This document shows, in pieces, positions 1 through 64,000 of a stretch of 64,000 bases of DNA (position 1 is its first letter; every line of letters starts with the position of its first letter). The notes under the pieces were generated by a model. The model did no database searches and was not told where the DNA came from. It worked only from the letters and a program-made list of their open reading frames with translations. Source of the DNA: Paenarthrobacter sp. AR 02 (GTDB taxonomy: Bacteria; Actinomycetota; Actinomycetes; Actinomycetales; Micrococcaceae); NCBI RefSeq assembly GCF_021538675.1, contig NZ_JAJUKH010000001.1:186001-250000 (forward strand), written 5' to 3'. A program made the position numbers and the translations under genes.

Positions 1-913
1 TGTAACGGCCAACCTTGGCCAGATCGTAGCGCTTGGCGTTGAAGTACAGGTTGTCCAGCAGGGACTGGGCAGCCTCGACTGTGGGCGGCTCGCCCGGACG
101 CAGCTTGCGGTAGATGTCCAGAAGGGCGTCTTCGCGGGTTTCGGTGGCGTCCTTCTCCAGCGTTGCACGCATGGAGTCGTACTGGCCGAACTCTTCCAGG
201 ATCTGGCCTTCGGTCCAGCCGAGGGCCTTCAGGAGAACCGTGACCGACTGCTTGCGCTTACGGTCAAGACGAACGCCGACCTGGTCGCGCTTGTCGATTT
301 CGAGTTCGAACCATGCGCCACGGGACGGGATGATCTTCGCGGTGAAGATGTCCTTGTCACTGGTCTTGTCTGCGGTGCGCTCAAAGTAGGCGCCCGGCGA
401 ACGGACCAGCTGGGAGACGACGACACGCTCGGTGCCGTTGACGACGAACGTTCCCTTCTCGGTCATGAGGGGGAAGTCGCCCATGAACACGGTCTGCTGC
501 TTGATTTCGCCCGTGTTGTTGTTCATGAACTCGGCCTTGACGTACAGCGGGGCCGAGTAGGTGGCGTCACGGTCTTTACATTCGGCCATGGTGTACTTCG
601 GGTCAGCGAACTCCGGCTCGGAGAAGCTCAGGGACATGGTGCCCTGGAAGTCCTCGATAGGGGAGATCTCTTCGAAGATGTCGGCAAGTCCGGAGGTGGT
701 GGCGACGCTGAGGTCGCCCTCCTCGACAGCCTTCGCTACCCGCGCCTGCCAGCGTTCGTTTCCGACCAGCCAGTCAAAGCTGTCAGTCTGCAGGGCGAGA
801 AGATTCGGAACATCAAGGGGTTCGTGAATCTTTGCGAATGAGAGGCGGCGGGTGGCACCATCGGTGCTTGCCGTGTTAGCGGTTTCGTTATTAGAGGTGC
901 TCGAGGCGACCAA
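1..913 (-). CDS. rpoB: RNA polymerase beta subunit, N-terminal part (runs off the window)
   Basis: Encodes about 304 N-terminal residues of the RNA polymerase beta subunit; the rest lies beyond base 1. The translated segment contains the conserved RpoB stretches [21 protein letters not shown] and [14 protein letters not shown], typical of the beta protrusion and lobe region. I place the start at a TTG at 913 because AAGGA lies six bases upstream and the protein then begins with a low-complexity S/T/N lead before the conserved [15 protein letters not shown]. It is preceded by a 407-base gap shared with the divergent thiolase gene, so it is uncoupled from rplJL, which lies more than 2 kb away on the same strand. 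Confidence 0.97.
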
Positions 914-1002
914 GAGGGATCCTTCCACAGACCTTCAGGCGTTTTCAGATCTCCCCCGTTTGCATTCCGCGGAGTGCTCCGCAGGATACTTGTTCCGGTT
1001 CC

Positions 1003-1031
1003 GCTATATGACCCGGACCCAGCCTGCGCAA
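1003..1031 (-). promoter_or_regulatory. Candidate rpoB promoter
   Basis: On the minus strand TTGCGC (1026-1031) and TATAGC (1003-1008) are separated by 17 bases, giving a predicted start near 996 and a leader of about 85 bases before rpoB. The match to the consensus is partial (three and four of six). A second copy of the -10-like sequence at 1089-1094 lacks a good -35. Confidence 0.4.
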
Positions 1032-1107
1032 GGCCGTGCACGTTGAGGAACGGCACGTCAATGACGCAGCTGAGAGGTAAAGCCCACCGCTATATGAAGG
1101 CTGAAGG

Positions 1108-1136
1108 TTAACAGGGAAGACGCAAATATCTACAAT
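1108..1136 (+). promoter_or_regulatory. Strong sigma-70-type promoter for the thiolase gene
   Basis: TTAACA (1108-1113) and TACAAT (1131-1136) are separated by exactly 17 bases, each matching five of six consensus positions. The predicted start is near 1142, so the thiolase mRNA would have an untranslated leader of about 180 bases. Confidence 0.55.
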
Positions 1137-1320
1137 ACGGGAAAACAGCCTTCCTGTCTACCCCAGATCGTCCGGGATTGCAAGCACCGTTGCTGAAGGC
1201 ACCTACATGCCCCCGCATGATGCGCAAGGAATGCCTTGATGGGCGCCTTCGTTGAAGGGAGTAGGCTCACGCTTGCCCGCGATAGCCTTGCTACACCACT
1301 CCCGGATCGGAAGAGAGACC

Positions 1321-2520
1321 ATGACCAACTCCGCTGACGACAATGATGTTGTCATTCTTGCCGCTTCCCGAACCCCACAGGGTCGGCTCAACGGGCAACT
1401 GGCGGGATTCACCGCCGTCGACCTTGGTGCGCACGCCATAACAGCCGCCTTGGCAGCCAGCGGCGCGAAAGCCGAACAGGTGGACGCCGTCATTATGGGC
1501 CAGGTACTGCAGGCCGGCGCCGGACAGAATCCGGCCCGCCAGAGCGCCATCGCCGCAGGTATCGGGTGGAACATCCCGGCCGTAACCATCAACAAAGTGT
1601 GCCTCTCCGGATTGACCGCAGTGATCGATGCTGCGCGCATGATCCGCAGCGGGGACGCGACAGTGGTGGTTGCCGGTGGCCAGGAATCCATGAGCCGCGC
1701 TCCCCACCTCCTGCCGGGTTCCCGGCAGGGATGGACCTACGGAGCCATCCAGGCCCTGGACGTCGCCGCCCACGACGGCCTCACCGATGCCTTCGATGGC
1801 CAGTCAATGGGTCTTTCCACCGAAACCAAGAACGTCACGCTCGGCATTGACCGCACCTCCCAGGACGAGGTCGCGGCCGCTTCACACCAGCGGGCCGCCG
1901 CGGCCATCGCAGACGGGACGTTCGACGTCGAAATCGCTCCGGTCAGCGTGAAGCAGCGCAAGGGCGATCCGGTGGTCCTCACCACGGACGAAGGAGTGCG
2001 GCCGAACACCACCGTGGAAACGTTGGCACCCCTCAAGGCAGCCTTCGCCACGGACGGCACCATCACAGCCGGCAATTCCTCTCCCCTGTCCGACGGCGCC
2101 TCCGCACTGGTGCTGGCAAGTCGCCGCTTCGCCGAGGACAACGGTTTGGAGTACCTGGCCGTGGTCGGTAAGCCGGGCCAGGTGGCCGGACCTGACAATT
2201 CCCTGCACTCCCAGCCGTCCAATGCGATCGCCCAGGCGCTGAAGCGGGCGGGGTGGACGGCAGAGGACCTGGACTTCATCGAGATCAATGAAGCGTTCGG
2301 TTCAGTGGCTGTCCAGTCTTTGAAGGACCTCCGCTATCCCCTGGAAAAGTGCAACATCCACGGCGGCGCCATCGCACTCGGGCATCCCATCGGCGCCTCC
2401 GGTGCCCGGTTGGCCCTCCACGCAGCCCACGAACTCAAGCGCCGGGGGACGGGCAAAGCCGCCGTTTCCCTGTGCGGTGGCGGCGGGCAGGGCGAGGCCT
2501 TGCTCCTGTACCGCGACTGA
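1321..2520 (+). CDS. Thiolase (acetyl-CoA C-acetyltransferase)
   Basis: 399 residues, the usual length for a biosynthetic-type thiolase that condenses two acetyl-CoA or cleaves 3-ketoacyl-CoA in the cytoplasm. The acyl-accepting cysteine is in NKVCLSG (Cys94), the catalytic histidine in GGAIALGHPIGASG, and the second cysteine in LCGGGGQGEA near the C-terminus. I chose ATG 1321 because GGAAGAGAG precedes it; an upstream in-frame TTG at 1252 has no ribosome site. It is followed after 11 bases by the YbaK gene and probably shares its transcript. Substrate preference (acetoacetyl-CoA versus longer chains) cannot be told from the sequence alone. Confidence 0.93.
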   Translation: MTNSADDNDVVILAASRTPQGRLNGQLAGFTAVDLGAHAITAALAASGAKAEQVDAVIMGQVLQAGAGQNPARQSAIAAGIGWNIPAVTINKVCLSGLTAVIDAARMIRSGDATVVVAGGQESMSRAPHLLPGSRQGWTYGAIQALDVAAHDGLTDAFDGQSMGLSTETKNVTLGIDRTSQDEVAAASHQRAAAAIADGTFDVEIAPVSVKQRKGDPVVLTTDEGVRPNTTVETLAPLKAAFATDGTITAGNSSPLSDGASALVLASRRFAEDNGLEYLAVVGKPGQVAGPDNSLHSQPSNAIAQALKRAGWTAEDLDFIEINEAFGSVAVQSLKDLRYPLEKCNIHGGAIALGHPIGASGARLALHAAHELKRRGTGKAAVSLCGGGGQGEALLLYRD

Positions 2521-2531
2521 TAGGAGACAGC

Positions 2532-3014
2532 ATGTCTGAAAACGTGATGGACGGAGCCGAGCGCTTCCTAAAGGATGCCGCCGCCCGCGGACTGGACGTC
2601 GACGTCGTCGAACGTCCCGCTGCCCGCAGCCTCGAAGAGGCGGCTGGCATCCTGGGCATCAGCCCCGCGGACATCGTGAAGTCGCTGGTGGTCAAACACC
2701 GCGATGGGAGCTTCCTGTTCGCCCTCATTCCTGGGGATCGCCAGATTTCCTGGCCGAAGCTGCGCGCATTGGTGGGCGTCAACAAGCTCTCGCTCCCCCA
2801 CGCCGACATCGCTTTGGCTGCCACCGGCTACGAACGCGGAACCATTACGCCCTTGGGCAGTACCACCGCGTGGCCGGTGTACGCCGACGCCACCATCACG
2901 GGGCGTCGAATCTCTATGGGCGCGGGCGCGCATGGCCGCAGCGCTTTCGTGGACGCCGACTCGCTTACTGCGGCACTCGGGGCGACCGTGGCGGACATCA
3001 GCGAACCTTCCTAG
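2532..3014 (+). CDS. YbaK/EbsC-family aminoacyl-tRNA deacylase
   Basis: 160 residues covering a single YbaK/ProX domain. Members of this family hydrolyse mischarged tRNA, typically Cys-tRNA(Pro) or Ala-tRNA(Pro). Recognisable features are the early SPADIVKSLVVK stretch containing the conserved lysine, ALIPGDRQ, and the C-terminal ISMGAGAHG glycine-rich motif. The ATG follows GGAGACAGC, 11 bases after the thiolase stop, so the two form a small plus-strand unit inserted between rplL and rpoB. The exact tRNA specificity is inferred from family membership only. Confidence 0.88.
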   Translation: MSENVMDGAERFLKDAAARGLDVDVVERPAARSLEEAAGILGISPADIVKSLVVKHRDGSFLFALIPGDRQISWPKLRALVGVNKLSLPHADIALAATGYERGTITPLGSTTAWPVYADATITGRRISMGAGAHGRSAFVDADSLTAALGATVADISEPS

Positions 3015-3016
3015 GT

Positions 3017-3080
3017 CAACGCGGGGTCACTTACGGCCGGTAAATCCCCCTGGGGATGGGCCGCAAGTGACCCCGCGTTG
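3017..3080. repeat. Long intergenic inverted repeat
   Basis: Perfect 16-base arms (3017-3032 and 3065-3080) starting CAACGCGGGG face each other between the convergent YbaK and rplL genes. The 32-base middle contains a second small hairpin (ATCCCC CT GGGGAT). There is no T-tract on either side, so it is not a classical intrinsic terminator, although it may act as a bidirectional one. Confidence 0.8.
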
Positions 3081-3092
3081 GTGCTTAAAGCA

Positions 3093-3126
3093 GGAAGCCC
3101 CGCCCGGCGAACCGAACGGGGCTTCC
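3093..3126 (-). terminator. Intrinsic terminator of rplJL
   Basis: GGAAGCCCC (3093-3101) pairs with GGGGCTTCC (3118-3126); on the minus strand the hairpin is followed by TGCTTTAAG. It lies just after the rplL stop. Confidence 0.75.
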
Positions 3127-3140
3127 ACAAGCAAAACGAG

Positions 3141-3518
3141 TTACTTGAGGGTAACCGTTGCGCCAGCTTCTTCGAGCTGAGCCTTTGCCTTCTCGGCAGC
3201 TTCCTTGTTGGCGCCTTCGAGAACAGCCTTCGGTGCGCTGTCAACCAGGTCCTTGGCTTCCTTGAGGCCGAGGGAGGTGATGGCGCGAACTTCCTTGATC
3301 ACTGCGATCTTCTTGTCGCCAGCAGCTTCGAGGATGACGTCAAAGTCAGTCTTCTCTTCAGCAGCTTCAGCAGCACCGCCGGCAGCGGGGCCAGCAACTG
3401 CAACAGCAGCAGCCGTAACTTCGAAGGTCTCTTCGAAGAGCTTGACGAACTCGGAGAGCTCGATGATGGTCAGTTCCTTGAAAGCTTCAATGAGCTCTTC
3501 GTTGCTGAGCTTCGCCAT
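3141..3518 (-). CDS. rplL: 50S ribosomal protein L7/L12
   Basis: 125 residues. The N-terminal dimerisation helix region, an alanine-rich hinge ([12 protein letters not shown], about residues 37-48) and the compact C-terminal domain with [17 protein letters not shown] and KIAVIKEVR are all typical. L7/L12 forms the ribosomal stalk that recruits translation factors and is anchored by L10, encoded just upstream. It ends the rplJ-rplL unit, followed by a hairpin terminator. Confidence 0.98.
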
Positions 3519-3594
3519 GGTGGCGTCCTTCCATTAGTTGGTGCGGATCCGGGCTAAACCGGTCCAGGCACCAGAGTTTGATTGAGGGGAGAAC

Positions 3595-4197
3595 TTAGTT
3601 CTCTTCGGTTGCAGCTTCGGCAGCGGCCGGTGCTTCTTCAGCAGCCGGAGCTTCCTCTGTTGCAGCCTCTTCGGCGGCCGGGGCTTCTTCAGCGGCCGGT
3701 GCAGATGCGCCGCCCTCTTCTTCAAGCTTGAGGCGCAGAGCGTCGATGATGCGTGCAGCAGCGGATGCGGGAGCCTTGAGGACACCAGCAACGCGGGCAA
3801 GCTGCAGTTCGCGGGACTCGAGGGCTGCCAGTGCGGCAACTCCTGCTGCGTCCAATGCCTTGCCTTCGAAGACGCCGGTCTTGATGACCAGCTGCTTGTT
3901 GGCCTTGGCAAAGTCCGTCAGGCTCTTTGCAGCAGCAACAGCGTCACCCTTGATGAAGGCGATTGCAGTGGGGCCGGCAAGCTGATCGTTGAATGCTTCA
4001 ACTCCAGCTTCCTTGGCTGCAATGGCGCTCAGGGTGTTCTTGACGACCGAGAACTTGGTGTCCTGGCCGAGTGCAACACGCAGTTCCTTGAGCTGTGCAA
4101 CAGTGAGCCCGCGGTATTCGGTCAGGACAGCCGCGTTCGATTCCTTGAAATCGTTGGTGATCTCTGCAACTGCGGAGACCTTGCTAGGCGTTGTCAT
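3595..4197 (-). CDS. rplJ: 50S ribosomal protein L10
   Basis: 200 residues. The N-terminal rRNA-binding domain includes the conserved EYRGLTVAQL and KNTLSAIAA segments; the C-terminal helix that binds L7/L12 dimers is followed by a repetitive Ala/Glu/Pro tail of roughly 35 residues (repeats of EEAPA), common in actinobacterial L10. It is preceded by an L10-type leader and probably has its own promoter, so it is transcribed separately from rplKA. Confidence 0.98.
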   Translation of the reverse strand: MTTPSKVSAVAEITNDFKESNAAVLTEYRGLTVAQLKELRVALGQDTKFSVVKNTLSAIAAKEAGVEAFNDQLAGPTAIAFIKGDAVAAAKSLTDFAKANKQLVIKTGVFEGKALDAAGVAALAALESRELQLARVAGVLKAPASAAARIIDALRLKLEEEGGASAPAAEEAPAAEEAATEEAPAAEEAPAAAEAATEEN

Positions 4198-4249
4198 AAC
4201 CCTCCTTCCGGGGATAAAAGCCGGTCTTCCGGGTCCCCGCTCACGAGAG

Positions 4250-4287
4250 CTAAAACTAAAAACGCCCCGCGCAGATGCACGGGGCTT
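4250..4287 (-). terminator. Attenuator hairpin of the L10 leader
   Basis: On the minus strand the stem GCCCCG (from 4285) pairs with CGGGGC (to 4264) and is followed by GTTTTTAGTTTT, the signature of an intrinsic terminator. It stands about 55 bases upstream of rplJ, inside the leader, and so is better explained as an attenuator than as the end of the upstream gene. Confidence 0.65.
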
Positions 4288-4450
4288 GGCTCAACATGGT
4301 TTGATCCATGGAGACTTGCTTCGTTCACCTGCGCCGGCCGCCCTATGTTCAGGGTCCTTCGTCAAGGAATTCACTTGTGCCTCAGGGGCGCAGCTGCAGA
4401 ATTGAGCTGAGCTCGAAAGAGTGGATTCCCATCAACCGACGGTCTTTGGT
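4250..4450 (-). ncRNA. Putative L10 ribosomal protein leader (autoregulatory RNA)
   Basis: A 200-base leader runs from a predicted start near 4450 to the attenuator hairpin. Its first bases on the minus strand are ACCAAAGACCGTCGGTTG, resembling the conserved start of known L10 leaders, and GCAGGTGAACGAAG occurs before the terminator stem. In this family the L10(L12)4 complex binds the leader and lowers expression of rplJL. Assignment rests on recalled motif similarity and position, not on a covariance search. Confidence 0.6.
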
Positions 4451-4456
4451 ACTTCA

Positions 4457-4485
4457 AGATTACGGGAGACTGTGCAGCAAACCAA
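4457..4485 (-). promoter_or_regulatory. Candidate rplJL promoter
   Basis: On the minus strand TTGGTT (4480-4485) and TAATCT (4457-4462) are 17 bases apart. The predicted start near 4450 coincides with the first conserved bases of the L10-type leader, which supports the call although each hexamer is only a partial match. Confidence 0.4.
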
Positions 4486-4497
4486 ATCGGGGGCTGC

Positions 4498-5667
4498 CTA
4501 GTCGGACGTCGTTGCTCCGGATGCCCGCCCCGGAAGTTCCTTCTGCCACAAACCCGTAACACCCGCCGTCGCGAATCCAAGCTGCTTATTCACTGTGAGG
4601 AGGTAGCGGTTCTCGGGCGCATTCCATGTGTAGATCACCCGGGCATCAGGGAACTGCTCGCTGAGCCTTTCCATGTTTGCCACCTTGATCAGCAGGCCCA
4701 GCTTGTTGCCCCGGTGTTCCTGCAGGACCAGTGTGTCGTCCTGGAACACCACATCCTGGCGGTGCGCCAGGACGCTGATGGTGGTCAGGCCCACGATGCG
4801 TCCGCTCTCCAGGTGCTCGACGGCGGTCACCACCGTTCGCCGGCCCTGCGCCAATGCTGCGTCCTCGGTCTCCCGCAGGACGACGGGATCGAACACCATG
4901 CCCGTGGGTTCAAGACCGGGGGCTTCGCTGTCCTCGTCGTCGCGGACCACCTCCCCGGCGGCGTTCTCCAAGGCGGCAACGGCCTCCAACCAGGGCTCAG
5001 GGCACCGGTCCGTCCAGTGGTGCAGTGCGTAGCGTCCGCCGTTGGCCTCGTCTGCTTCCAACTGGAGGGTGGCCGCCAGTTTGGAATCGAGCGGCAGAAT
5101 GCAGGAACTGAACTGCTCGATGTGCTGCAGCGTGTAGCCGGCCCGTTTCGCGAAATCCACCTCACGGCTGCTGACCGGAACGAAGCCCGCACCACTGCCG
5201 GGGATCAGCTGGTCCTCGGGAATCTCCGTCAGGGATGTGGCCGGGTGGTTGGTGTCCACCAGGACCATGGTGCGGCCTTCGGCCCGCGCCAGCTCCTCGG
5301 CTGCTTCCAACAACTGGCGTCCTACGCCGCGGCTCTGGAACTCAGGAAGGATGTCCAGGGTGAACTCGGCCAGGTCCATGTTGTCCGCCAGGGGCAAGGC
5401 AATATCCACGGTGCCCACAATGTCGCCGTCCACTTTGGCCACCAGGATGATCTGGCGCTCGTAAGGATCGGAAAACTCCAGCAGCTTCTCCAAGGGGGTG
5501 TACGCGAGATCGTCACTCCCCCATGTCTCCATGCGGACCCTGCGCCCAACTTCCACGGCGGCCAGGAAATCATTGGCATCAGGGCTGTCCAGGGTGTCAG
5601 GCACCCACAGCTGCTCGATCTGAACGGTCTTCGCCTCGTCTACAGTCATCCCAGCCGTTTCTGCCAT
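4498..5667 (-). CDS. Tandem-domain GNAT acetyltransferase (copy 2)
   Basis: 389 residues with two GNAT folds in tandem. The first carries the acetyl-CoA loop QSRGVGRQLL (about residues 110-120); the second has EHRGNKLGLLIK and a C-terminal TWNAPENRYLL...NKQLGF. Substrate is unknown. It overlaps the stop of the upstream paralogue: one ATG at 5667 and another at 5649, the latter giving a classical ATGA junction; I kept the longer form because GAAGG lies before it, but either is possible. Both genes sit between rplA and rplJ, an odd place for acetyltransferases, which suggests (inference only) a link to ribosomal protein or translation-factor acetylation. Confidence 0.85.
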   Translation of the reverse strand: MAETAGMTVDEAKTVQIEQLWVPDTLDSPDANDFLAAVEVGRRVRMETWGSDDLAYTPLEKLLEFSDPYERQIILVAKVDGDIVGTVDIALPLADNMDLAEFTLDILPEFQSRGVGRQLLEAAEELARAEGRTMVLVDTNHPATSLTEIPEDQLIPGSGAGFVPVSSREVDFAKRAGYTLQHIEQFSSCILPLDSKLAATLQLEADEANGGRYALHHWTDRCPEPWLEAVAALENAAGEVVRDDEDSEAPGLEPTGMVFDPVVLRETEDAALAQGRRTVVTAVEHLESGRIVGLTTISVLAHRQDVVFQDDTLVLQEHRGNKLGLLIKVANMERLSEQFPDARVIYTWNAPENRYLLTVNKQLGFATAGVTGLWQKELPGRASGATTSD

Positions 5668-6755
5668 TCGCCTTCAAAGCCGGAGGGCTTGAATCCCAGG
5701 GCGATATTTATGGCCAGCATATGCCGGTTTTCATTGGCGTTCCATGTCAACACCGATGTGGCGTCCGGCCAGGAGTCCTTGGCGCTCCGCAGGTTGGCGA
5801 TCTTCACCATCATTCCCAAGCCATGCCCGCGGTGTCCCGGAGCCACCAAGGTGTCCTCCTGGTAGATCACGGCAGGCCTCGCGTCACGGTAAGTGAGAAC
5901 CGTGTAGGCTGCCAGTTCACCCGTGGCATCGTGCCGGGCCGCCGCCGTCAGCGAGTCCCCACCACTTGCTTGCCATGTGACTTCGTCCTGGCGCACCCGC
6001 GCAGCGTCCCACTCTTCACCCTCCCAGCCCAACCCGGCAATCGGGACCTCTGTGCTCATCAAGCCCTTGAGCCTGGCAAAGGTGTCCACCAGGTCCTCCG
6101 GGCAGCTCCCCCGCCACGTTACGAGGCTGTAGCCCAATGCTTTGGGCGCCACTTCCGCTTCGCACTTCCGGAGCAGTGCTTCCGGCGCCGGGAAGGGCAG
6201 CAGGCTGCTCGTTTCGACCTGTTCCAACGAATAGCCGTGGTGCAGGGCGAACCGGGTTGCCGCAGCGTTCAAGGGCACGCAACCTGCACCCGATTTCGAC
6301 TCCAGGACTTCCGTGCCAGGCGCTACAAGCTGAATGGGCGCACCGCAATACGCATCGAAGGACACACGTCCCCGTCCCCTCGCAATGCCCTCCAATTCTT
6401 TGAGGATCAGCGACCCAAAGCCACGCCGCCGATAAGGCGCGCTGACCACGACGTCCACGCCCGCCGTCGTCGTGTTCTCGCTCAAGGGCAGTGTCAGGGT
6501 TCCACTACCCACAACGGTGCCGTCCAGGCGGGCCAGGAAAACCTGCCGTCCTTCGTAGCTGTTGCCCTGCCAGAAGAGCACCGCCTCGGCAAAGGTGGCG
6601 CAGCGGTCCAGGTTGCCCCACAGCTCCAATTCGTGGGCTTCCGCCAACTGCTGGAAAGCGCTGAAGTCGGCCGACCCACCGGCCGCGGGACTCTTGGGGA
6701 CGGCGATCCGTTCTACGGACAGCTCCCCACGTGCTGAAATGTTCGACGTCGACAC
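5646..6755 (-). CDS. Tandem-domain GNAT acetyltransferase (copy 1)
   Basis: About 369 residues from a GTG at 6755; an in-frame TTG at 6785 would add ten residues, and no start has a convincing ribosome site. Two GNAT domains: the first has YRRRGFGSLIL as its acetyl-CoA loop, the second GHRGHGLGMMVK followed by TWNANENRHML. The C-terminal halves of this and the downstream protein align clearly, so the pair arose by tandem duplication of a double-GNAT gene. A terminator between rplA and this gene suggests that expression depends on read-through or on a short promoter in about 50 bases. Confidence 0.82.
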   Translation of the reverse strand: MSTSNISARGELSVERIAVPKSPAAGGSADFSAFQQLAEAHELELWGNLDRCATFAEAVLFWQGNSYEGRQVFLARLDGTVVGSGTLTLPLSENTTTAGVDVVVSAPYRRRGFGSLILKELEGIARGRGRVSFDAYCGAPIQLVAPGTEVLESKSGAGCVPLNAAATRFALHHGYSLEQVETSSLLPFPAPEALLRKCEAEVAPKALGYSLVTWRGSCPEDLVDTFARLKGLMSTEVPIAGLGWEGEEWDAARVRQDEVTWQASGGDSLTAAARHDATGELAAYTVLTYRDARPAVIYQEDTLVAPGHRGHGLGMMVKIANLRSAKDSWPDATSVLTWNANENRHMLAINIALGFKPSGFEGEWQKRLG

Positions 6756-6804
6756 GCACCACAGCCTACGGCCCACCTCCCGCAAGGAACAGGCATGACA
6801 ACAA

Positions 6805-6835
6805 AAGGACCGCCCGGCTAAGCCGGACGGTCCTT
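6805..6835 (-). terminator. Intrinsic terminator after rplA
   Basis: AAGGACCG...GGC (6805-6818) pairs with GCC...CGGTCCTT (6822-6835) around a three-base loop; on the minus strand it is followed by TTGTTG. It lies between rplA and the GNAT pair. Confidence 0.75.
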
Positions 6836-6862
6836 CATGTTCAGAGCAAGGGCTCCTGAAGC

Positions 6863-7570
6863 TTACGCTTCGGTGAGGACCTTGGTGACGTTCGGGTCAA
6901 CGGTGATGCCCGGACCGAACGTGGTGGCAACGGTAGCCTTCTGGATGTAGCGGCCCTTGGAAGCGGACGGCTTCAAACGAAGCACCTCTTCCAGTGCAGC
7001 TGCGTAGTTCTCGGCCAGCTTGTTGGCGTCGAAGGACACCTTGCCGATGATGAAGTGAAGGTTGGAGTGCTTGTCGACGCGGAAGTCGATCTTGCCGCCC
7101 TTGATGTCGTTGACAGCCTTGGTGACGTCCGGGGTAACCGTACCGGTCTTCGGGTTCGGCATGAGGTTACGCGGGCCGAGGACCTTACCGAGGCGGCCAA
7201 CCTTGCCCATGAGGTCAGGGGTTGCCACTGCGGCGTCGAAGTCGGTCCAGCCGCCTGCGATCTTTTCGATCAGGTCATCGGAACCAACGAAGTCGGCGCC
7301 GGCAGCGATTGCTGCTTCAGCCTTGTCACCGGTTGCGAAAACAAGGACGCGGGCGGTCTTACCGGTGCCGTGCGGCAGGTTGACGGTGCCACGAACCATC
7401 TGGTCGGCCTTACGCGGGTCAACGCCCAAACGGAAAGCTACCTCAACGGTTGCGTCGAACTTGGAAGGGTTGGTGTCCTTCGCGAGGTTGATAGCTTCGA
7501 CCGGGGCGTAGATTTTGCCAGCCTCGATCTTGGCTACGGCTGCCTCATATGCTTTGCTGCGCTTTGCCAT
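6863..7570 (-). CDS. rplA: 50S ribosomal protein L1
   Basis: 235 residues, full family length. Conserved features are [32 protein letters not shown], and [14 protein letters not shown] in the second domain. L1 binds 23S rRNA at the stalk that moves deacylated tRNA out of the E site and in many bacteria represses its own operon. It is 131 bases downstream of rplK and followed by a terminator. Confidence 0.98.
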
Positions 7571-7701
7571 GCTGCTGTTTCTCCTTGTGCAGTTGTGGTC
7601 TGCGGACCGCGCTGGGTCCTGCCACAGTCATGGGATCCGGCAAGGATCCTCACGACATTTCAATGTTCAAATGCCGGTTGCCCGGCGGGTGAAAGCTGGG
7701 A

Positions 7702-8133
7702 TCAGCCCTCTACCGTGATGCCCATGGAACGGGCGGTGCCTGCGATGATCAGGGCAGCTGCCTTGATGTCGTTGGCGTTGAGGTCTTCCATCTTGGTGGA
7801 AGCGATCTCTTCAACCTGAGCCTGGGTCAGCTTGGCAACCTTGACGGTGTGCGGGGTAGCCGAACCCTTGGCAACGCCTGCAGCCTTCTTGATGAGCTCT
7901 GCAGCCGGCGGGGTCTTGGTGATGAAGGTGAAGGAACGGTCTTCGTAAACCGTGATTTCAACCGGGATAACGTTTCCGCGCTGGGATTCCGTTGCAGCGT
8001 TGTACGCCTTGCAGAATTCCATGATGTTGACACCGTGCTGGCCAAGCGCAGGACCGATCGGCGGAGCCGGGTTAGCGGCACCTGCCTGGATCTGCAGCTT
8101 GATGAGGCCGGTGACCTTCTTCTTGGGAGCCAA
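7702..8133 (-). CDS. rplK: 50S ribosomal protein L11
   Basis: 143 residues, the standard length. The N-terminal domain contains the conserved [29 protein letters not shown], with the proline pair contacted by thiopeptides, and the C-terminal RNA-binding domain has [14 protein letters not shown]. It lies 130 bases downstream of nusG; this gap contains two GC-rich hairpins (around 8159-8183 and 8190-8212) but no obvious terminator T-tract. Confidence 0.98.
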
Positions 8134-8263
8134 TGTAGGGTCCTTCTCTCAATAGCTTCCTGGGACACAGGAGCGCGTCCCAGGTTGGTGGCCGCCATGG
8201 CAAGGCGGCCGGCCGCTCCCGAACTGCTAAGCAGGCAGGGCTGGAGCGAAATTTGTGAATCAG

Positions 8264-9118
8264 CTAGATCTTTGTGACCTGGTTGAATGCGAGCGTCACC
8301 GGGGTTTCGCGCTCGAAGATCGAGACCAGCACCACCAGGGTCTGGGACTCGGGCTTGATCTCGGAGATCGTGGCCGGGAGGGTCTCGAAGGGGCCTTCCT
8401 TGACGATGACAGATTCGCCGACCTCGAAGTCGACGGCCACGGGAGCCTGGTTCTGCTTGTTGACCGGCTTGCCCTGCTCTGCCTGCTCTTCTTCGAAGAC
8501 CGGGGCGAGCATGGAGAAGACCTCATCCAAGCGCAGCGGAACCGGGTTGTGGGCGTTGCCCACGAAGCCGGTGACACCGGGAGTGTGGCGGACGGCGCCC
8601 CAGGAAGCGTCGGTCAGGTCCATGCGGACCAGGACATAGCCGGGGATGCGAACGCGGTTGATGACCTTGCGCTGCGCGTTCTTGATCTCGACAACCTCTT
8701 CCATGGGCACCTGGATTTCGAAGATGTAATCTTCCATGTCCAGGGTCTGGATGCGGGTCTCAAGGTTGGCCTTCACGCGGTTCTCGTAACCGGCGTAGGA
8801 GTGGATGACGTACCAGTCACCCTCCTGGCGGCGCAGCTTGCCCTTGAATTCCTCGGCGGGATCCACGGGTGCTGCAGCAGCAGCGGCAGCCAGGGCATCG
8901 CCGTCGGAATCTTCCGCAGCGTCGTCCTCGTCTTCGACATCGGCGGATGCGTCATCCGACTCGTCATCCACGTCAGCCTCGAAAGCGTCTTCGGAATCGT
9001 CGGCGTCGGCAGATTCGGGCGCAGCGGAATCAACCTCGGACTCTTCCACAGCTTCAGCTGCGGCGTCGTCAGTTGCTTCCTGCTCAGTCTCGTTTACCTC
9101 GAGCTCCTGCTCAGACAC
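8264..9118 (-). CDS. nusG: Transcription termination/antitermination protein NusG
   Basis: About 284 residues from a GTG at 9118, chosen because GCAGGAGACC lies just upstream; an in-frame ATG at 9148 would add ten residues but has a poor ribosome site. The NGN domain starts near [17 protein letters not shown] and the C-terminal KOW domain has [19 protein letters not shown]. NusG binds RNA polymerase and, through its KOW domain, Rho or the ribosome. The first roughly 95 residues are a highly acidic Asp/Glu/Ala-rich, probably disordered extension, much longer than in E. coli NusG (about 181 residues in total), a known actinobacterial trait. Confidence 0.96.
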
Positions 9119-9221
9119 TTGGTCTCCTGCTTCCTCATTGCCTAACATGCCTATTTAAATGGCTCAATTCCGCAAACCCTGTCTATCCGGAGGAATTGAC
9201 ACAGTTTGCGGACAGATCCGC

Positions 9222-9503
9222 TTAGCGGTCCTTGATGCCTGACCCACCGAAGACCCAGCTGGCACCGGTCCCGAAGGCGATATCCAGCAGGCTGACGATG
9301 ACCATCATGATGACCACGAACACCAGCACCACGAGCGTGTAGTTGATCAGTTCCTTGCGGGTGGGGGCAACAACCTTCTTCAGTTCACCAATGACCTGGC
9401 GGACGAAGAGTGCAATACGGGCGAAGAAGCCGCGATCGGCTTTCTTGGCGGGACGGCCCTTTGAGCTGCTGGCAGCTGTTTCGGTCACCTGGTCCTCACT
9501 CAC
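9222..9503 (-). CDS. secE: Preprotein translocase subunit SecE
   Basis: 93 residues with one C-terminal membrane segment (LINYTLVVLVFVVIMMVIV) preceded by the conserved amphipathic stretch GELKKVVAPTRKE, as in single-span SecE proteins. SecE clamps SecY in the plasma membrane export channel. It follows tRNA-Trp and precedes nusG, the standard order in actinobacteria. Confidence 0.96.
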   Translation of the reverse strand: MSEDQVTETAASSSKGRPAKKADRGFFARIALFVRQVIGELKKVVAPTRKELINYTLVVLVFVVIMMVIVSLLDIAFGTGASWVFGGSGIKDR

Positions 9504-9552
9504 CTTGCAAAGTCGTTGACCCGACTCTGATCAGAGCCATGGTTGCTGCGCG

Positions 9553-9576
9553 TGTTCCGGCGTTTCCGCCGGAACA
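9553..9576. repeat. Perfect 10-bp hairpin between tRNA-Trp and secE
   Basis: TGTTCCGGCG (9553-9562) and CGCCGGAACA (9567-9576) form a perfect stem with a TTTC loop (GAAA in the minus-strand RNA, a stable GNRA tetraloop). No T-tract follows, so RNA processing or a Rho-independent pause are both possible; function unknown. Confidence 0.7.
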
Positions 9577-9583
9577 GCTTGCG

Positions 9584-9656
9584 CAGGGCAGACAGGACTC
9601 GAACCTGCAACCTGCGGTTTTGGAGACCGCTGCGCTACCAATTGCGCCACTACCCT
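9584..9656 (-). tRNA. tRNA-Trp (CCA anticodon)
   Basis: 73 bases. The acceptor stem AGGGTAG pairs with CTGCCCT, the anticodon loop reads TCTCCAAAA giving anticodon CCA, the T-loop is GGTTCGAGTCC, and the discriminator base is G as usual for tRNA-Trp. CCA is not encoded. It stands upstream of secE on the same strand. Confidence 0.97.
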
Positions 9657-9911
9657 ATGGAATGAATCCATGTTTCAGGCCGCACTTCAGCCTGCGGTGC
9701 TTTTCAACACCGGTGAACCAGTCTACGCAAGAATTTCGCGATAGTCGAACCGGCCTGTTCAAGCACCTCCGGATCCTGGATAAAGCCTGTGACCAGCAAC
9801 ATCAGTCACAAACTCCGGCAGGCACCCGGGAGCTCCGCAGAACAGCATAAGGTAGTTTACGTCGAATCCCATCATCCAGCCCATGAGCTGCCTGCGAAGA
9901 ACGGTACCTAG
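9657..9911. other. Divergent intergenic region, tRNA-Trp / aminotransferase
   Basis: 255 bases with no credible gene; it must hold the promoters of tRNA-Trp (minus) and of the aminotransferase gene (plus). I could not pick out a convincing promoter pair on either strand. Confidence 0.5.
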
Positions 9912-11141
9912 ATGTCAGCCGGAACAACTGCCGCCCGCATTTCACAGCGAATCTCCGCCATTGCCGAATCCGCCACCCTTGCCGTTGATGCCAAGGCCAA
10001 GGCATTGAAGGCCGCAGGACGTCCCGTGATCGGGTTCGGCGCGGGCGAACCCGACTTTCCTACGCCGGACTACATTGTCCAAGCAGCCATTGAAGCGGCC
10101 AGCCAGCCCAAGTACCACCGCTACTCCCCCGCAGGCGGTCTTCCCGAGCTGAAGAAAGCCATTGCCGACAAGACCCTGCGGGACTCCGGCTACAAGGTTG
10201 ATCCTTCCCAGGTCCTGGTAACCAACGGTGGCAAGCAGGCCGTGTACAACACCTTCGCAACCTTGGTTGACCCGGGCGACGAAGTCATCATCCCCACCCC
10301 GTTCTGGACCACCTACCCGGAAGCCATCCGCCTCGCAGGCGGCGTGCCTGTGGAAGTTTTCGCCGGCCCCGAGCAGGGCTACCTGGTGACGATTGAGCAG
10401 CTGGAAGCGGCGCTCACGGACAAGACCAAGATTTTGCTGTTCGTTTCTCCGTCCAACCCCACCGGTGCTGTCTACAGCCCGGAGCAGGTTGCGGAGATCG
10501 GCAAGTGGGCTGCGGCCAAGGGCCTGTGGGTGGTCACCGACGAAATCTACGAACACCTCACCTACGACGGCGTTGAGTTCACCTCGATCGCCACTGCCGC
10601 CCCGGAGCTCGATGACAAGGTAGTCATCCTCAACGGTGTCGCCAAGACCTATGCCATGACCGGCTGGCGCGTCGGTTGGATGATCGGCCCGGCAGATGTC
10701 ATCAAGGCCGCAACCAACCTTCAGTCGCACGCGACGTCGAACGTTTCGAACATCATGCAGGTCGCGGCCGCCGCTGCCCTCACGGGCCCGCTGACCGCCG
10801 TCGACGAAATGAAGGTGGCCTTCGACCGCCGCCGCAAGGCGATTGTCGCCGGACTGAACGCCATCGACGGCGTTGAATGCCCGACGCCGACAGGCGCCTT
10901 CTACGTCTACGCTGACGTGCGGGGCCTGCTTGGTAAGGAATTCGAAACGTCCAACGGCCCTGTCCGCCCGGAAACCTCCGCTGAACTGGCGGCGCTCATC
11001 CTCGACGAAGTTGAAGTTGCCATCGTTCCGGGCGAAGCTTTCGGCCCCTCCGGCTACGTCCGCCTGTCCTACGCACTTGGAGACGAAGACCTCGCCGAGG
11101 GCGTCCGCCGCATCCAGGAATTCCTGGGTAAAGCCAAATAA
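9912..11141 (+). CDS. Class I/II pyridoxal-phosphate aminotransferase, probably aspartate aminotransferase
   Basis: 409 residues, typical of fold-type I aminotransferases. The N-terminal substrate loop [15 protein letters not shown], the [11 protein letters not shown] motif and the PLP lysine in [16 protein letters not shown] are all present, as is the C-terminal [13 protein letters not shown] arginine. These are features of the AspC/AspB group that transfer the amino group between aspartate and 2-oxoglutarate. It is monocistronic, with a long inverted repeat just after its stop. Aspartate is the most likely substrate, but related enzymes use other amino acids. Confidence 0.9.
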
Positions 11142-11156
11142 CGGTCCGTCCTGACG

Positions 11157-11197
11157 GCGAACGCTCTTCCAACCCCGGCGGGTGGAAGAGCGTTCGC
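11157..11197. repeat. Long inverted repeat after the aminotransferase gene
   Basis: Perfect 15-base arms, GCGAACGCTCTTCCA (11157-11171) and its complement (11183-11197), with an 11-base loop and followed by GTTTAAGC. It lies between two convergent genes and may terminate transcription from one or both. Confidence 0.8.
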
Positions 11198-11206
11198 GTT
11201 TAAGCA

Positions 11207-11258
11207 GGCGGGACGTGAGAGAGCGTTCGGCCCAAGGGGGCGGGACGTGAGAGAGCGT
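11207..11258. repeat. Pair of direct repeats (20 bp, period 32)
   Basis: The 20-mer GGCGGGACGTGAGAGAGCGT occurs at 11207-11226 and again at 11239-11258, the second copy ending at the stop codon of the response-regulator gene. The GAGCGTT core is shared with the neighbouring inverted repeat. Confidence 0.85.
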
Positions 11259-11932
11259 CAGAGGAGGCGGCGCTCGGCCGCCCACTTGGTGAGCTCATGC
11301 CGGCTGGAGAGCTGCAGCTTCCTCAAGACCGCGGACACATGCGTTTCAACGGTCTTGATGGAAATGAAGAGTTCCTTGGCCACTTCCTTATAGCTGTAAC
11401 CGCGCGCGATAAGCCTCATGACTTCCAGTTCCCGGGCAGAGAGCTTGTCCAGTTCATCGTCCGCGATGTCCGCCGGAGCCGTCCCAAAGGCATCGAGCAC
11501 GAAGCCCGCCAGCCGTGGCGAGAAGACGGCGTCACCGTCGGCCACCCGGATCACGGCGTCGGAAATCTCCTTGCCCGAAATGGTCTTGGTAACGTAGCCG
11601 CGCGCGCCGGCGCGAATCACGGAAACCACGTCCTCGGCTGCGTCGGAGACGCTGAGGGCCAGGAAGCTGGTGGTACCCAGCAGAGCGTTCGAACCGGCGA
11701 TGACTTCCCGGCCGCCCCCACCCAGGCCACCCGGAAGGTGCACGTCAAGCAGCACCACCTCCGGGCGCTTCTCCGCGATAACAGCGATGGCTTGTTCCAC
11801 GGTGCCGGCCTCGCCCACCACGTCCATGCGTTCGTCGAGGTCGGCTTTGAGCCCGGAGCGGAAGATGGTGTGGTCATCCACGATGACCACCCGCACCCTG
11901 CGTCCCGCGTCACTGTCAGGGTTGGTATTCAT
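11258..11932 (-). CDS. LuxR/NarL-family response regulator of a LiaRS-like pair
   Basis: 224 residues. The receiver domain (about 14-135) has the acidic pair VVIVDDH, the phospho-acceptor in VVLLDVHLPGG (Asp63) and the conserved lysine in GYVTKTI. The LuxR helix-turn-helix follows (LSARELEVMRLIARGYSYKEVAKELFIS, about 166-220). It overlaps the upstream kinase gene by four bases (ATGA), so the two are translationally coupled. By analogy with LiaRS/PspC systems it probably controls the divergent PspC genes in response to envelope stress; this is inferred from context. Confidence 0.92.
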   Translation of the reverse strand: MNTNPDSDAGRRVRVVIVDDHTIFRSGLKADLDERMDVVGEAGTVEQAIAVIAEKRPEVVLLDVHLPGGLGGGGREVIAGSNALLGTTSFLALSVSDAAEDVVSVIRAGARGYVTKTISGKEISDAVIRVADGDAVFSPRLAGFVLDAFGTAPADIADDELDKLSARELEVMRLIARGYSYKEVAKELFISIKTVETHVSAVLRKLQLSSRHELTKWAAERRLL

Positions 11933-13425
11933 TGCTTCGATTCTCCATTCCGAACATCACTGGTCCGTTGTTCCCCGGCTTCCACGGTTGCCGAAGGGAG
12001 CGCCAAGCGGACTTCCGTGCCTGCACTGCTACTGGTGATTACCGCTGAACCGCCGTGCCGCTTCATGCGGCCGATGATCGATTCCTTCACGCCCAACCTG
12101 TCTTCGGGGACGGCATCCGGATCGAAGCCTGGGCCGCGATCCTTAATGAAAATCTCCGTGCTGCCAGCCGTGCTTTCCATGTACACAGAGACCGTTCCGC
12201 CACCATGCCGCGCCGCATTCAGCATCGCTTCCCTGGCAGCCTGGACCAAGGCTTCATGCCGGTCCGTCATGGCGGTATCCCCCACTGTTACGACCTCGAC
12301 CGCCTGGCCGTGGGAATCTTCCACCTCGGCCGCCACGGATTTTATGCGGTCGGCGAGGAGCCCGGATTCCTTGGCGGCGTCGCTGAAGAGCCAGGCACGG
12401 AGTTCGCGTTCCTGCGCCCTTGCCAGGCGCACCACGTCCTGTTCGGAACCGGCCCGGCGTTGGATCAGGGCCAGGGTCTGGAGGACAGAGTCGTGCAGAT
12501 GCGCCGCGATCTCGGCCCGCTCCGTCTCGCGTACCCGTCCGGCGCGCTCGGTTTCCAGGTCTTTCCAAAACTTCAGGCCCCACGGCAGGAGCACCAAGGC
12601 CACCCCACCCAAAACAGCCACGGATGCCAGCAGCGCCAGCCACGTTTGCTCCCACGAACCCGAGCCGGACACCATCACCAGGACACCGGCCACCACCAGC
12701 GCCAGGCCTGCTGCCAAGCGAACCCAGCCACCGGCTTGGTCGGCCTTCGTCTTGTCCACCAGGCCGGCTCTGCGGGTCTCGTCCAGCTGCATCCAGGCGA
12801 TCGCCGCACCACCCAGGATGGCCGCAGCCGGAATGAGCGTCCCCAACGGGACGTCCACGCCGAACTGGCGCGCGATCAGGATGGCCGCCACCAGCAGCAA
12901 GGCGGCGCCCAACAGGATTTCCTTGCCGTACTGGATCCGACGGAAGGAGAACCACGAGGCCAGCGCTGTCCCGCCCCACCGGTCTTCAGCGGAGGCAGCG
13001 CCGAAGCCATACGGTGCTCCAGCCGGGCTGGCGGTACCTCCATCCCCTGGTCCGGCCGTTGGTCCGGCAGCAGCCGTGCCACCGGCAGAACGGTCACCGG
13101 GCACGGTCGCCGACCCTCCGGCGTCGTACGCTGCAGTGGCGGGGCCGACGCCGGGTACCGGCACGGGCGGCAGGCTCACCGCCGGGGCAATGGACGACGC
13201 CGGTCGGCGGGCGTTGCGCTTGGCGTTCTCATCCGCGGTGGGAACCATGGTCCACAGCCACGCGTAAAAGGCCACGCCCGCCCCACCGGCGAAGCAAGCC
13301 AAGATCATGCCGAGCCGTACGTATTTGACGGGCCAGCCCAGGTGGTCGGCCAATCCACTGCACACGCCCGCGATCATGCGGTCGCTGCTGCGAACCAGCG
13401 CGGGACGTTGTACAGCGGTTGTCAT
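11929..13425 (-). CDS. PspC-domain sensor histidine kinase (LiaS/DesK-like)
   Basis: 498 residues. Residues 8-65 form a PspC domain (MIAGVCSGLADHLGW... with a membrane helix). A Gly/Pro/Ala-rich linker follows (about 75-145), then membrane segments near 168-186, 195-212, 236-254 and 263-283. The cytoplasmic kinase has the HisKA_3-type phosphorylation site AAHLHDSVLQTL (His311) and an HATPase domain with REAMLNAARHG and DRGPGFDP. It is divergent from a PspC/LiaF-like gene and coupled to its regulator. The PspC fusion suggests that the membrane domain itself senses envelope damage. Confidence 0.92.
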   Translation of the reverse strand: MTTAVQRPALVRSSDRMIAGVCSGLADHLGWPVKYVRLGMILACFAGGAGVAFYAWLWTMVPTADENAKRNARRPASSIAPAVSLPPVPVPGVGPATAAYDAGGSATVPGDRSAGGTAAAGPTAGPGDGGTASPAGAPYGFGAASAEDRWGGTALASWFSFRRIQYGKEILLGAALLLVAAILIARQFGVDVPLGTLIPAAAILGGAAIAWMQLDETRRAGLVDKTKADQAGGWVRLAAGLALVVAGVLVMVSGSGSWEQTWLALLASVAVLGGVALVLLPWGLKFWKDLETERAGRVRETERAEIAAHLHDSVLQTLALIQRRAGSEQDVVRLARAQERELRAWLFSDAAKESGLLADRIKSVAAEVEDSHGQAVEVVTVGDTAMTDRHEALVQAAREAMLNAARHGGGTVSVYMESTAGSTEIFIKDRGPGFDPDAVPEDRLGVKESIIGRMKRHGGSAVITSSSAGTEVRLALPSATVEAGEQRTSDVRNGESKQ

Positions 13426-13549
13426 GTATCAATCCAAGCACGGATCAGGTGCCCCGAACCGGAAACCAGCGTGGTTCGGGGGTCTCTCAGGGATCATTCA
13501 GGGTATCCCCCAGTAGAGGGCACGGGGCACGGAACGGCAGGATCGAAGT

Positions 13550-15034
13550 ATGAACGCGAACAGCATGAACCCAGAGGAACCCGGAACGCCTGGCAATGCC
13601 GGCCCGTCCGGCTCCAGTGCCTACACCGGTGCTCCTGCGGGCACGGGTCCCGAGGGCGGAAAGGGCGCCCCCACCAGCGGGGACACGTCCCCTGCCCAGC
13701 AGAACTTCTTCGACTGGATCCGCAGCCAGGGCATCCGCCGCGGTCCGGACCGGTGGATCGGCGGCGTCGCGAGCGGCGTAGCCCACAGGTTCGGCATCGA
13801 CCCCCTGATCGTGAGGGGCATCTTCATTGTCCTGGCGCTCTTTGCCGGCGTGGGCGTGCTCCTCTATGGCGTTGCCTGGGCACTCCTGCCGGAACCCGAT
13901 GGCCGGATCCACGTACAGGAAGCTGCAGCGGGCCGCTGGTCCGGTGGCATGACGGGCGCGCTGATCACTACCATCATCGGCCTGCCGGGCCTGGGGCGCG
14001 GTTTCTGGGGCTGGGGATGGGATGGACTGCCCGGCCTGTTCTGGACCCTCTTCTGGGTGGGCGGCGTCTTCTACCTGATCTACTTCCTGGTCCAACGCAA
14101 TAAGGCGTCGAAGGGGACTCCGCCCGTAGGGCAGCAAAACTACGCAACGGCTCCGGGCAGTTCGCCCGCCTACGGCACGCCCACCACTTACAGCGCCGCG
14201 ACGGCGACGGGGACCAACACCGGCGTTCCTGTTTACGGCCCGGCCCAAGCCGGCACCACGCACCACGGGCGTCCGAATCCGTCCGGCAGCTACGGCTCGG
14301 GCCCCGTTCCACCCTCCGGCCCGTTCGGCCCTTCGGACCCGCGTCCGCCCTACGGACCTACTCCCCCGCAGGGCTGGCAGCCAAAACCCGCTGCCCCGAA
14401 GCGTAAAGGGCCCGGTCCCGCGATCGTCGCAGTCTCTGCCGGAGCCGCGCTGCTGGCCGGCGGAACGTTAAAGGCGCTCGACGCCGGCAACGTCATTGAG
14501 CTGGGCAGCTCCGCCAACGCCGTGGTTTGGGCCACGGGTGCGGCAGTCCTTGGCATCGGCATCCTGGTGGCAGGTCTCCGTGGACGGACATCGGGGTTCC
14601 TGGGATTCCTGGCAATCGTGGCACTCATCATCGGCGGAATCTTCAACGTGGTTCCGCGGAACGGCGACCGCTTCAGCTTCCACGACGTGAACTGGACACC
14701 CACCAGCCTGGAGCAGGCGCGCCAGGGCATCAATGTCACCGGAGCCCAAGGCCGCTTGGACTTGAGCAATATGACCCTGGCTGCGCCCCTGATCTCCGAA
14801 GTGGTGGTCCCCGTAGACGCCACCGCCAGCAACGTGACCGTTGTTATCCCGGACAACGTGCCCGTGGAAGTCCAAGCCGACATGACATTCGGCAACCTCA
14901 ACGAACATGGCTCGGACCGCGGTGGCCGCCTCCAGGACGACACCACCGTCTACAACACGGAAAAGCCCGGAGCCAACCTTGTGGTGAAAATTGACGGCAC
15001 GTTCAGCAACGTGACCATCCAGGAAGGACACTGA
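13550..15034 (+). CDS. PspC and LiaF-like (toast-rack) membrane protein
   Basis: 494 residues. A PspC domain lies at about 63-125 (WIGGVASGVAHRFGIDPLIVRGIF). It is followed by a membrane segment near 165-185, a long Pro/Gly/Tyr-rich linker (about 190-285), three further helices (about 293-370), and a C-terminal beta-rich domain (INVTGAQGRLDLSNM...VVVPVDATASNVTVVIP) resembling the toast-rack/LiaF C-terminus. Such proteins are thought to link membrane stress to LiaRS-type signalling. The ATG follows AGGATCGAAGT. It is the first gene of a plus-strand unit and divergent from the PspC kinase. Confidence 0.88.
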   Translation: MNANSMNPEEPGTPGNAGPSGSSAYTGAPAGTGPEGGKGAPTSGDTSPAQQNFFDWIRSQGIRRGPDRWIGGVASGVAHRFGIDPLIVRGIFIVLALFAGVGVLLYGVAWALLPEPDGRIHVQEAAAGRWSGGMTGALITTIIGLPGLGRGFWGWGWDGLPGLFWTLFWVGGVFYLIYFLVQRNKASKGTPPVGQQNYATAPGSSPAYGTPTTYSAATATGTNTGVPVYGPAQAGTTHHGRPNPSGSYGSGPVPPSGPFGPSDPRPPYGPTPPQGWQPKPAAPKRKGPGPAIVAVSAGAALLAGGTLKALDAGNVIELGSSANAVVWATGAAVLGIGILVAGLRGRTSGFLGFLAIVALIIGGIFNVVPRNGDRFSFHDVNWTPTSLEQARQGINVTGAQGRLDLSNMTLAAPLISEVVVPVDATASNVTVVIPDNVPVEVQADMTFGNLNEHGSDRGGRLQDDTTVYNTEKPGANLVVKIDGTFSNVTIQEGH

Positions 15035-15035
15035 C

Positions 15036-15410
15036 ATGGGTACCAACCAGCCGGAAGAGGCACGCGACGCACAACCGACGGAGGCCCTGCCCAAGGAAAC
15101 CCGTCCCACCCAGGCCGTGCCCAAGCCTCAACTCCAGCAGATTCCCTTGACGCCACCGCTGGAACCCACGTACCGGGTGGAGCCCAAGGACGACGATGAG
15201 CCCCACCAGGCCAGGATCGGAACAATGGTGTGGGGTTTGATCGTCATCGCCTTGGCCGCCCTGATCGTCGTTTCCACTCTTGGCTGGGTGGCACTGAACG
15301 GCACCTATGTGCTGATCGGCCTCATGATTGGAGCCGGTGCGGCATTGATAGTCGGCGGCCTTTTGTCCGCCCGCAAGGGTTCAGCCAAATCAAAGAGTTC
15401 GGCACGGTGA
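15036..15410 (+). CDS. Small membrane protein of the PspC cluster
   Basis: 124 residues: a Pro/Gln/Glu-rich, probably disordered N-terminal half (to about residue 62) and two membrane helices (VWGLIVIALAALIVV and YVLIGLMIGAGAALIVGGLL) ending in a basic tail. No family recognised with confidence. It starts one base after the PspC/LiaF-like stop, with AAGGA upstream, so it is co-translated with that gene and likely part of the same envelope-stress module. Confidence 0.85.
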   Translation: MGTNQPEEARDAQPTEALPKETRPTQAVPKPQLQQIPLTPPLEPTYRVEPKDDDEPHQARIGTMVWGLIVIALAALIVVSTLGWVALNGTYVLIGLMIGAGAALIVGGLLSARKGSAKSKSSAR

Positions 15411-15458
15411 CTTGGCCGTGCACGTGACAAAGCATCCACAACAAGGAAGTGTGTAGCC

Positions 15459-15707
15459 ATGGACAAGTTCTTCAGCATCGTCAGGGGTTTCGGCCTGAAG
15501 CGTGGGCCACAGCGTTGGCTGGGCGGCGTCTGCGGAGGGATCGCAGCCAAGCTCAACGTGGACGTGGCGTACGTCCGCGTCGCGTTCCTGCTCTTCTGCT
15601 TGCTCCCGGGGCCCGCATTCGTGGTCTACATCCTGGCTTGGCTCATCCTGCCGGACCAGCAGGGCAAAATCGCCCTCGAATCCTTCATCAGCCAGCGTTC
15701 CAGGTAA
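15459..15707 (+). CDS. Stand-alone PspC-domain protein
   Basis: 82 residues consisting of one PspC domain: RWLGGVCGGIAAKLNVD followed by YVRVAFLLFCLLPGPAFVVYILAWLILP. PspC proteins are small membrane proteins of the phage-shock response. An AAGGAAGTG sequence precedes the ATG. This is the third PspC domain in the cluster and ends the unit, followed by a strong terminator. Confidence 0.92.
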   Translation: MDKFFSIVRGFGLKRGPQRWLGGVCGGIAAKLNVDVAYVRVAFLLFCLLPGPAFVVYILAWLILPDQQGKIALESFISQRSR

Positions 15708-15722
15708 TAGCCTGAATCGCAG

Positions 15723-15754
15723 AGAAGCGCCCTGCCTGCCGGCAGGGCGCTTCT
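15723..15754 (+). terminator. Intrinsic terminator of the PspC operon
   Basis: Perfect 14-base stem (AGAAGCGCCCTGCC with GGCAGGGCGCTTCT), loop TGCC, followed by GCTTGTTTTC. Confidence 0.9.
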
Positions 15755-15896
15755 GCTTGTTTTCAGGCACGTTTCCAATACCGCACGGCCAGGTTAAAAA
15801 GTAACCGTTTGTGTCCCACCCCACATGCCCGTCTACAATCATGGGGAGCTCAGCGTGGCGCTCTGACGTATTCCTCCAAGCCATGAGTGAGCAAAC

Positions 15897-16922
15897 ATGA
15901 AAATTGGCATTCTTACCAGCGGCGGCGACTGCCCCGGCCTCAACGCAGTAATCCGCGGTGCAGTCCTCAAAGGCATCGCGATCCACGGCCAGGAGTTTGT
16001 GGGTTTCCGCGACGGCTGGCGTGGAGTTGTTGAAGGTGATGTCATCGACATCCCGCGCACCATGGTCCGCGGTATCGCCAAGCAGGGCGGAACCATCCTG
16101 GGCACCTCCCGGACCAATCCTTTCGAAAACGGCGGCGGCCCGGACGTCATCAAGGCGCACATGGAGCGCCTGGGCATTGACGCGATCATCGCCATCGGCG
16201 GCGAGGGAACCCTGGCTGCTGCCAAGCGGCTCACGGATGCCGGCCTGAAAATTGTCGGCGTCCCCAAGACCGTCGATAACGACCTCGACGCCACCGACTA
16301 CACCTTTGGTTTCGACACAGCCGTGCAGATTGCCACTGAGGCCATCGACCGGCTTCGCACCACCGGTGAATCCCACCACCGCTGCATGATCGCCGAGGTC
16401 ATGGGCCGCCACGTCGGCTGGATCGCCCTGCACGCCGGAATGGCAGCCGGTGCCCACGCCATCCTGATTCCGGAACAGAAGGCGAGCATCGAACAGATCA
16501 CCGAGTGGGTCCAGGAAGCCCACGACCGCGGCCGTGCCCCGCTGGTGGTTGTCGCCGAAGGCTTCGTACCTGACCACATGGAATCCCCGCACTCCGAGCG
16601 CGGCCTGGACACCTTCGGCCGTCCGAGGCTTGGCGGCATCGCCGACCAGCTCGCCCCCGAGATTGAGGCCCGCACGGGCATCGAGACACGTGCCACGATC
16701 CTGGGCCACATCCAACGCGGCGGCGTCCCCACCGCCGATGACCGTGTCCTGGCGACCCGCCTTGGCATGGCCGCCATCGATTCCGTGGTTGAAGGCCGCT
16801 GGGGCACCATGGTCGCCCTCAAGGGAACGGACATCTCGCACGTCGGTTTCGAGGAAGCCCTGGGCAAGCTCAAGACTGTGCCCCAGCACCGCTACGACGA
16901 AGCGTCAGTGCTGTTCGGCTAG
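15897..16922 (+). CDS. pfkA: 6-phosphofructokinase (actinobacterial type)
   Basis: 341 residues. Phosphorylates fructose 6-phosphate to the 1,6-bisphosphate in glycolysis. Nucleotide and substrate motifs are ILTSGGDCPGLN, IGGEGTL and PKTVDND, with the catalytic Asp in TVDND, and the MGRHVGW and GHIQRGG motifs further on. The glycine in GGEGT indicates ATP use, while the lysine in PKTVDND is usual for pyrophosphate enzymes; this Gly/Lys mixture is typical of actinobacterial ATP-PFKs such as that of Streptomyces coelicolor. A TACAAT box at 15834-15839 stands upstream. Confidence 0.96.
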   Translation: MKIGILTSGGDCPGLNAVIRGAVLKGIAIHGQEFVGFRDGWRGVVEGDVIDIPRTMVRGIAKQGGTILGTSRTNPFENGGGPDVIKAHMERLGIDAIIAIGGEGTLAAAKRLTDAGLKIVGVPKTVDNDLDATDYTFGFDTAVQIATEAIDRLRTTGESHHRCMIAEVMGRHVGWIALHAGMAAGAHAILIPEQKASIEQITEWVQEAHDRGRAPLVVVAEGFVPDHMESPHSERGLDTFGRPRLGGIADQLAPEIEARTGIETRATILGHIQRGGVPTADDRVLATRLGMAAIDSVVEGRWGTMVALKGTDISHVGFEEALGKLKTVPQHRYDEASVLFG

Positions 16923-16939
16923 TCCGCTAGGCTGAATCC

Positions 16940-17689
16940 ATGACATTAGAGCCCACGTCCGCTGCAATTATCCAGCTGGCGTGGGCTCGCCATTTAGGGC
17001 TCGACGACGACGCTTTCGCCACCGCCGCTGCCAGGCTCGCCTCTACCGGGGCTGCCCCGGGAGAACCTGCCCACAGAATCACCCGTGTGGACGAGGCCGC
17101 CCGCGACGTTGTGTTTCTGCGGTTGTTCGGGGTGTCAGCCCTGGTGGGACCGCAATGGGCACTGGACGCGGCAGCAGGGATCCCGGACACGGACCTCGCA
17201 CAGCATGTGACGCTGTTGACCCTCACCCGTTCACATGGGGGGCACGGACTGGGATCGTCGGCTTTGTTCTTCGCCGACGATCTGCCGCTCCAACAGCCCT
17301 CGGACGACCTCATGGTCTCGCCGGGCAACCCCGAAGCCATCCTCCTGGAAGGGCTGTGCCCTCCGGATGACGTGAACGAAGTGGGACTCCAAGGCCTTGA
17401 ACACCGGTTCACCATCATGAATCCGGCAGATGAGCAATCCACGCCTGTGGCCTGCGGAGCCTACTCCGAGTGGGAGGGGATACTGGCCGACATGGGTGTG
17501 CTGGTTGCTCCGCCATGGCGCCGGCGCGGCCTGGGAACACTGGCTGCTTCCATCGCCGCCCACGAAGCCCTCGCAGCTGGCCTTACGCTCCAATGGAAGT
17601 CCGACGTCAGCAACACCGGAGCACTTGCGATGGCCCGCCACCTTGGCTTCGCCACGGGCGGTCTCCACGCAAGCGTTCGGCTCGGCTGA
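16940..17689 (+). CDS. GNAT-family N-acetyltransferase
   Basis: 249 residues; the GNAT core is in the C-terminal third, with the acetyl-CoA loop VAPPWRRRGLGTLAASI (about residues 194-210) and the terminal SDVSNTGALAMARHLGFATGG. The N-terminal 150 residues resemble no domain I can name. Substrate unknown. The gene begins 17 bases after pfkA and is probably co-transcribed. Confidence 0.82.
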   Translation: MTLEPTSAAIIQLAWARHLGLDDDAFATAAARLASTGAAPGEPAHRITRVDEAARDVVFLRLFGVSALVGPQWALDAAAGIPDTDLAQHVTLLTLTRSHGGHGLGSSALFFADDLPLQQPSDDLMVSPGNPEAILLEGLCPPDDVNEVGLQGLEHRFTIMNPADEQSTPVACGAYSEWEGILADMGVLVAPPWRRRGLGTLAASIAAHEALAAGLTLQWKSDVSNTGALAMARHLGFATGGLHASVRLG

Positions 17690-17701
17690 CTCCTCGCGGA
17701 A

Positions 17702-17759
17702 GTTTTGTACAGCTGACGGCCCAAAGAAGCGCCAATGAGCACGTCAGCTGCACAAGAAC
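17702..17759. repeat. Inverted repeat between convergent GNAT and MFS genes
   Basis: TTGTACAGCTGACG (17705-17718) and CGTCAGCTGCACAA (17742-17755) are complementary at 13 of 14 positions, and outside them the match continues imperfectly. The 23-base loop carries no other structure. It fills the 77-base gap between the two convergent genes. Confidence 0.75.
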
Positions 17760-17766
17760 ACCACTG

Positions 17767-19287
17767 CTAGCTCTGGAGTTCGGCGTTCGCTTCCTCGGCT
17801 TGTGCAGGAGCCTTGCCACCCCAACCTGATACGGACTTCGGCTTCGCGAAGAACAACGCCACGATGGCGCCGACCAGGACGGCAAAGGCGGGCAGCAGGA
17901 TTGACTGGCTCATCGCCGTCGAGAATCCTGCGTGGAGGAAGTCCGGCAGGACGCCGCCCATGGACGCTTCGCCGGCCGGTGCACCGGCCGGTGCTGCCGG
18001 CAGTTCCGCGGCCAGGCGGGATTGGATCAAGGCAGCGATAGCGGCCGAACCCAGTACAGCGCCAATCTGGCGGGTGGTGTTGAAGACACCTGAACCAGCA
18101 CCAGCCTGGCGGGGATCCAGATTGCGTGTGGTGGCATTGGAGACCGGGCCCCAAATGAAGCCATTGGCAACACCCTGCAGAGCGCTCGGCAAAAGGAACA
18201 TCCAGATGGGCGTATCAGGACCCAGCAGGGACGCCGTCCAGAACAAGGCACCCGACAAGCACAGCAAGCCGAAGGCTGCGAACCACCGCGGGTTGGCACG
18301 GTCGATCAGCTTGCCCACGAACGGCGCCAGCGCACCGGAAATCACGGCCATGGGGATCATGAGCAGCGCCGACTGCGTAGGCGTCAGGCCGCGAACCGTC
18401 TGGTAGTAGAAGATAGTAGGCAACGGAAACGCGGTCACAGTAAAGCCAACGACCATGATGGTGGTGTTGCCCAGCGAGAAGTTCCGGTCCTTGAACAGGC
18501 CCAGCGGAAGCAATGGCTCACCGCCGCGGCGCTCAAGAATCCACTGCCATGCGACAAAGAGGGCCAGCACAACAAGTCCCGTGATGATGAGTCCCCACAC
18601 CGAAATGACACCGGAAACGGTGCCCCACTTGTAGGTCTGTCCCTCCTGGATACCAAAGACCAGCAGGAACATGCCCACGGCGGAAAGCAGCACGCCGACG
18701 ACGTCGAAGGTGTGGCTGTGCGTGGTCAGCTTCGGCACGAAACGGGTCACCAGGATGAAGGCGACGAGTCCGATGGGAACGTTGACGAAGAAGATCCACT
18801 CCCATCCGAGGCTGTCCACCAGGACACCACCGAGGATGGGGCCCACGAGGACTGCCATGCCTGCAGTGGCACCCCACAGGCCCATGGCGGCACCCCGACG
18901 GTCCGGCGGGAAGATCCTGGTGATGACGGCCATGGTCTGGGGTGTCATCATGGCAGCACCCAGCCCCTGGACTGCACGGGCGGCGATCAGCATGGTGACA
19001 TCACCCGAGAGGCCGCACCACAAGGAAGCCAGGGTGAACACCACCAGGCCAATCAGGTAGAGGTTTTTGGGACCGAACCGGTCACCCAACCTGCCGGTGA
19101 TCAGCAGGGGCACCGCATAGGCCAGCAAGTAGGCACTCGTGACCCAGATGACGGCGTTGATGTCGGTGTTGAGGCCCTCCATGATGCGCGGATTCGCGAC
19201 CGACACAATGGTGGTGTCGATGAGGATCATGAAGAACCCCACGACGAGTGACCACAGCGCGGGCCACGGTTTAGCTACGTTTTCCAA
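17767..19287 (-). CDS. MFS drug-efflux transporter (DHA2/EmrB-QacA type)
   Basis: About 506 residues with some 14 predicted membrane helices. The family signatures are present: FFMILIDTTIVSVANPRI in helix 1, GRLGDRFGPKNLYLIG in loop 2-3, and GPILGGVLVDSLGWEWIFFVNVPIG in the antiporter-motif C region of helix 5. Such pumps export toxic compounds with proton influx. I place the start at TTG 19287 because AAGGA stands five bases upstream; an ATG at 19338 would overlap the PadR gene by 68 bases. The upstream PadR repressor probably controls it. Confidence 0.9.
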   Translation of the reverse strand: MENVAKPWPALWSLVVGFFMILIDTTIVSVANPRIMEGLNTDINAVIWVTSAYLLAYAVPLLITGRLGDRFGPKNLYLIGLVVFTLASLWCGLSGDVTMLIAARAVQGLGAAMMTPQTMAVITRIFPPDRRGAAMGLWGATAGMAVLVGPILGGVLVDSLGWEWIFFVNVPIGLVAFILVTRFVPKLTTHSHTFDVVGVLLSAVGMFLLVFGIQEGQTYKWGTVSGVISVWGLIITGLVVLALFVAWQWILERRGGEPLLPLGLFKDRNFSLGNTTIMVVGFTVTAFPLPTIFYYQTVRGLTPTQSALLMIPMAVISGALAPFVGKLIDRANPRWFAAFGLLCLSGALFWTASLLGPDTPIWMFLLPSALQGVANGFIWGPVSNATTRNLDPRQAGAGSGVFNTTRQIGAVLGSAAIAALIQSRLAAELPAAPAGAPAGEASMGGVLPDFLHAGFSTAMSQSILLPAFAVLVGAIVALFFAKPKSVSGWGGKAPAQAEEANAELQS

Positions 19288-19900
19288 GGGATTCCTTAGG
19301 CTTGTTTGAAAGTTCGACAGGAGTTGGCCGGGGTTCATCCCAGGGCAGTTGCCCGCTGCTCAACTCCTCGAGGAGACCGCGGATCCACGCAATCTCCGTA
19401 CGGCGCATGGCCTGTTGGTACGAGATATCAATCCAGTACTTACGGTCCAGTCCTTTGCCAGTCACGACGTCCTCGGCATGGAGCAGGAAGTCGAGGTCGG
19501 CGGTGAGTGCCACCACCCGTTGTTCCAGCAATTCGGCCACCACCTGGGCCGGCAGGTGGTGGGCTTCGGCGATGGCGTGGGGGAAAACCGGATACTCATT
19601 GACGGGCGTAGACAGCATGGCCTGCAGCCGCGAGTCCAAGGCCTGGTGGCCGGCATCCGTAATCCGATACGTCGTCCGCTCGGGCCGGTTACCTTCCCGC
19701 TCGGTTCCGGTGGCCTCCACGAGTCCGTTTTCCTCGAGGCGGCCGACCGAGTGGTACAGCGTACCCGGACGAACCTTGACCAGCCGGTCTTCATGGCGGG
19801 CCATGAGCAGCTGGTACATCTCGTAGGGATGCATTGGCCCTTCGGCCAGAAGAGCCAACGACGCCACACCGAGTGGCGTCAATTCTGCAGCTTTGGGCAT
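19271..19900 (-). CDS. PadR-family transcriptional regulator
   Basis: 209 residues. The N-terminal winged helix reads LTPLGVASLALLAEGPMHPYEMYQLL and RPGTLYHSVGRLEENGLV, typical of PadR; a C-terminal helical dimerisation domain (Vir_C-like) follows, ending in WIRGLLEELSSGQLPW. ATG 19900 is preceded by GGGGAAGG; another in-frame ATG at 19918 is less well placed. The gene overlaps the start of the MFS efflux gene by 17 bases, so the pair forms a regulator-pump operon. A perfect palindrome upstream (19932-19951) is a likely autoregulatory operator. Confidence 0.93.
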   Translation of the reverse strand: MPKAAELTPLGVASLALLAEGPMHPYEMYQLLMARHEDRLVKVRPGTLYHSVGRLEENGLVEATGTEREGNRPERTTYRITDAGHQALDSRLQAMLSTPVNEYPVFPHAIAEAHHLPAQVVAELLEQRVVALTADLDFLLHAEDVVTGKGLDRKYWIDISYQQAMRRTEIAWIRGLLEELSSGQLPWDEPRPTPVELSNKPKESLGKRS

Positions 19901-19931
19901 CCAGCGCCTTCCCCTCATATATTCCACAACA

Positions 19932-19951
19932 ACTATTCCACGTGGAATAGT
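19932..19951. promoter_or_regulatory. Predicted PadR operator
   Basis: Perfect 20-base palindrome ACTATTCCACGTGGAATAGT, 32 bases upstream of the padR start. A further half-site TATTCCAC lies at 19920-19927. PadR proteins usually bind such palindromes and repress their own operon. Confidence 0.7.
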
Positions 19952-20003
19952 AGGGCGCAAGAAGGCCCGGCCGCCATGGCGACCGGGCCGTTCTAGTGGT
20001 GGT

Positions 20004-20414
20004 TCAGCCCAGGAGTGCCAGAATCTCCGCCCGGGCAAACATCGCGGCAGCCTCGCGGGCGGTGGGCCGACCGGCGTCGGGGTCCGCACCCGCATCCAGC
20101 AGGACCCGTGCGACGCTGGTGTAGCCCTTGAAAACAGCGCCGGCAAGTGGGGTCTGGCCGCGGTCGTTGGCCGCATTGACGTCAGCGCCGTGATGGAGGA
20201 TCAGCTGCACGGCCTCGTCGTGGCCGTGGTAGGCGGCCAGCATTAAGAGGGAATCCCCTGCGGCATTGGTCAGGTTCGCCGGAGCACCGGCATCCAAGTA
20301 GCCCCTCAGTAAGTCCGTGTTTCCTTCACGGGCAGCATCGAACAGAGCGTGGGCGAGTGCCAAGGCGTCGTCGTCTGCGCCGCCCTCGGTACCGGCGTTG
20401 GTGGGTTGGCTCAT
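20004..20414 (-). CDS. Ankyrin-repeat protein
   Basis: 136 residues with about three ankyrin repeats (LFDAAREGNTDLLRGYLDAGA, SLLMLAAYHGHDEAVQLILHHGADVN, TPLAGAVFKGYTSVARVLLDAGADPD). No catalytic domain and no signal peptide; a cytoplasmic protein-binding role is likely. The ATG overlaps the upstream YgfZ stop (ATGA at 20411-20414), so the two are translationally coupled. Confidence 0.9.
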   Translation of the reverse strand: MSQPTNAGTEGGADDDALALAHALFDAAREGNTDLLRGYLDAGAPANLTNAAGDSLLMLAAYHGHDEAVQLILHHGADVNAANDRGQTPLAGAVFKGYTSVARVLLDAGADPDAGRPTAREAAAMFARAEILALLG

Positions 20415-21496
20415 CGGTGGGGTCCCTTCAGGAATCCGGTCTGGCGCCCGACGACCTGGCCGGCGTCGGGGGCGACGATCACTTCCTGGGCAGCGGTGTA
20501 AGACTCGTCACCGTCCATCACTGTCAGGGCTTCTTCAGCCGACACTGACCGCTTGATGACAGCCAAGGCCACTGGCCCCATTTCGAAGTGCTGCGCCACA
20601 GATGTCAGGGTACCCACCTTGCGTTCCCCGGCAAATACGACACTGCCGACTGCCGGCAACGTGTGCTGCGAACCGTCCAACTGCAGGAACACGAGGCGCC
20701 GCGGCGGGTGCCCCAGGTTATGGACCCGCGCGATGGTCTCCTGGCCCTTGTAGCAGCCCTTGTTCAAATGGACGGAGGTGCGGAGGAGATCCAATTCGTG
20801 GGGAATGGTCTTCTCGTCAGTCTCAGCGCCAAGCCTCGGCCGCCACGCAGCAACACGGAGGGCATCCGCGGCCATCGCGCCCGCCAACGGCAGACCATCC
20901 ACGGCGTGTTCCAGCTCAGCGGACGGCACCAGGTACTCGAACCAGGGCCGCTCGAGGCCCGGGTGGGACTCCTCCGGGACGATGCTGTAGGCATAGCCGC
21001 CCGGGCTGACATGCGGCCACGGATCTTCCCACACCAGGCTCGACGACAACTGCTCTACGGGCTTGGTAGCACCCACCACCGCCCACTGCTCAGAGACGTC
21101 ATCGATGTCGACACGGAGCATGAACTTCATCTTGTTCAGCCACTCGGCCAAGGGACCTGCTTCTGCCGCCTCGACGATCAGCCAAGTGGTCGCGCCGTCG
21201 TCAATGACCCGGGCATCAAATTCAATGCGGCCTTGGACACTGAGGAGCAGCAACTCGCTTGAGACGCCGGCCTGCAGATTGGTGAGCTGCTGCGACGACA
21301 GCGTGTTGAGCCAGCTGAGCCGGTCCGGGCCGGACACAGTCACCACCCCGCGATGCGAGAGATCGACGACGGCGGTTCCGGTCGCCAGGGCGCGCTGCTC
21401 CCGCAGGGGTTCACCGTAATGCGCTGCGACACCGGCGTCGAGGCCGGTATCTTCGACCGCGCCAGGGCGCGACAACAGGGGGCTCTTGTAAGTCAT
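20411..21496 (-). CDS. ygfZ: YgfZ/GcvT-like folate-binding protein
   Basis: 361 residues from the ATG at 21496 (MTYKSPLL). The conserved YgfZ motif KGCYKGQE with its cysteine is present in LNKGCYKGQETIARV, followed by HPPRRLVFLQLDG. YgfZ uses tetrahydrofolate and helps repair or assemble certain iron-sulfur enzymes. An in-frame ORF extends upstream to 21607, but its sequence is unlike the family. Coupled to the ankyrin gene downstream. Related aminomethyltransferase GcvT has a different signature, so YgfZ is preferred. Confidence 0.9.
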   Translation of the reverse strand: MTYKSPLLSRPGAVEDTGLDAGVAAHYGEPLREQRALATGTAVVDLSHRGVVTVSGPDRLSWLNTLSSQQLTNLQAGVSSELLLLSVQGRIEFDARVIDDGATTWLIVEAAEAGPLAEWLNKMKFMLRVDIDDVSEQWAVVGATKPVEQLSSSLVWEDPWPHVSPGGYAYSIVPEESHPGLERPWFEYLVPSAELEHAVDGLPLAGAMAADALRVAAWRPRLGAETDEKTIPHELDLLRTSVHLNKGCYKGQETIARVHNLGHPPRRLVFLQLDGSQHTLPAVGSVVFAGERKVGTLTSVAQHFEMGPVALAVIKRSVSAEEALTVMDGDESYTAAQEVIVAPDAGQVVGRQTGFLKGPHR

Positions 21497-21518
21497 ATGT
21501 AGTAGAAGTCCTTGCGGC

Positions 21519-22241
21519 TTAGCGGTATTCCGGATTCTCGAAATCAAAACGGGTGCCGGCTTTCCACTCCGCCGGAAGGTTGCCGTACGCGGGGATCCCG
21601 CCGGCATCCCGAAGGATCTTGGCCATGTGCAGGAGGTTCCACGTCATGAACGTGGTGTTCCTGTTGGTGAAATCACTCTCGGGGCCACCCGATCCTTCGT
21701 CCAGGTAGCTGGGGCCCGGACCCACGGGACCGATCCACCCGGCGTCGGCCTGGGGCGGGATCGTGAAGCCGACGTGCTGGAGGCTGTACAGCACGTTCAT
21801 GGCGCAGTGCTTGATACCGTCTTCGTTGCCAGTGATGAGGCAACCGCCGACTTTCGGGTAGAACGCCCACTGGCCCTTGCTGTTCAACTCGCCGGAATGG
21901 GCATACAGGCGTTCGATCAGCTTCTTGGTCTGCGATGAATTGTCACCCAGCCAAATAGGACCGGCAACCACCACAATGTCGGCATCCCGCACTGCGGGGT
22001 AGAGCTCGGGCCATTCGTCCGTCGCCCAACCATGTTCCCGCATGTCCGGGTAGACGCCGCTGGCGATGTCGTGGTCCACCGTGCGGATGAGGGTGGTGGA
22101 AACGCCCTGCTTTTCCATGATGGCGCGGCTGATGCTGATCAGGCCATCGGTATTGCTCAACTGCGGCGAAGGCTTAAGGGTGCCATTGAAGAAGACGGCC
22201 TTCAGGCCCTCGTAGCCCTGGGGCTTGAGGTTGGTGTTCAC
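21519..22241 (-). CDS. Flavodoxin-fold NADPH-dependent FMN reductase-like protein
   Basis: 240 residues with a flavodoxin-like Rossmann fold: KAVFFNGTLKPSPQLSNTDGLIS supplies the phosphate loop and VVVAGPIWLGDNSSQTKKLIERL the flavin region, matching the NADPH-dependent FMN reductase/flavodoxin family. The physiological substrate is unknown. It stands alone between YgfZ and the nitrobindin-like gene, all three on the minus strand. Confidence 0.85.
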   Translation of the reverse strand: MNTNLKPQGYEGLKAVFFNGTLKPSPQLSNTDGLISISRAIMEKQGVSTTLIRTVDHDIASGVYPDMREHGWATDEWPELYPAVRDADIVVVAGPIWLGDNSSQTKKLIERLYAHSGELNSKGQWAFYPKVGGCLITGNEDGIKHCAMNVLYSLQHVGFTIPPQADAGWIGPVGPGPSYLDEGSGGPESDFTNRNTTFMTWNLLHMAKILRDAGGIPAYGNLPAEWKAGTRFDFENPEYR

Positions 22242-22282
22242 TATCTGCTCCTTTTGCTGGTTGCTGGGCGGAACGTACAGTG

Positions 22283-22315
22283 AGACCTCTTGTCAGGAAG
22301 ACCTCTTGTCAGGAA
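22283..22315. repeat. Exact tandem duplication of 16 bp
   Basis: AGACCTCTTGTCAGGAA occurs at 22283-22299 and again at 22299-22315, sharing one base. The second copy contains the stop codon of the downstream FABP-like gene. Confidence 0.9.
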
Positions 22316-22908
22316 ACCCTGTTGAGGAAAGCCGAGGCGTGCGCTTCGAGGGCCTTGCCACTGGCAGCAACATCCCAGCGCCATAGCAGGTTGCCATCAA
22401 CCAGGCCAAAGATCCGGGTAGCTGCGGTGTACTCCTTGGAATGGCTCCCGCGCATCACCATGTCGGTGCTGAGCTGGATCTGGGGCCCCTTGATCTGGCC
22501 ATAGTAGAGCTCGGTGATGCCACCGGGATGAGCAATCGACACCGAGATGTCGAAGCCGCCGTCGTCGTTCCGGCGCTCCTCCACCTCGTCCGCGGTCTTG
22601 AGCACAGGAACGATGTCGGCCGGAATCAGTCCCGGGCCGCCGTCGCCCTCTTCAAGCTTTCGCTCCAAGGCCCAGAAACCCGTCTCAACCGTCAACGGGC
22701 GCAGCTTTGCGCCGGCGTCGTCACTGAGCCAGGTTTCGGCCCTGTACTGCAAGTACGGAAGGCCGTTGTGGGTGAAGGAGACATGCTGGACGAAGTGCTC
22801 GGAATCCTCGTCTCCACTGCCTAGCCGTCCACGGCCTTCCCACTCACCAATGAGCCAGGAAAGGGGGACGAGTTCAGGCGTCAGGTCAGTTGGGATCTCA
22901 ATAGGCAC
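22309..22908 (-). CDS. FABP-like/nitrobindin-type protein (DUF1794)
   Basis: 199 residues. The early motif LIGEWEGRGRLG is the hallmark of the nitrobindin/FABP-like beta-barrel family; the rest is predicted to form a lipocalin-like ten-stranded barrel, with a His pair (EHFVQHVSFTH) that may bind heme. Heme-binding members interact with nitric oxide; whether this one binds heme cannot be seen here. The gene lies upstream of the flavodoxin gene and downstream of two membrane protein genes, possibly in one transcript. Confidence 0.85.
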   Translation of the reverse strand: MPIEIPTDLTPELVPLSWLIGEWEGRGRLGSGDEDSEHFVQHVSFTHNGLPYLQYRAETWLSDDAGAKLRPLTVETGFWALERKLEEGDGGPGLIPADIVPVLKTADEVEERRNDDGGFDISVSIAHPGGITELYYGQIKGPQIQLSTDMVMRGSHSKEYTAATRIFGLVDGNLLWRWDVAASGKALEAHASAFLNRVS

Positions 22909-22944
22909 AGCGGCAACCTTGCTGGGACTGCAGGACCAAAGGTC

Positions 22945-23058
22945 CTACTTCTGTCCCTGGAACAGACGGTATACGACATAGCCGGCAAACCATGCCATCG
23001 CGACACTTGCCAGGCCGAGGAGAACGAGGAAGAAGATTTCATATGCGAGAACAGACAT
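22945..23058 (-). CDS. 37-residue membrane protein
   Basis: A short gene reading MSVLAYEIFFLVLLGLASVA then a second hydrophobic half (MAWFAGYVVYRLF) and the tail QGQK. One membrane helix spans most of it. AGGATGGC is well placed upstream of the ATG, and it starts 16 bases after the stop of the larger membrane protein gene, so the two are likely co-translated. No family recognised. Confidence 0.7.
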   Translation of the reverse strand: MSVLAYEIFFLVLLGLASVAMAWFAGYVVYRLFQGQK

Positions 23059-23074
23059 GATGCCATCCTAACCG

Positions 23075-23809
23075 TTAGTAGATGAGAAGTTTGTCGATGA
23101 AGTAAGCCAAGGCGCCCACGGCCCATACGGGTGCGACACCCATGCCAATCGCGGCAGCAAGATTAAGCCGGCCGCGCCGCAACGTGGTCATCCGCCGGAA
23201 GCTGACCAGCACCGATCCGACGACGACACCCACCAGCGCTGCGGGAAGCACTGCGATGTCCGAGAAGACAAGGCCGGCCAACGGACCCATCAGGGCCGCC
23301 ATGACCACGCCGAGCGGGGCCACGATACGGTCAGGCCAACGGATGATTCCCACCAGCAGGGCAACCGCAGCGCTCAGCCCTGCCACGAGGACCATTTCCT
23401 TGACCCCGTTGAAACGGGCACCGGCAATCCAGCCTGCGCCGAGGCAGTTCAGGAGGACGCCGGCGCAGCAGCCAAGGGTCGACTCGAGGCGTTGGGCCTG
23501 GCCCGTGCCCCGGACAAGCTGGACAACGAAAACTGCCATGACGCCCAAAGCCACGAAAGCGGGCGTGCCATCAAGGAAACCCGGTGCCGGCATGTAAGCC
23601 GCGGCCACAGCCGACCCCACACCCGAAAGCCCAATGACGGCAGCCAGGGTCTTCTTGGCCGGAACTGCCAGGAAATGCGGCCACCCGATGCCCACGGCTG
23701 CAGAGGCCACGATGCCCACGCCCACCATGGCTTCCCGGGAAACGAAGGTGCTGGCCACGATGGCTGCGAGCGCCACGAGTCCGAATACCCCGATGCTCCA
23801 AGACTTCAC
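23075..23809 (-). CDS. Multi-span membrane protein of unknown function
   Basis: 244 residues with about seven or eight predicted membrane helices and almost no soluble domain (helices near 6-24, 30-44, 57-72, 83-101, 111-127, 139-156, 164-188 and 222-238). A short basic loop (RRMTTLRRGRLN) precedes the final helices. I recognise no specific family. It heads a minus-strand run with a tiny membrane protein and the FABP-like gene, and is divergent from glnR. Confidence 0.8.
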   Translation of the reverse strand: MKSWSIGVFGLVALAAIVASTFVSREAMVGVGIVASAAVGIGWPHFLAVPAKKTLAAVIGLSGVGSAVAAAYMPAPGFLDGTPAFVALGVMAVFVVQLVRGTGQAQRLESTLGCCAGVLLNCLGAGWIAGARFNGVKEMVLVAGLSAAVALLVGIIRWPDRIVAPLGVVMAALMGPLAGLVFSDIAVLPAALVGVVVGSVLVSFRRMTTLRRGRLNLAAAIGMGVAPVWAVGALAYFIDKLLIY

Positions 23810-24070
23810 TGTGTGCCGACCTCAATCCGATGCGCCTTACGACCTCTCGACAATCCTGCCTTAACCCAGGCCAATATGTCGTAATTCCGCCCCCTGCCCG
23901 TCACGAATCCCTGTCTGGCCGGGCCCAGGTGGGTATACTCAGACTTCAACGGCGCACAGTGTATGCCTTGATCCCGTTACAACGGGAAGAGGCGGCCTGC
24001 GTGCTGTGACCGACCGGTGAGACTCCGGTTTCGACGCCCGATGATGCGCGTAAAGCCCATTGGAGGAACT
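23810..24070 (+). promoter_or_regulatory. glnR promoter and structured leader
   Basis: A TATACT -10 box at 23934-23939 (the -35 is poor) would start an RNA near 23946 with a leader of about 125 bases. The leader can form nested pairings: CACAG/CTGTG outside, GCCTT/AAGAGGC, and the perfect inner hairpin CCCGT-TACA-ACGGG (around 23971-23986), then ACCGG/CCGGT around TGAGACT. It matches no riboswitch class I can name. Confidence 0.5.
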
Positions 24071-24769
24071 ATGTCGCACATCCTGCTCCTAACGAACAGC
24101 ACCGGCTCTTCGGTGGACATTCTGCCTGCCTTGGAACTGTTGAACCACCGTGTGCACATCCTCCCGGCGGAACCCACAGCCTTGCTGGAAACCGATCCCA
24201 CGGACATCGTCTTCCTGGATGCCCGTAAAGACCTGGTGGGTGCCCGCTCCCTGACCCAGTTGCTGAAGGCCACCGGCCTCAGCGCACCCCTGATGCTGAT
24301 CCTCACCGAAGGCGGCATGGCTGCCGTCTCGTCTGCGTGGGCTGTTGATGACATCGTGCTGGACTCCGCGGGACCGGCCGAGGTCGAGGCCCGCATCCGC
24401 CTGGCCATGGCTCGGGCCGTCACCGGCGAAGAGGAAACCCAGACAGAGATCCGGGCGGCCGGCGTCGTTATTGATGAGGCGAGCTACACAGCGCGCGTCA
24501 ACGGCCAACCGCTCAACCTGACCTTCAAGGAGTTCGAACTCCTTAAGTACCTGGCACAGCACCCAGGGCGCGTGTTTACCCGCCAACAGCTGCTGACCGA
24601 AGTGTGGGGCTACGACTACTACGGGGGCACCCGGACTGTGGACGTCCACATCCGGCGCCTTCGCGCCAAGTTGGGCGTGGACCACGAAAACCTGATCAGC
24701 ACCGTCCGCAACGTCGGCTACCGGCTGACGTTGGTTCGCCTTCCCGACGACGAACTCTCCGAAGCCTGA
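24071..24769 (+). CDS. glnR: GlnR-type global nitrogen regulator
   Basis: 232 residues: a degenerate receiver domain and an OmpR-type winged helix ([26 protein letters not shown]...[17 protein letters not shown]). The receiver closely resembles actinobacterial GlnR, including [16 protein letters not shown] and [15 protein letters not shown], and the DAR triplet at Asp50-Arg52 corresponds to the charge pair of phosphorylation-independent GlnR. GlnR controls ammonium and glutamine metabolism genes. ATG 24071 follows GGAGGAACT. No partner kinase lies nearby, as expected for this orphan regulator. Confidence 0.9.
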
Positions 24770-24796
24770 GCACGTTTTGATGCGGACCTGATACAG

Positions 24797-24830
24797 AAAA
24801 GGCCGGAATCCCTGCGGATTCCAGCCTTTT
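24797..24830 (+). terminator. Intrinsic terminator after glnR
   Basis: AAAAGGC...GGAATCC pairs with GGATTCC...GCCTTTT around a CTGC loop. It is symmetrical (A-tract and T-tract) and would work on the plus strand. Confidence 0.85.
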
Positions 24831-25005
24831 CCTTGCTCTGTTGTGGAGGACATACGGGTCGAACGTATCGAGGCCACCCCACTGGTGGATCCCCCTCGCG
24901 TTCACTGCTGCGGGCTACCGCAAAGCCGAACGAGATATAGAGACTATCCCTGTTTAGCGGTTACTTCAAATCCCGCTGTTTGCCCGTGGCGTATAGCCTT
25001 GCATC
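24831..25005. other. Intergenic region upstream of mshD
   Basis: No gene. It must carry the mshD promoter; I see no convincing -35/-10 pair. A minus-strand stretch at 24846-24867 looks like a tRNA T-arm (ATACG-TTCGACC-CGTAT) followed by GTCCTCC, but no matching remaining tRNA is present. Confidence 0.4.
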
Positions 25006-25977
25006 ATGAGTCACGCGCATCCGGAGAACTGGCCCGTCTTGATCGTCAACGGCGCGTTGGACGCCGAACTCCTCAAGGACTTCACCACCCTTGCTGCTGC
25101 GGCGGAGGAATCCGATGGGAATCCTCCGCTCTCGGAGCAGACCCTGGTGATGTTGCGCGGCGCCGACTCGGGTGAATCTTCCGTTCTGTCGTTCGCCATC
25201 TATGCCCCTGACGAGGATTCAGATCCGGCGACCGGAGAAGATCTGGCGGGGATCGCCGTCGTGGTTGAAGACCCCGACGGCAGCGGCGTGCTGGAGCTGG
25301 CGGTCCACCCGAGCTACCGCAACCAAGGGGTGGCGGGCCGGCTGCTGGCCGCGCTCCAGGAAAAGCGGAGCCTGGACGGCATCAGCGCCTGGTCCCACGG
25401 AAACCATGAAGCCGCTGCCGGGCTTGCCACCCGTTTCGGTTATCGGCCGGTGCGTGAGCTGTGGAAAATGCGGCTCATGTCTTCTGCTTCTGCACTGCCC
25501 GACGCCGGCCTTCCGGACGGGGTCTCGCTGCGCGCCTTCGTCCCGGGCCAGGATGAGCAGGCATGGCTCGACGCCAACCGGGCGGCGTTCTCACACCACC
25601 CCGAGCAAGGTTCGATGACTCTGGCGGACCTTGAGGCCCGCAAGTCCGAGGACTGGTTCGACCCCCAAGGCTTCCTGTTGGCCGCCAATGACGACGGTGA
25701 ACTGCTGGGCTTCCACTGGACCAAGGTCCATCCGCGGCAGGGTCCGCACCCGGCCATCGGCGAGGTGTATGTGGTGGGGGTGACCCCGGCAGCCCAAGGC
25801 ATGGGCCTCGGCAAGGCCCTTACCGTGGCCGGAATCACCTATCTCCAGGGGAAGGGCCTGCACGCTGTGATGCTTTACGTGGACGCCGACAATGAGGCTG
25901 CGGTAGCCCTGTATCAGAAGCTTGGCTTCGTTCGATGGGACACCGATGTCATGTACGGTCCGGTCGCCAAGGATTAA
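25006..25977 (+). CDS. mshD: Mycothiol synthase
   Basis: 323 residues of two GNAT domains, the typical MshD layout. The N-terminal, non-catalytic fold contains LELAVHPSYRNQGVAGRLLAAL; the C-terminal active fold has GEVYVVGVTPAAQGMGLGKAL and ends in DNEAAVALYQKLGF. MshD acetylates the cysteine of Cys-GlcN-Ins, the last step in mycothiol synthesis in the cytoplasm of actinobacteria. It is followed by ppk1 and mutT1, an order seen in related genomes. Confidence 0.95.
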   Translation: MSHAHPENWPVLIVNGALDAELLKDFTTLAAAAEESDGNPPLSEQTLVMLRGADSGESSVLSFAIYAPDEDSDPATGEDLAGIAVVVEDPDGSGVLELAVHPSYRNQGVAGRLLAALQEKRSLDGISAWSHGNHEAAAGLATRFGYRPVRELWKMRLMSSASALPDAGLPDGVSLRAFVPGQDEQAWLDANRAAFSHHPEQGSMTLADLEARKSEDWFDPQGFLLAANDDGELLGFHWTKVHPRQGPHPAIGEVYVVGVTPAAQGMGLGKALTVAGITYLQGKGLHAVMLYVDADNEAAVALYQKLGFVRWDTDVMYGPVAKD

Positions 25978-26067
25978 CCTGGTGCGAATGCCGGGACATC
26001 TTGGATTCGGGCACCCGAATTGCTTGTAATGTGGGAGGAAACCCTGTCCTGAGCTTAGGAGAAACCC

Positions 26068-28317
26068 ATGCAGCCGGACCCCGTCGGCACCGCCGGATCC
26101 ACCTCGAAGGGCGCTACGTTGCCTCCGCGCTTCGGATCATCGGAGGTCCCGGCCTCGCGTGCCACACAAGACCGCATCGATATTCCTGAGTTCGCACCAA
26201 GCCTGGAGCCTGAAGGGGACATCTCCCCGGACCGTTTCCTTGATCGCGAGCTGAGCTGGCTGGCGTTCAACTCCCGCGTCCTGGAACTTGCCGAAGATCC
26301 GGACCTTTACTTGCTGGAACGCGTCAATTTCCTCTCCATTTTTGCCTCCAACCTTGACGAGTTCTTCATGGTTCGCGTGGCTGGCCTCAAACGGCGTATC
26401 GCTACCGGGCTTGCCGTCCCGTCCCCCGCCGGGCTGAGCCCCATCGAGGTACTGGAGCAGATCGGCGAGGAGGCCCACAAGCTGCAGGAACGCCACGCGC
26501 GGGTCTTCGCTGAACAAATCCGCCCCGCCTTGGCCTACGAGCACATCCACATCATGCACTGGGATGAACTTGATGAGGATGCCCGCCACCGCATCAGCGC
26601 CATGTTCCAGGAGAAGGTCTTCCCCATCCTGACCCCGCTGGCCGTGGACCCCGCCCACCCGTTCCCCTACATCTCCGGGCTCTCCCTGAACCTTGCTGTC
26701 ATTGTCAGTAACCCGGTCAGCGAGAAGGAACTCTTTGCCCGTGTCAAGGTTCCGGACCAGCTCCCCCGGCTGATCTCCGTGGACGGTCCGCGTGCCGGCG
26801 CCATCCCCGGACGCGTGGCCCGGTTCATCGCCCTCGAAGAAGTTATTGCCGTGCACCTGGACAAGCTCTTCCCCGGCATGGAAGTCCTGGAGCACCACAC
26901 TTTCCGCGTCACCCGCAACGAGGACCTCGAAGTTGAAGAGGACGACGCCGAGAACCTCCTCCAGGCCCTGGAGAAGGAACTGCTGCGCCGGCGTTTCGGT
27001 CCTCCCGTGCGCCTGGAAGTCACCACGGACATCAACCCGAACATCAAGGCACTGCTCATCCGTGAACTCGGCGTCGAGGAGTCCGAGGTCTACTCCGTGC
27101 CGGCACCCTTGGACCTGCGTGGGCTGTCAGCGATCAGCGGCATCGATCGCGCCGACCTCCACTACCCCAAGCACGTGCCACACACGTCGCGGTACCTGAA
27201 CGAATCGGAAACGTCCAAGGCAGCCAACGTCTTTGCCGCGATGCGCCGCAGGGACATCCTGCTGCACCACCCGTACGACTCGTTCTCCACCTCGGTCCAG
27301 GCCTTTCTGGAGCAGGCTGCGGCGGACCCCAAGGTGCAGGCCATCAAGCAGACCCTGTACCGGACGTCCGGCGACTCCCCCATCGTGGACGCCCTGATCG
27401 ATGCCGCAGAGGCAGGCAAGCAGGCCCTGGCCCTGGTTGAGATCAAGGCCCGCTTTGACGAGCAAGCCAACATTTCCTGGGCACGGAAGCTGGAACAGGC
27501 AGGCGTGCACGTGGTCTACGGCATCGTCGGACTGAAGACGCACTGCAAGTTGTCGCTGGTAGTCCGCCAGGAGGTGGACGGCCTGCGCCGTTACTGCCAC
27601 ATCGGAACGGGCAACTACCACCCGCGCACCGCCCGGTACTACGAGGACCTGGGGCTGCTCACCGCCAACGAACAGGTCGGCGAAGACCTGTCCAAGCTGT
27701 TCAACCAGCTCTCCGGCTACGCGCCCAAGTCAACGTTCAAAAGGCTGCTGGTGGCGCCCCGCTCGGTGCGTGCCGGGTTGGTGGAACGGATTGAAACCGA
27801 AATCCGCAATGCTCGTGCAGGTATCCCCGGCCTGGTGCAGATCAAGGTCAACTCGATGGTGGACGAAGCGATCATCGATGCCCTGTACCGCGCCTCGCAG
27901 GCTGGCGTGAAGGTCGACGTCGTCGTCCGCGGTATCTGCTCGTTGCGTCCCGGGGTTCCGGGACTCAGCGAGAACATCACCGTCCGCTCCATCCTTGGCC
28001 GGTTCCTGGAACACTCCCGCGTATTCGCTTTCGGGAACGGTGGCGAGCCCGTGGTGTACATCGGTTCGGCCGACATGATGCACCGCAACCTGGACCGTCG
28101 TGTGGAGGCCCTGGTGCAGTTGGCAAGCAAGGAAGACATTACGACGGTCATGGACCTGATGCGACGCTACGTTGACGACGGAACAGCGAGCTGGCACCTG
28201 GACAACCAAGGCCACTGGACGCGTCATCACCTGGACGCCGACGGCAAACCGCTGTTGGATATGCAGTCATGGCTCCTGGAATCGCGTTCCCGGCAGCGAG
28301 CATCGGCACGGCGGTAG
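26068..28317 (+). CDS. ppk1: Polyphosphate kinase 1
   Basis: 749 residues, typical size. Synthesises and reverses long-chain polyphosphate using ATP. The N-terminal domain starts at [20 protein letters not shown]; the phosphorylated-histidine core has [24 protein letters not shown] and [19 protein letters not shown], both with conserved His and Arg. Reading frame and motifs show no break. GGAGAAACCC precedes the ATG. It overlaps or abuts the mutT1 gene, so the two are likely one operon. Confidence 0.97.
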
Positions 28318-28325
28318 AGAAGCAG

Positions 28326-29294
28326 TTGAACAGCGATACCCCCGTGGCCGATCAAACAGATCACCCTGGCGAGTCGGTGGCCGTTGTTGCGGCCGGAGGC
28401 ATCCCCTGGCGGCTCAACAAGGGTGCCCTTGAGGTGCTCCTGATCCACCGGCCGCGCTACGACGATTGGTCCTGGCCCAAAGGAAAGCTCGACGCCGGCG
28501 AAACGGTTCCCGAATGCGCCGCACGCGAAGTCTGGGAAGAGATCGGGCTTCAGGCCACCCTGGGCATCCCGCTCCCACCCATCCACTACCACGTGGCTGC
28601 CGGGCTGAAGGTGGTCCGGTACTGGGCCATCAAGGTCAATGGTGCGCAGCTGCGCCCTGATGGGAAAGAGGTGGACAGCGTCATGTGGTGCACCCCGGAC
28701 CGGGCCGCCACATTCCTGAGCAACCCGAGCGACGTGGAGCCACTGGAATACCTTCAAAAGGCGCACGTCCGTGGCGAGCTGGACACGTGGCCTTTGATCC
28801 TGATCCGCCACGCCAAGGCAAAGCCCCGGTCCTCATGGACCAAGGCCGAAGGTGACCGGCCGCTGGCGGCAACCGGCCAGCGCCAGGCTGTGGCCGTCCA
28901 GCGCCTCCTTGGCGTGTGGAAGCCCCAGCGTGTCGTCACCAGCCCGTGGGTGCGGTGCGTCGCCACCATCGCACCCTACGCCAAAGCCAGTGGGGCCAAG
29001 GTGAAGCTGGTGGAAGCCCTCACGGAACACCACCATCAGCGCTCCCCCAAAAAGACTGCGGCCGCTGTTGAGTCGTTGTTCGACAAACAGGTGCCCATAG
29101 CTGTGTGCACGCACAGACCCGCACTGCCTACGGCTTTGAAGCAATTGGGACAGCACATGCCTTCGGCTTTGCGGGCAGTCCTGCCAAGCGCGGACCCGTA
29201 CCTGGCCCCCGGCGAGGTCATCGTGTGCCAGGTAGCGCGGGGGGCCGAACGGAAGATCGTCTCCGTGGAGCAGGTCAAACCCTTCGACGACTGA
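28326..29294 (+). CDS. mutT1: Nudix hydrolase fused to histidine phosphatase (MutT1 type)
   Basis: About 322 residues from a TTG at 28326; an ATG at 28269 would overlap ppk1 by 49 bases, and neither has a clear ribosome site. The N-terminal Nudix box is intact (GKLDAGETVPECAAREVWEEIGL), and the C-terminal half is a SixA/phosphoglycerate-mutase-like domain with the RHAKA motif (about residue 160) and a second His in CTHRPALPT. Mycobacterial MutT1 (Rv2985) has the same layout and sits beside ppk1 (Rv2984), and cleans oxidised nucleotides such as 8-oxo-dGTP. The same role is inferred here. Confidence 0.9.
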   Translation: MNSDTPVADQTDHPGESVAVVAAGGIPWRLNKGALEVLLIHRPRYDDWSWPKGKLDAGETVPECAAREVWEEIGLQATLGIPLPPIHYHVAAGLKVVRYWAIKVNGAQLRPDGKEVDSVMWCTPDRAATFLSNPSDVEPLEYLQKAHVRGELDTWPLILIRHAKAKPRSSWTKAEGDRPLAATGQRQAVAVQRLLGVWKPQRVVTSPWVRCVATIAPYAKASGAKVKLVEALTEHHHQRSPKKTAAAVESLFDKQVPIAVCTHRPALPTALKQLGQHMPSALRAVLPSADPYLAPGEVIVCQVARGAERKIVSVEQVKPFDD

Positions 29295-29365
29295 CGTATG
29301 ACTTGACCCCCGACTCATTGTGACGAATCGTAGGAACTTCGTTTCAAGGACTTGGGGGTCTTGTT

Positions 29366-31018
29366 GTGGTTGCAGTGCTGGGACCGGGTATCGGGGCTGT
29401 CGTGGTGTACCTGTTCCTTCGGATGCTGGTGTGGTCAAAGCCCGATGCCCGGTCCTTGGCCTCGCATGGGCTCTGGGTGGGAATCATCGGCTGGATGGCC
29501 AGCTCGCTCCAAGGGGCCATGAACGCCGGGATCCTGCCCGGAAACACGACCGTGCCGGCTGCTCAAGCAACTCCTGAACAGATCGGCACCGCCCTGGCAT
29601 GGCCCATCCTCGCCTGCCTCGCCATCCATGCCCTGGGCCAGTCCAGCTATCCAGCGGCCAAGGGGCAACGCAGGTTTACCGAACGCCCGGGCTGGGAGTT
29701 CCTCCCCCGACGGCTCGCTTGGACCACCACATCGATATTCGCCTTCACGGCCGTGGTCTTAGCGTGGGTTGCCACCCTTCCCGGACACACCCCGGTGGCC
29801 CCTTCAGCTACCCCGCCACAGTCCCAGGACGTCGACACCGGATACTACGGTCAAGGACAGGACGGCAGGATTCCGGGCTGGGAGCTGGCCGCGTGGCTCG
29901 GAGGCGCGCTGCTGGTTCTCGCCGCCGGCACCCTGCTGTTGCTGTGGTTGATCGGGCGCCGCCGCCAGCTGGAAGCGCTCGACGCCGACGACGACCGAAC
30001 ACTCCGTGGCATCGCAGCCAACCGCCTCCTGCGCACGGTGGCAACCATTGCGGCCGGCCTTGCCACCATTGCCGGGAATTTCGCGGCACAACCAGAAACC
30101 GGATCCGCGTGGCAATCGTCCTGGTTCAATGCCCTGGGCGTGGTCAATATGGCGGTACTGCTGGTGATGTTGTTGTGGCCGGTTCCCCGCTTGCCTTCGC
30201 TCTGCACTGCAGGGCAGTCCACCAGCGTATGGGCCATCCGTGCTCACCCTGGAACTCACGGAGCAGCCCGGCTAACCATCAGCATCGGCGTTGCGCTCGG
30301 CATGCTTGGAAGGCTGGCGGCCGCCGTGGGTTTCGTTGCAATGTACGCGCTGACCCAACCCCAAAATTCGTGGGTGGCACCCCTTGCGCTGGGGCTGGTG
30401 GCGGCATTCCTCCTGGCAACCATTTGGGGAGGAGACATTCTCATCGGACGAAATTACGGAACCCTGGAGGCACCCGTCAGGTGGCCGTTACGACCAGTAT
30501 CCCGCGGGCTGTCGTATTTCGCGTTGGCCAGTGCGCTGCTGTTCGTTGCGTCCCTCACCTTCGTCGTGGCCATCCACGCCGGGCAACCATTCGCTGCGGC
30601 GACATGGCCGGCTGCCGTAACCGGGACCTTGCTGGTCGCTGCGGCAGGTGCCGTTGCTATCCTTGCTGCCCGCCGACGTCGTGGTGTTCCCGAAGACGAC
30701 GGCGACACTGGCTTGGACGCCGCCCTGAGGGCAATCTCCATGTACCGCATCATCAGGACGTTGAGCGCCTACTGCCTCGGGCAATCGGCCCTTCTCCTCA
30801 TGACTTCAGGCGATGCCTGGTACCGGCTGTTCGTGCCCGCCACGGGGATCTATCCGCTCGCGCCAAGCCCCGCGGTTACCCTCGGAATGGTGCTGGCAGC
30901 GATCGCCGTCATTACCGCTGTGACCCCTGTTAGGGGACTTATCCAGGCTATTCCCCGCCCTCGACATGCCACCTCCGTGATGGCCAACCCGCCCCGGCAA
31001 AGTAAGCTGGACCCGTGA
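29366..31018 (+). CDS. Large multi-span membrane protein, unknown function
   Basis: About 550 residues from a GTG at 29366, with some 12 predicted membrane helices and short loops rich in Pro/Ala. [22 protein letters not shown] stretch between two helix groups and [13 protein letters not shown] are hydrophilic islands. No family recognised. The stop overlaps the thyA start as GTGA, so the gene is translationally coupled to thyA and folA downstream; whether that has meaning is unknown. Confidence 0.8.
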
Positions 31019-31818
31019 GTATCCCCACCCCCTATGAAGACCTTCTACGCGACGTCATGGCCAACGGCACGCACAAGTCGGACCGCACCGGAACCGGGAC
31101 GCGCAGCGTCTTCGGCCGTCAGTTGAGGTTCGATCTTGCCGAAAGCTTCCCCCTCATCACCACCAAACGGGTTCACTTCAAGTCCGTGGCAGTGGAGCTT
31201 CTGTGGTTCCTCCGCGGCGACTCGAACGTGAAGTGGATGCAGGACCAGGGCGTCTCCATCTGGGACGAATGGGCGGATCAGGACGGCGAGCTCGGGCCGG
31301 TATACGGAGTCCAGTGGCGCAGCTGGCCCACTCCTGACGGTGGACATATCGACCAGATATCCGAGGTCATGAAGGGCCTGGCCAGCAACCCGGATTCACG
31401 ACGACACATTGTGTCCGCGTGGAACGTGTCCGAGCTCAAGGACATGGCCTTGCCACCATGCCATGCGTTCTTCCAGTTCTACGTGGCAGACGGCAAATTG
31501 TCCTGCCAGTTGTACCAGCGTTCGGCGGACACTTTCCTGGGCGTCCCCTTCAACATTGCCTCGTACGCCCTGCTGACGCTCATGGTCGCGCAGCAGTTGG
31601 GCCTCGAACCCGGTGAGTTCGTGTGGACGGGTGGGGACGTCCATGTCTACGACAACCACGTGGAGCAGGTTGCCGAGCAGCTCAGCCGCGAACCGTACGA
31701 ATACCCGCAGCTGAAGATCCTCCGCAAACCTGACACGATCTTCGACTACACCCTGGACGACTTCGAGGTTGTGGACTACCGCCACCACCCCACCATCAAG
31801 GCGCCGATCGCCGTATGA
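31015..31818 (+). CDS. thyA: Thymidylate synthase
   Basis: 267 residues, full length. Methylates dUMP to dTMP with methylenetetrahydrofolate. The active cysteine lies in [12 protein letters not shown]; nucleotide-binding RRHIVSAWN and the [16 protein letters not shown] segment are intact. The start is GTG 31015. Its stop overlaps the folA start (ATGA), coupling dTMP synthesis with regeneration of tetrahydrofolate. Confidence 0.98.
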
Positions 31819-32414
31819 GCACGCCTTCCGCCGACGTTCCCGCGCAACTCCCCGGCGTCATCTTTACCCAGGAGACGGCTGCCGCCCTGACCGGGATCGG
31901 AATGATCTGGGCCCAAACCAAGGCTGGCGTGATCGGCAAGGACGGCAGCATGCCGTGGCACTTGCCGGAAGATTTGAAGCACTTCAGCCAACTCACCACC
32001 GGTCACCCCGTCATCATGGGACGCAAGACCTGGGAGTCATTCCCCGCGAAGTACCGCCCCTTGCCAGGGCGCACCAACATCGTAGTGACCCGGAACGCTG
32101 AATGGGCCTCCACGCCAGAAGCAGAAGGTGCACTGGTGGTTTCCTCGCTTGACGAGGCCCTCCTGGAATCCCAGTTCGCGCCCGGCGGCCAGAAGGTGTG
32201 GATTATCGGCGGCGCAGAGATTTTCGAGCAGTCCATGAACCTCGCCAACCTTGCAGTGGTCACCATCATCGATGCCGACTTCGACGGCGACACTTTCGCG
32301 CCTGAACTCGGTGATGATTGGACTTTTGACACCATGGCGCCGGCCGAGGGCTGGCTCACCGCCAAAAATGGTACAAACTACCGGTTCACATCGTGGCGCC
32401 GGAACGAACGCTAG
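31815..32414 (+). CDS. folA: Dihydrofolate reductase
   Basis: 199 residues. Reduces dihydrofolate, the product of thyA, with NADPH. The usual DHFR motifs are present: [48 protein letters not shown] and [11 protein letters not shown]. The first 25 residues are an N-terminal extension relative to E. coli FolA (159 residues). Translation is coupled to thyA by a four-base overlap. Confidence 0.97.
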
Positions 32415-32424
32415 GAACGACTGC

Positions 32425-32646
32425 ATGCTGAAGAAACCCGAAACCCTGTTCGTGCTGGGCTACATGCTGCTGCCGCTCTTTGCCCTGATCTCCGCCATCG
32501 TGGGCCTGACGATGATCCTGGGCGGAAACAAGATCGTGGGCATCATCATCCTGGTGATCGTGACCCAGGTATTCACGTTTGGCTCATTCTTCGCCGTCCG
32601 GGCACGCAAAGCTGCTCTGGTTCAGGAGCATGAAGCCGGCAACTAG
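32425..32646 (+). CDS. Small two-span membrane protein
   Basis: 73 residues with two hydrophobic stretches (FVLGYMLLPLFALISAIVGLTMIL and IVGIIILVIVTQVFTFGSFF) and a charged tail. No family recognised. It starts 10 bases after folA with AGGAACGA upstream, so it is the last gene of the thyA-folA unit. Confidence 0.75.
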   Translation: MLKKPETLFVLGYMLLPLFALISAIVGLTMILGGNKIVGIIILVIVTQVFTFGSFFAVRARKAALVQEHEAGN

Positions 32647-32767
32647 CTTTCCAGCCGGAAGCGGGCGTGGAGGTTGGAACGGCCGCCTGGCCGGGTGTCG
32701 TCGTCGTGCGTCCCGCCCGTGACGTAACCAACAGCGGCAGTCCGCTCCGAAAGTTTAGACTTGGTGA

Positions 32768-33910
32768 ATGACTACAGCAGCTAATCCGTCCGTTGGACTG
32801 GTCGGTTGGCGTGGCATGGTCGGCTCCGTCCTGATGCAGCGCATGCAGGAAGAGAACGACTTCGCCAACATCAACCCGGTATTTTTCTCCACCTCGAATG
32901 CAGGAGGTGCCGCCCCGTCCTTCGCTGAGGGGGCAGGCAAGCTCGAGGATGCGTTCGATATTGAGACGCTGGCCAAGCTGCCTATTATTGTCACCGCCCA
33001 AGGTGGCGACTACACCAAGCAGGTTCATGGTGAACTCCGCAGCCGTGGCTGGGACGGCCTCTGGATCGACGCTGCTTCCACCCTGCGCATGAACGACGAC
33101 TCCATCATCGTGCTGGACCCCATCAACCGCGACGTCATAGACGCAGGCCTTTCCGGCGGGGTGAAGGATTTCATCGGCGGAAACTGTACGGTCTCCTGCA
33201 TGCTGATGGGCCTCGGCGGCCTCTTCAAGAACAACCTCGTGGAGTGGGGTACGTCCATGACGTACCAGGCCGCTTCCGGTGGCGGTGCCCGCCACATGCG
33301 TGAGCTCCTGAACCAGTTCGGCACCCTCAACAACGAGGTCAGCAGTGAACTGGAAGATCCCGCCTCCGCCATCCTGGAGATCGACCACAAGGTCCTCGCG
33401 GCACAGCGCACCGGCGTTGACGCCACCCAGTTCGGCGTCCCGTTGGCTGGCTCCCTGATTCCCTGGATCGATGCCGACCTCGGCAACGGCCAATCCAAGG
33501 AAGAGTGGAAAGCCGGCGTAGAAACCAACAAGATCCTCGGCACCGGAAACGGTACCGCCGGCAAGGACCACATCGCCATGGACGGTCTCTGTGTCCGCAT
33601 TGGTGCCATGCGCTCCCACTCGCAGGCACTGACGCTCAAGTTGCGTGAGGACCTGTCCGTCACCGAGATTGAAAACCTTCTGGCCAAGGACAACGAGTGG
33701 GCCAAGGTTGTTCCCAATACCAAGGAAGCCTCCATGGCGGACCTGACCCCGGTGGCTGCGTCCGGCACGCTGGACATCCCCGTGGGCCGTATCCGCAAGC
33801 TCGAAATGGGCCCGGAATACATCAGCGCCTTCACCGTGGGCGACCAGCTCCTGTGGGGTGCAGCCGAGCCGCTCCGCCGTATGCTCAACATCGCGACGGG
33901 CAAGCTCTAG
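32768..33910 (+). CDS. asd: Aspartate-semialdehyde dehydrogenase (E. coli type)
   Basis: 380 residues. Reduces aspartyl-phosphate to aspartate semialdehyde for lysine, threonine, methionine and peptidoglycan synthesis. The N-terminal NADP-binding [13 protein letters not shown] and the catalytic [17 protein letters not shown] (Cys140) and [16 protein letters not shown] segments match the proteobacterial (E. coli) class rather than the class common in Corynebacterium and Mycobacterium. Monocistronic, followed by a long hairpin that also forms the 3' end of the next gene. Confidence 0.96.
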
Positions 33911-33932
33911 TACCCGCCCGCCCCGAACGTCG

Positions 33933-34958
33933 CTAACCCGCTGTTCTGTTGCTGCCCAGCAACGGAACAGCGGGTTTTCGACTTCCTGCCTTGGCCAAGG
34001 CGGTTTTGAGCAGACGCTCAACCTCCCAGGGCCTGCTGAGGTCTCCCCACTCGATCCTGATGACGTTCCAGCCCATTGCCATAAGGGCTTTCTCCCGCCG
34101 CCGCTCCTGGAATATGACGTCCTCAGTTGGTGCGTAGTCGAAGTACTTGGCTCGACCATCGAACTCAAGGATGAGCTTGTGGTCCCTCCAGCCGAAGTCT
34201 CCCCTGTAGGTTCCGGTGGGCGTCGTGACCTCTACCTGAAGGTCTGCGCCAACGATGCCGAGCCGGTCCAGAAGCGCACGTGTGCGCGTCTCCCCTACCG
34301 ATTCGGACCTCCCATCCATGGCGTCCAGGATCCGCCACAAGCGTCGGGCACCCCGCGTGATCGCTCCGGTGCTGAGGTAATTCCGCATAACCTGCGGATC
34401 AGCACCCTTTCGAAGAGCTTGGTCCGCGATGACCAGAGCCCGCTCAAAGTCCAAGGTCCGTGCACAGTCCACCACGGTGCGCTCAAGGCTGGTGATCGGG
34501 ATGGGCCTTTGCCAGGGGGCCAGCACCTCGACGATCTCAGTACCCGACAGCGGACCTCCGTGGGCCACAACATCGTCACCAGAGCTCCCCTGGGACGGGG
34601 AAAACGGTGTGGTCACGTGCACCTGGGCCCCACTGTCCCAAGGCGAGCATCCGTGCAAGCGGGCGGCACTGGCATGACTGTAGACACTGGTTGTCCGCGC
34701 ACCACGATGATGCGCCTCTATCCGCAGCAGGTCCTGTTCCCATGGCTTTCGCCGATGCCAATCCTGGGCCCTGACGTAGGCACCACGCCTAAGCCTGATC
34801 AGTTTCCCGGAGCGGACGCCAGTTGTGAGCACCCGATCACTAAAGCCGAGTCCGGACAAGTCTGCTGTTGTCGCTACCGGGGTGCCGGGCCAGAAGCGGG
34901 AGATGTGGTGGTCAAGTTTCTTTGTTTGCATCTGTCCATCGTCCGGGCGCGCGGACAT
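33933..34958 (-). CDS. AbiEi-like / DUF559-type protein
   Basis: 341 residues (or 332 from an ATG at 34931). The N-terminal part (about 28-150) resembles the AbiEi antitoxin-type winged helix (LRRGAYVRAQDW, SHASAARLHG). The C-terminal part (about 240-325) resembles DUF559, a PD-(D/E)XK endonuclease-like fold: YRGDFGWRDHKLILEFDGRAKYF gives the acidic D...E core, followed by RRREKALMAMGWNVIRIEW. A toxin or nuclease partner is not present. The last nine codons lie inside a hairpin shared with asd, and related repeats lie on the other side of the gene. No function has been shown for most members. Confidence 0.75.
   Translation of the reverse strand: MSARPDDGQMQTKKLDHHISRFWPGTPVATTADLSGLGFSDRVLTTGVRSGKLIRLRRGAYVRAQDWHRRKPWEQDLLRIEAHHRGARTTSVYSHASAARLHGCSPWDSGAQVHVTTPFSPSQGSSGDDVVAHGGPLSGTEIVEVLAPWQRPIPITSLERTVVDCARTLDFERALVIADQALRKGADPQVMRNYLSTGAITRGARRLWRILDAMDGRSESVGETRTRALLDRLGIVGADLQVEVTTPTGTYRGDFGWRDHKLILEFDGRAKYFDYAPTEDVIFQERRREKALMAMGWNVIRIEWGDLSRPWEVERLLKTALAKAGSRKPAVPLLGSNRTAG
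33935..33976. repeat. 19-bp inverted repeat between asd and the AbiEi/DUF559 gene
   Basis: Left arm 33935-33953 (AACCCGCTGTTC...) and right arm 33958-33976 are complementary at 18 of 19 positions with a four-base loop. The right arm contains CAACGGAACAGCGGG, which recurs in the repeat array on the other side of the gene. Confidence 0.85.
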
Positions 34959-35376
34959 AGCCCACCATGGGTCAGTTCCCGTATGTGGACAACCCCGACC
35001 AGCTCATCGGAGTCGGGGTGCCAGGGAGTGCGCCGGCATCCCGCTGCGTCGGCAAAGCCGTCGCCAACCCGCTCCAACGTCGCTGGCCAACAACGGAACA
35101 ACGGGCCAGCAACGGATTACCCGGCCCACGCCCAGACCTACCCCCGAGCCACGCCCACCGCCCCACCCAAACGCGTCGCCAACCCGCTCCCACGTCGCTG
35201 GCCAACAACGAATCAGCGGGCCAGCAACGGATCACCCGGCCCACCCCCCGAGCCACGCCCACCGCCCCACCCAAACCCGTCGCCAACCCGCTCCAACGTC
35301 GCTGGCCAGCAGCGGAACAGCGGGCCGGCAACGGACCACCCAGACCTACCCCCAGCAACGGAACAGCGGGCCGGCC
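34959..35376. repeat. Three tandem repeat units upstream of the AbiEi/DUF559 gene
   Basis: After about 100 bases of plain sequence, three degenerate copies begin with GTCGCCAACCCGCT at 35060, 35175 and 35279 (periods 115 and 104, last unit about 97). Each contains CGTCGCTGGCC...CGGGCC(A/G)GC, which can fold on itself. The third unit ends at the stop of the next gene. No coding sequence is credible here. Confidence 0.85.
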
Positions 35377-36501
35377 TCAGCTCGCCATGAACTTCAGGTA
35401 CGCCCGTCCCTGAGCCTGGAACGCCCGCTCGGCGGCAGGACCAAGCTCGCCTGCAAACGGTTCCGGGACCACCCCGGCGTTCTTCCCGGAGGTCGTCCGG
35501 GCCCAGGTCCCCACTACGTCGCCCCCGGACACGATGACGCGCTTGAAGACGCCGTTCTTCCCCGGCACCACCCGTTCGGCGTACTCCGGGGCGAGAACCA
35601 GGCTGCGGTCCTGGTAGCCGAGAAGGTATTCGTCAAACCCAGGCAGTGCCAGCAGCGAGCGGGAGCCGGGAACGCCGTCGTCGAGCATTGTTGCCGCTTG
35701 GGGTGACAGCCAGTAGCTGGCTCCGCGGAATTGAAGCTCAACCAAACGGTCCCGCACAACTGCCAAGGCAGCGCGGGCCTCGGTGAGCGGCACTTGGCTC
35801 CACCACGCAAAGTCCTTGATGGTCGCCGGACCGTGGCCCCGGAAGTACCGGAAGAGGAGTTCGGCTATCCCTTCCTCACGGCCCAGGTCCCTGGACTCCG
35901 GAATCCAGTCCTCGAAGGGTACAAACAGTTGCTGGACGCCGGCTTTTCCGCCAGAGGCCGCCATGGGTCCTTGGACCAGCCACGCTTCGCGGCACAAAGT
36001 TCCCAGGATGTGGATGCCCCGCTGGGAGGTAGTGGGCTGGCCAGCCTCCTCAAAAGCGGTGAACAGCTGTTCGCGGGTTGCCCCGGCGGCACCCTCTCCT
36101 GTCTTGAGGACTTCGGCGGTTTTGTACGCTATGTCCCGGCAGTGGCTGATGTCGTCGGAAGTGATGGCCAGTTCGCGGTGCCGCCCCGCCACGACGGTTG
36201 CCAGCCGACCGCTGGTGATCCCCAGGATCCAGCGCAGATCTTCGGGTGCCAGCAGGTGCAGGGTCCCGCGCATGGGCCAGGAACGAACCACCGTCCCGGC
36301 GTCGAGCGCTGCGCGGACGTCCGAGGCCGCAATACCGGGCACGCGTTGCCCCACAGCCCAGAAAGCCATTCCCAGATCCTGGGCCTGCATGGCGGTCATC
36401 CAGCGGACAGCGTCGGCGATACCGGGGAAGCCTCCGGCCAGCAGGCCCTGGCTGGCGAGCCGGAGCCGGCCCATGACGCGGGGAGTCAGCGGTGTAGGCA
36501 T
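35377..36501 (-). CDS. AlkZ-like winged-helix DNA-binding protein
   Basis: 374 residues of the winged-helix AlkZ/YcaQ family (HTH_42). The conserved QxQ motif is present as QAQ in AMQAQDLGM (about residue 39-41), followed by WPMRGTLHLLAPED, RYFRGHGPATIKDFAWW and LLPGFDEYLLGY-like LALPGFDEYLLGYQDR. Family members are DNA glycosylases that remove bulky alkylated or cross-linked bases. Which lesion this one acts on is unknown. The gene ends next to a tandem repeat array and starts divergent from a small membrane protein gene. Confidence 0.87.
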   Translation of the reverse strand: MPTPLTPRVMGRLRLASQGLLAGGFPGIADAVRWMTAMQAQDLGMAFWAVGQRVPGIAASDVRAALDAGTVVRSWPMRGTLHLLAPEDLRWILGITSGRLATVVAGRHRELAITSDDISHCRDIAYKTAEVLKTGEGAAGATREQLFTAFEEAGQPTTSQRGIHILGTLCREAWLVQGPMAASGGKAGVQQLFVPFEDWIPESRDLGREEGIAELLFRYFRGHGPATIKDFAWWSQVPLTEARAALAVVRDRLVELQFRGASYWLSPQAATMLDDGVPGSRSLLALPGFDEYLLGYQDRSLVLAPEYAERVVPGKNGVFKRVIVSGGDVVGTWARTTSGKNAGVVPEPFAGELGPAAERAFQAQGRAYLKFMAS

Positions 36502-36586
36502 GCTTCATCCTAAGAGCGCGTTCGGGCACAGGGAACCTTGCCGTGCCTCCCAGCCGTCACCCAGCAGGGGAACCTAGGATGAGTTC

Positions 36587-37066
36587 ATGCTTTTTGGTGA
36601 CCTCGCTCCGTTCGTGCGGCCGATGAGCCGGTGGTTGGCTACCGCCGGCTGGTTCTGCACGCTCGTTGGACTTGGTGCCGGGCTGATCGTGGCCGTCGGG
36701 ACCGGCGTCAGCCTTTCTCCATCGATGCAGGCCATCCAAACCGTCAGTCTGGTCGCAACGGCTACGGCCGCGCTCCTCATTGGAACGGCTGCGGCCAGCC
36801 AGCCAGTGTCCGATCGTGATGATGACGCCCCCGAGCCGTGGTTCTACCCGGCCGCGGCCGCCCAGGTCCGCAGCTTCCTGCTCGGGTCCGTCGTCATGCT
36901 CCTGGGCTTGGTGGGCTTCGCTGCAGCCGGGCTGTTCATGCCGAGTGGTCCCTCGCCCCAGAGCATCGCGTTCAGCCAGATATTCCTTCTCGGCTCCATC
37001 AGCTGCGGGCTGACGTTCTTGCTGCTCAACAAGGTCCTGCCGATCGCCGAGCGGCGAACACGCTAG
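36587..37066 (+). CDS. Membrane protein, unknown function
   Basis: 159 residues with four predicted membrane helices (LATAGWFCTLVGLGAGLIVAV, SLVATATAALLIGTAAAS, LLGSVVMLLGLVGFAAAGLF and IFLLGSISCGLTFLLL). No family recognised and no conserved soluble part. Convergent with murB; the 46-base gap contains no strong hairpin. Confidence 0.75.
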   Translation: MLFGDLAPFVRPMSRWLATAGWFCTLVGLGAGLIVAVGTGVSLSPSMQAIQTVSLVATATAALLIGTAAASQPVSDRDDDAPEPWFYPAAAAQVRSFLLGSVVMLLGLVGFAAAGLFMPSGPSPQSIAFSQIFLLGSISCGLTFLLLNKVLPIAERRTR

Positions 37067-37112
37067 GACCGCCGAGGGGCAAGATCCCCGGGAGCCCTCC
37101 AGCGAACGCGCC

Positions 37113-38183
37113 TTAGAGGGACACACCGATCAACAGCGGCTCCGGGTGCAGCTCAATACCAAAACGTTCGACGACGCCGGCCCGCACCTCGCGCGCGATC
37201 GCCACCATGTCCGCAGCTGAGGCTGAACCACGGTTGGTGATGGCCAACGTGTGCTTGGTGGACAGGGACGCCCGACCCCCGGAAACACTGCCCTCTTCAA
37301 GCCCGAAGCCCTTCCCGAACCCGGCTTGGTCGATGAGCCAGGCGGCGGAGAGCTTCACCAGTCCATCCGTTCCGGCGGGGTACTGCGGTGCGTTCGCGGG
37401 CAGCCCCGCGGCGCGCTCTGCGGGCACGATCGGGTTGGTGAAGAAGGAGCCGGTGGAGTAGGTATCCCGGTCCTCTGCGTCCAGTACCATTCCCTTGGAG
37501 GCCCGGAGCCGGAGGACTTCACGGCGGACATCGTTGGAGTAGGCGCGCTTGCCTGCCTCCACGCCCAGCACCCGGGCCAGCTCGGCGTACCGGATAGGGG
37601 CACTCATCCGACCCAGCGGCAACTGGAACTCGACTGTCAGGACCACGTAGCGTGGCGAGCCCTCCACCGTGGTCTGCTTGAGGATGGAGTCGCGGTATCC
37701 GAACTTGAGCTCGGAGTTGGTGAAGGTCTGCACGGCGTTGCGTTCACGGTCCCAGGTCCGCACGGCCGCAATGGTTTGAGATACGTCGGCACCGTAAGCT
37801 CCCACGTTCTGCACGGGCGTAGCTCCTGTGGCACCCGGAATGCCGGACAGTGCTTCCAAGCCGGACCATGCGTGCAGGACGGCGTGTTGGACCAGGGCGT
37901 CCCAGTTGTGGCCGGCCTGTACCACCACCGACACGCCTCCGCAGCTGTCCTCGGAGTTCACTGTGAACCCTTCGGATGCGATCTTCAGGACTGTACCGGG
38001 GTAGCCGTCGTCCGAGATCAGGAGGTTGGATCCGCCGCCGATGATGAGGAGTTTTTCGCCTGCAGCGTCAGCCGACCGTACGGCGTCGATGATTTCAGCC
38101 TCGGTGCGGGCCTCCACAAAGTTTCCTGCGGGGCCGCCAACAGCGGCGGTGGTCAATTCGGAAAGCAGCGTCTGGGTCACCAA
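37113..38183 (-). CDS. murB: UDP-N-acetylenolpyruvoylglucosamine reductase
   Basis: 356 residues. Reduces UDP-GlcNAc-enolpyruvate to UDP-MurNAc in peptidoglycan synthesis. The FAD-binding motif IGGGSNLLISDDGYPGTVLKI is followed by LSGIPGATGATPVQNVGAYGADV and the catalytic-serine segment TGSFFTNP, which places it in the type I class (Ser rather than Cys proton donor). It lies six bases after the MFS gene stop on the same strand. Confidence 0.96.
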   Translation of the reverse strand: MVTQTLLSELTTAAVGGPAGNFVEARTEAEIIDAVRSADAAGEKLLIIGGGSNLLISDDGYPGTVLKIASEGFTVNSEDSCGGVSVVVQAGHNWDALVQHAVLHAWSGLEALSGIPGATGATPVQNVGAYGADVSQTIAAVRTWDRERNAVQTFTNSELKFGYRDSILKQTTVEGSPRYVVLTVEFQLPLGRMSAPIRYAELARVLGVEAGKRAYSNDVRREVLRLRASKGMVLDAEDRDTYSTGSFFTNPIVPAERAAGLPANAPQYPAGTDGLVKLSAAWLIDQAGFGKGFGLEEGSVSGGRASLSTKHTLAITNRGSASAADMVAIAREVRAGVVERFGIELHPEPLLIGVSL

Positions 38184-38189
38184 TCAAGC

Positions 38190-39509
38190 CTAACGGGCTT
38201 CGTTGGGCTCCATGGACTTCCTTGTGGTTTGGCCGGCGAGGGGAGCCAGGAAGAAGCTGACAACCAGCATCACAAGAGGTGCAAGCAGGGAGTGGAGGAT
38301 GCCAAAGTGTTCGGCCAGCAGGCCAAGGAGCGGCGGTCCGCACAGAAACGCACCGTAGCCAATGGTGGAGACGACGGAAACGCGGGCGGCAGCGTGCACG
38401 GGGTCATCAGCTGCGGCGGACATTCCCACCGGGAACCCCAGCGAGGCACCGAGGCCCCACACAGCCAGCGCCACGAAAGCAAGCCAAGGCGCCGGAGAAA
38501 AGACAAAAAGCGCCAGACCCACGACGGCGGTGGCCGAGCACCAGCGCATCACCACTACCCGCCCAAAGCGGTCAAGGATGACGGTGCCGGCGAAGCGTCC
38601 AATAGTCATGAACGTCACGAACAGTCCGTAGCCAACCGCTCCTGCCGCGTCCGATTGGCCGTAGCCGTCGGACAGTGCCAAAGCCACCCAGTCTCCAGCA
38701 GCCCCTTCGGCCAATGCCAGGCCGAGGACCAGTACGCCGATCAGCAGCGTTCGACGGTCACGCCAAGCAAGGGCCACGAGCCGTTTGTTGTCCAGTGGTG
38801 CAGCCGCGGTCCCGGTTTCCGCCGTAATAATGGGCAACGGTCCAGTAGAAGGGTCCTGGAAAGTATCGGTTTCCTCCGGACGCGGAGCACGGGCCGGCGC
38901 CGCAGTCTTCTCGGCCCGGAAGAAGAATCCTGCGGTCACCACGGAGCCCGTCACTACGACGCCCGCGATGAGGAAATGCCAGAACACGGCCAGGTGCACG
39001 GCGGCGGCCCAGGCACCAAACCCCGCAGCCGCGACAGTACCGAGGCTGAAGGCGCCATGGAGGTGCGGCATGACGTGCCGTCCCAGAGCCCGCTCCATGG
39101 CTGCGCCTTCGACGTTGGACGCCGTATTCCAGCTGGCAGTGCCAAGGCCCAGTACCACCAAACCCGTGGCAACAACCGCGGGGTTCGCCGCGATGGACGC
39201 CCCGACCCCAACGGTGACCAGGCCCGCCCCCACCATGCAGCTTCCAATCCAGCTGGTGAGTTTGGGCCCGAGCCGCAGCACGATGAGCCCGGATGCGGAG
39301 ATCGAAATGAACGACGCCACGGTCATGCACATGAGCAGAAGCCCGATGCCGCCGGGGGTCAGGTTCAGTCCGTCACGGATCGCCGGGAGCCGCGACACCC
39401 ACGTGGCGAACGCAACGCCGCTGGCCGCATAGGACGTCAGGACAGCGACGCGCCACTGGAGCATCTGGGTCGCAGTGGCGCGTTGCGGGGAAGGGTTCGG
39501 TTGATTCAA
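38190..39509 (-). CDS. Major facilitator superfamily transporter
   Basis: 439 residues with about 12 predicted membrane helices. The N-terminal half has FATWVSRLPAIRDGLNLTPGGIGLLLM and LIVLRLGPKLTSWIGS. The central loop (about 205-245) is long and acidic/proline-rich. Substrate unknown. The start overlaps the MaoC gene stop (ATGA at 39506-39509) and the stop lies next to murB, so it belongs to a four-gene minus-strand run. Confidence 0.88.
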   Translation of the reverse strand: MNQPNPSPQRATATQMLQWRVAVLTSYAASGVAFATWVSRLPAIRDGLNLTPGGIGLLLMCMTVASFISISASGLIVLRLGPKLTSWIGSCMVGAGLVTVGVGASIAANPAVVATGLVVLGLGTASWNTASNVEGAAMERALGRHVMPHLHGAFSLGTVAAAGFGAWAAAVHLAVFWHFLIAGVVVTGSVVTAGFFFRAEKTAAPARAPRPEETDTFQDPSTGPLPIITAETGTAAAPLDNKRLVALAWRDRRTLLIGVLVLGLALAEGAAGDWVALALSDGYGQSDAAGAVGYGLFVTFMTIGRFAGTVILDRFGRVVVMRWCSATAVVGLALFVFSPAPWLAFVALAVWGLGASLGFPVGMSAAADDPVHAAARVSVVSTIGYGAFLCGPPLLGLLAEHFGILHSLLAPLVMLVVSFFLAPLAGQTTRKSMEPNEAR

Positions 39510-39943
39510 GAGACCTTCACGACCGCCTGCGACTTCATGAGGACTTTCTGTCCGCCGGCGACGACAGTGAGGTCGATACGTGCGGTGCGGGCGTCGGCGT
39601 CGAGGGCTCCCACCACGCCGGTGACGTCGATGACAGCGCCGGGTTCGTCCGTGCCGGTGGTGTCCGTGACCAGGACTGGTTTGGTGAAGCGGGTCTGGTA
39701 ATCGACGACGGCGGCCGGGTCGCCCGCCCAGTCACTCACCAGCTGCACTGCGGCTCCCATGGTGAACATGCCGTGCGCAATAACTCCGGGCAGTTCAACC
39801 GAGGTAGCGAAGGCTTCGTTCCAGTGGATCGGGTTGAAGTCGCCCGAGGCCCCCGCGTACTTGACCAGGTCCTGGCGGGTGACGTCGATGCTGCGGGTAC
39901 CGATTTCCTGGCCAACAGCAAGTTCTTCGAATGTGAGGCTCAT
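39506..39943 (-). CDS. MaoC-family hydratase (HadB-like)
   Basis: 145 residues of the hot-dog fold. The hydratase-2 signature is clear: YAGASGDFNPIHWNEAFA and LPGVIAHGMFTMG, with the Asp-His dyad. Such proteins hydrate or dehydrate 3-hydroxyacyl-CoA or -ACP. With the HadA-like gene two bases upstream it probably forms a heterodimer like HadAB; substrate chain length unknown. Confidence 0.9.
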   Translation of the reverse strand: MSLTFEELAVGQEIGTRSIDVTRQDLVKYAGASGDFNPIHWNEAFATSVELPGVIAHGMFTMGAAVQLVSDWAGDPAAVVDYQTRFTKPVLVTDTTGTDEPGAVIDVTGVVGALDADARTARIDLTVVAGGQKVLMKSQAVVKVS

Positions 39944-39945
39944 GG

Positions 39946-40395
39946 TTACTGTCCCTCTCCGCGGACCAGGATGGATGAGGTGGTGGTGGCGACCTTTTCG
40001 CCCGCTTCGGTGGAAATTTCGGAGCGTGTGGTGATCATGGCCCCACCACCCATGGCCCGGACGCCGTCGACATGCAGTTCGGCCACGAGACGGTCACCGG
40101 CAACAATGGCGCGGTGGTGCGTAAACCGCTGGTCGGCGTGGACCACGCGGGAAAAGTCGATGCCGGACTCTGGGTCCTGGACAAGCTGCGCGTCTGCGCG
40201 CTGGGCGACGATGATGGCGAACGTTGGCGGGGCTACGAGGTCGCTGTGTCCGAGGGCTTTGGCCGCCTCCACGTCAAAGTGCGCGGGGTTGGTTGCCTTC
40301 ACGGCCTGGGCGAACTCGCGAATCTTTTCGCGCCCGACGTCGTATACCTCTGCGGCAGGGTAGCTTCGGCCCTGCAGGTCCGGATTGATACTCAT
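39946..40395 (-). CDS. HadA-like dehydratase subunit (FAS1-like hot-dog domain)
   Basis: 149 residues of the MaoC N-terminal/FAS1-like type. The first part, YDVGREKIREFAQAVKATNPAHFDVEAAKALGH...APPTFAIIV, is characteristic of HadA/HadC; the catalytic Asp-His pair of the hydratase-2 motif is not complete, as expected for the structural partner of a HadB-like protein. The gene is two bases from its partner. This pair next to murB is common in actinobacteria. Confidence 0.87.
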   Translation of the reverse strand: MSINPDLQGRSYPAAEVYDVGREKIREFAQAVKATNPAHFDVEAAKALGHSDLVAPPTFAIIVAQRADAQLVQDPESGIDFSRVVHADQRFTHHRAIVAGDRLVAELHVDGVRAMGGGAMITTRSEISTEAGEKVATTTSSILVRGEGQ

Positions 40396-40425
40396 GATCC
40401 AACCCTATCGGCCCGAAGGGTTGGT

Positions 40426-40650
40426 TTACTTCCTGTAGTCCTTGCGGATTTTCTGGCCGCGGACCACGAGCCCCGCAACGTGCAGGAGCAGGCCGACGCC
40501 GATCAGCGGAAGCGATGCCAATGCCAGTCCCTGGTTGCCGGACGTGTTGCCCACAATGCTCAGGATAATTCCGACGGCGATCAGGCCCATGGCGCCAAAG
40601 ACGAGCACTTTGTAGGACGTAGGGGCGGTGGCCCAGAATTGTTCAAGCAC
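40426..40650 (-). CDS. Small membrane protein
   Basis: 74 residues with two membrane helices (YKVLVFGAMGLIAVGIILSIVG and ALASLPLIGVGLLLHVAGLVV) and a basic tail (RGQKIRKDYRK). No family recognised. It stands 30 bases upstream of the HadA-like gene on the same strand, probably in the same transcript. Confidence 0.75.
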   Translation of the reverse strand: MLEQFWATAPTSYKVLVFGAMGLIAVGIILSIVGNTSGNQGLALASLPLIGVGLLLHVAGLVVRGQKIRKDYRK

Positions 40651-40684
40651 CGTCCAAGTCTACCGGCGGGCGTTGAAGGGGTTG

Positions 40685-40747
40685 CGTTGCGGGGCCCACT
40701 CTGCGCCCCACGACCACGAAATACCCCGCACAACAGGCCCCACAACG
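40685..40747. repeat. Imperfect inverted repeat after the DUF2797 gene
   Basis: CGTTGCGGGGCC (40685-40696) and GGCCCCACAACG (40736-40747) are complementary at 11 of 12 positions. It follows the stop of the minus-strand gene that ends at 40756 and may terminate it. Confidence 0.6.
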
Positions 40748-40755
40748 GGAGGGGG

Positions 40756-41670
40756 CTAGAAAAGCGAGTCCTGCAGGGCCGGGATCTCGGTGGTGTGCGG
40801 GCCGAACTCCACTTTGCGGCCCTTCAGGGCACCGAGGTCTGCCACGAAACTGCCCTCCACCTCGTTTCCCGAAGCATCGGGGAGACCAACCAAGGCGATT
40901 GTTCCGCTCAGCGAGCGGACCCGCACACCGTGCCCACCGCCGTCGAACGTTGCCGGATAACGGTGGCGAAGGCCGGTGTGCGCGGCGCAGAGGGTATCGG
41001 CCAGCGCGGGCCGCTCCCACTCTTCCTCCACCACCGCGTAACCGGTCATGGCCAGGCCGCCCAACAGTTCCCGCACGCGCCCGGCATGCCGGCGGTTCAC
41101 AGCGGCAAGCTCGACGCCGGAACGCGGCTCCACCAGGCCGGTCACCTTTGCCGCCGAGCGGACCTGCTGGACGAGGCCGAGTTCGCGGGTTACCAGGTCC
41201 TCCAGGACACGGACAATGCGGCCGTCTTCCGCGTACGCCACGTAGGAGGCATGCACGGCGCCCTGTTCAGCAAGGCGGTTCCACTTGCGTGGCGCTGAAG
41301 CTGTCCCGACCTTGCTTGCGCCGGTCGCGAAGGTGGCCACGTAGAGCCAGTGCGGTTGCATGAGGTAGGCCCTCAGCCCTGACGGTACGGAGCCACCGCG
41401 GTGGAAGTCATGCATCAACCGCGGCTCGTCGCGCGCAAAGCACGCACCGCACTGCTTGCCCCGCTCAGCCGGGGCACCACTGGGGCAGGGAACATACGTC
41501 CGGCCTCCGGGTCCGTGGACCTTTGTATGGCCAAGGCACCACAAACCGGGGGCAACGCGAAGGCCCAGGGACGTACCCCGGGCCAACGCAACATCAGTAA
41601 ATTCCGCCTGCGGCGACCACAGCCTCAACGCAGGGCCGGAAGAGTCCCATGAGACTCCGTGGACCAGCAT
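40756..41670 (-). CDS. DUF2797 family protein
   Basis: 304 residues. The first third holds a probable zinc-binding region with CPSGAPAERGKQCGAC and an upstream Cys in GLWCLGH. The middle has YVATFATGASKVGTASAPRKWNRLAEQGA and EDLVTRELGLVQQVRSAAK, which resemble a GIY-YIG-like core seen in DUF2797. The function is not established; nucleic-acid binding is the most common suggestion. It begins two bases after the CitE-like gene stop, implying co-transcription. Confidence 0.78.
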   Translation of the reverse strand: MLVHGVSWDSSGPALRLWSPQAEFTDVALARGTSLGLRVAPGLWCLGHTKVHGPGGRTYVPCPSGAPAERGKQCGACFARDEPRLMHDFHRGGSVPSGLRAYLMQPHWLYVATFATGASKVGTASAPRKWNRLAEQGAVHASYVAYAEDGRIVRVLEDLVTRELGLVQQVRSAAKVTGLVEPRSGVELAAVNRRHAGRVRELLGGLAMTGYAVVEEEWERPALADTLCAAHTGLRHRYPATFDGGGHGVRVRSLSGTIALVGLPDASGNEVEGSFVADLGALKGRKVEFGPHTTEIPALQDSLF

Positions 41671-41672
41671 CC

Positions 41673-42536
41673 CTACAGGGAAGGCTGGACTCCGAAAGCC
41701 ACTGCGAGCTTCATGATCTTCTCGGCACGGCCCAAACGCGGAAGGTCGGAACCGTCGCGGATGACACGGCCGTTGGCTTCGAAGTCGTTCATGAAGTCCG
41801 TGGCCCAGGCGACGTCTGACGGGGTGGGGCTGATGACTTCGTTGATGACCGTGGTCTGGTCAATGGCCAGGCACAGCTTGCCGGTCATGCCCATGGTCAC
41901 GGTGATGCCGGTCTGCTCGCGCAGGATCGGGTGGTTGGTTCCCACGGTGGGTCCGTCGATGGGGCCCGGCAGGTTACCGACGCGGCTGGCGACAACCAGC
42001 TTGGCGCGCGGGTAGGCCATGGCCTCGGGCGTGGCCGCCATGCCGGTGTCGCGGCGGAAGTCGCCGGAACCGAAGGCGAGGCGGAAAGCGCCCTGCGCAC
42101 GGGCGATGTGGTTGGCTTCCTCGATGCCGAGGGCCGATTCAACCAGGGCCACAACGGGGGTCTTGCCATCCATGCGGTGGTACGACTCGGTGACCTGGTC
42201 AGCGGACTCGGTCTTGGCGAGCATGACACCCAGAAGTCCGGGCGTGCCACGCAGTCCGGCAAGGTCGTCGGCCCAGAACGGGCTGGTGGCGTCGTTGATA
42301 CGGACCCAGGCCTGGCCACCTGCGGTCAGCCAGTTCACCACGTTCTCGCGGGCGGCATCCTTCTGGGAGGGGTCTACGGCGTCTTCAATGTCGAGGATGA
42401 TCGCGTCTGCCCGCGAACCCGCAGATTCTTCAAAAAGCTCCGTTTTCATGGCATTGACAAGAAGCCAGGAACGGGCGATATCGGCAGGAATATTGCGGGT
42501 AGGCCGAATGGACTCGGCGGCGATGCTAGACGTCAT
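41673..42536 (-). CDS. HpcH/HpaI-family CoA ester lyase (CitE-like)
   Basis: 287 residues from ATG 42536. The fold is a TIM barrel with the metal-binding ILDIEDAVDP and LVESALGIEEANHIA, plus KLVVASRVGNLPGPIDGP. Members cleave citryl-, malyl- or methylmalyl-CoA with magnesium. No other citrate lyase genes lie nearby, so it is a stand-alone CoA ester lyase. An upstream in-frame stretch to 42599 lacks a plausible start. Confidence 0.88.
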   Translation of the reverse strand: MTSSIAAESIRPTRNIPADIARSWLLVNAMKTELFEESAGSRADAIILDIEDAVDPSQKDAARENVVNWLTAGGQAWVRINDATSPFWADDLAGLRGTPGLLGVMLAKTESADQVTESYHRMDGKTPVVALVESALGIEEANHIARAQGAFRLAFGSGDFRRDTGMAATPEAMAYPRAKLVVASRVGNLPGPIDGPTVGTNHPILREQTGITVTMGMTGKLCLAIDQTTVINEVISPTPSDVAWATDFMNDFEANGRVIRDGSDLPRLGRAEKIMKLAVAFGVQPSL

Positions 42537-42912
42537 GTATCTACCGTATCCGGCCAGCGTGCCGCGAGGCGAAGAATTTCGCCCGGTTGTGAGGATCAAT
42601 ACGAACTAAACCCCATATGACTGTGGGGTCCGGCAGTATGAACGCCCGACGGCGGTACCCGCCAGTCACACGACGCCCACCGGACGTTGTTGTTCACAGG
42701 GCTCAACGCAGCGTCTTGTGTCCCCCGGTTGCCGGGAATTGCCCGCGATTTCTTCCCGTGTCGGGCTGTTTCGCTGCGTTTCCGGGCGTTACCGCGGCAC
42801 TTTCCAGCCACCGTCGAAATGGGCTTTCATCGTTCCCAAGCCGTTGCACGGGTATTACATCTCCGGCATCGGCCGACCACCCAACACCCCCCATCATCTG
42901 AAAGTAGCTCCC
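42537..42912. other. Divergent intergenic region, CitE-like / sulfonate operon
   Basis: 376 bases with no credible gene (ORFs here lack codon bias and homology). It should hold the promoters of both flanking genes, but I see no clear promoter pair, operator palindrome or riboswitch. Confidence 0.5.
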
Positions 42913-43935
42913 ATGAAACTGCATCTGCCCCTCCTGAGCGTCGCGGCCGCCGTCGTACTAGCGCTGACGGTGTCCGGCTGCGGCGGTGCAGCCGAAGCCG
43001 GACAAGCCAACCAAGCGGGCAACGAGGTCAAGGAACTCCGCTACCAGGGCTCAGCGAACAACGTGACCTTCCCCGAACTCGCAGCGGACCTGGGCTACCT
43101 GGGCGACCTGAAATTGAACTGGGTGGGCAACACCACAAGCGGCCCGCAGGACATCCAGTCGGCAGCAACCAACCAGACCGACTTCGGCGGCGCCTTCTCC
43201 GGCGCGGTAGTCAAACTGATCGAGGCTGGAGCGCCCGTGAAGGGCGTCGTGAACTACTACGGCTCTGACGACAAGAACTTCAGCGGCTACTACGTCAAGG
43301 CAGACAGCGACATCAAAGGTCCGAAGGACCTGATCGGCAAGAAGATCGCGGTCAACACCCTCGGTGCCCACCACGAGGCAGTCATCAACACGTGGCTGAC
43401 CAAGAACGGACTGAGCCAGGACGAAATCAAGCAGGTCCAGCTTGTCCCGCTGGCACCGAACGACACCGAGGAAGCGATCCGCCGCGGCCAGGTCGATGCC
43501 GGAACGCTCGGCGGGATCCTGCAGGACCGTGCCGTTGAAGCAGGCGGACTGCGCTCCCTCTTCAGCGATGTCCAATTGTTTGGATCGTTTGCCGGCGGGC
43601 AGATCGTGCTCCGCAACGACTTCATCGAGAAGAACCCCAACACCACCCGCACCTTCACCACAGGCGTGGCCAAGGCCATCAAGTGGGCAACGGAAACGCC
43701 GCGCGCAGAAGTGATCGCCCGCTTCACCAAGATCATCGAAAGCCGCGGCCGAAACGAAAGCACAGCCAACCTGAAGTTCTGGAAGAGCCCGGGCGTTCCC
43801 GACGCAGGCGTGATCAAGGACGAGGACTTCACCCGCTGGGAGGCCTGGCTCAAGTCCTCGGGCATCCTCAAGGGCGACCTGGCGCCGTCCAAGTACTACA
43901 CCAACGACTTCAACGACCTCGCGAAGAAGGGATAG
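42913..43935 (+). CDS. ABC transporter substrate-binding lipoprotein (sulfonate type)
   Basis: 340 residues. The signal peptide ends in a lipobox (LTVSGC), so the mature protein is lipid-anchored outside the membrane. The rest fits the SsuA/NitT family: YQGSANNVTFPELAADLGYL, KGVVNYYGSDDKNFSGYYVK and IKGPKDLIGKKIAVNTLGAHHEAVI. It delivers a sulfonate, such as taurine or an alkanesulfonate, to the permease. It is the first gene of a four-gene operon ending in TauD. Confidence 0.92.
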   Translation: MKLHLPLLSVAAAVVLALTVSGCGGAAEAGQANQAGNEVKELRYQGSANNVTFPELAADLGYLGDLKLNWVGNTTSGPQDIQSAATNQTDFGGAFSGAVVKLIEAGAPVKGVVNYYGSDDKNFSGYYVKADSDIKGPKDLIGKKIAVNTLGAHHEAVINTWLTKNGLSQDEIKQVQLVPLAPNDTEEAIRRGQVDAGTLGGILQDRAVEAGGLRSLFSDVQLFGSFAGGQIVLRNDFIEKNPNTTRTFTTGVAKAIKWATETPRAEVIARFTKIIESRGRNESTANLKFWKSPGVPDAGVIKDEDFTRWEAWLKSSGILKGDLAPSKYYTNDFNDLAKKG

Positions 43936-43937
43936 CC

Positions 43938-44828
43938 ATGACGGCGAAAATCAGCTTGCGCAACGTCACCAAGGAATTCACGGTCCGCGCCACCAAGACT
44001 GCTGCGGCCACCCGGTTGACCGCCATCGATGGGCTCAGCCTCGATGTCCGCGACGGCGAATTCCTCACCCTGGTGGGACCAAGCGGCTCCGGCAAGACCA
44101 CCCTGCTGGACCTCCTCGCCGGATTGTCCACCCCGACGTCAGGAGAAGTGCTGGTGGACGGCAAACCGGTTACCGGTCCGGGCAAGGACAGGGCCGTGGT
44201 GTTCCAGCAGTACGCCTTGTTTCCGTGGCGGACGGCGTCAGCCAATGTGTCGATCGGCCTCGAAGGGGTGGGTCCCGACGGGAAGAAGCTGAATCGCCGG
44301 GAACGTGCGGCAAAAGCCAAGGAGTACTTGGCGTTGGTAGGCCTTGCCGGCTTCGAGGACCGCTACCCGCATGAACTCTCCGGCGGAATGAAGCAGCGGG
44401 TTGCCATCGCCCGCAGCCTGGCCTATGAGCCGGACGTGCTCCTCATGGATGAGCCGTTCGCCGCACTGGATGCCCAGACCCGTGAGCAGTTGCAGGACGA
44501 ACTGCTCCGGATCTGGAAGGCCACGGGCAAAACGATCGTGTTCATCACCCACGGCATCGACGAGGCCGTTTACCTCGGCGAGCGCGTTGCCGTGCTGAGC
44601 GCGCGACCGGGGCGGCTCAAGGAGATCGTGGACATCGACATCCCGGACCGTGAAGGCGACGAAGACATCCGTTCCAACCCTGCCTTTGTTGAGCACCGGC
44701 ACCAGGTCTGGACCCTGCTGCACGACGAAGTCCGCCGGGCACAGGACGCCGGGCACCGCAAGATCCTCCCGGATGGCAGCGCACCGGACGAACCTGTGAC
44801 CACCACTATTGAAAGGAGCGCGGCCTGA
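43938..44828 (+). CDS. ABC transporter ATP-binding protein (SsuB/TauB type)
   Basis: 296 residues. Walker A is GPSGSGKTTLL, the signature is LSGGMKQRVAIARSL and Walker B VLLMDEPFAALDA, followed by the H-loop VFITHGIDEA. Drives import of the sulfonate. Starts two bases after the substrate-binding gene and its TGA overlaps the permease ATG (TGATG). Confidence 0.95.
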   Translation: MTAKISLRNVTKEFTVRATKTAAATRLTAIDGLSLDVRDGEFLTLVGPSGSGKTTLLDLLAGLSTPTSGEVLVDGKPVTGPGKDRAVVFQQYALFPWRTASANVSIGLEGVGPDGKKLNRRERAAKAKEYLALVGLAGFEDRYPHELSGGMKQRVAIARSLAYEPDVLLMDEPFAALDAQTREQLQDELLRIWKATGKTIVFITHGIDEAVYLGERVAVLSARPGRLKEIVDIDIPDREGDEDIRSNPAFVEHRHQVWTLLHDEVRRAQDAGHRKILPDGSAPDEPVTTTIERSAA

Positions 44829-45736
44829 TGACCACCACGTTGGCACATCCAGAAACCGCAGCCTCCGCGGCTGACGCACGCACCGCCGTCGAACCTTCCG
44901 TGAGGGCAGCCCCCGGAGAGGGTACGACGCCGGCACCCGGCATAGTGCGTCGTGTCGCCGCGGTGCTTGGTTCAGCCGTGTGGAAGTCCGCGGCGGTCCT
45001 GGCGTTCCTGGCGCTGTGGGAGTTGGGGCCCACGTACTTGGCGAGTCCCTCCACCCGGGTGTTCCTGCCACCGCTGCACGAAGTGCTCCTGGCCTGGGGC
45101 AAGCTTTTTGAATCCGGCACCATCCAGGGCCACATCGCGGCCAGCCTCACGCGCTCAGTTGCGGGCTTCGGCGCCGCGCTGGTCGCGGGTGTCTCGCTGG
45201 GTTTGCTCATTGCCTGGTACGGGCGGCTGAACTCGGTCCTGAACCCGCTCTTGGAGCTGTTCCGCAACACGGCGGCCCTGGCGCTCCTGCCTGTGTTCAC
45301 GCTGTTGCTGGGCATCGGCGAGGAATCCAAGATCAGCATCGTGGCCTACGCGGCCTTCTTCCCGGTGCTGCTGAACACCATCGCCGGAGTGAAGACCGTG
45401 GATCCGCTCCTGATCAGGGCAGCGCGTTCCTTGGGACTCAACAGCTTCCGGCTCTTCCAGAAAGTCATCCTGCCCTCCGCGGTGCCCACGATCTTCACGG
45501 GCATCCGCATGGCCGGTACCGCATCCATCCTGGTGCTGATCGCCGCCGAAATGGTGGGCGCGAAGGCTGGCCTGGGCTACCTGATTGTCAATGCGCAGAG
45601 CAGCTTCCTGATCCCGGACATGTACGCGGGCATCCTCACGGTGTCCTTGCTGGGCCTCGGTGTGAACTTCCTGCTGGTGGCCTTGGAACGGCACTTCTCC
45701 CGGTGGCGGACCGCCGTCGGTTCTGCAGCCTCCTGA
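44828..45736 (+). CDS. ABC transporter permease (SsuC/TauC type)
   Basis: 302 residues with about six membrane helices following a proline/alanine-rich N-terminus of about 45 residues. The cytoplasmic coupling loop (EAA-like) is near RAARSLGLNSFRLFQKVILPSAVPTIFTGIRMAGTAS. Translationally coupled to the ATPase gene upstream. Confidence 0.93.
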   Translation: MTTTLAHPETAASAADARTAVEPSVRAAPGEGTTPAPGIVRRVAAVLGSAVWKSAAVLAFLALWELGPTYLASPSTRVFLPPLHEVLLAWGKLFESGTIQGHIAASLTRSVAGFGAALVAGVSLGLLIAWYGRLNSVLNPLLELFRNTAALALLPVFTLLLGIGEESKISIVAYAAFFPVLLNTIAGVKTVDPLLIRAARSLGLNSFRLFQKVILPSAVPTIFTGIRMAGTASILVLIAAEMVGAKAGLGYLIVNAQSSFLIPDMYAGILTVSLLGLGVNFLLVALERHFSRWRTAVGSAAS

Positions 45737-45791
45737 ATTTTTACCCGTGGCGACCCAGCCACACACATCACAGAAACGAAAAGGAAAAACA

Positions 45792-46724
45792 ATGACCGTC
45801 ATTACCGAAACCAAACTCGAGTTCGCCAAGCTCGGCTCCCGCATCGGTGCCGAAATCCGTGGGCTGGACATCAGCGGAGACCTCAGCGAGGAAACCGTGG
45901 CGCAGATCAGGGCAGCCCTCAACGAGCACAAGGCGCTGGTGTTCCGCGAGGCCAACATCCTCACGGATGAGGCCCAGGTGAAGTTTGCTTCACACTTCGG
46001 ACCACTGACCAAGGCCCACCCGACCGTGGCTTCGGTGGAAGGGGAAGAGAACGTCCTGCCCGTCGACAGCGAAAACGGCTCGGCCAACAACTGGCACACG
46101 GACGTCACGTTCGTGGTGAACCCGCCGCAGGCATCCACCCTGCGCAGCATCGACCTTCCGGCCTACGGCGGAGAGACGCTGATTGCCTCCTCGGCCGGGG
46201 CTTACCAGGACCTGCCCGAGGAACTGCGCACCTTCGCGGACAGCCTGTGGGCCATCCACACCAATGACTACGACTACTCGGTGCCCAAGAACCTGGAGCA
46301 CTCCAACGCCGAGGAACGTCGCAAGGAGTTCACCCGGCTGAAGTTCGAGACCGCCCACCCCGTGGTGCGGGTCCACCCGTTGACCGGCGAGCGCGGATTG
46401 TTCATTGGGGGCTTCGCGCAGCGGCTTCGCATCGTGGGCCTGTCCAACACGGAGTCCAAGGACATCATCCGCCTGCTTCAGGCGTATGTGACGCGACCGG
46501 AAAATGTGGTCCGCGTGAACTGGGAGCCCAACCAGGTGGTTCTGTTCGACAACCGCATCACCCAGCACTACGCACCTGATAACTACGATGGCCAGCCGCG
46601 CAAGCTCAACCGAGTGACCATCGCCGGCGACATCCCGGTAGGCATCGACGGAAAGCCCAGCCAGGCGATCCAGGGTGACTCCAGCACGTACTCCGTGGTG
46701 GCTCCGGCCAGCCCTGTCTCGTAG
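45792..46724 (+). CDS. TauD/TfdA-family dioxygenase
   Basis: 310 residues from ATG 45792 (AAGGAAAAAC upstream). An iron(II)- and 2-oxoglutarate-dependent dioxygenase with the HxD pair in NNWHTDVTF, a distal His in ITQHYAPDNY and the oxoglutarate-binding Arg in NRVTI. With the sulfonate importer it probably desulfonates taurine or an alkylsulfate, releasing sulfite for growth under sulfate shortage. Other substrates of the TfdA branch cannot be excluded. Confidence 0.93.
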   Translation: MTVITETKLEFAKLGSRIGAEIRGLDISGDLSEETVAQIRAALNEHKALVFREANILTDEAQVKFASHFGPLTKAHPTVASVEGEENVLPVDSENGSANNWHTDVTFVVNPPQASTLRSIDLPAYGGETLIASSAGAYQDLPEELRTFADSLWAIHTNDYDYSVPKNLEHSNAEERRKEFTRLKFETAHPVVRVHPLTGERGLFIGGFAQRLRIVGLSNTESKDIIRLLQAYVTRPENVVRVNWEPNQVVLFDNRITQHYAPDNYDGQPRKLNRVTIAGDIPVGIDGKPSQAIQGDSSTYSVVAPASPVS

Positions 46725-46742
46725 CCATGTGTTGCTGTAAGC

Positions 46743-46810
46743 ACCCAACTGAGTCGCAGCTGAACGCGTTTTGAGAGGTCATCACGCACACAGCTGCGAC
46801 TCAGTTGGGT
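46743..46810. repeat. Perfect 20-bp inverted repeat between convergent genes
   Basis: ACCCAACTGAGTCGCAGCTG (46743-46762) and its exact complement (46791-46810) with a 28-base spacer, between TauD and the aldo-keto reductase gene. No T-tract follows on either strand. Confidence 0.9.
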
Positions 46811-46821
46811 TAAAACCAGAG

Positions 46822-47775
46822 TTACGGGATGTTGTTTCCCCTCGCCGACACCCATAGTCCGTACCACTCGGCACGGGACATGCCGGCGGCCACAGAGGCG
46901 GAATCAGCGCATGCCTGAATACGTGCGGGGTTAGTGGTCCCTACAACAGGCGAGATCCCGGCCGGGTGCTTCATCAGCCAGCCCAGCAGCACTGATTCCG
47001 GCGTGGTGTTCTTCCCGGCCGCCAACTGTGCGAGCTTGTCGGCAGTTGCCGATTCGGCCGGCGAAAACTCCGCAGACGGCGCCCCCGTATAACGGCCTTG
47101 GGCCAGGGACCCGTACGCCTGAAGCTCCACCCCATTAGCCACGCAGTACTCGACGGTCCCGTGCGGAAAGCTGTAGCCACTGCCTTCCGGATGGTTCACC
47201 AGCACGGTGCTCTCCACCCAGTCCCGCCGCAGCAGGCTCATTTCCAATTGGTTCGCCACGATGGGTGTCTCCAACTCGTCCTGGAGGAAGGCAATCTGCG
47301 CGCCGGACATGTTGGACACCCCCAACTGCCGCACCTTTCCTTCTGCCATCAACTGCCCGACGGCCGCCGCCACCTCATGCGGGTCCATCAGGGGATCGGG
47401 CCTGTGAAGGAGCAACAGGTCCACGTAATCCGTTTGAAGACGTTTCAGGCTCCCGTTGACCCGTTCAAGGATGGCTTCCCGGCTGAGGTCGTAGTGCGTA
47501 TCCAACCCCCGCTCCCCCAGCCTGATCCCGCACTTGGTCTGCAACTGGATGTTTTCGCGCAGGCCCTGCGAACGGGAGAGGACCTCCCCGAAGACTGCCT
47601 CGGACTTGCCGCTGCGGTAGATGTCCGCATGATCGAACAGCTCAACACCGATCCCGCGCGCGGCGTCAATCACTGCAGCGGCCTGGTCGATTTCCGCAGC
47701 TCCGTAGGACGTACCGTCCCACGAACCGCCAAGTCCCATGCAGCCGTATATAAGGCGTCCACGCCCGTTCGCCAT
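46822..47775 (-). CDS. Aldo-keto reductase (YdhF-like)
   Basis: 317 residues. The catalytic tetrad is present: Asp and Tyr in FDHADIYRSGKSE, Lys in LQTKCGIRL and His in LLLHRPDPLM. The C-terminal NADPH-binding region has SPVVGTTNPARIQACA. It resembles YdhF-type reductases of unknown substrate. It begins 15 bases after the alpha-glucosidase stop and may be read with it, pointing to sugar metabolism. Confidence 0.9.
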   Translation of the reverse strand: MANGRGRLIYGCMGLGGSWDGTSYGAAEIDQAAAVIDAARGIGVELFDHADIYRSGKSEAVFGEVLSRSQGLRENIQLQTKCGIRLGERGLDTHYDLSREAILERVNGSLKRLQTDYVDLLLLHRPDPLMDPHEVAAAVGQLMAEGKVRQLGVSNMSGAQIAFLQDELETPIVANQLEMSLLRRDWVESTVLVNHPEGSGYSFPHGTVEYCVANGVELQAYGSLAQGRYTGAPSAEFSPAESATADKLAQLAAGKNTTPESVLLGWLMKHPAGISPVVGTTNPARIQACADSASVAAGMSRAEWYGLWVSARGNNIP

Positions 47776-47790
47776 AGCGTCAGTACTCCC

Positions 47791-49545
47791 CTACGCCTTG
47801 CTGACAACCCAGGCAGTGGTGTCCGACGGCAGTTTGCCCTCTTCCAATGGTCCGCTGGAGACCACAACCTCGCCCTCAGGCAGATCAACGGGCTCGCTGC
47901 CGAAGTTGGTCAGCGTATGCCAGCCTCCGGGACGGCTGAAGTGCAGCACATCCGGGTTGCCGGTCTCCACCCATTCGAGTTCCTCATCGGCCTGGAGTTC
48001 GCTTCGCAGGTGCAGCGCCTTCCGGTACAGCTCAAGCGTGGAACCCTCAACGCCGTCCTGCTTGGCCACTGCGTACTCCGCAAACCACGCAGGCTGCGGA
48101 AGGTGCGCGCCGCCGGAGCCGAAACCGAACGACGGGCCCTCCGCTGTCCACGGCAGCGGGACACGGCACCCATCACGGCCGATCTCCACTCCCGGGTTGC
48201 GGAAGAAGGACGGGTCCTGACGCTCGGAGTCGGGAATCTCCGTCACTTCGCGCAAGCCCAGCTCTTCACCCTGGTACAGGTACGCGGAGCCCGGCAGCGC
48301 AAGCAACAATAGCGTTGCGGCGCGGGCCCGACGCAAGCCAAGTTCGACGTCGAGCTCCTCAGCCGGCGCGCCGGCCAGAAGCCAGCCCTTGCCGTCCTGG
48401 CCCTTGGGTTCGCTGCCGGTGATGTCCTGCGCGGCGTTGGTTCCCTGTGCCACTGAGCCGCCCTTCGGCAGCCCGTAACGGGTGGCGTGGCGGACGACGT
48501 CGTGGTTGGAGAAGACCCACGTTGAAGATGCGCCGGATTCCTTGGCGTGGACCAGGTTGTCCGTGATGATCTTCCTGAACGATGCGGCGTCAAAGTCGGA
48601 CTGGAGCAGGTCGAAGTTGAAGGCCTGGCCCAGTCCCTCAGGGCTGGCGTACCGGGCCCGGCGGGACTCGTGGACCCATGCCTCGGCAACGGCTGTCCGC
48701 GGCGGGTTGTATTCATTGAAGAGCTTGCGCCACTCGGCGTAGACCTCGTGCACCTCGTCACGGTCCCAGAAAGGGTGGGAGCCATCGGTGAAACCGTCGG
48801 TTCCGTGCGCCTTCTTCAGCAGGTCTGCCTTCATGGGCATCGGCTCGGACAGGTCCTTGGCCATGCCGTGGGCAACATCGATGCGGAAGCCGTCCACACC
48901 ACGGTCCGACCAGAAACGCAGGGTCTTGAGGAAGTCTTCGCGGATTTCCGGGTTCTCCCAGTTAAAGTCCGGCTGTTCCTTGGCGAAGATGTGCATGTAC
49001 CACTGCCCGGGAGTGCCGTCCGGCTCGGTGATGCGCTCCCAGATGGGACCGCCAAAGACGGAATCCCAGTCGGAGGGAGGAAGCTCACCGTTCTCGCCCT
49101 TGCCGTCACGGAAGATGTAGCGCTCGCGGGCGGCCGACCCTTTCGGCGATGCCAGGGCCTCCTTGAACCATTCGTGACGGTCCGAAGAGTGGTTGGGCAC
49201 GATGTCCACCACGATCTTGATCCCTGCCGCGTGCAGGGCTGCTGCCATCTCGTCGAAGTCTTCCAGGGTTCCCAGCTTGGGGTCCACATTGCGGTAGTCA
49301 TCCACGTCGTAGCCGCCGTCAGCCAGGGCCGAGGGATAGAACGGGCTGAGCCAGACGGCATCGATTCCCAGTTCCTTCAAGTACGGGACCTTGGCTGTGA
49401 TGCCCTTGATGTCGCCCAGCCCATCCCCGTTCGCGTCGTGGAAGCTGCGGGGATAGATCTGGTAGACCGCTGCTTGGCGCCACCAGTTCGGATCCGTCAT
49501 GCGTCCGGCGTCGGTACGGTGTGCCTGCGTAGTGGGGGTGCTCAC
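47791..49545 (-). CDS. GH13 alpha-glucosidase
   Basis: 584 residues of the oligo-1,6-glucosidase/alpha-glucosidase branch of GH13. Family motifs in order: AAVYQIYPRSFHDANGDGLGDI, VDIVPNHSSDRHEWF, GFRIDVAHGM with the nucleophile Asp, VAEAWVHE with the acid/base Glu, and VFSNHDVVRHATRYG. No signal peptide, so it acts inside on sugars imported by the adjacent ABC system. Likely substrates are maltose, isomaltose or trehalose-like glucosides. An operator-like palindrome sits just upstream (49566-49577). Confidence 0.94.
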   Translation of the reverse strand: MSTPTTQAHRTDAGRMTDPNWWRQAAVYQIYPRSFHDANGDGLGDIKGITAKVPYLKELGIDAVWLSPFYPSALADGGYDVDDYRNVDPKLGTLEDFDEMAAALHAAGIKIVVDIVPNHSSDRHEWFKEALASPKGSAARERYIFRDGKGENGELPPSDWDSVFGGPIWERITEPDGTPGQWYMHIFAKEQPDFNWENPEIREDFLKTLRFWSDRGVDGFRIDVAHGMAKDLSEPMPMKADLLKKAHGTDGFTDGSHPFWDRDEVHEVYAEWRKLFNEYNPPRTAVAEAWVHESRRARYASPEGLGQAFNFDLLQSDFDAASFRKIITDNLVHAKESGASSTWVFSNHDVVRHATRYGLPKGGSVAQGTNAAQDITGSEPKGQDGKGWLLAGAPAEELDVELGLRRARAATLLLLALPGSAYLYQGEELGLREVTEIPDSERQDPSFFRNPGVEIGRDGCRVPLPWTAEGPSFGFGSGGAHLPQPAWFAEYAVAKQDGVEGSTLELYRKALHLRSELQADEELEWVETGNPDVLHFSRPGGWHTLTNFGSEPVDLPEGEVVVSSGPLEEGKLPSDTTAWVVSKA

Positions 49546-49565
49546 GGAACTCCTTTGATTTAGAT

Positions 49566-49577
49566 TCTAAATTTAGA
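49566..49577. promoter_or_regulatory. Operator-like palindrome upstream of the alpha-glucosidase gene
   Basis: TCTAAATTTAGA, a perfect 12-base palindrome about 20 bases before the alpha-glucosidase start. Related sequences recur in the gap between the binding-protein gene and the ROK regulator. Confidence 0.65.
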
Positions 49578-49623
49578 TCCCGGACCAGTATGAAACGCTG
49601 GACGCGGGAAGGTCAACAGTGGG

Positions 49624-50535
49624 TCAGCCCTTGACTGCGCCCTGCGTGACGCCCGCCATGACCCACCTCTGGGTAAAGAGATACGCAACGATCGCGGGTG
49701 CCATGGCCATGAGGTAGGACGCGAAGGACACGTGGTAGTTATTGCTGAATTGGGTCTGGAACAGGTTCTGCCGCACCGGGAGGGTCTGCAGGGCCGGATC
49801 GGAAATGATCAGGGACGGCATCATGAAGTCGTTCCAGGCATAGAGGAACGCGAAGATGCCCACCGTTGCGCTCATCGGCGCCAGCAGCGGAAAGATCAGC
49901 TTCCAGAACGTTTGCCACGTCGTGGCACCATCGATCCGGGCGCTCTCTTCCAACTCCATGGGGATTGAACGGAGGAACGCGGTGAAGAGCAACACGCTGA
50001 AGCTCAGTTGGAACATGGTGGCGAGCAGGATGACGCCGAAGGGATTGTCCAGGCCCAGCCGGCCGGTGAGCTGGATTTGCGGCAGTGCAACCACAGGGAA
50101 CGGGATGAACATGGCCGCGAGCAGGTAGAAGAACGAGTACCGGAACAGCTTGCGCTCCCAGTTACGCACTATCGCGTACGACGCGAACGCAGCCAGGATG
50201 ATGGTTGCCACCACCGTGCCTGCCGTGACCAGCAGCGACATGGCAGCGCCGACGGGGAAGTTCGTCAACGTCCAGGCCTGGACGAAGCCGTCCAGGCTGA
50301 ATGGCGCCGGGAAGGAGAACGCATTGCCATCAACTGCCTGCCCCTGGGTCTTGAACGCCATGGAAACCGTGACGTACAGGGGAAGCAGGACAGTAACGGC
50401 GCACAACAGGAGGATGGCGGTCCCCGACCAGTTGGCCCGCTCCGGCTTAACTCCCGCAGCGGAGCGGGAACGTCCGACGGCGGTGCGTGGCTTGGTTTGC
50501 CGGGCTTCGGTTTCGATGGTGGCTTGATTGGTCAT
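49624..50535 (-). CDS. Carbohydrate ABC transporter permease (MalG type)
   Basis: 303 residues with six membrane helices after a 30-residue basic N-terminus. The EAA loop is ELEESARIDGATTWQTFWKLIFPLLAP, as in binding-protein-dependent sugar importers. The start codon overlaps the stop of the MalF-type gene (TGATG at 50535), so they are coupled. No ATPase is encoded nearby, so a shared MsiK-like ATPase elsewhere is likely (inference). Confidence 0.95.
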   Translation of the reverse strand: MTNQATIETEARQTKPRTAVGRSRSAAGVKPERANWSGTAILLLCAVTVLLPLYVTVSMAFKTQGQAVDGNAFSFPAPFSLDGFVQAWTLTNFPVGAAMSLLVTAGTVVATIILAAFASYAIVRNWERKLFRYSFFYLLAAMFIPFPVVALPQIQLTGRLGLDNPFGVILLATMFQLSFSVLLFTAFLRSIPMELEESARIDGATTWQTFWKLIFPLLAPMSATVGIFAFLYAWNDFMMPSLIISDPALQTLPVRQNLFQTQFSNNYHVSFASYLMAMAPAIVAYLFTQRWVMAGVTQGAVKG

Positions 50536-51449
50536 CAGAGGGCATTCCGTCCGCGGGTCAACGAGAGCTGTACAAGGGAAATCAGGATGGCGACAACGAA
50601 GAAGATCGTTGCGTTGGCCATCTGGTAGGCGTAGTCGCCGCCGTTGAAGCCGGCGATCACGGTCATTGCGATGCTTCGGGTCGAGGTTCCCGGGCCGCCG
50701 TTCGTCAGCCCGACAATGATGTCGTAGGCGTTCAGGAAGCCCTTGAACCCGAGAATGATGTTGATGACCACGTATCCGGCCACCAGCGGGAGGGTGATCT
50801 TGACGAGCTGCTGGAACTTGCTGGCGCCGTCGATGTCCGCTGCCTCATAAACATCCCCGGGAACAGCGACCAGGCCCGCGATGTAGATGAGCAGGGCGCC
50901 GGGAACTGCCTGCCACGCGGTCACCAGCACGATGGCAATCCATGCCAGGTCCGGGTTGGCCAGCAGGCTGCTTTCCAGCCATGGAATCCCTGCTGCCGCC
51001 CCGGCCGCGGGCAGCGAGTTGGAAAACAGGAAGTTGAAGACGTAGGCGATGATGATGCCGGAAACCACCATGGGGATGACGAAGACGGTGCGCAGCGCAG
51101 ACTTCATCCGGATACGCGAGGTCAGGCCCACTGCCAGGAGGAAGGCCACGACGTTGACGGCGATTACCGTAACCAGCGAGAAACCGAAGGTGAAAAGGTA
51201 GCTCTGCAGGATCGCAGGATCACCAAAGATTGCAACATAGTTGGTGAGGCCAACGAACTTCCAGTCACCGATGCCAATGGAATCCGTGAAGCTGAAGAAG
51301 ATACCGATGATGGCCGGGACGGTGATGGCAAGGGTGAACAAGAGAAGGCTGGGCAGAAGGAAGAGGTAGAAGATCGGTTCGACGGGACGCTTGGCGCGTT
51401 GCCGGGGAAGGCCCCTGCCGGAGGTGGTTTTGTTGGTGAGGATTGACAT
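50535..51449 (-). CDS. Carbohydrate ABC transporter permease (MalF type)
   Basis: 304 residues with six membrane helices and the coupling loop DVYEAADIDGASKFQQLVKITLPLVAGY. It forms the import channel with the MalG-type partner. 22 bases separate it from the substrate-binding gene upstream. Confidence 0.95.
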   Translation of the reverse strand: MSILTNKTTSGRGLPRQRAKRPVEPIFYLFLLPSLLLFTLAITVPAIIGIFFSFTDSIGIGDWKFVGLTNYVAIFGDPAILQSYLFTFGFSLVTVIAVNVVAFLLAVGLTSRIRMKSALRTVFVIPMVVSGIIIAYVFNFLFSNSLPAAGAAAGIPWLESSLLANPDLAWIAIVLVTAWQAVPGALLIYIAGLVAVPGDVYEAADIDGASKFQQLVKITLPLVAGYVVINIILGFKGFLNAYDIIVGLTNGGPGTSTRSIAMTVIAGFNGGDYAYQMANATIFFVVAILISLVQLSLTRGRNAL

Positions 51450-51471
51450 TTCTTGGCTCCAGGGTCCGGCG

Positions 51472-52746
51472 CTACTGGCGAAACGCCAGGTGCGCCCAAT
51501 CTGCGTCGAGGGTGCGGAGGGTGGATTCAGGTCCCGCGCCGAAGACGAGCGCCTGGGTGTAGTTCATGATCGGGATGGTCTTTGGCACCAGGACCGAGGG
51601 GCCCTGATAGACCTTTCCCTGCTCGTAGTACCCGGCCATGCCCGCGATCCGCGGGTCCGGGACCACCGTGGAGTCCTTGGTTGGGGTAAAACCGAGCTGG
51701 GACTTGTTATAGGCGTCCATCACTTCCGGCTTGTACAGATACTCAAGGAAGTCACGTGCGGCGTCCTTGTGCTTGGACGCCTCAGGAATCCACGCGGCGA
51801 GGTCCACGTTGACGCGGACGCGCAGGTCCTCCGGATTCTCGGTCATCGGCAACGGGAAAGTCCCGAGCTTGAGGTCCGGTGCGGTCTTGGCCACTTCGCT
51901 GAATGCCCAAGGCCCCTGCAGGTACATGGCCGCCTTGCCTTGTGAAAAGGCCAGGTTTCCGTCGCCATAGGCCCGGCTCGCCGCATCCTTATTGACGTAG
52001 TTCTTGGTCAACTGCAGCATCCTGGAAACCGGCTGGTCGAAGTCTTTCTGGAACGACACCGAGGAATCCGGACCGACGCCCGTTCCTTCATCGGCGAGCT
52101 TCTTGAAGAAGTCAAGGGTGTCCACTTGACCGCCAACGGAGTAGTCGAACCATCCCTGCGCGATGGTCCAGTCGTCCTTCCACGTGGCGTAGAACGGCGT
52201 CACGCCAGCGGCTTTCAATTTCTCGCAGGCGGCGATCAGCTGGCTCCAGGTTGTCGGGACCTCAATGTTGTTCGCAGCGAAGATGTCCTTGTTGTAGATC
52301 ACGGAGGACGCCATCACCGAATAGGGAAGGGCACTGGTACGCCCTGGGTACTTGCCGTACTGGTCCATCAACGGCTGGAGGTCTTCCCTGATGCGGGAGG
52401 CAGCGTTGGTTCCGGAAAGATCGCTCAAAACCCCGCGCTGGACGAACCGGGACGATTCCATGTTGTAGTTGGCCAGTGCAATGTCCGGCGGGTTGCCTCG
52501 TACGAAGCTGGCTGAGACGACGTCGACGCCGGAGGTGTCCATGACAACCTGCGTCTTGTCCTGCGAAGCGTTGTAGTCGGCAACGAGTTTGCCCATGAAG
52601 CCGATGGCCTCACGCTTACTGAACGTGAACCGGATTGTTTCCTTGCCCGGTTCGCCCGTGCAACCCGAGAGGAGGCCTGCCAGCAGGGCCAGCCCCAGCC
52701 CCATCGCTGCCAGGCGTTTCTTGCGTGTCGATTGTGCAGACACCAT
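51472..52746 (-). CDS. Sugar ABC transporter substrate-binding lipoprotein
   Basis: 424 residues. The signal peptide ends in LLSGC (lipobox Cys around residue 29), so the protein is anchored outside the membrane. The body fits family 1 extracellular solute-binding proteins (IRFTFSKREAIGFMGKLVADYN, YSVGGQVDTLDFFKKL, AMYLQGPWAF). The ligand is probably an alpha-glucoside because the hydrolase lies in the same operon. It is the first gene of the operon, with the ROK regulator gene divergent. Confidence 0.93.
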   Translation of the reverse strand: MVSAQSTRKKRLAAMGLGLALLAGLLSGCTGEPGKETIRFTFSKREAIGFMGKLVADYNASQDKTQVVMDTSGVDVVSASFVRGNPPDIALANYNMESSRFVQRGVLSDLSGTNAASRIREDLQPLMDQYGKYPGRTSALPYSVMASSVIYNKDIFAANNIEVPTTWSQLIAACEKLKAAGVTPFYATWKDDWTIAQGWFDYSVGGQVDTLDFFKKLADEGTGVGPDSSVSFQKDFDQPVSRMLQLTKNYVNKDAASRAYGDGNLAFSQGKAAMYLQGPWAFSEVAKTAPDLKLGTFPLPMTENPEDLRVRVNVDLAAWIPEASKHKDAARDFLEYLYKPEVMDAYNKSQLGFTPTKDSTVVPDPRIAGMAGYYEQGKVYQGPSVLVPKTIPIMNYTQALVFGAGPESTLRTLDADWAHLAFRQ

Positions 52747-52976
52747 AGTCCTTTCATCCTGCGGACCCCAACGGCCGCGTCACCATCAGAGGGCCATCCG
52801 TCCTGCCCGCCGAGTTTAGATAGGAGATAAATTTACAACCTATCGCTAAGCTTGGGTGACGGCCGCCACACCGTCAAGACTTTCGGCGAAATGTGTCGGG
52901 ATCTAAATTTATGAACTAAATTTAGAGAGGCCGCTGTCTCAGTTCCTGCAGGCGGTCGGGAAAGTGAGGAAGCAGC
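52747..52976. promoter_or_regulatory. Divergent control region with ROK operators
   Basis: 230 bases between the binding-protein gene and the ROK gene. It contains a perfect inverted repeat TCTAAATTTA (52902-52911) facing TAAATTTAGA (52917-52926) over five bases, and a weaker site around 52815-52833 with TTTAGATA and ATAAATTTA. Both resemble the palindrome at 49566. The strong site sits about 50 bases before the ROK start, consistent with autoregulation. Confidence 0.65.
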
Positions 52977-54188
52977 ATGCTGACCGGTACCGCACCGTCA
53001 ACGCAGCTGGTCCGCCGGGTTAACGCCAGCGCAATGCTCAAGGCAATGCGCGGCGCGGGAGTCGTTACAGGCACCGAACTGATGGCCTCCACCGAACTGT
53101 CGCGTGCCACCGTCATCTCGATCTGCGATGAACTGGTCCGGCTGGGATGGCTCCAGGAACTGGAAAATCAACGGGTGGCCGGAGATTACGTGAAGGGCCG
53201 CCCGGCCCGCCGCTTCGTCTTCGACAACAGTGCGGCCCACGTCCTGGGCATAGACATCGGTGCCACCAAGATCACCACCATCGCGGCGGACATGGCCGGC
53301 ACCCCCCTGTCCCAGGTCACCATGCCCTTCCGGACCGACAACGTGGCCGCCGATGAACGGGCCGACGTCCTGGACCGCATCGCTGCAGATGCCATGCACA
53401 AGGCCGGCATCACGGCCAACTCCGTCCTCGCCGTATCCGTCGGCGTAGCTGCCCCCGTCAACCGCCAAGGCGAAGTGCCCACGGTCCAGGAATTCTGGCG
53501 CTCGTTCGATGTGCGCCGAATAGTTTCCGAACGGCATGGCTGGCATGTGCTACTCGAAAACGACGCCAACCCTGCGGCCCTGGCCGAACGGTGGCAGGGA
53601 ACAGCCCAGGGAGTGGACAACCTGGTGGTCATGCTGGCCGGTGACCGCCTGGGCTCGGGCATCCTCGAGTCAGGACGCCTGCTCCACGGCCAACTGGGCG
53701 GCTTCGGCGAGCTCGGCTACCTCGACAACGTCGACGGCGTCGGCGACACCTACGGAATTGCCCACTACGCTGCCTTGTGGGGCCGCGAAGCCCTCAAAAA
53801 CGACGCTGCCTCGGCGCTCGGCGGCCTGTGTGGAGGTGACCCATCAGCCCTGACCGCTGAGATGGTCTTTGCAGCGGCAGCCGACGGCGACCCGGCCGCG
53901 CAAAGCGCCCTGGACCGTTTGGCACATCGAATGGCCCGGGTCATCGGCTCGATCAGCACCCTGGTGAATCCTGAACTGGTAGTGATCGCGGGCGGTGTCG
54001 CAGCGTCCGCCAACGCCCTGATTCCCGCCATCGAACAGCAGTTGCCGGAGTTCACCTTCACTCCCCCACGACTTGCCAGCTCCACCCTGGGCGATGGCAT
54101 CGTGTCTCTCGGAGCGGTTCGTCACGCACTGGACTACGTGGAAGAGAATGCCCTGGACCTCTCCCCTGCGTCGTTGAACAGAGCCTAG
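52977..54188 (+). CDS. ROK-family transcriptional repressor
   Basis: 403 residues. The N-terminal winged helix (about 12-75) contains NASAMLKAMRGAGVVTGTELMASTELSRATV. The ROK sugar-binding domain follows with VLGIDIGATKITTI and VVIAGGVAASANALI; the canonical zinc motif CxCGxxGC is missing, as in many regulatory ROKs. It most likely represses the divergent alpha-glucoside operon until sugar binds. GGAAGCAGC precedes the ATG. Confidence 0.94.
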   Translation: MLTGTAPSTQLVRRVNASAMLKAMRGAGVVTGTELMASTELSRATVISICDELVRLGWLQELENQRVAGDYVKGRPARRFVFDNSAAHVLGIDIGATKITTIAADMAGTPLSQVTMPFRTDNVAADERADVLDRIAADAMHKAGITANSVLAVSVGVAAPVNRQGEVPTVQEFWRSFDVRRIVSERHGWHVLLENDANPAALAERWQGTAQGVDNLVVMLAGDRLGSGILESGRLLHGQLGGFGELGYLDNVDGVGDTYGIAHYAALWGREALKNDAASALGGLCGGDPSALTAEMVFAAAADGDPAAQSALDRLAHRMARVIGSISTLVNPELVVIAGGVAASANALIPAIEQQLPEFTFTPPRLASSTLGDGIVSLGAVRHALDYVEENALDLSPASLNRA

Positions 54189-54201
54189 GCTTGCCCGGGA
54201 C

Positions 54202-55770
54202 TTAGTCGGGCATCGACATGGTCCGGAGGTCCAATTGCCGCAGCACCCTGTCAGCCACCTCCGGGTCGGTCCCGGGCTCGTTGCGTGCTGAGACCACTTC
54301 CTGTCGGGCGGCGTCCAGCGCGATCGTCTGAACGGCGATTGACAGTTCCCGCCCGCGTTTGCGTTTCTCGGCCGTGGTCTCGTTCTGCAACGTGCCATCC
54401 AGCAGCTCGGCGTGAAGCCGGCGCATCTTCTCCTTGACCAAGGCCACCTTCTCAGCAGGCAATTCCTTCATGAGGTCGTGTTCCTTCAGCGCCGCAACGG
54501 CCGCCGACTGGGCACGCCGTGCCAGGACCCGCGCTGCGTCCTGTTCGTGCGAGCCATCCTCGGTGGCCTTCAGGACCCGCATCAGCCACGGCAACGTCAA
54601 ACCGGGGAGGACCAAAGTGGCCAGGAGGACGGCGCACGCAATGACCAGGATCTCGTGCCGGGCCGGGAAATCGCTGCCGTCGGGCAAAGTCATGGGAAGC
54701 GCCAGCGCCAAGGCCAGCGTTGCCAGCCCACGCATACCGCACCACGTCAGGATCAGCACCTCCTTGGGGGACGTCGGCAGGAGGTTACGCCGCCGTCGGG
54801 CTGTCAGGGAGAGCAGGCCCAGCCAGAGGAAGCGCACCACGAAGACCAGGACGCAGATCACCACGGCCATGCCGATCATCCCGAAAATGGCCGTCCCCTC
54901 GTCCCGGATGACGTGACGGATTTCGAGGCCCACCAGGCCGAAGGCCAACCCCGTGGCGAGCAGTTCCACCACGTCCCAGAAAGCCGTCCGGGTGATCCGT
55001 TCGGCAGCGTCCTGGGGTCGCGTATGGCGTTGCAGTTCCAAGGCGGTTACGACGACGGCCACCACGCCTGAGGCGTGCAGCTCTTCCGCGAGGATGTACG
55101 CGGCGAAAGGCACCACAAGGGTGACAGCGCTTCTGGCCACCATGGAGGTAACCAGCTTGGTGATGACCTTGGTCACCCAGCCCATCGCGATGCCGATGAG
55201 GATGGCCAAAGCCGCGCCCACCACGAACTGGAGTATCACGTTCGGTCCCACGTCACTGCCTGAGACCGTTGCCGCCACGGCGGCCTGGAAGATCACGATG
55301 GCCGCGGCATCGTTGAACAGGCCTTCACTTTGGAGGACGGTGATGAGCCGCCGCGGCATATGGACGCGTCCTGCTACGGATTCCACGGCTACAGGGTCCG
55401 GGGGCGCCACCATGGCCCCCAGCGCAATGGCCGCCGGTATGCCGATGCCGGGAATCATCAGCCACGCGGCGCCGGCTACCGTGGCAGTGGACACCACTAC
55501 CAGGGCCACGGCCATGAGCAGCAGTGTCCGCCAGCGCACGCGGAAGACTGCCCAGGAACTCTTCTGCGCCGTGGCGAACAGCAGTGGCGGGAGGAAGATC
55601 GGCAGGATCAGGTCCGGCGAGATCTCAAACTCGGGAAAGCCCGGAATGAACGTCAGTGCTACAGCGAGCAGCAGCATCAGCACCGGATAAGGAAGGCGCA
55701 GCCGGTCGCCAAGGCCCACAGCCACCACCGTCGCAAGCAGCAGCCCGATAATGAGCGCCAACTGATCCAT
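54202..55770 (-). CDS. Na+/H+ antiporter (CPA1 family)
   Basis: 522 residues with about 12 membrane helices and a C-terminal soluble tail of about 120 residues rich in charged helices. Family-typical stretches are GAMVAPPDPVAVESVAGR with the conserved acidic pair, and LPTSPKEVLILTWCGMRGLATLALALALP. It exchanges Na+ (or K+) for protons for pH and salt control. Convergent with the ROK gene with only 13 bases between. Confidence 0.94.
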   Translation of the reverse strand: MDQLALIIGLLLATVVAVGLGDRLRLPYPVLMLLLAVALTFIPGFPEFEISPDLILPIFLPPLLFATAQKSSWAVFRVRWRTLLLMAVALVVVSTATVAGAAWLMIPGIGIPAAIALGAMVAPPDPVAVESVAGRVHMPRRLITVLQSEGLFNDAAAIVIFQAAVAATVSGSDVGPNVILQFVVGAALAILIGIAMGWVTKVITKLVTSMVARSAVTLVVPFAAYILAEELHASGVVAVVVTALELQRHTRPQDAAERITRTAFWDVVELLATGLAFGLVGLEIRHVIRDEGTAIFGMIGMAVVICVLVFVVRFLWLGLLSLTARRRRNLLPTSPKEVLILTWCGMRGLATLALALALPMTLPDGSDFPARHEILVIACAVLLATLVLPGLTLPWLMRVLKATEDGSHEQDAARVLARRAQSAAVAALKEHDLMKELPAEKVALVKEKMRRLHAELLDGTLQNETTAEKRKRGRELSIAVQTIALDAARQEVVSARNEPGTDPEVADRVLRQLDLRTMSMPD

Positions 55771-55864
55771 AACCCTGCTTCCCCAGATGTTGTACGGCCC
55801 TTCCCGGCATTGCCGAAAAAGTTCCCTACCAACATATCCCGGGTCATCCCCCGGCCAGGAGCAG

Positions 55865-56521
55865 TCAGTCCTTGGTCAGGGCGTCCACCACGTCTTCGGT
55901 GCCGTCTTTGAAGGGGATCGTCCGGTGGGCTGTCCCCGGTAGTTCCAGGACGGCAGCGGCCACCAGCGCAACGTTCGCCCGTGACGTTTGGGTCCCGTCT
56001 GCTGTGTTGCGGGGGTCCGTTTCGATCAACCCCGTGGCCGGCTCATTCGTCAGCGTGCCCGGACCCAGGACAGTCCAGTCCAGGTCTGTGCTCCGCAGGT
56101 AATCGTCGGCGGCAGCCTTGGCCTCCGCGTAGGCGAAGAAAGGATTGTCCGGTGGCACGCCGTGGTCCTTGGCGGCCCCAAGATAGGAGACCATCACATA
56201 TCGTGAAACGCCGGCTTGCCCCGCAGCATCCATGGAGCGGATCGCGGCGTCCCGGTCCACCGCATAAGTCCTGTCCGGGTTGCCCCCTCCAGCTCCGGCC
56301 GACCAGACCACGGCGTCGTGGCCGCCGAGCGCTTGGGCGAGTTCCGCCGTCGTCGAGTTCTCCACATCCAGCACCTCAGCAGAGGCTCCCGTTTCCGTGA
56401 CATCGGACACATGGTCGGGATTTCGGATGAAGGACGTGACATCGTGACCTTCGCCACTGAGGATTTTGGACAGATGCAGGGCCACTTTGCCGTGGCCGCC
56501 AATGATTGCGATTCGGCTCAT
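55865..56521 (-). CDS. NAD(P)-binding SDR-like protein
   Basis: 218 residues with a Rossmann fold of the atypical SDR type. IIGGHGKVALHLSKIL supplies the glycine-rich dinucleotide loop, and RYVMVSYLGA and YAEAKAAADDYL follow, with a YxxxK-like pair. It resembles NmrA/YesF-type reductases or sensors; reaction unknown. The start is just after the terminator of the tRNA-Met gene. Confidence 0.85.
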   Translation of the reverse strand: MSRIAIIGGHGKVALHLSKILSGEGHDVTSFIRNPDHVSDVTETGASAEVLDVENSTTAELAQALGGHDAVVWSAGAGGGNPDRTYAVDRDAAIRSMDAAGQAGVSRYVMVSYLGAAKDHGVPPDNPFFAYAEAKAAADDYLRSTDLDWTVLGPGTLTNEPATGLIETDPRNTADGTQTSRANVALVAAAVLELPGTAHRTIPFKDGTEDVVDALTKD

Positions 56522-56549
56522 GGACCCATTCTGTCCCAGGAAACGAAAA

Positions 56550-56580
56550 AAGACCCCGCAGGTGAATTCTGCGGGGTCTT
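56550..56580 (-). terminator. Intrinsic terminator after tRNA-Met
   Basis: AAGACCCCGCA pairs with TGCGGGGTCTT around a nine-base loop; on the minus strand it is followed by TTTTTT. It separates tRNA-Met from the SDR gene. Confidence 0.9.
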
Positions 56581-56586
56581 GCCCTG

Positions 56587-56660
56587 TAGCGGTGGGGAGG
56601 CTCGATCTCCCGACCTCACGATTATGAGTCGTGCGCTCTAACCAACTGAGCTACACCGCC
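56587..56660 (-). tRNA. tRNA-Met (CAT anticodon, elongator-like)
   Basis: 74 bases. The acceptor stem GGCGGTG pairs with CACCGCT, the anticodon loop is ACTCATAAT (anticodon CAT), the T-loop is ATCGAGC and the discriminator is A. The first acceptor pair and D-arm fit an elongator tRNA-Met; a lysidine-modified tRNA-Ile with the same anticodon cannot be wholly excluded. Confidence 0.92.
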
Positions 56661-56669
56661 ACGAATGAG

Positions 56670-56710
56670 AAAAACCTGTGTCAAGCCGGTCAAAACCGCC
56701 CTGACACAGG
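56670..56710 (-). terminator. Intrinsic terminator between tRNA-Thr and tRNA-Met
   Basis: On the minus strand CCTGTGTCA pairs with TGACACAGG and is followed by TTTTT. A further outer pair, GAATGAG (56663-56669) with CTCATTC (56713-56719), brackets it. The tRNAs are thus likely separate transcripts despite being 61 bases apart. Confidence 0.8.
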
Positions 56711-56721
56711 CCCTCATTCAG

Positions 56722-56793
56722 AGCCCCCCACCGGAATCGATCCGGTGACCTCGTTCTTACCAAGAACGCGCTCTACCACTGAGCTAGGGGGGC
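56722..56793 (-). tRNA. tRNA-Thr (GGT anticodon)
   Basis: 72 bases. The acceptor stem GCCCCCC pairs with GGGGGGC, the anticodon loop TTGGTAA carries GGT, and the T-loop is ATCGATT. Discriminator T. D-arm AGCTCAGTGGTAGAGC is standard. Confidence 0.96.
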
Positions 56794-56804
56794 AACGAGT
56801 AAAT

Positions 56805-56833
56805 ACTCTACCGGACGTTTTCAGAAGCTACAA
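56805..56833 (-). promoter_or_regulatory. Candidate tRNA-Thr promoter
   Basis: On the minus strand TTGTAG (56828-56833) and TAGAGT (56805-56810) are 17 bases apart, with a predicted start near 56798, five bases before the tRNA. Each hexamer is a partial match. Confidence 0.5.
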
Positions 56834-56911
56834 ATCGGCGAAACGACGCGGAAAAACCGCCGCGACACAATTTGCAAAAGTGCCCCGGAGTTGATCTCCG
56901 AATGGAGAAGA

Positions 56912-57261
56912 TCAGGGCAAGCGGAGCACCTGGCCGGGGTAGAGAAAATCGGGATTTGGCACGGTGTCCGCGTTGCTTGCAATCAGGGCGCCAAGGTCCA
57001 CGCCAAACTGGGCCGCAATCCCACTCATGGTGTCCCCGTGCTCAACCACCACCTCGGTGACCCTGCCGGCACCCGGGGAGAGCCCAGCGGAGCCCTCAGG
57101 GGCGCCCTCCTGGGCTTCCTGCGGCTGCCTGGCGCTGTCGGTGCCTGCCTCCGGCTGCCTGGCCGCCTGCTCGCCCGCGAACCGTAACCCGGTCTCGTAC
57201 GAAACAGCCGGCGTACAAGGGCGGGCCAGGCCAACAATCCCGGGACAGTGCTTAAACGCAA
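56912..57261 (-). pseudogene. LysM-domain protein gene, apparently frame-broken
   Basis: The C-terminal 45 codons encode a clear LysM domain (VVVEHGDTMSGIAAQFGVDL...NPDFLYPGQVLRLP) that would bind peptidoglycan, preceded in the same frame by a Gln/Glu/Pro/Ala-rich linker (ARQPEAGTDSARQPQEAQEG). This frame stays open up to a TAA at 57326-57328 but has no ATG, GTG or TTG before the LysM domain itself. The likely N-terminus (hydrophobic VPGLLAWPALVRRLF) starts at a TTG at 57261 but lies in another frame, changing over near 57185. It is either a decayed gene, a sequencing or assembly error, or a start I have missed. Located between deaD and tRNA-Thr. Confidence 0.55.
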
Positions 57262-57262
57262 C

Positions 57263-57290
57263 AGGGGGCCAGCTCGAAAGCCGACCCCCT
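57263..57290 (-). terminator. Intrinsic terminator of deaD
   Basis: AGGGGG...CGGC pairs with GCTGG...CCCCCT around a TTTC-type loop on the minus strand, followed by GTTGCGTTT. It lies 52 bases past the deaD stop. Confidence 0.65.
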
Positions 57291-57342
57291 GAGGGAACTA
57301 CTGAGTGGTCACCGCCAAGCGGTGATTACCACCGGGCCGTGT

Positions 57343-59490
57343 TTACCACTTGCCCTTACGGTTGAAGTCGCGGTGTCCGCCTTCGCCGCCACTGCGGGGC
57401 TTGCGTGCGCCGTCGCCGTGACCACCGAAGCGGGATCCGCTGGCCTGGCCGCGGTCGCGGTCGCCGAAGCTGCCTGCGGTGCGCTCGGAACGGTCGCTGT
57501 AGGAGCGTCCGCCACGGTCAGCGGAGGTACGCTCGCCGTCGTTCTTGCGGAAGTCCTTCTTGAAGCCGCCGTTGCCCTTGAAGTTGCCGCCACCACGGTT
57601 TTCGCGGTCGCCGTAGCCACCACGTCCACCGCCGGAGCCGCCACGTTCGCTGTTGGGCCTGCGGCCGTTGTCCAGCTCAAGGTGGATCAGTTCGCCACCA
57701 ATGCGGGTGCGGGACAGTGCGCGCAGCTGCTCGGGGCTGAGGTCTGCCGGGAGCTCCACCAGGGAGTGGTCCGAGCGGATGTCGATGCCACCGATCTGTG
57801 CGGAGGAAATGCCGCCCTCGTTGGCAATGGCGCCCACGATCGACCCCGGCATGACGCGCTGGCGGCGTCCGACGGCGATCCGGTAGGTTGCATTGCCCTC
57901 GGTGAGTGCACGGGTCGGGCCGCGGGAACCGAAGCCGTCCTTGGAGCGCTCACGCTTCTGGTACTCAGGAGCTGCAGGCAGTTCCTTGACCAGGAGGGGC
58001 TGACCACCCTGGGCCATGACGGCCAGGGCTGCGGCAATCTCCGAGGCCGGCACGTTGTGCTCTTCCTCGTAGGAGGAGATGAGGTCGCGGAATGCTGCAA
58101 CATCCTCGGACGCCAGGGTCTCGGTGATGCGCTCGGCGAACTTGCCAAGGCGCAGCGTGTTCACGGTCTCGGCGGTGGGCAGGTGCATCTGCTCCACCGG
58201 CTGGCGGGTGGCCTTCTCGATGGAACGCAGCAGGTACTTCTCACGCGGCGTCATGAAGAGAATGGCGTCACCCGAACGGCCTGCACGGCCGGTGCGGCCA
58301 ATGCGGTGGACGTACGACTCGGTGTCGTGGGGGATGTCGTAGTTGATGACGTGGCTGATGCGCTCAACGTCAAGGCCACGGGCCGCGACGTCGGTGGCCA
58401 CGAGGATATCGATGCGGCCTTCTTTCAGCGCGTCAACAGTGCGCTCACGCTGCTGCTGCGGAATGTCGCCGTTGATGGCGGCAGCCTGGAACCCGCGGGA
58501 CTTCAGCTTGTCGGCGAGGTCCTCGGTAGCCATCTTGGTGCGCACGAAGGCAATAACGCCGTCGAACTCTTCAACTTCGAGGATGCGGGTGAGTGCGTCC
58601 AGCTTGTGCGGGCCCATGACCTGCAGGTAACGCTGGCGGGTGTTGGCACCGGTGGTGGTCTTGGACTTCACCGAAATCTCAGCCGGGTTGTTCAGGTACT
58701 GCTTGGACATGCGGCGGATCTGGCCCGGCATGGTGGCAGAGAACAGGGCAACCTGGCGGTCCTCGGGGGTCTGCTGGAAGATCTGCTCCACGTCATCGGC
58801 GAAGCCCATGCGCAGCATCTCGTCAGCTTCGTCCAGCACGAGGTACTGGAGTTCGGACAGGTCCAGGGAACCCTTGGCGATGTGGTCGATCACGCGGCCG
58901 GGGGTACCGACAACAACCTGTGCGCCACGGCGAAGGCCGGCAAGCTGCGGACCGTATGCCGAGCCACCGTATACCGGGAGAACCGTGAAGTCATCAATGT
59001 GCTTGGCGTAGGAGGTGAATGCCTCGGCAACCTGGAGGGCCAGTTCACGCGTGGGAGCCAGGACCAGTGCCTGGGTCTTGCGGGAGGGACCGTTGAGGTC
59101 GTGGAGCTCTGCCAGGCGGGACAGGGCAGGAACAGCGAACGCTGCGGTCTTGCCCGTACCGGTCTGGGCCAGGCCCACGACGTCGCGGCCCTCAAGGAGC
59201 AGCGGAATGGTGGCGGCCTGGATGGGAGACGGCTTTTCGTAGCCAACATCCTGGAGTGCGGCCAGAACGCGGCCATCGATGCCGAGCTCGGCAAAGCGGA
59301 CGCCTTCTTCGTCGTCCTCAGCCTTGGGGGCGGGAGCGTCGGTGGAGGCGGGGGCTGCAGTCTCGGCTGCAGCGGTCTCGACGGGGGCAGCGGCAGCAGC
59401 CGGTGCTTCGGCTTCGGCGGGAGCGGTGGTCTCGGCTTCTGCGGAGACGGTGTTCTGGGCGTCGAAGTCTTCGTTGAGATTTTCGGTCAT
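57343..59490 (-). CDS. deaD: DEAD-box RNA helicase (DeaD/CsdA-like)
   Basis: About 715 residues from ATG 59490 (GAGGAA upstream; further in-frame ATGs at 59511 and 59637 are less likely). A low-complexity Ala/Glu N-terminus of about 60 residues precedes the helicase core: Q-motif GIDGRVLAALQDVGYEKPSPIQ, motif I AQTGTGKT, DEAD as VLDEADEM, SAT, and HRIGRTGRAG (motif VI). A DbpA-like RNA-binding domain (VGRRQRVMPGSIVGAIANEGGI...) and a Gly/Arg/Asp-rich tail with many RGG-like repeats follow. It unwinds RNA during cold shock and ribosome assembly. Confidence 0.94.
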   Translation of the reverse strand: MTENLNEDFDAQNTVSAEAETTAPAEAEAPAAAAAPVETAAAETAAPASTDAPAPKAEDDEEGVRFAELGIDGRVLAALQDVGYEKPSPIQAATIPLLLEGRDVVGLAQTGTGKTAAFAVPALSRLAELHDLNGPSRKTQALVLAPTRELALQVAEAFTSYAKHIDDFTVLPVYGGSAYGPQLAGLRRGAQVVVGTPGRVIDHIAKGSLDLSELQYLVLDEADEMLRMGFADDVEQIFQQTPEDRQVALFSATMPGQIRRMSKQYLNNPAEISVKSKTTTGANTRQRYLQVMGPHKLDALTRILEVEEFDGVIAFVRTKMATEDLADKLKSRGFQAAAINGDIPQQQRERTVDALKEGRIDILVATDVAARGLDVERISHVINYDIPHDTESYVHRIGRTGRAGRSGDAILFMTPREKYLLRSIEKATRQPVEQMHLPTAETVNTLRLGKFAERITETLASEDVAAFRDLISSYEEEHNVPASEIAAALAVMAQGGQPLLVKELPAAPEYQKRERSKDGFGSRGPTRALTEGNATYRIAVGRRQRVMPGSIVGAIANEGGISSAQIGGIDIRSDHSLVELPADLSPEQLRALSRTRIGGELIHLELDNGRRPNSERGGSGGGRGGYGDRENRGGGNFKGNGGFKKDFRKNDGERTSADRGGRSYSDRSERTAGSFGDRDRGQASGSRFGGHGDGARKPRSGGEGGHRDFNRKGKW

Positions 59491-59888
59491 AAGGGGAAAT
59501 TCCTCATCCATAGGGCATCGGCGCGACCCGGTTGGGCTGGCCGCAGTACTCGTCGCGAAGAGACAGGGAAAAAGGTGCCCTGCTTTCGCAAGAAGTCCGG
59601 CGCTATCGCAATCCCATGGCAGGACTTCCCGCTGCATCTCTTGGCTGCTATCCCAGCAGTCTGTACAGCGTTTTCTTTAGCCGGCTCTCCCTATGAAAAT
59701 GCCCGCACACAGTTGCGGGCCCCAACACTTACCAGTCCTGCCTCAAGAATTGGGCAGGATAAAGGGATTTCCGGAGTGGGGGATATTTCAAGTGTAGGGC
59801 ACAGGACGTAAGGTCCGCGACCCGAAGTCCGGTGAGCTTGTTCACATTCTCCCGGCCGGGTAGTGAACGCAGGCCCGCAAAGCCGGTT
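59491..59888 (-). promoter_or_regulatory. deaD leader with hairpin, and intergenic region
   Basis: 398 bases without a credible gene. A perfect stem GCCCGCA (59701-59707) with TGCGGGC (59714-59720) is followed on the minus strand by ATTTTCATA and sits about 210 bases before deaD, as expected for a leader attenuator or a cold-shock 5' region. The upstream promoter could not be fixed. Confidence 0.45.
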
Positions 59889-60542
59889 TCAGAGGCCGCT
59901 GCGGCGCAGGACCTTTTCGAACTTCGCGTGATATTCGTCCTGCAGCCGGATCTCCCCGTCTGCCTCGGCATCCAAAAGGGCCTGGATGAGCTCCGGGGTG
60001 GGTTCACTGAACCACTGGCCCACGGTGACACCGTGCTTCGGAACGAACGTGCGGTGGATGTGGTCCCCTGCCGAGATGGTGCCGGCCCGGATCACCCTGA
60101 GGTAGTTGCCAACCCTGCCGGCCTGCGTGAACCTCTTCACCCACTGTGGCTCATCGACTGCCCGTTGGAAGGTGGCGCAGGGAACCCGAGGCGAGGTCAC
60201 TTCCAGTTCCACGTCCAGACCGATCCTCCAGCGTTCGCCGATCACCGCGCCCGTGGTTTCGATTCCGGTGACGCGCAGGTTCTCGCCGAAGAAACCTGGT
60301 GCGAGCTCCCGTCCCAGCTCCGCCGACCAGTAGTCAGCGTCCTCCTGCGAATAGGCGTACAGTGCCTGGTCCTCTCCGCCGTGGTTGGCCCGGTCCGCCT
60401 GCACATCACCATGGAGCCCGAGTTTGTGTACCTTGACCGGCCCTTCAACGGGACGCTTGTCAATGGCGGTGACGCCCACGTTGCCGGGATCGGGCAGCAA
60501 CTGGTGGACACGGCAGACGGCCAGGAGGGAAGCGGTGTTCAT
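59889..60542 (-). CDS. MOSC-domain protein (YiiM-like)
   Basis: 217 residues from ATG 60542 (an ATG at 60566 would add eight residues). The MOSC signature GLHGDVQADRANHGGEDQALYAYSQEDADYWSAELGRELAPGFFGENL matches the YiiM branch that carries out molybdenum-cofactor-dependent reductions (N-hydroxylated compounds) with a cysteine ligand; a Cys occurs in RVPCATFQR. Function beyond the family is unknown. Confidence 0.9.
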   Translation of the reverse strand: MNTASLLAVCRVHQLLPDPGNVGVTAIDKRPVEGPVKVHKLGLHGDVQADRANHGGEDQALYAYSQEDADYWSAELGRELAPGFFGENLRVTGIETTGAVIGERWRIGLDVELEVTSPRVPCATFQRAVDEPQWVKRFTQAGRVGNYLRVIRAGTISAGDHIHRTFVPKHGVTVGQWFSEPTPELIQALLDAEADGEIRLQDEYHAKFEKVLRRSGL

Positions 60543-60572
60543 GGACAACAGTGTACGGATGCCCACACCGAA

Positions 60573-61247
60573 CTAGGGATCGAAACGGTAGCCCATGCCC
60601 GCTTCCGTGTGGAGGTGGCGTGGCTCCGCAGGATCCCTCTCCAGTTTCCGCCGGAGCTGGGCGATATACACCCTGAGGTATTGGGTTTCCTTGGCGTACG
60701 CCTGGCCCCAAACCTGGGTGAGGATCTGTTGTTGGCTCACCAGTTTCCCTTTGTTGCGGACCAGCAACTCCAGAATGTTCCACTCGGTGGGGGTCAACCG
60801 CACGTCCGCACCATCCCGGACGATCTTCTTGCCCGCCAGGTCCACTACGAAGTCGGCGGTGGCCAGGGTGGGTTCTTCTTCTCCGGTGACTACCCTGCGG
60901 GAGGCAACGCGCAACCGGGCAAGAAGCTCATCCAGACCGAAAGGCTTGGTCACGTAGTCGTCCGCACCGGCGTCGAGCGCTTCCACCTTGTCTTCGGACG
61001 CGTGCCGGGCGGACAGCACGATGATGGGCATGTTGCTCCAGCCGCGGATACGGCGAATGACCTCCACACCGTCCATGTCAGGCAGGCCGAGGTCCAGGAC
61101 CACAATCTTGACCGGTTGCTTGGCCGCGGCATTCAAGGCATCGGCGCCGTTTCCCACGGTCAGGGCCTGGTAGCCGTGGGCCTGGAGGGTGACCTGCATG
61201 GCGCGTGCGATGCGCGCCTCGTCCTCAACGATCAGCACCAAAGTCAC
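60573..61247 (-). CDS. kdpE: KdpE-like response regulator
   Basis: 224 residues from a GTG at 61247 that overlaps the kinase stop (GTGA). The receiver has VEDEARIARAM and the phospho-acceptor in VVLDLGLPDMDG (Asp52); the C-terminal OmpR-type domain has LTPTEWNILELLVRNKGKLVSQQQILTQVWG and YLRVYIAQLRRKLE, close to KdpE. In E. coli KdpE activates the kdpFABC potassium pump; no kdp structural genes are in this window, so the target is uncertain. Confidence 0.9.
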   Translation of the reverse strand: MTLVLIVEDEARIARAMQVTLQAHGYQALTVGNGADALNAAAKQPVKIVVLDLGLPDMDGVEVIRRIRGWSNMPIIVLSARHASEDKVEALDAGADDYVTKPFGLDELLARLRVASRRVVTGEEEPTLATADFVVDLAGKKIVRDGADVRLTPTEWNILELLVRNKGKLVSQQQILTQVWGQAYAKETQYLRVYIAQLRRKLERDPAEPRHLHTEAGMGYRFDP

Positions 61248-62743
61248 AGCTGCTCCCCGGTCCACAGCGGCAGCGTGACCACCAGCGTCAGTCCACCACC
61301 CGGCGTCGGCTCCGCCGCGAGGCTTCCACCCATGGCCTCGGTGAATCCTTTGGCGACCGCAAGCCCCAGCCCGATCCCACCGGCAGGGCCCGGTGTGGGC
61401 GCATCTCCAAACCGCTGGAACGGTTGGAACATGGTGAGGACCTCCTGTGGGCCTATCCCCTGCCCGTGATCGACAATCCGCAACTCGCTGGCCGGCCGCT
61501 CCCCCAAGGTGATCCCCGCACCGGCCGAGGCCCTCAGCACCACGTCCGAGTCCGGTGCATACTTCACAGCGTTCTCCACAATGTTCGCCACCACGCGTTC
61601 GAGCATGCCGGTATCAGCCTGGACCGGTGGGAGGTTGGGCGGCAGTTCGTTGCGGATACGGTCCCGGGGAATGCCTTGCCCGGCTTCCGGCAGCACGTCG
61701 GCCCACGCAGTACCGGACAGCAACGGATTGACGGCGTCCGCAGTGATGCGCGACATGTCCAGGAGGTTGTCCACCAAGTGGTCCAGCCGGTCCGCATAAT
61801 CCTCAATGGTCTCCAGCAATTCCCGCTCCACATCCGGCGGAAAATCCACGTCGTCCTGGCGCAGGCTGCTGACCGCCAGCTTGATCCCGGCCAACGGCGT
61901 CCGCAGGTCATGCGACACGGCGCGCAGGATAGACGTGCGCATTTTGTTGCCCTCCGACAACCGCACGTTATCGCGCCGGCTCTGCACCAGCTGCTGGCGC
62001 TCGCGCACGGCAACAACAAAAGCGCCGAAGGCCGCAAGCATCCGCTGGTGCTGCGGCGATAACGGCCCGCCGCGCAGCAACAGGGTGTAGTGGGGATCGA
62101 CGACGGCGGCATGGTCTGCGGCGGCATGGGTCACCGGTGCATCTGAGCCGGCAGTGGCAAGGACACGCCACTCCGGTGCCGCACCCTGCGCCGTAATTCC
62201 CTGGCTCCCCAGCAGTGTCACCGCCTCCATGCCCAGATTGCCACGGACCTTCTCAAGGAACGACTCCAGGCTGCCGTCGGAGCTGAGGATCCGCAGGGCC
62301 AGCTCGCTGAGCGCCGTGGCCTCCGCCCCCGACCTCGCAGCTTCCTGCGCCCGCCGGGTGGCCAGGCCCACAGCAAGCCCTACCCCACACGCCACGGCAA
62401 GGAAGACCACCACGGTGAACAGGGTGCTGGGGTCCGCGATGGAGAGCGAACCCACAGGGTCCGCTGAGAAGTAGTTGAGCAGGAAGCTGCCCAGCACAGC
62501 TGCCACTACAGCCGGCCACAAGCCCCCGATCGCGGCCACGGCCACTGCAACCGCCAGTTGCAGGAGCATGATCATCGCAAAGTTACGGAAACCCAGCACC
62601 GTGACGAGAAGTTCGACGGCGGGAGGCAGCAATAGTGCCAGGACCAGCCCGCTGATGACCCTACCCTGGCCGATGCCCCGCACCGATGGAAGCCGCAGCA
62701 GTACGCCGTCCTCGCCGTTGCCGTGTGTCTCAGGTGCCGCCAT
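61244..62743 (-). CDS. KdpD-like sensor kinase lacking the N-terminal sensor region
   Basis: 499 residues from ATG 62743. A DUF4118-type membrane region of about four helices (residues 30-130) is followed by a GAF-like linker and a histidine kinase core: AVSHDLRTPLAGIKLAV (His278), NIVENAVKYAP, DHGQGIGP and GGIGLGLAVAKGF. The long cytoplasmic KdpD domain (Walker A and universal-stress domains) of E. coli KdpD is absent. Coupled to the KdpE-like regulator. A shortened KdpD may sense another signal. Confidence 0.9.
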   Translation of the reverse strand: MAAPETHGNGEDGVLLRLPSVRGIGQGRVISGLVLALLLPPAVELLVTVLGFRNFAMIMLLQLAVAVAVAAIGGLWPAVVAAVLGSFLLNYFSADPVGSLSIADPSTLFTVVVFLAVACGVGLAVGLATRRAQEAARSGAEATALSELALRILSSDGSLESFLEKVRGNLGMEAVTLLGSQGITAQGAAPEWRVLATAGSDAPVTHAAADHAAVVDPHYTLLLRGGPLSPQHQRMLAAFGAFVVAVRERQQLVQSRRDNVRLSEGNKMRTSILRAVSHDLRTPLAGIKLAVSSLRQDDVDFPPDVERELLETIEDYADRLDHLVDNLLDMSRITADAVNPLLSGTAWADVLPEAGQGIPRDRIRNELPPNLPPVQADTGMLERVVANIVENAVKYAPDSDVVLRASAGAGITLGERPASELRIVDHGQGIGPQEVLTMFQPFQRFGDAPTPGPAGGIGLGLAVAKGFTEAMGGSLAAEPTPGGGLTLVVTLPLWTGEQL

Positions 62744-62894
62744 GGCTACATCCTTACACGGTTGCTTGGTGGGCAGTTGTCCCCATGTGGGACTGTCACC
62801 GGTGCCAGCGATGCGCACAGGTACTAGGCTTGCTCTGAGCATTCTGGTCCGGCGTGGCGCCGGACACTTCCACGGTCTATCCAGGGGGATACGC

Positions 62895-63614
62895 ATGGGC
62901 CCAAAAGACAACCCTGACGCTGCCGGCACCAACGGCAACGGCGGGGACAACAACCCCGATTTCGCAGCGGGCAACAATCCGCCCAAGCCCCCGCCCTGGC
63001 AGGTGCCCAAACCCGAACTCCACCCCGAACTGTTCGCGCCCGTTGAAGAACCGGCCCAAGAACAGCAAGGCAAGACCCGCGCCGCCAGCAAAGGCAAGAA
63101 GCGCACCGTACCCGCTGCGGCATCCCCGGACCAGGCAGGAACTCCTGAACCCGGCCAGCCCCTGCCCGTTATTGATCCTTTCGCCAAGGAACGCGAACGC
63201 GGCGCGGCGGAAGCAGCCAAGAAGAAGAAGCGCTCGCAGCGCCGCACCGTCGTGGTGGGCCTGGGCGTGACTGCCTTGTTGGCCGGAACCATTACCGCGA
63301 TCGTGGCCAGCAACGAGCAGGAAGCCGACTACGCCCAGGTTTGCTTCAACGAGGAAACCGGCGAGCGCGTTGACGACAACCAGTGCGACAACAGCAGCTC
63401 GGCGGGCCGCAGCTCGGGCGTCTACGCCTGGTACTTCTACTCGAGGGGCGCCAGTGTTCCGGCCGTCGGTCAGAACAGGTCCGCCTACCCGAGCTACACC
63501 AAGAACGTGCCGTCCGGCGCCAAGTCCTCCACCGGGTACAGCACCAAGGGCGGCACAGTCAGCCGTGGTGGCTTTGGCAGCAGTTCCAAAAGCGGCGGAA
63601 GCTCGGGAGGCTAG
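62895..63614 (+). CDS. YgiB-like (DUF1190) membrane protein
   Basis: 239 residues from ATG 62895. The first 110 residues are Asn/Pro/Lys-rich and disordered; a membrane helix follows (TVVVGLGVTALLAGTITAIVAS, about 118-139), then a segment with two Cys (VCFNEETGERVDDNQC) and a Tyr/Ser/Gly tail ending in SRGGFGSSSKSGGSSGG. This C-terminus resembles E. coli YgiB, whose gene is next to ygiC as here. The identity is moderate by eye. Confidence 0.78.
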   Translation: MGPKDNPDAAGTNGNGGDNNPDFAAGNNPPKPPPWQVPKPELHPELFAPVEEPAQEQQGKTRAASKGKKRTVPAAASPDQAGTPEPGQPLPVIDPFAKERERGAAEAAKKKKRSQRRTVVVGLGVTALLAGTITAIVASNEQEADYAQVCFNEETGERVDDNQCDNSSSAGRSSGVYAWYFYSRGASVPAVGQNRSAYPSYTKNVPSGAKSSTGYSTKGGTVSRGGFGSSSKSGGSSGG

Positions 63615-63616
63615 GG

Positions 63617-64000
63617 ATGCGTCGACTGCCCTCCGTGCCGAGGCCGGACTGGAAGAAGAAGATCGAAGAACAGGGCTTGGTTTTTTCCACCACCACCATG
63701 CCCGATGGCCGCAAGATCGAATACTGGAACGAATCGGCGTACTACGAATTCACCATGGACGAGGTGGAAACGCTGGAAAAGACCGCCGAGGACATGCACA
63801 TCATGTGCTTGGAAGCGGCGAAATACCTCGCTACCGGTGCCATGGGCGACATCGGGATCGGGCCACAGGCGCTGGAACTTGCCAGTGACTCCCTGCTGGC
63901 TGCGGACATGGACATCTATGGCCGCTTCGACTTCATCTATGGCGGCAAGGGCGGTCCAGCGAAGATGCTGGAGTACAACGCCGATACCCCCACAGGATTG
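63617..64000 (+). CDS. Glutathionylspermidine synthase-like protein, N-terminal part (YgiC-like, cut by window end)
   Basis: 128 codons are present and the frame is open to the end. The sequence RPDWKKKIEEQGLVFSTT, YWNESAYYEFTMDEVETLEKTAEDMHIMC and FDFIYGGKGGPAKMLEYNADTPTGL matches the N-terminal part of the glutathionylspermidine synthase/ATP-grasp family (YgiC/YjfC). Glutathione and trypanothione pathways are absent from mycothiol users, so the substrate here is unknown. The start lies two bases after the YgiB-like stop, so the pair is coupled. Confidence 0.88.
   Translation, partial: MRRLPSVPRPDWKKKIEEQGLVFSTTTMPDGRKIEYWNESAYYEFTMDEVETLEKTAEDMHIMCLEAAKYLATGAMGDIGIGPQALELASDSLLAADMDIYGRFDFIYGGKGGPAKMLEYNADTPTGL

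Follow-up and report, generated by a model that had tools for sequence, protein, structure and literature searches.

A palindrome-bracketed AbiEi-nuclease fusion gene in Paenarthrobacter looks like a repeat-spreading genetic element of previously undescribed type

Between asd and a gene for an AlkZ-like DNA glycosylase, Paenarthrobacter sp. AR 02 carries a single gene that is enclosed by related palindromes and has its stop codon inside one of them. What have such a gene and its repeats to do with each other? The locus lies in a contiguous stretch of 64,000 nucleotides (hereafter the window), and it was analysed together with homologues from the genus, the order and the phylum Actinomycetota.

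The cassette at the asd-AlkZ locus and its protein

The gene (33933-34958, minus strand; open reading frame, Pfam and structure model) encodes 341 residues, a putative fusion of an AbiEi-type DNA-binding protein with a Vsr/homing-endonuclease-like (EDxHD-like) nuclease. The convergent asd gene (32768-33910, plus strand) is the left flank at the 3' end of the cassette, and the AlkZ-like glycosylase gene (35377-36501, minus strand) is the right flank, both assigned from open reading frame and Pfam. The downstream (3') palindrome, called type A, extends over 33924-33986 and was recognized by folding and by a match to R1, a covariance model built from this palindrome and four others. Its core at 33935-33976 forms 19 pairs around a 2-nt loop, with folding z-scores of -6.3 on the minus strand and -8.2 on the plus strand, and the stop codon (33933-33935) and last codons of the gene lie inside the extended palindrome. 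Upstream of the gene, R1 detects three tandem units (35056-35118, 35171-35233 and 35275-35337), each with a degenerate palindrome and spaced 115 and 104 nt from start to start. They are followed by a half unit at 35351-35370, which duplicates the 20-mer at 33955-33974 exactly. With up to three mismatches allowed, this 20-mer matches five places in the window, where shuffled sequence gives 0.01 on average, and an Rfam scan of the window returned three tRNAs and nothing else. The hairpin with 19-bp arms, the stop codon within it, the three tandem units and the identical 20-mers described in the initial annotation of the locus were thus all recovered, and its statement that no partner toxin is present also holds, as both neighbours are asd and the AlkZ-like glycosylase gene by Pfam and no AbiEii-type toxin lies next door.

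Two Pfam families touch the protein, AbiEi_4 with 25.9 bits (cut-off 25) and DUF559 with 19.9 bits, slightly below its cut-off of 20.6; both matched parts are consistent with an AlphaFold2 model made from 59 homologues (mean pLDDT 91.5). Residues 14-215 (34314-34919, minus strand) adopt in this model the AbiEi fold, a winged helix-turn-helix with a second domain, resembling AbiEi 6y8q (Z 12.0, 188 residues aligned, rmsd 7.3) and Rv2827c 1zel (Z 10.0, 196 aligned, rmsd 4.9). Residues 218-326 (33981-34307, minus strand) form the predicted nuclease domain, closest to the catalytic domain of the homing endonuclease I-Bth0305I 3r3p (Z 13.4, 97 aligned, rmsd 2.3), followed by NGO0050 3hrl (Z 12.6, 91 aligned, rmsd 2.3) and Vsr 1cw0 (Z 10.0, 104 aligned, rmsd 2.9). 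Homologues were read at 81 gene loci, 17 of which were excluded for an internal stop or a length below 270 aa; in the 59 intact proteins used out of the remaining 64, D179, E223, D254, E265, D267, G268, K271, Y272 and R288 are invariant. E223, D254, E265, D267, K271 and R288 make up a PD-(D/E)XK-type set, and the AbiEi-like and PD-(D/E)XK-like domains named in the initial annotation are borne out in this way. Across ten homologue pairs dN/dS is 0.06-0.20, with a synonymous distance above 1 in three of the pairs. From the invariant nuclease residues and the low dN/dS, the enzyme looks active and maintained by selection.

The gene diverges more than its neighbours: between the AR 02 genome and relative G087, asd is 98% and AlkZ 80% identical, and the nuclease gene 71%. 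Paralogues in the same genome are at most 47% identical to the window protein, so that the gene is not present there in several near-identical copies. AbiEi/nuclease proteins occur in 37 of 149 sampled genomes of the phylum, with up to 14 per genome. Their Pfam matches (AbiEi, DUF559, MTES_1575 and weak RAP/CMD) are solely to antitoxin and unknown-function families, with no transposase family among them. Ten neighbour proteins from seven homologue loci were also scanned with Pfam; one had no match and nine matched transport, glycosyltransferase, aldolase, CoA ligase and amidohydrolase families and a zinc ribbon just below cut-off, with no AbiEii toxin and no defence family among them.

Bracketing palindromes across gene lineages

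Of the 198 genomes of the genus that were searched, 147 contain a homologue with an E no higher than 1e-60. Group A homologues (52-94% identity) lie at the asd site or beside ald, and group B homologues (about 46-49% identity) lie at the asd site with a different palindrome. R1 found a palindrome on both sides of the gene in all 19 group A loci tested (19 of 21 known, G217 and G207 being left out), the weakest side having an E of 1.4e-3 over 82 kb; at one locus, L079, there are five tandem upstream copies. Bracketing was also measured without a covariance model by a strict score, in which the matching of upstream to downstream flank is compared with that of control genes. A null from random pairs of window flanks was rejected because neighbouring genes share intergenic DNA, and gene controls were used instead. 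The 99th percentile of 249 such controls was exceeded by 3 of 20 loci in group A, 7 of 12 in B, 10 of 12 in C and 1 of 10 in D (Mann-Whitney p 0.008, 4e-8, 6e-8 and 0.005, respectively). The low count in group A reflects the divergence of its upstream copies, which the covariance model alone detects. By a loose score, which is sensitive to base composition, all four groups stand above controls (p 9e-5 to 6e-10); since high GC content raises the loose score (a median of 23 in foreign controls), the strict score was relied on.

The association is not confined to the genus. In the order, 119 genomes were searched and loci were taken from 30 of the 34 that had a match, which gave 28 new loci, 26 of them from 19 other genera. 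At 20 of these 26 (14 of the 19 genera) the strict score exceeded the 99th percentile of 481 control genes drawn from seven of the order-search genomes, three of the 20 being barely over the line (score 18); the other six failed. A phylum-wide search of the 149 genomes, with loci from 30 of the 37 with a match, gave 29 loci besides the window's own, L281 being the genus locus L163 again. Fifteen of them scored above the maximum of 812 mispaired flanks and 14 did not. At two of the phylum loci the flank copies are identical on both sides over 54 of 54 letters (L283) and 56 of 56 letters (L284). Shared flanks are rare in controls, as the strict score reached at most 15 in the 249 genes and at least 20 in two of the 481; the top-scoring gene of the 249, L148, turned out by Pfam to be an AbiEi-DUF559 gene itself, an unplanned positive. 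On the whole the association of gene and palindrome is regarded as well supported, though it is weak or absent in some gene groups.

Among control outliers inspected by eye were a GNAT-like gene that has a long terminator-like palindrome, from a different family, on either side (L203:15950-16510, G308), an IS3-like transposase gene (L226) and a dehydrogenase-like gene that stands out by the loose score only (L151).

The palindrome goes with the lineage of the gene. Palindrome sequences differ widely between gene lineages, and within one genome they track the lineage as well. Among the AR 02 paralogues the strict score is exceeded by L010 and L012 but not by L013, L014 and L015, and L011 stands out by the loose score only. 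In the fetched flanks of L010 to L016 the type A palindrome is absent apart from one half-arm at L011 with four mismatches, and some of these paralogues have palindromes of other types. Because each palindrome type is tied to a lineage of the gene, the two appear to form a single system. In two paralogues of another genome (L328 and L329, G365) the palindromes share their outer ends, CATTGTCG/CGACAATG, and differ in their cores.

The orientation of neighbours was taken from simple-rule gene calls at the 51 loci with a strict score of at least 18. The downstream neighbour is convergent at 36 of the 51 (one without a call) against 338 of 744 in control regions, and the upstream neighbour is divergent at 13 of the 51, so that the upstream copy at those loci is not that neighbour's terminator.

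Solo palindromes, empty sites and an apparent relocation of the cassette

Genome-wide, R1 found 16 places in AR 02, of which four belong to the cassette, 11 are credible solo copies and one is a weak match within a reading frame, taken as chance. Seven of the 11 solos lie between convergent genes. When the credible copies of this genome and of hand-picked relatives were placed by simple-rule gene calls (one of 21 matches was dropped for lying inside a reading frame), 14 of 20 were in convergent, six in codirectional and none in divergent gene contexts. The stem is under compensatory change: in 22 palindromes 12 of 26 pairs have changed on both sides, a count reached in none of 500 shuffles, and 89.7% of stem cells pair, above all 500, although pairing is favoured by the fact that these palindromes were found partly by a model containing the same structure.

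When the flanks of solo sites 1, 2, 4 and 5 were aligned, each site had one or more relatives without the AR 02 palindrome, the matching flanks there being 12-32 nt apart. At site 1 it is present in AR 02, G201 and G023, and 29 nt stand in its place in G033. Site 2 has it in the same three genomes, with 14 nt in G033 and other sequence in G012 and G008. Site 4 has it in AR 02 and G201, a variant in G203, and 13-32 nt instead in G033, G176, G023 and G196. At site 5, where five relatives were left out for a missing left flank, it is present in AR 02 and G203 and absent in the closest relative, G201, which looks like a clean loss; empty solo sites can thus reflect loss instead of gain. A clear target-site duplication was not evident by eye at the junctions of the four sites.

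Several of these spots hold other sequence. Unrelated, other-family palindromes occupy the same intergenic spots in G008 at site 4 (L270) and in G185 at site 5 (L278), as if these spots accepted palindromes of different kinds. At site 2 of G185, an extra 267-aa frame that is nucleotidyltransferase-like by eye (L275:520-1323) adjoins a palindrome kept in place, and this frame is absent there from AR 02. At site 3 of G201 a 242-aa frame, glycosyltransferase-like by eye (L276:441-1169), stands beside the palindrome; its absence from AR 02 at C11 near 1216972 suggests a deletion adjoining the palindrome there.

Solos occur in other genomes as well. G308 has one 62-nt solo copy (85%) within 400 kb and G288 two matches of 31-32 nt within 40 kb, found with an approximate query sequence. 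G450 has two places related to the G365 palindrome within 360 kb and no solo of its own palindrome in the same stretch, and no solo copy was seen in G239, G056 and G272 across the 60-100 kb examined.

Across the 198 genomes of the genus, palindrome number goes with gene presence. R1 matches were counted on both strands, about two per place, and with the bracketing copies included. At least six matches were found in 19 of 20 group A carriers (decayed ones included) against 7 of 178 other genomes (Fisher p 9e-20, kinship ignored); after removal of the four bracket matches the difference persisted (p 2e-16, kinship again ignored). A looser threshold was then applied to 20 of the presumed negatives; G207, with a broken copy, was moved to the positives and G069, with fragments of 45-56%, was kept as negative. 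Against 19 gene-negative genomes, picked mostly for having matches, the carriers still differed with p 7e-4. The seven genomes with at least six matches in which no group A gene was found include G105, with 16. For type B, 11 carriers have a median of 8 matches and 26 other genomes a median of 0 (p 5e-6, kinship ignored), and p is 0.005 after four matches are subtracted.

The gene itself is also present or absent by site. Of 30 asd loci, AR 02 included, nine have a homologue in the 1.5 kb next to asd that was read, and one of the nine homologues is fragmented. Comparison of the asd-AlkZ interval, as proposed in the initial annotation, brought out gene-free versions in the near relatives G023, G008 and G033, which consist of asd, one palindrome of the same family and AlkZ. 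At the same junction in G012 (L023) there is a different strong hairpin. The earlier idea of a single-gene cassette inserted into a repeat family stands in that the cassette is bracketed by a dispersed repeat family and empty sites exist; the search for the repeat gave about 11 solos instead of hundreds of unrelated loci, and near relatives lack the gene at this place. Insertion into a repeat family foreign to the gene is not supported, as the palindromes are owned by the lineage (19 of 19 tested loci in group A, with own pairs in other groups).

Five copies of the gene lie beside ald, a neighbour confirmed by Pfam in the two loci scanned and by tblastn in the others, and all five are bracketed by palindromes. 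In the tree these five group together with a support of 0.999 inside the asd-site copies. This is read as a single relocation of the cassette, apparently from the asd to the ald site, with the direction taken from the nesting. Broken or truncated gene copies with palindromes still beside them were noted at L017, L092, L093, L098 and L127 and, in group B, at L041.

A proposed REP-like system on an unrelated enzyme

The reading that we favour, with a modest degree of confidence, is a gene-palindrome system resembling REP/RAYT but built on an unrelated enzyme, in which the nuclease drives the spread or upkeep of the palindrome. It draws on the observed bracketing, the lineage-specific palindromes, the link with copy number, the presence and absence of solos, the conserved nuclease residues, purifying selection and stem covariation, together with the one relocation read from the gene tree. 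We infer that the AbiEi-type N-terminal part would bind the palindrome of its own lineage and that the Vsr/homing-endonuclease-like domain would nick or cut there, either at the double-stranded dyad or at an extruded hairpin. Repair or recombination may then copy palindromes into new intergenic places or remove them, so that cutting would be the cause of movement and transposition its outcome. The cassette would have its two ends at the stop-codon palindrome and at the upstream copies and may occasionally be relocated as a whole through repair or recombination, and the solos would be non-autonomous derivatives tolerated at gene 3' ends. Several findings count against a spreading system: the low copy number in AR 02, with 11 solos, the loci that fail the strict score, the seven genomes with at least six matches in which no group A gene was found, and the empty solo sites that may be losses.

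Binding of the palindrome is plausible, as inverted repeats in the promoters of their own genes are the binding sites of AbiEi proteins (PMC7319586); the same finding supports an operator role. It is conceivable, though unlikely, that the palindromes are operators of the AbiEi-type part and the solos spare binding sites or insulators, with no movement driven by the nuclease. The two proteins matched by the N-terminal fold, AbiEi and Rv2827c, are autorepressors that bind inverted repeats in front of their genes (PMC7319586), and an upstream palindrome is present at every group A locus tested. However, a second copy lies over or just past the stop codon, and the solos are at gene 3' ends and not in divergent promoter regions. 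Autoregulation also leaves unexplained the invariant nuclease residues, the presence and absence of solos, and the relocation together with both palindromes.

It is quite improbable that the palindromes come from a terminator family of the genome and act as intrinsic bidirectional terminators between convergent genes, the nuclease gene being there incidentally. The convergent setting of 14 of 20 solos, the single palindrome at the asd-AlkZ junction of near relatives without the gene and the hairpin-like covariation are what terminators would give, but the rarity of shared flanks among control genes, the tracking of gene lineage by the palindrome within one genome and the divergent upstream neighbour at 13 bracketed loci are not. 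There is a slim chance that the palindromes are made by another enzyme and that the gene hitch-hikes, with homologous recombination between the palindromes accounting for its copying and loss. Recombination between brackets would leave an empty site with one palindrome, and tandem units fit it as well, yet one gene family paired with different palindromes across many lineages is unexpected for a passenger. The least probable reading, an orphan antitoxin or stand-alone AbiEi-type defence protein with an anti-phage nuclease, is matched by PADLOC AbiEi models (best E 1.6e-14) but leaves the palindromes unexplained, and with no AbiEii-type toxin adjoining the gene and no toxin or defence family among the neighbour proteins scanned, the defence or maintenance role suggested in the initial annotation was dropped.

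The favoured system, a nuclease spreading its own palindrome, shares several features with REP/REPIN-RAYT: a gene between two palindromes (throughout the tested group A loci and in part of the other groups), a palindrome type that goes with the gene lineage, palindromes that are commoner where the gene is present (kinship ignored), tandem units beside the gene, compensatory stem changes, and a gene that diverges more than its neighbours. The hairpins of REPINs likewise carry compensatory changes, and in the strain studied every RAYT has a REPIN cluster beside it (PMC3116915). The enzymes differ, as the one here combines an AbiEi fold with a PD-(D/E)XK (Vsr-like) domain and is not an HUH/Y1 tyrosine transposase of the IS200/IS605 superfamily, and with no HUH transposase the system is therefore not classed as REP-RAYT. 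The GTAG head of REPs is absent from the type A consensus, and REPs usually number more than 100 copies (PMC2817692), against 11 solos here. CGTC-tagged REPs are short palindromic repeats, apparently without a dedicated transposase according to PMC3733652, and the type A consensus likewise has the ends ACGTC/GACGT; these REPs are known from other species, however, and the type B and C consensus sequences lack these letters, so that the likeness may be chance.

With AbiE type IV toxin-antitoxin systems the gene shares the N-terminal fold of the AbiEi antitoxin and Rv2827c; unlike them it has an extra nuclease domain and no cognate AbiEii nucleotidyltransferase toxin next door. The Vsr/EDxHD proteins I-Bth0305I, NGO0050 and Vsr correspond to the putative nuclease in C-terminal fold and in invariant acidic and basic residues. 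Homing enzymes typically reside in introns, and the Vsr gene next to that of a methylase, whereas this nuclease is fused to AbiEi, bracketed by palindromes and neighboured by asd and AlkZ. As in insertion sequences, the chromosomal place has changed, judging from the tree nesting that points to one relocation; unlike them, paralogues in the genome are far from near-identical, at 47% identity or less.

The open-access literature yielded no paper linking the AbiEi/nuclease family with palindromes. A wider proposition, held tentatively and with somewhat less than even confidence, is that of a widespread class of elements in Actinomycetota in which an AbiEi-fused Vsr-like nuclease propagates lineage-specific palindromes; such a class would be REP-like, independent in origin of HUH transposases and based on a PD-(D/E)XK nuclease, perhaps cutting extruded hairpins and spreading via repair. 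If this is true, caution would be needed in scoring such genes as AbiE defence genes, and a large uncharacterised family would gain a testable function. REP-like palindromes are common; the palindromic repeats of these genomes would then have a source, and a whole range of nucleases paired with palindromes of their own would be open to study.
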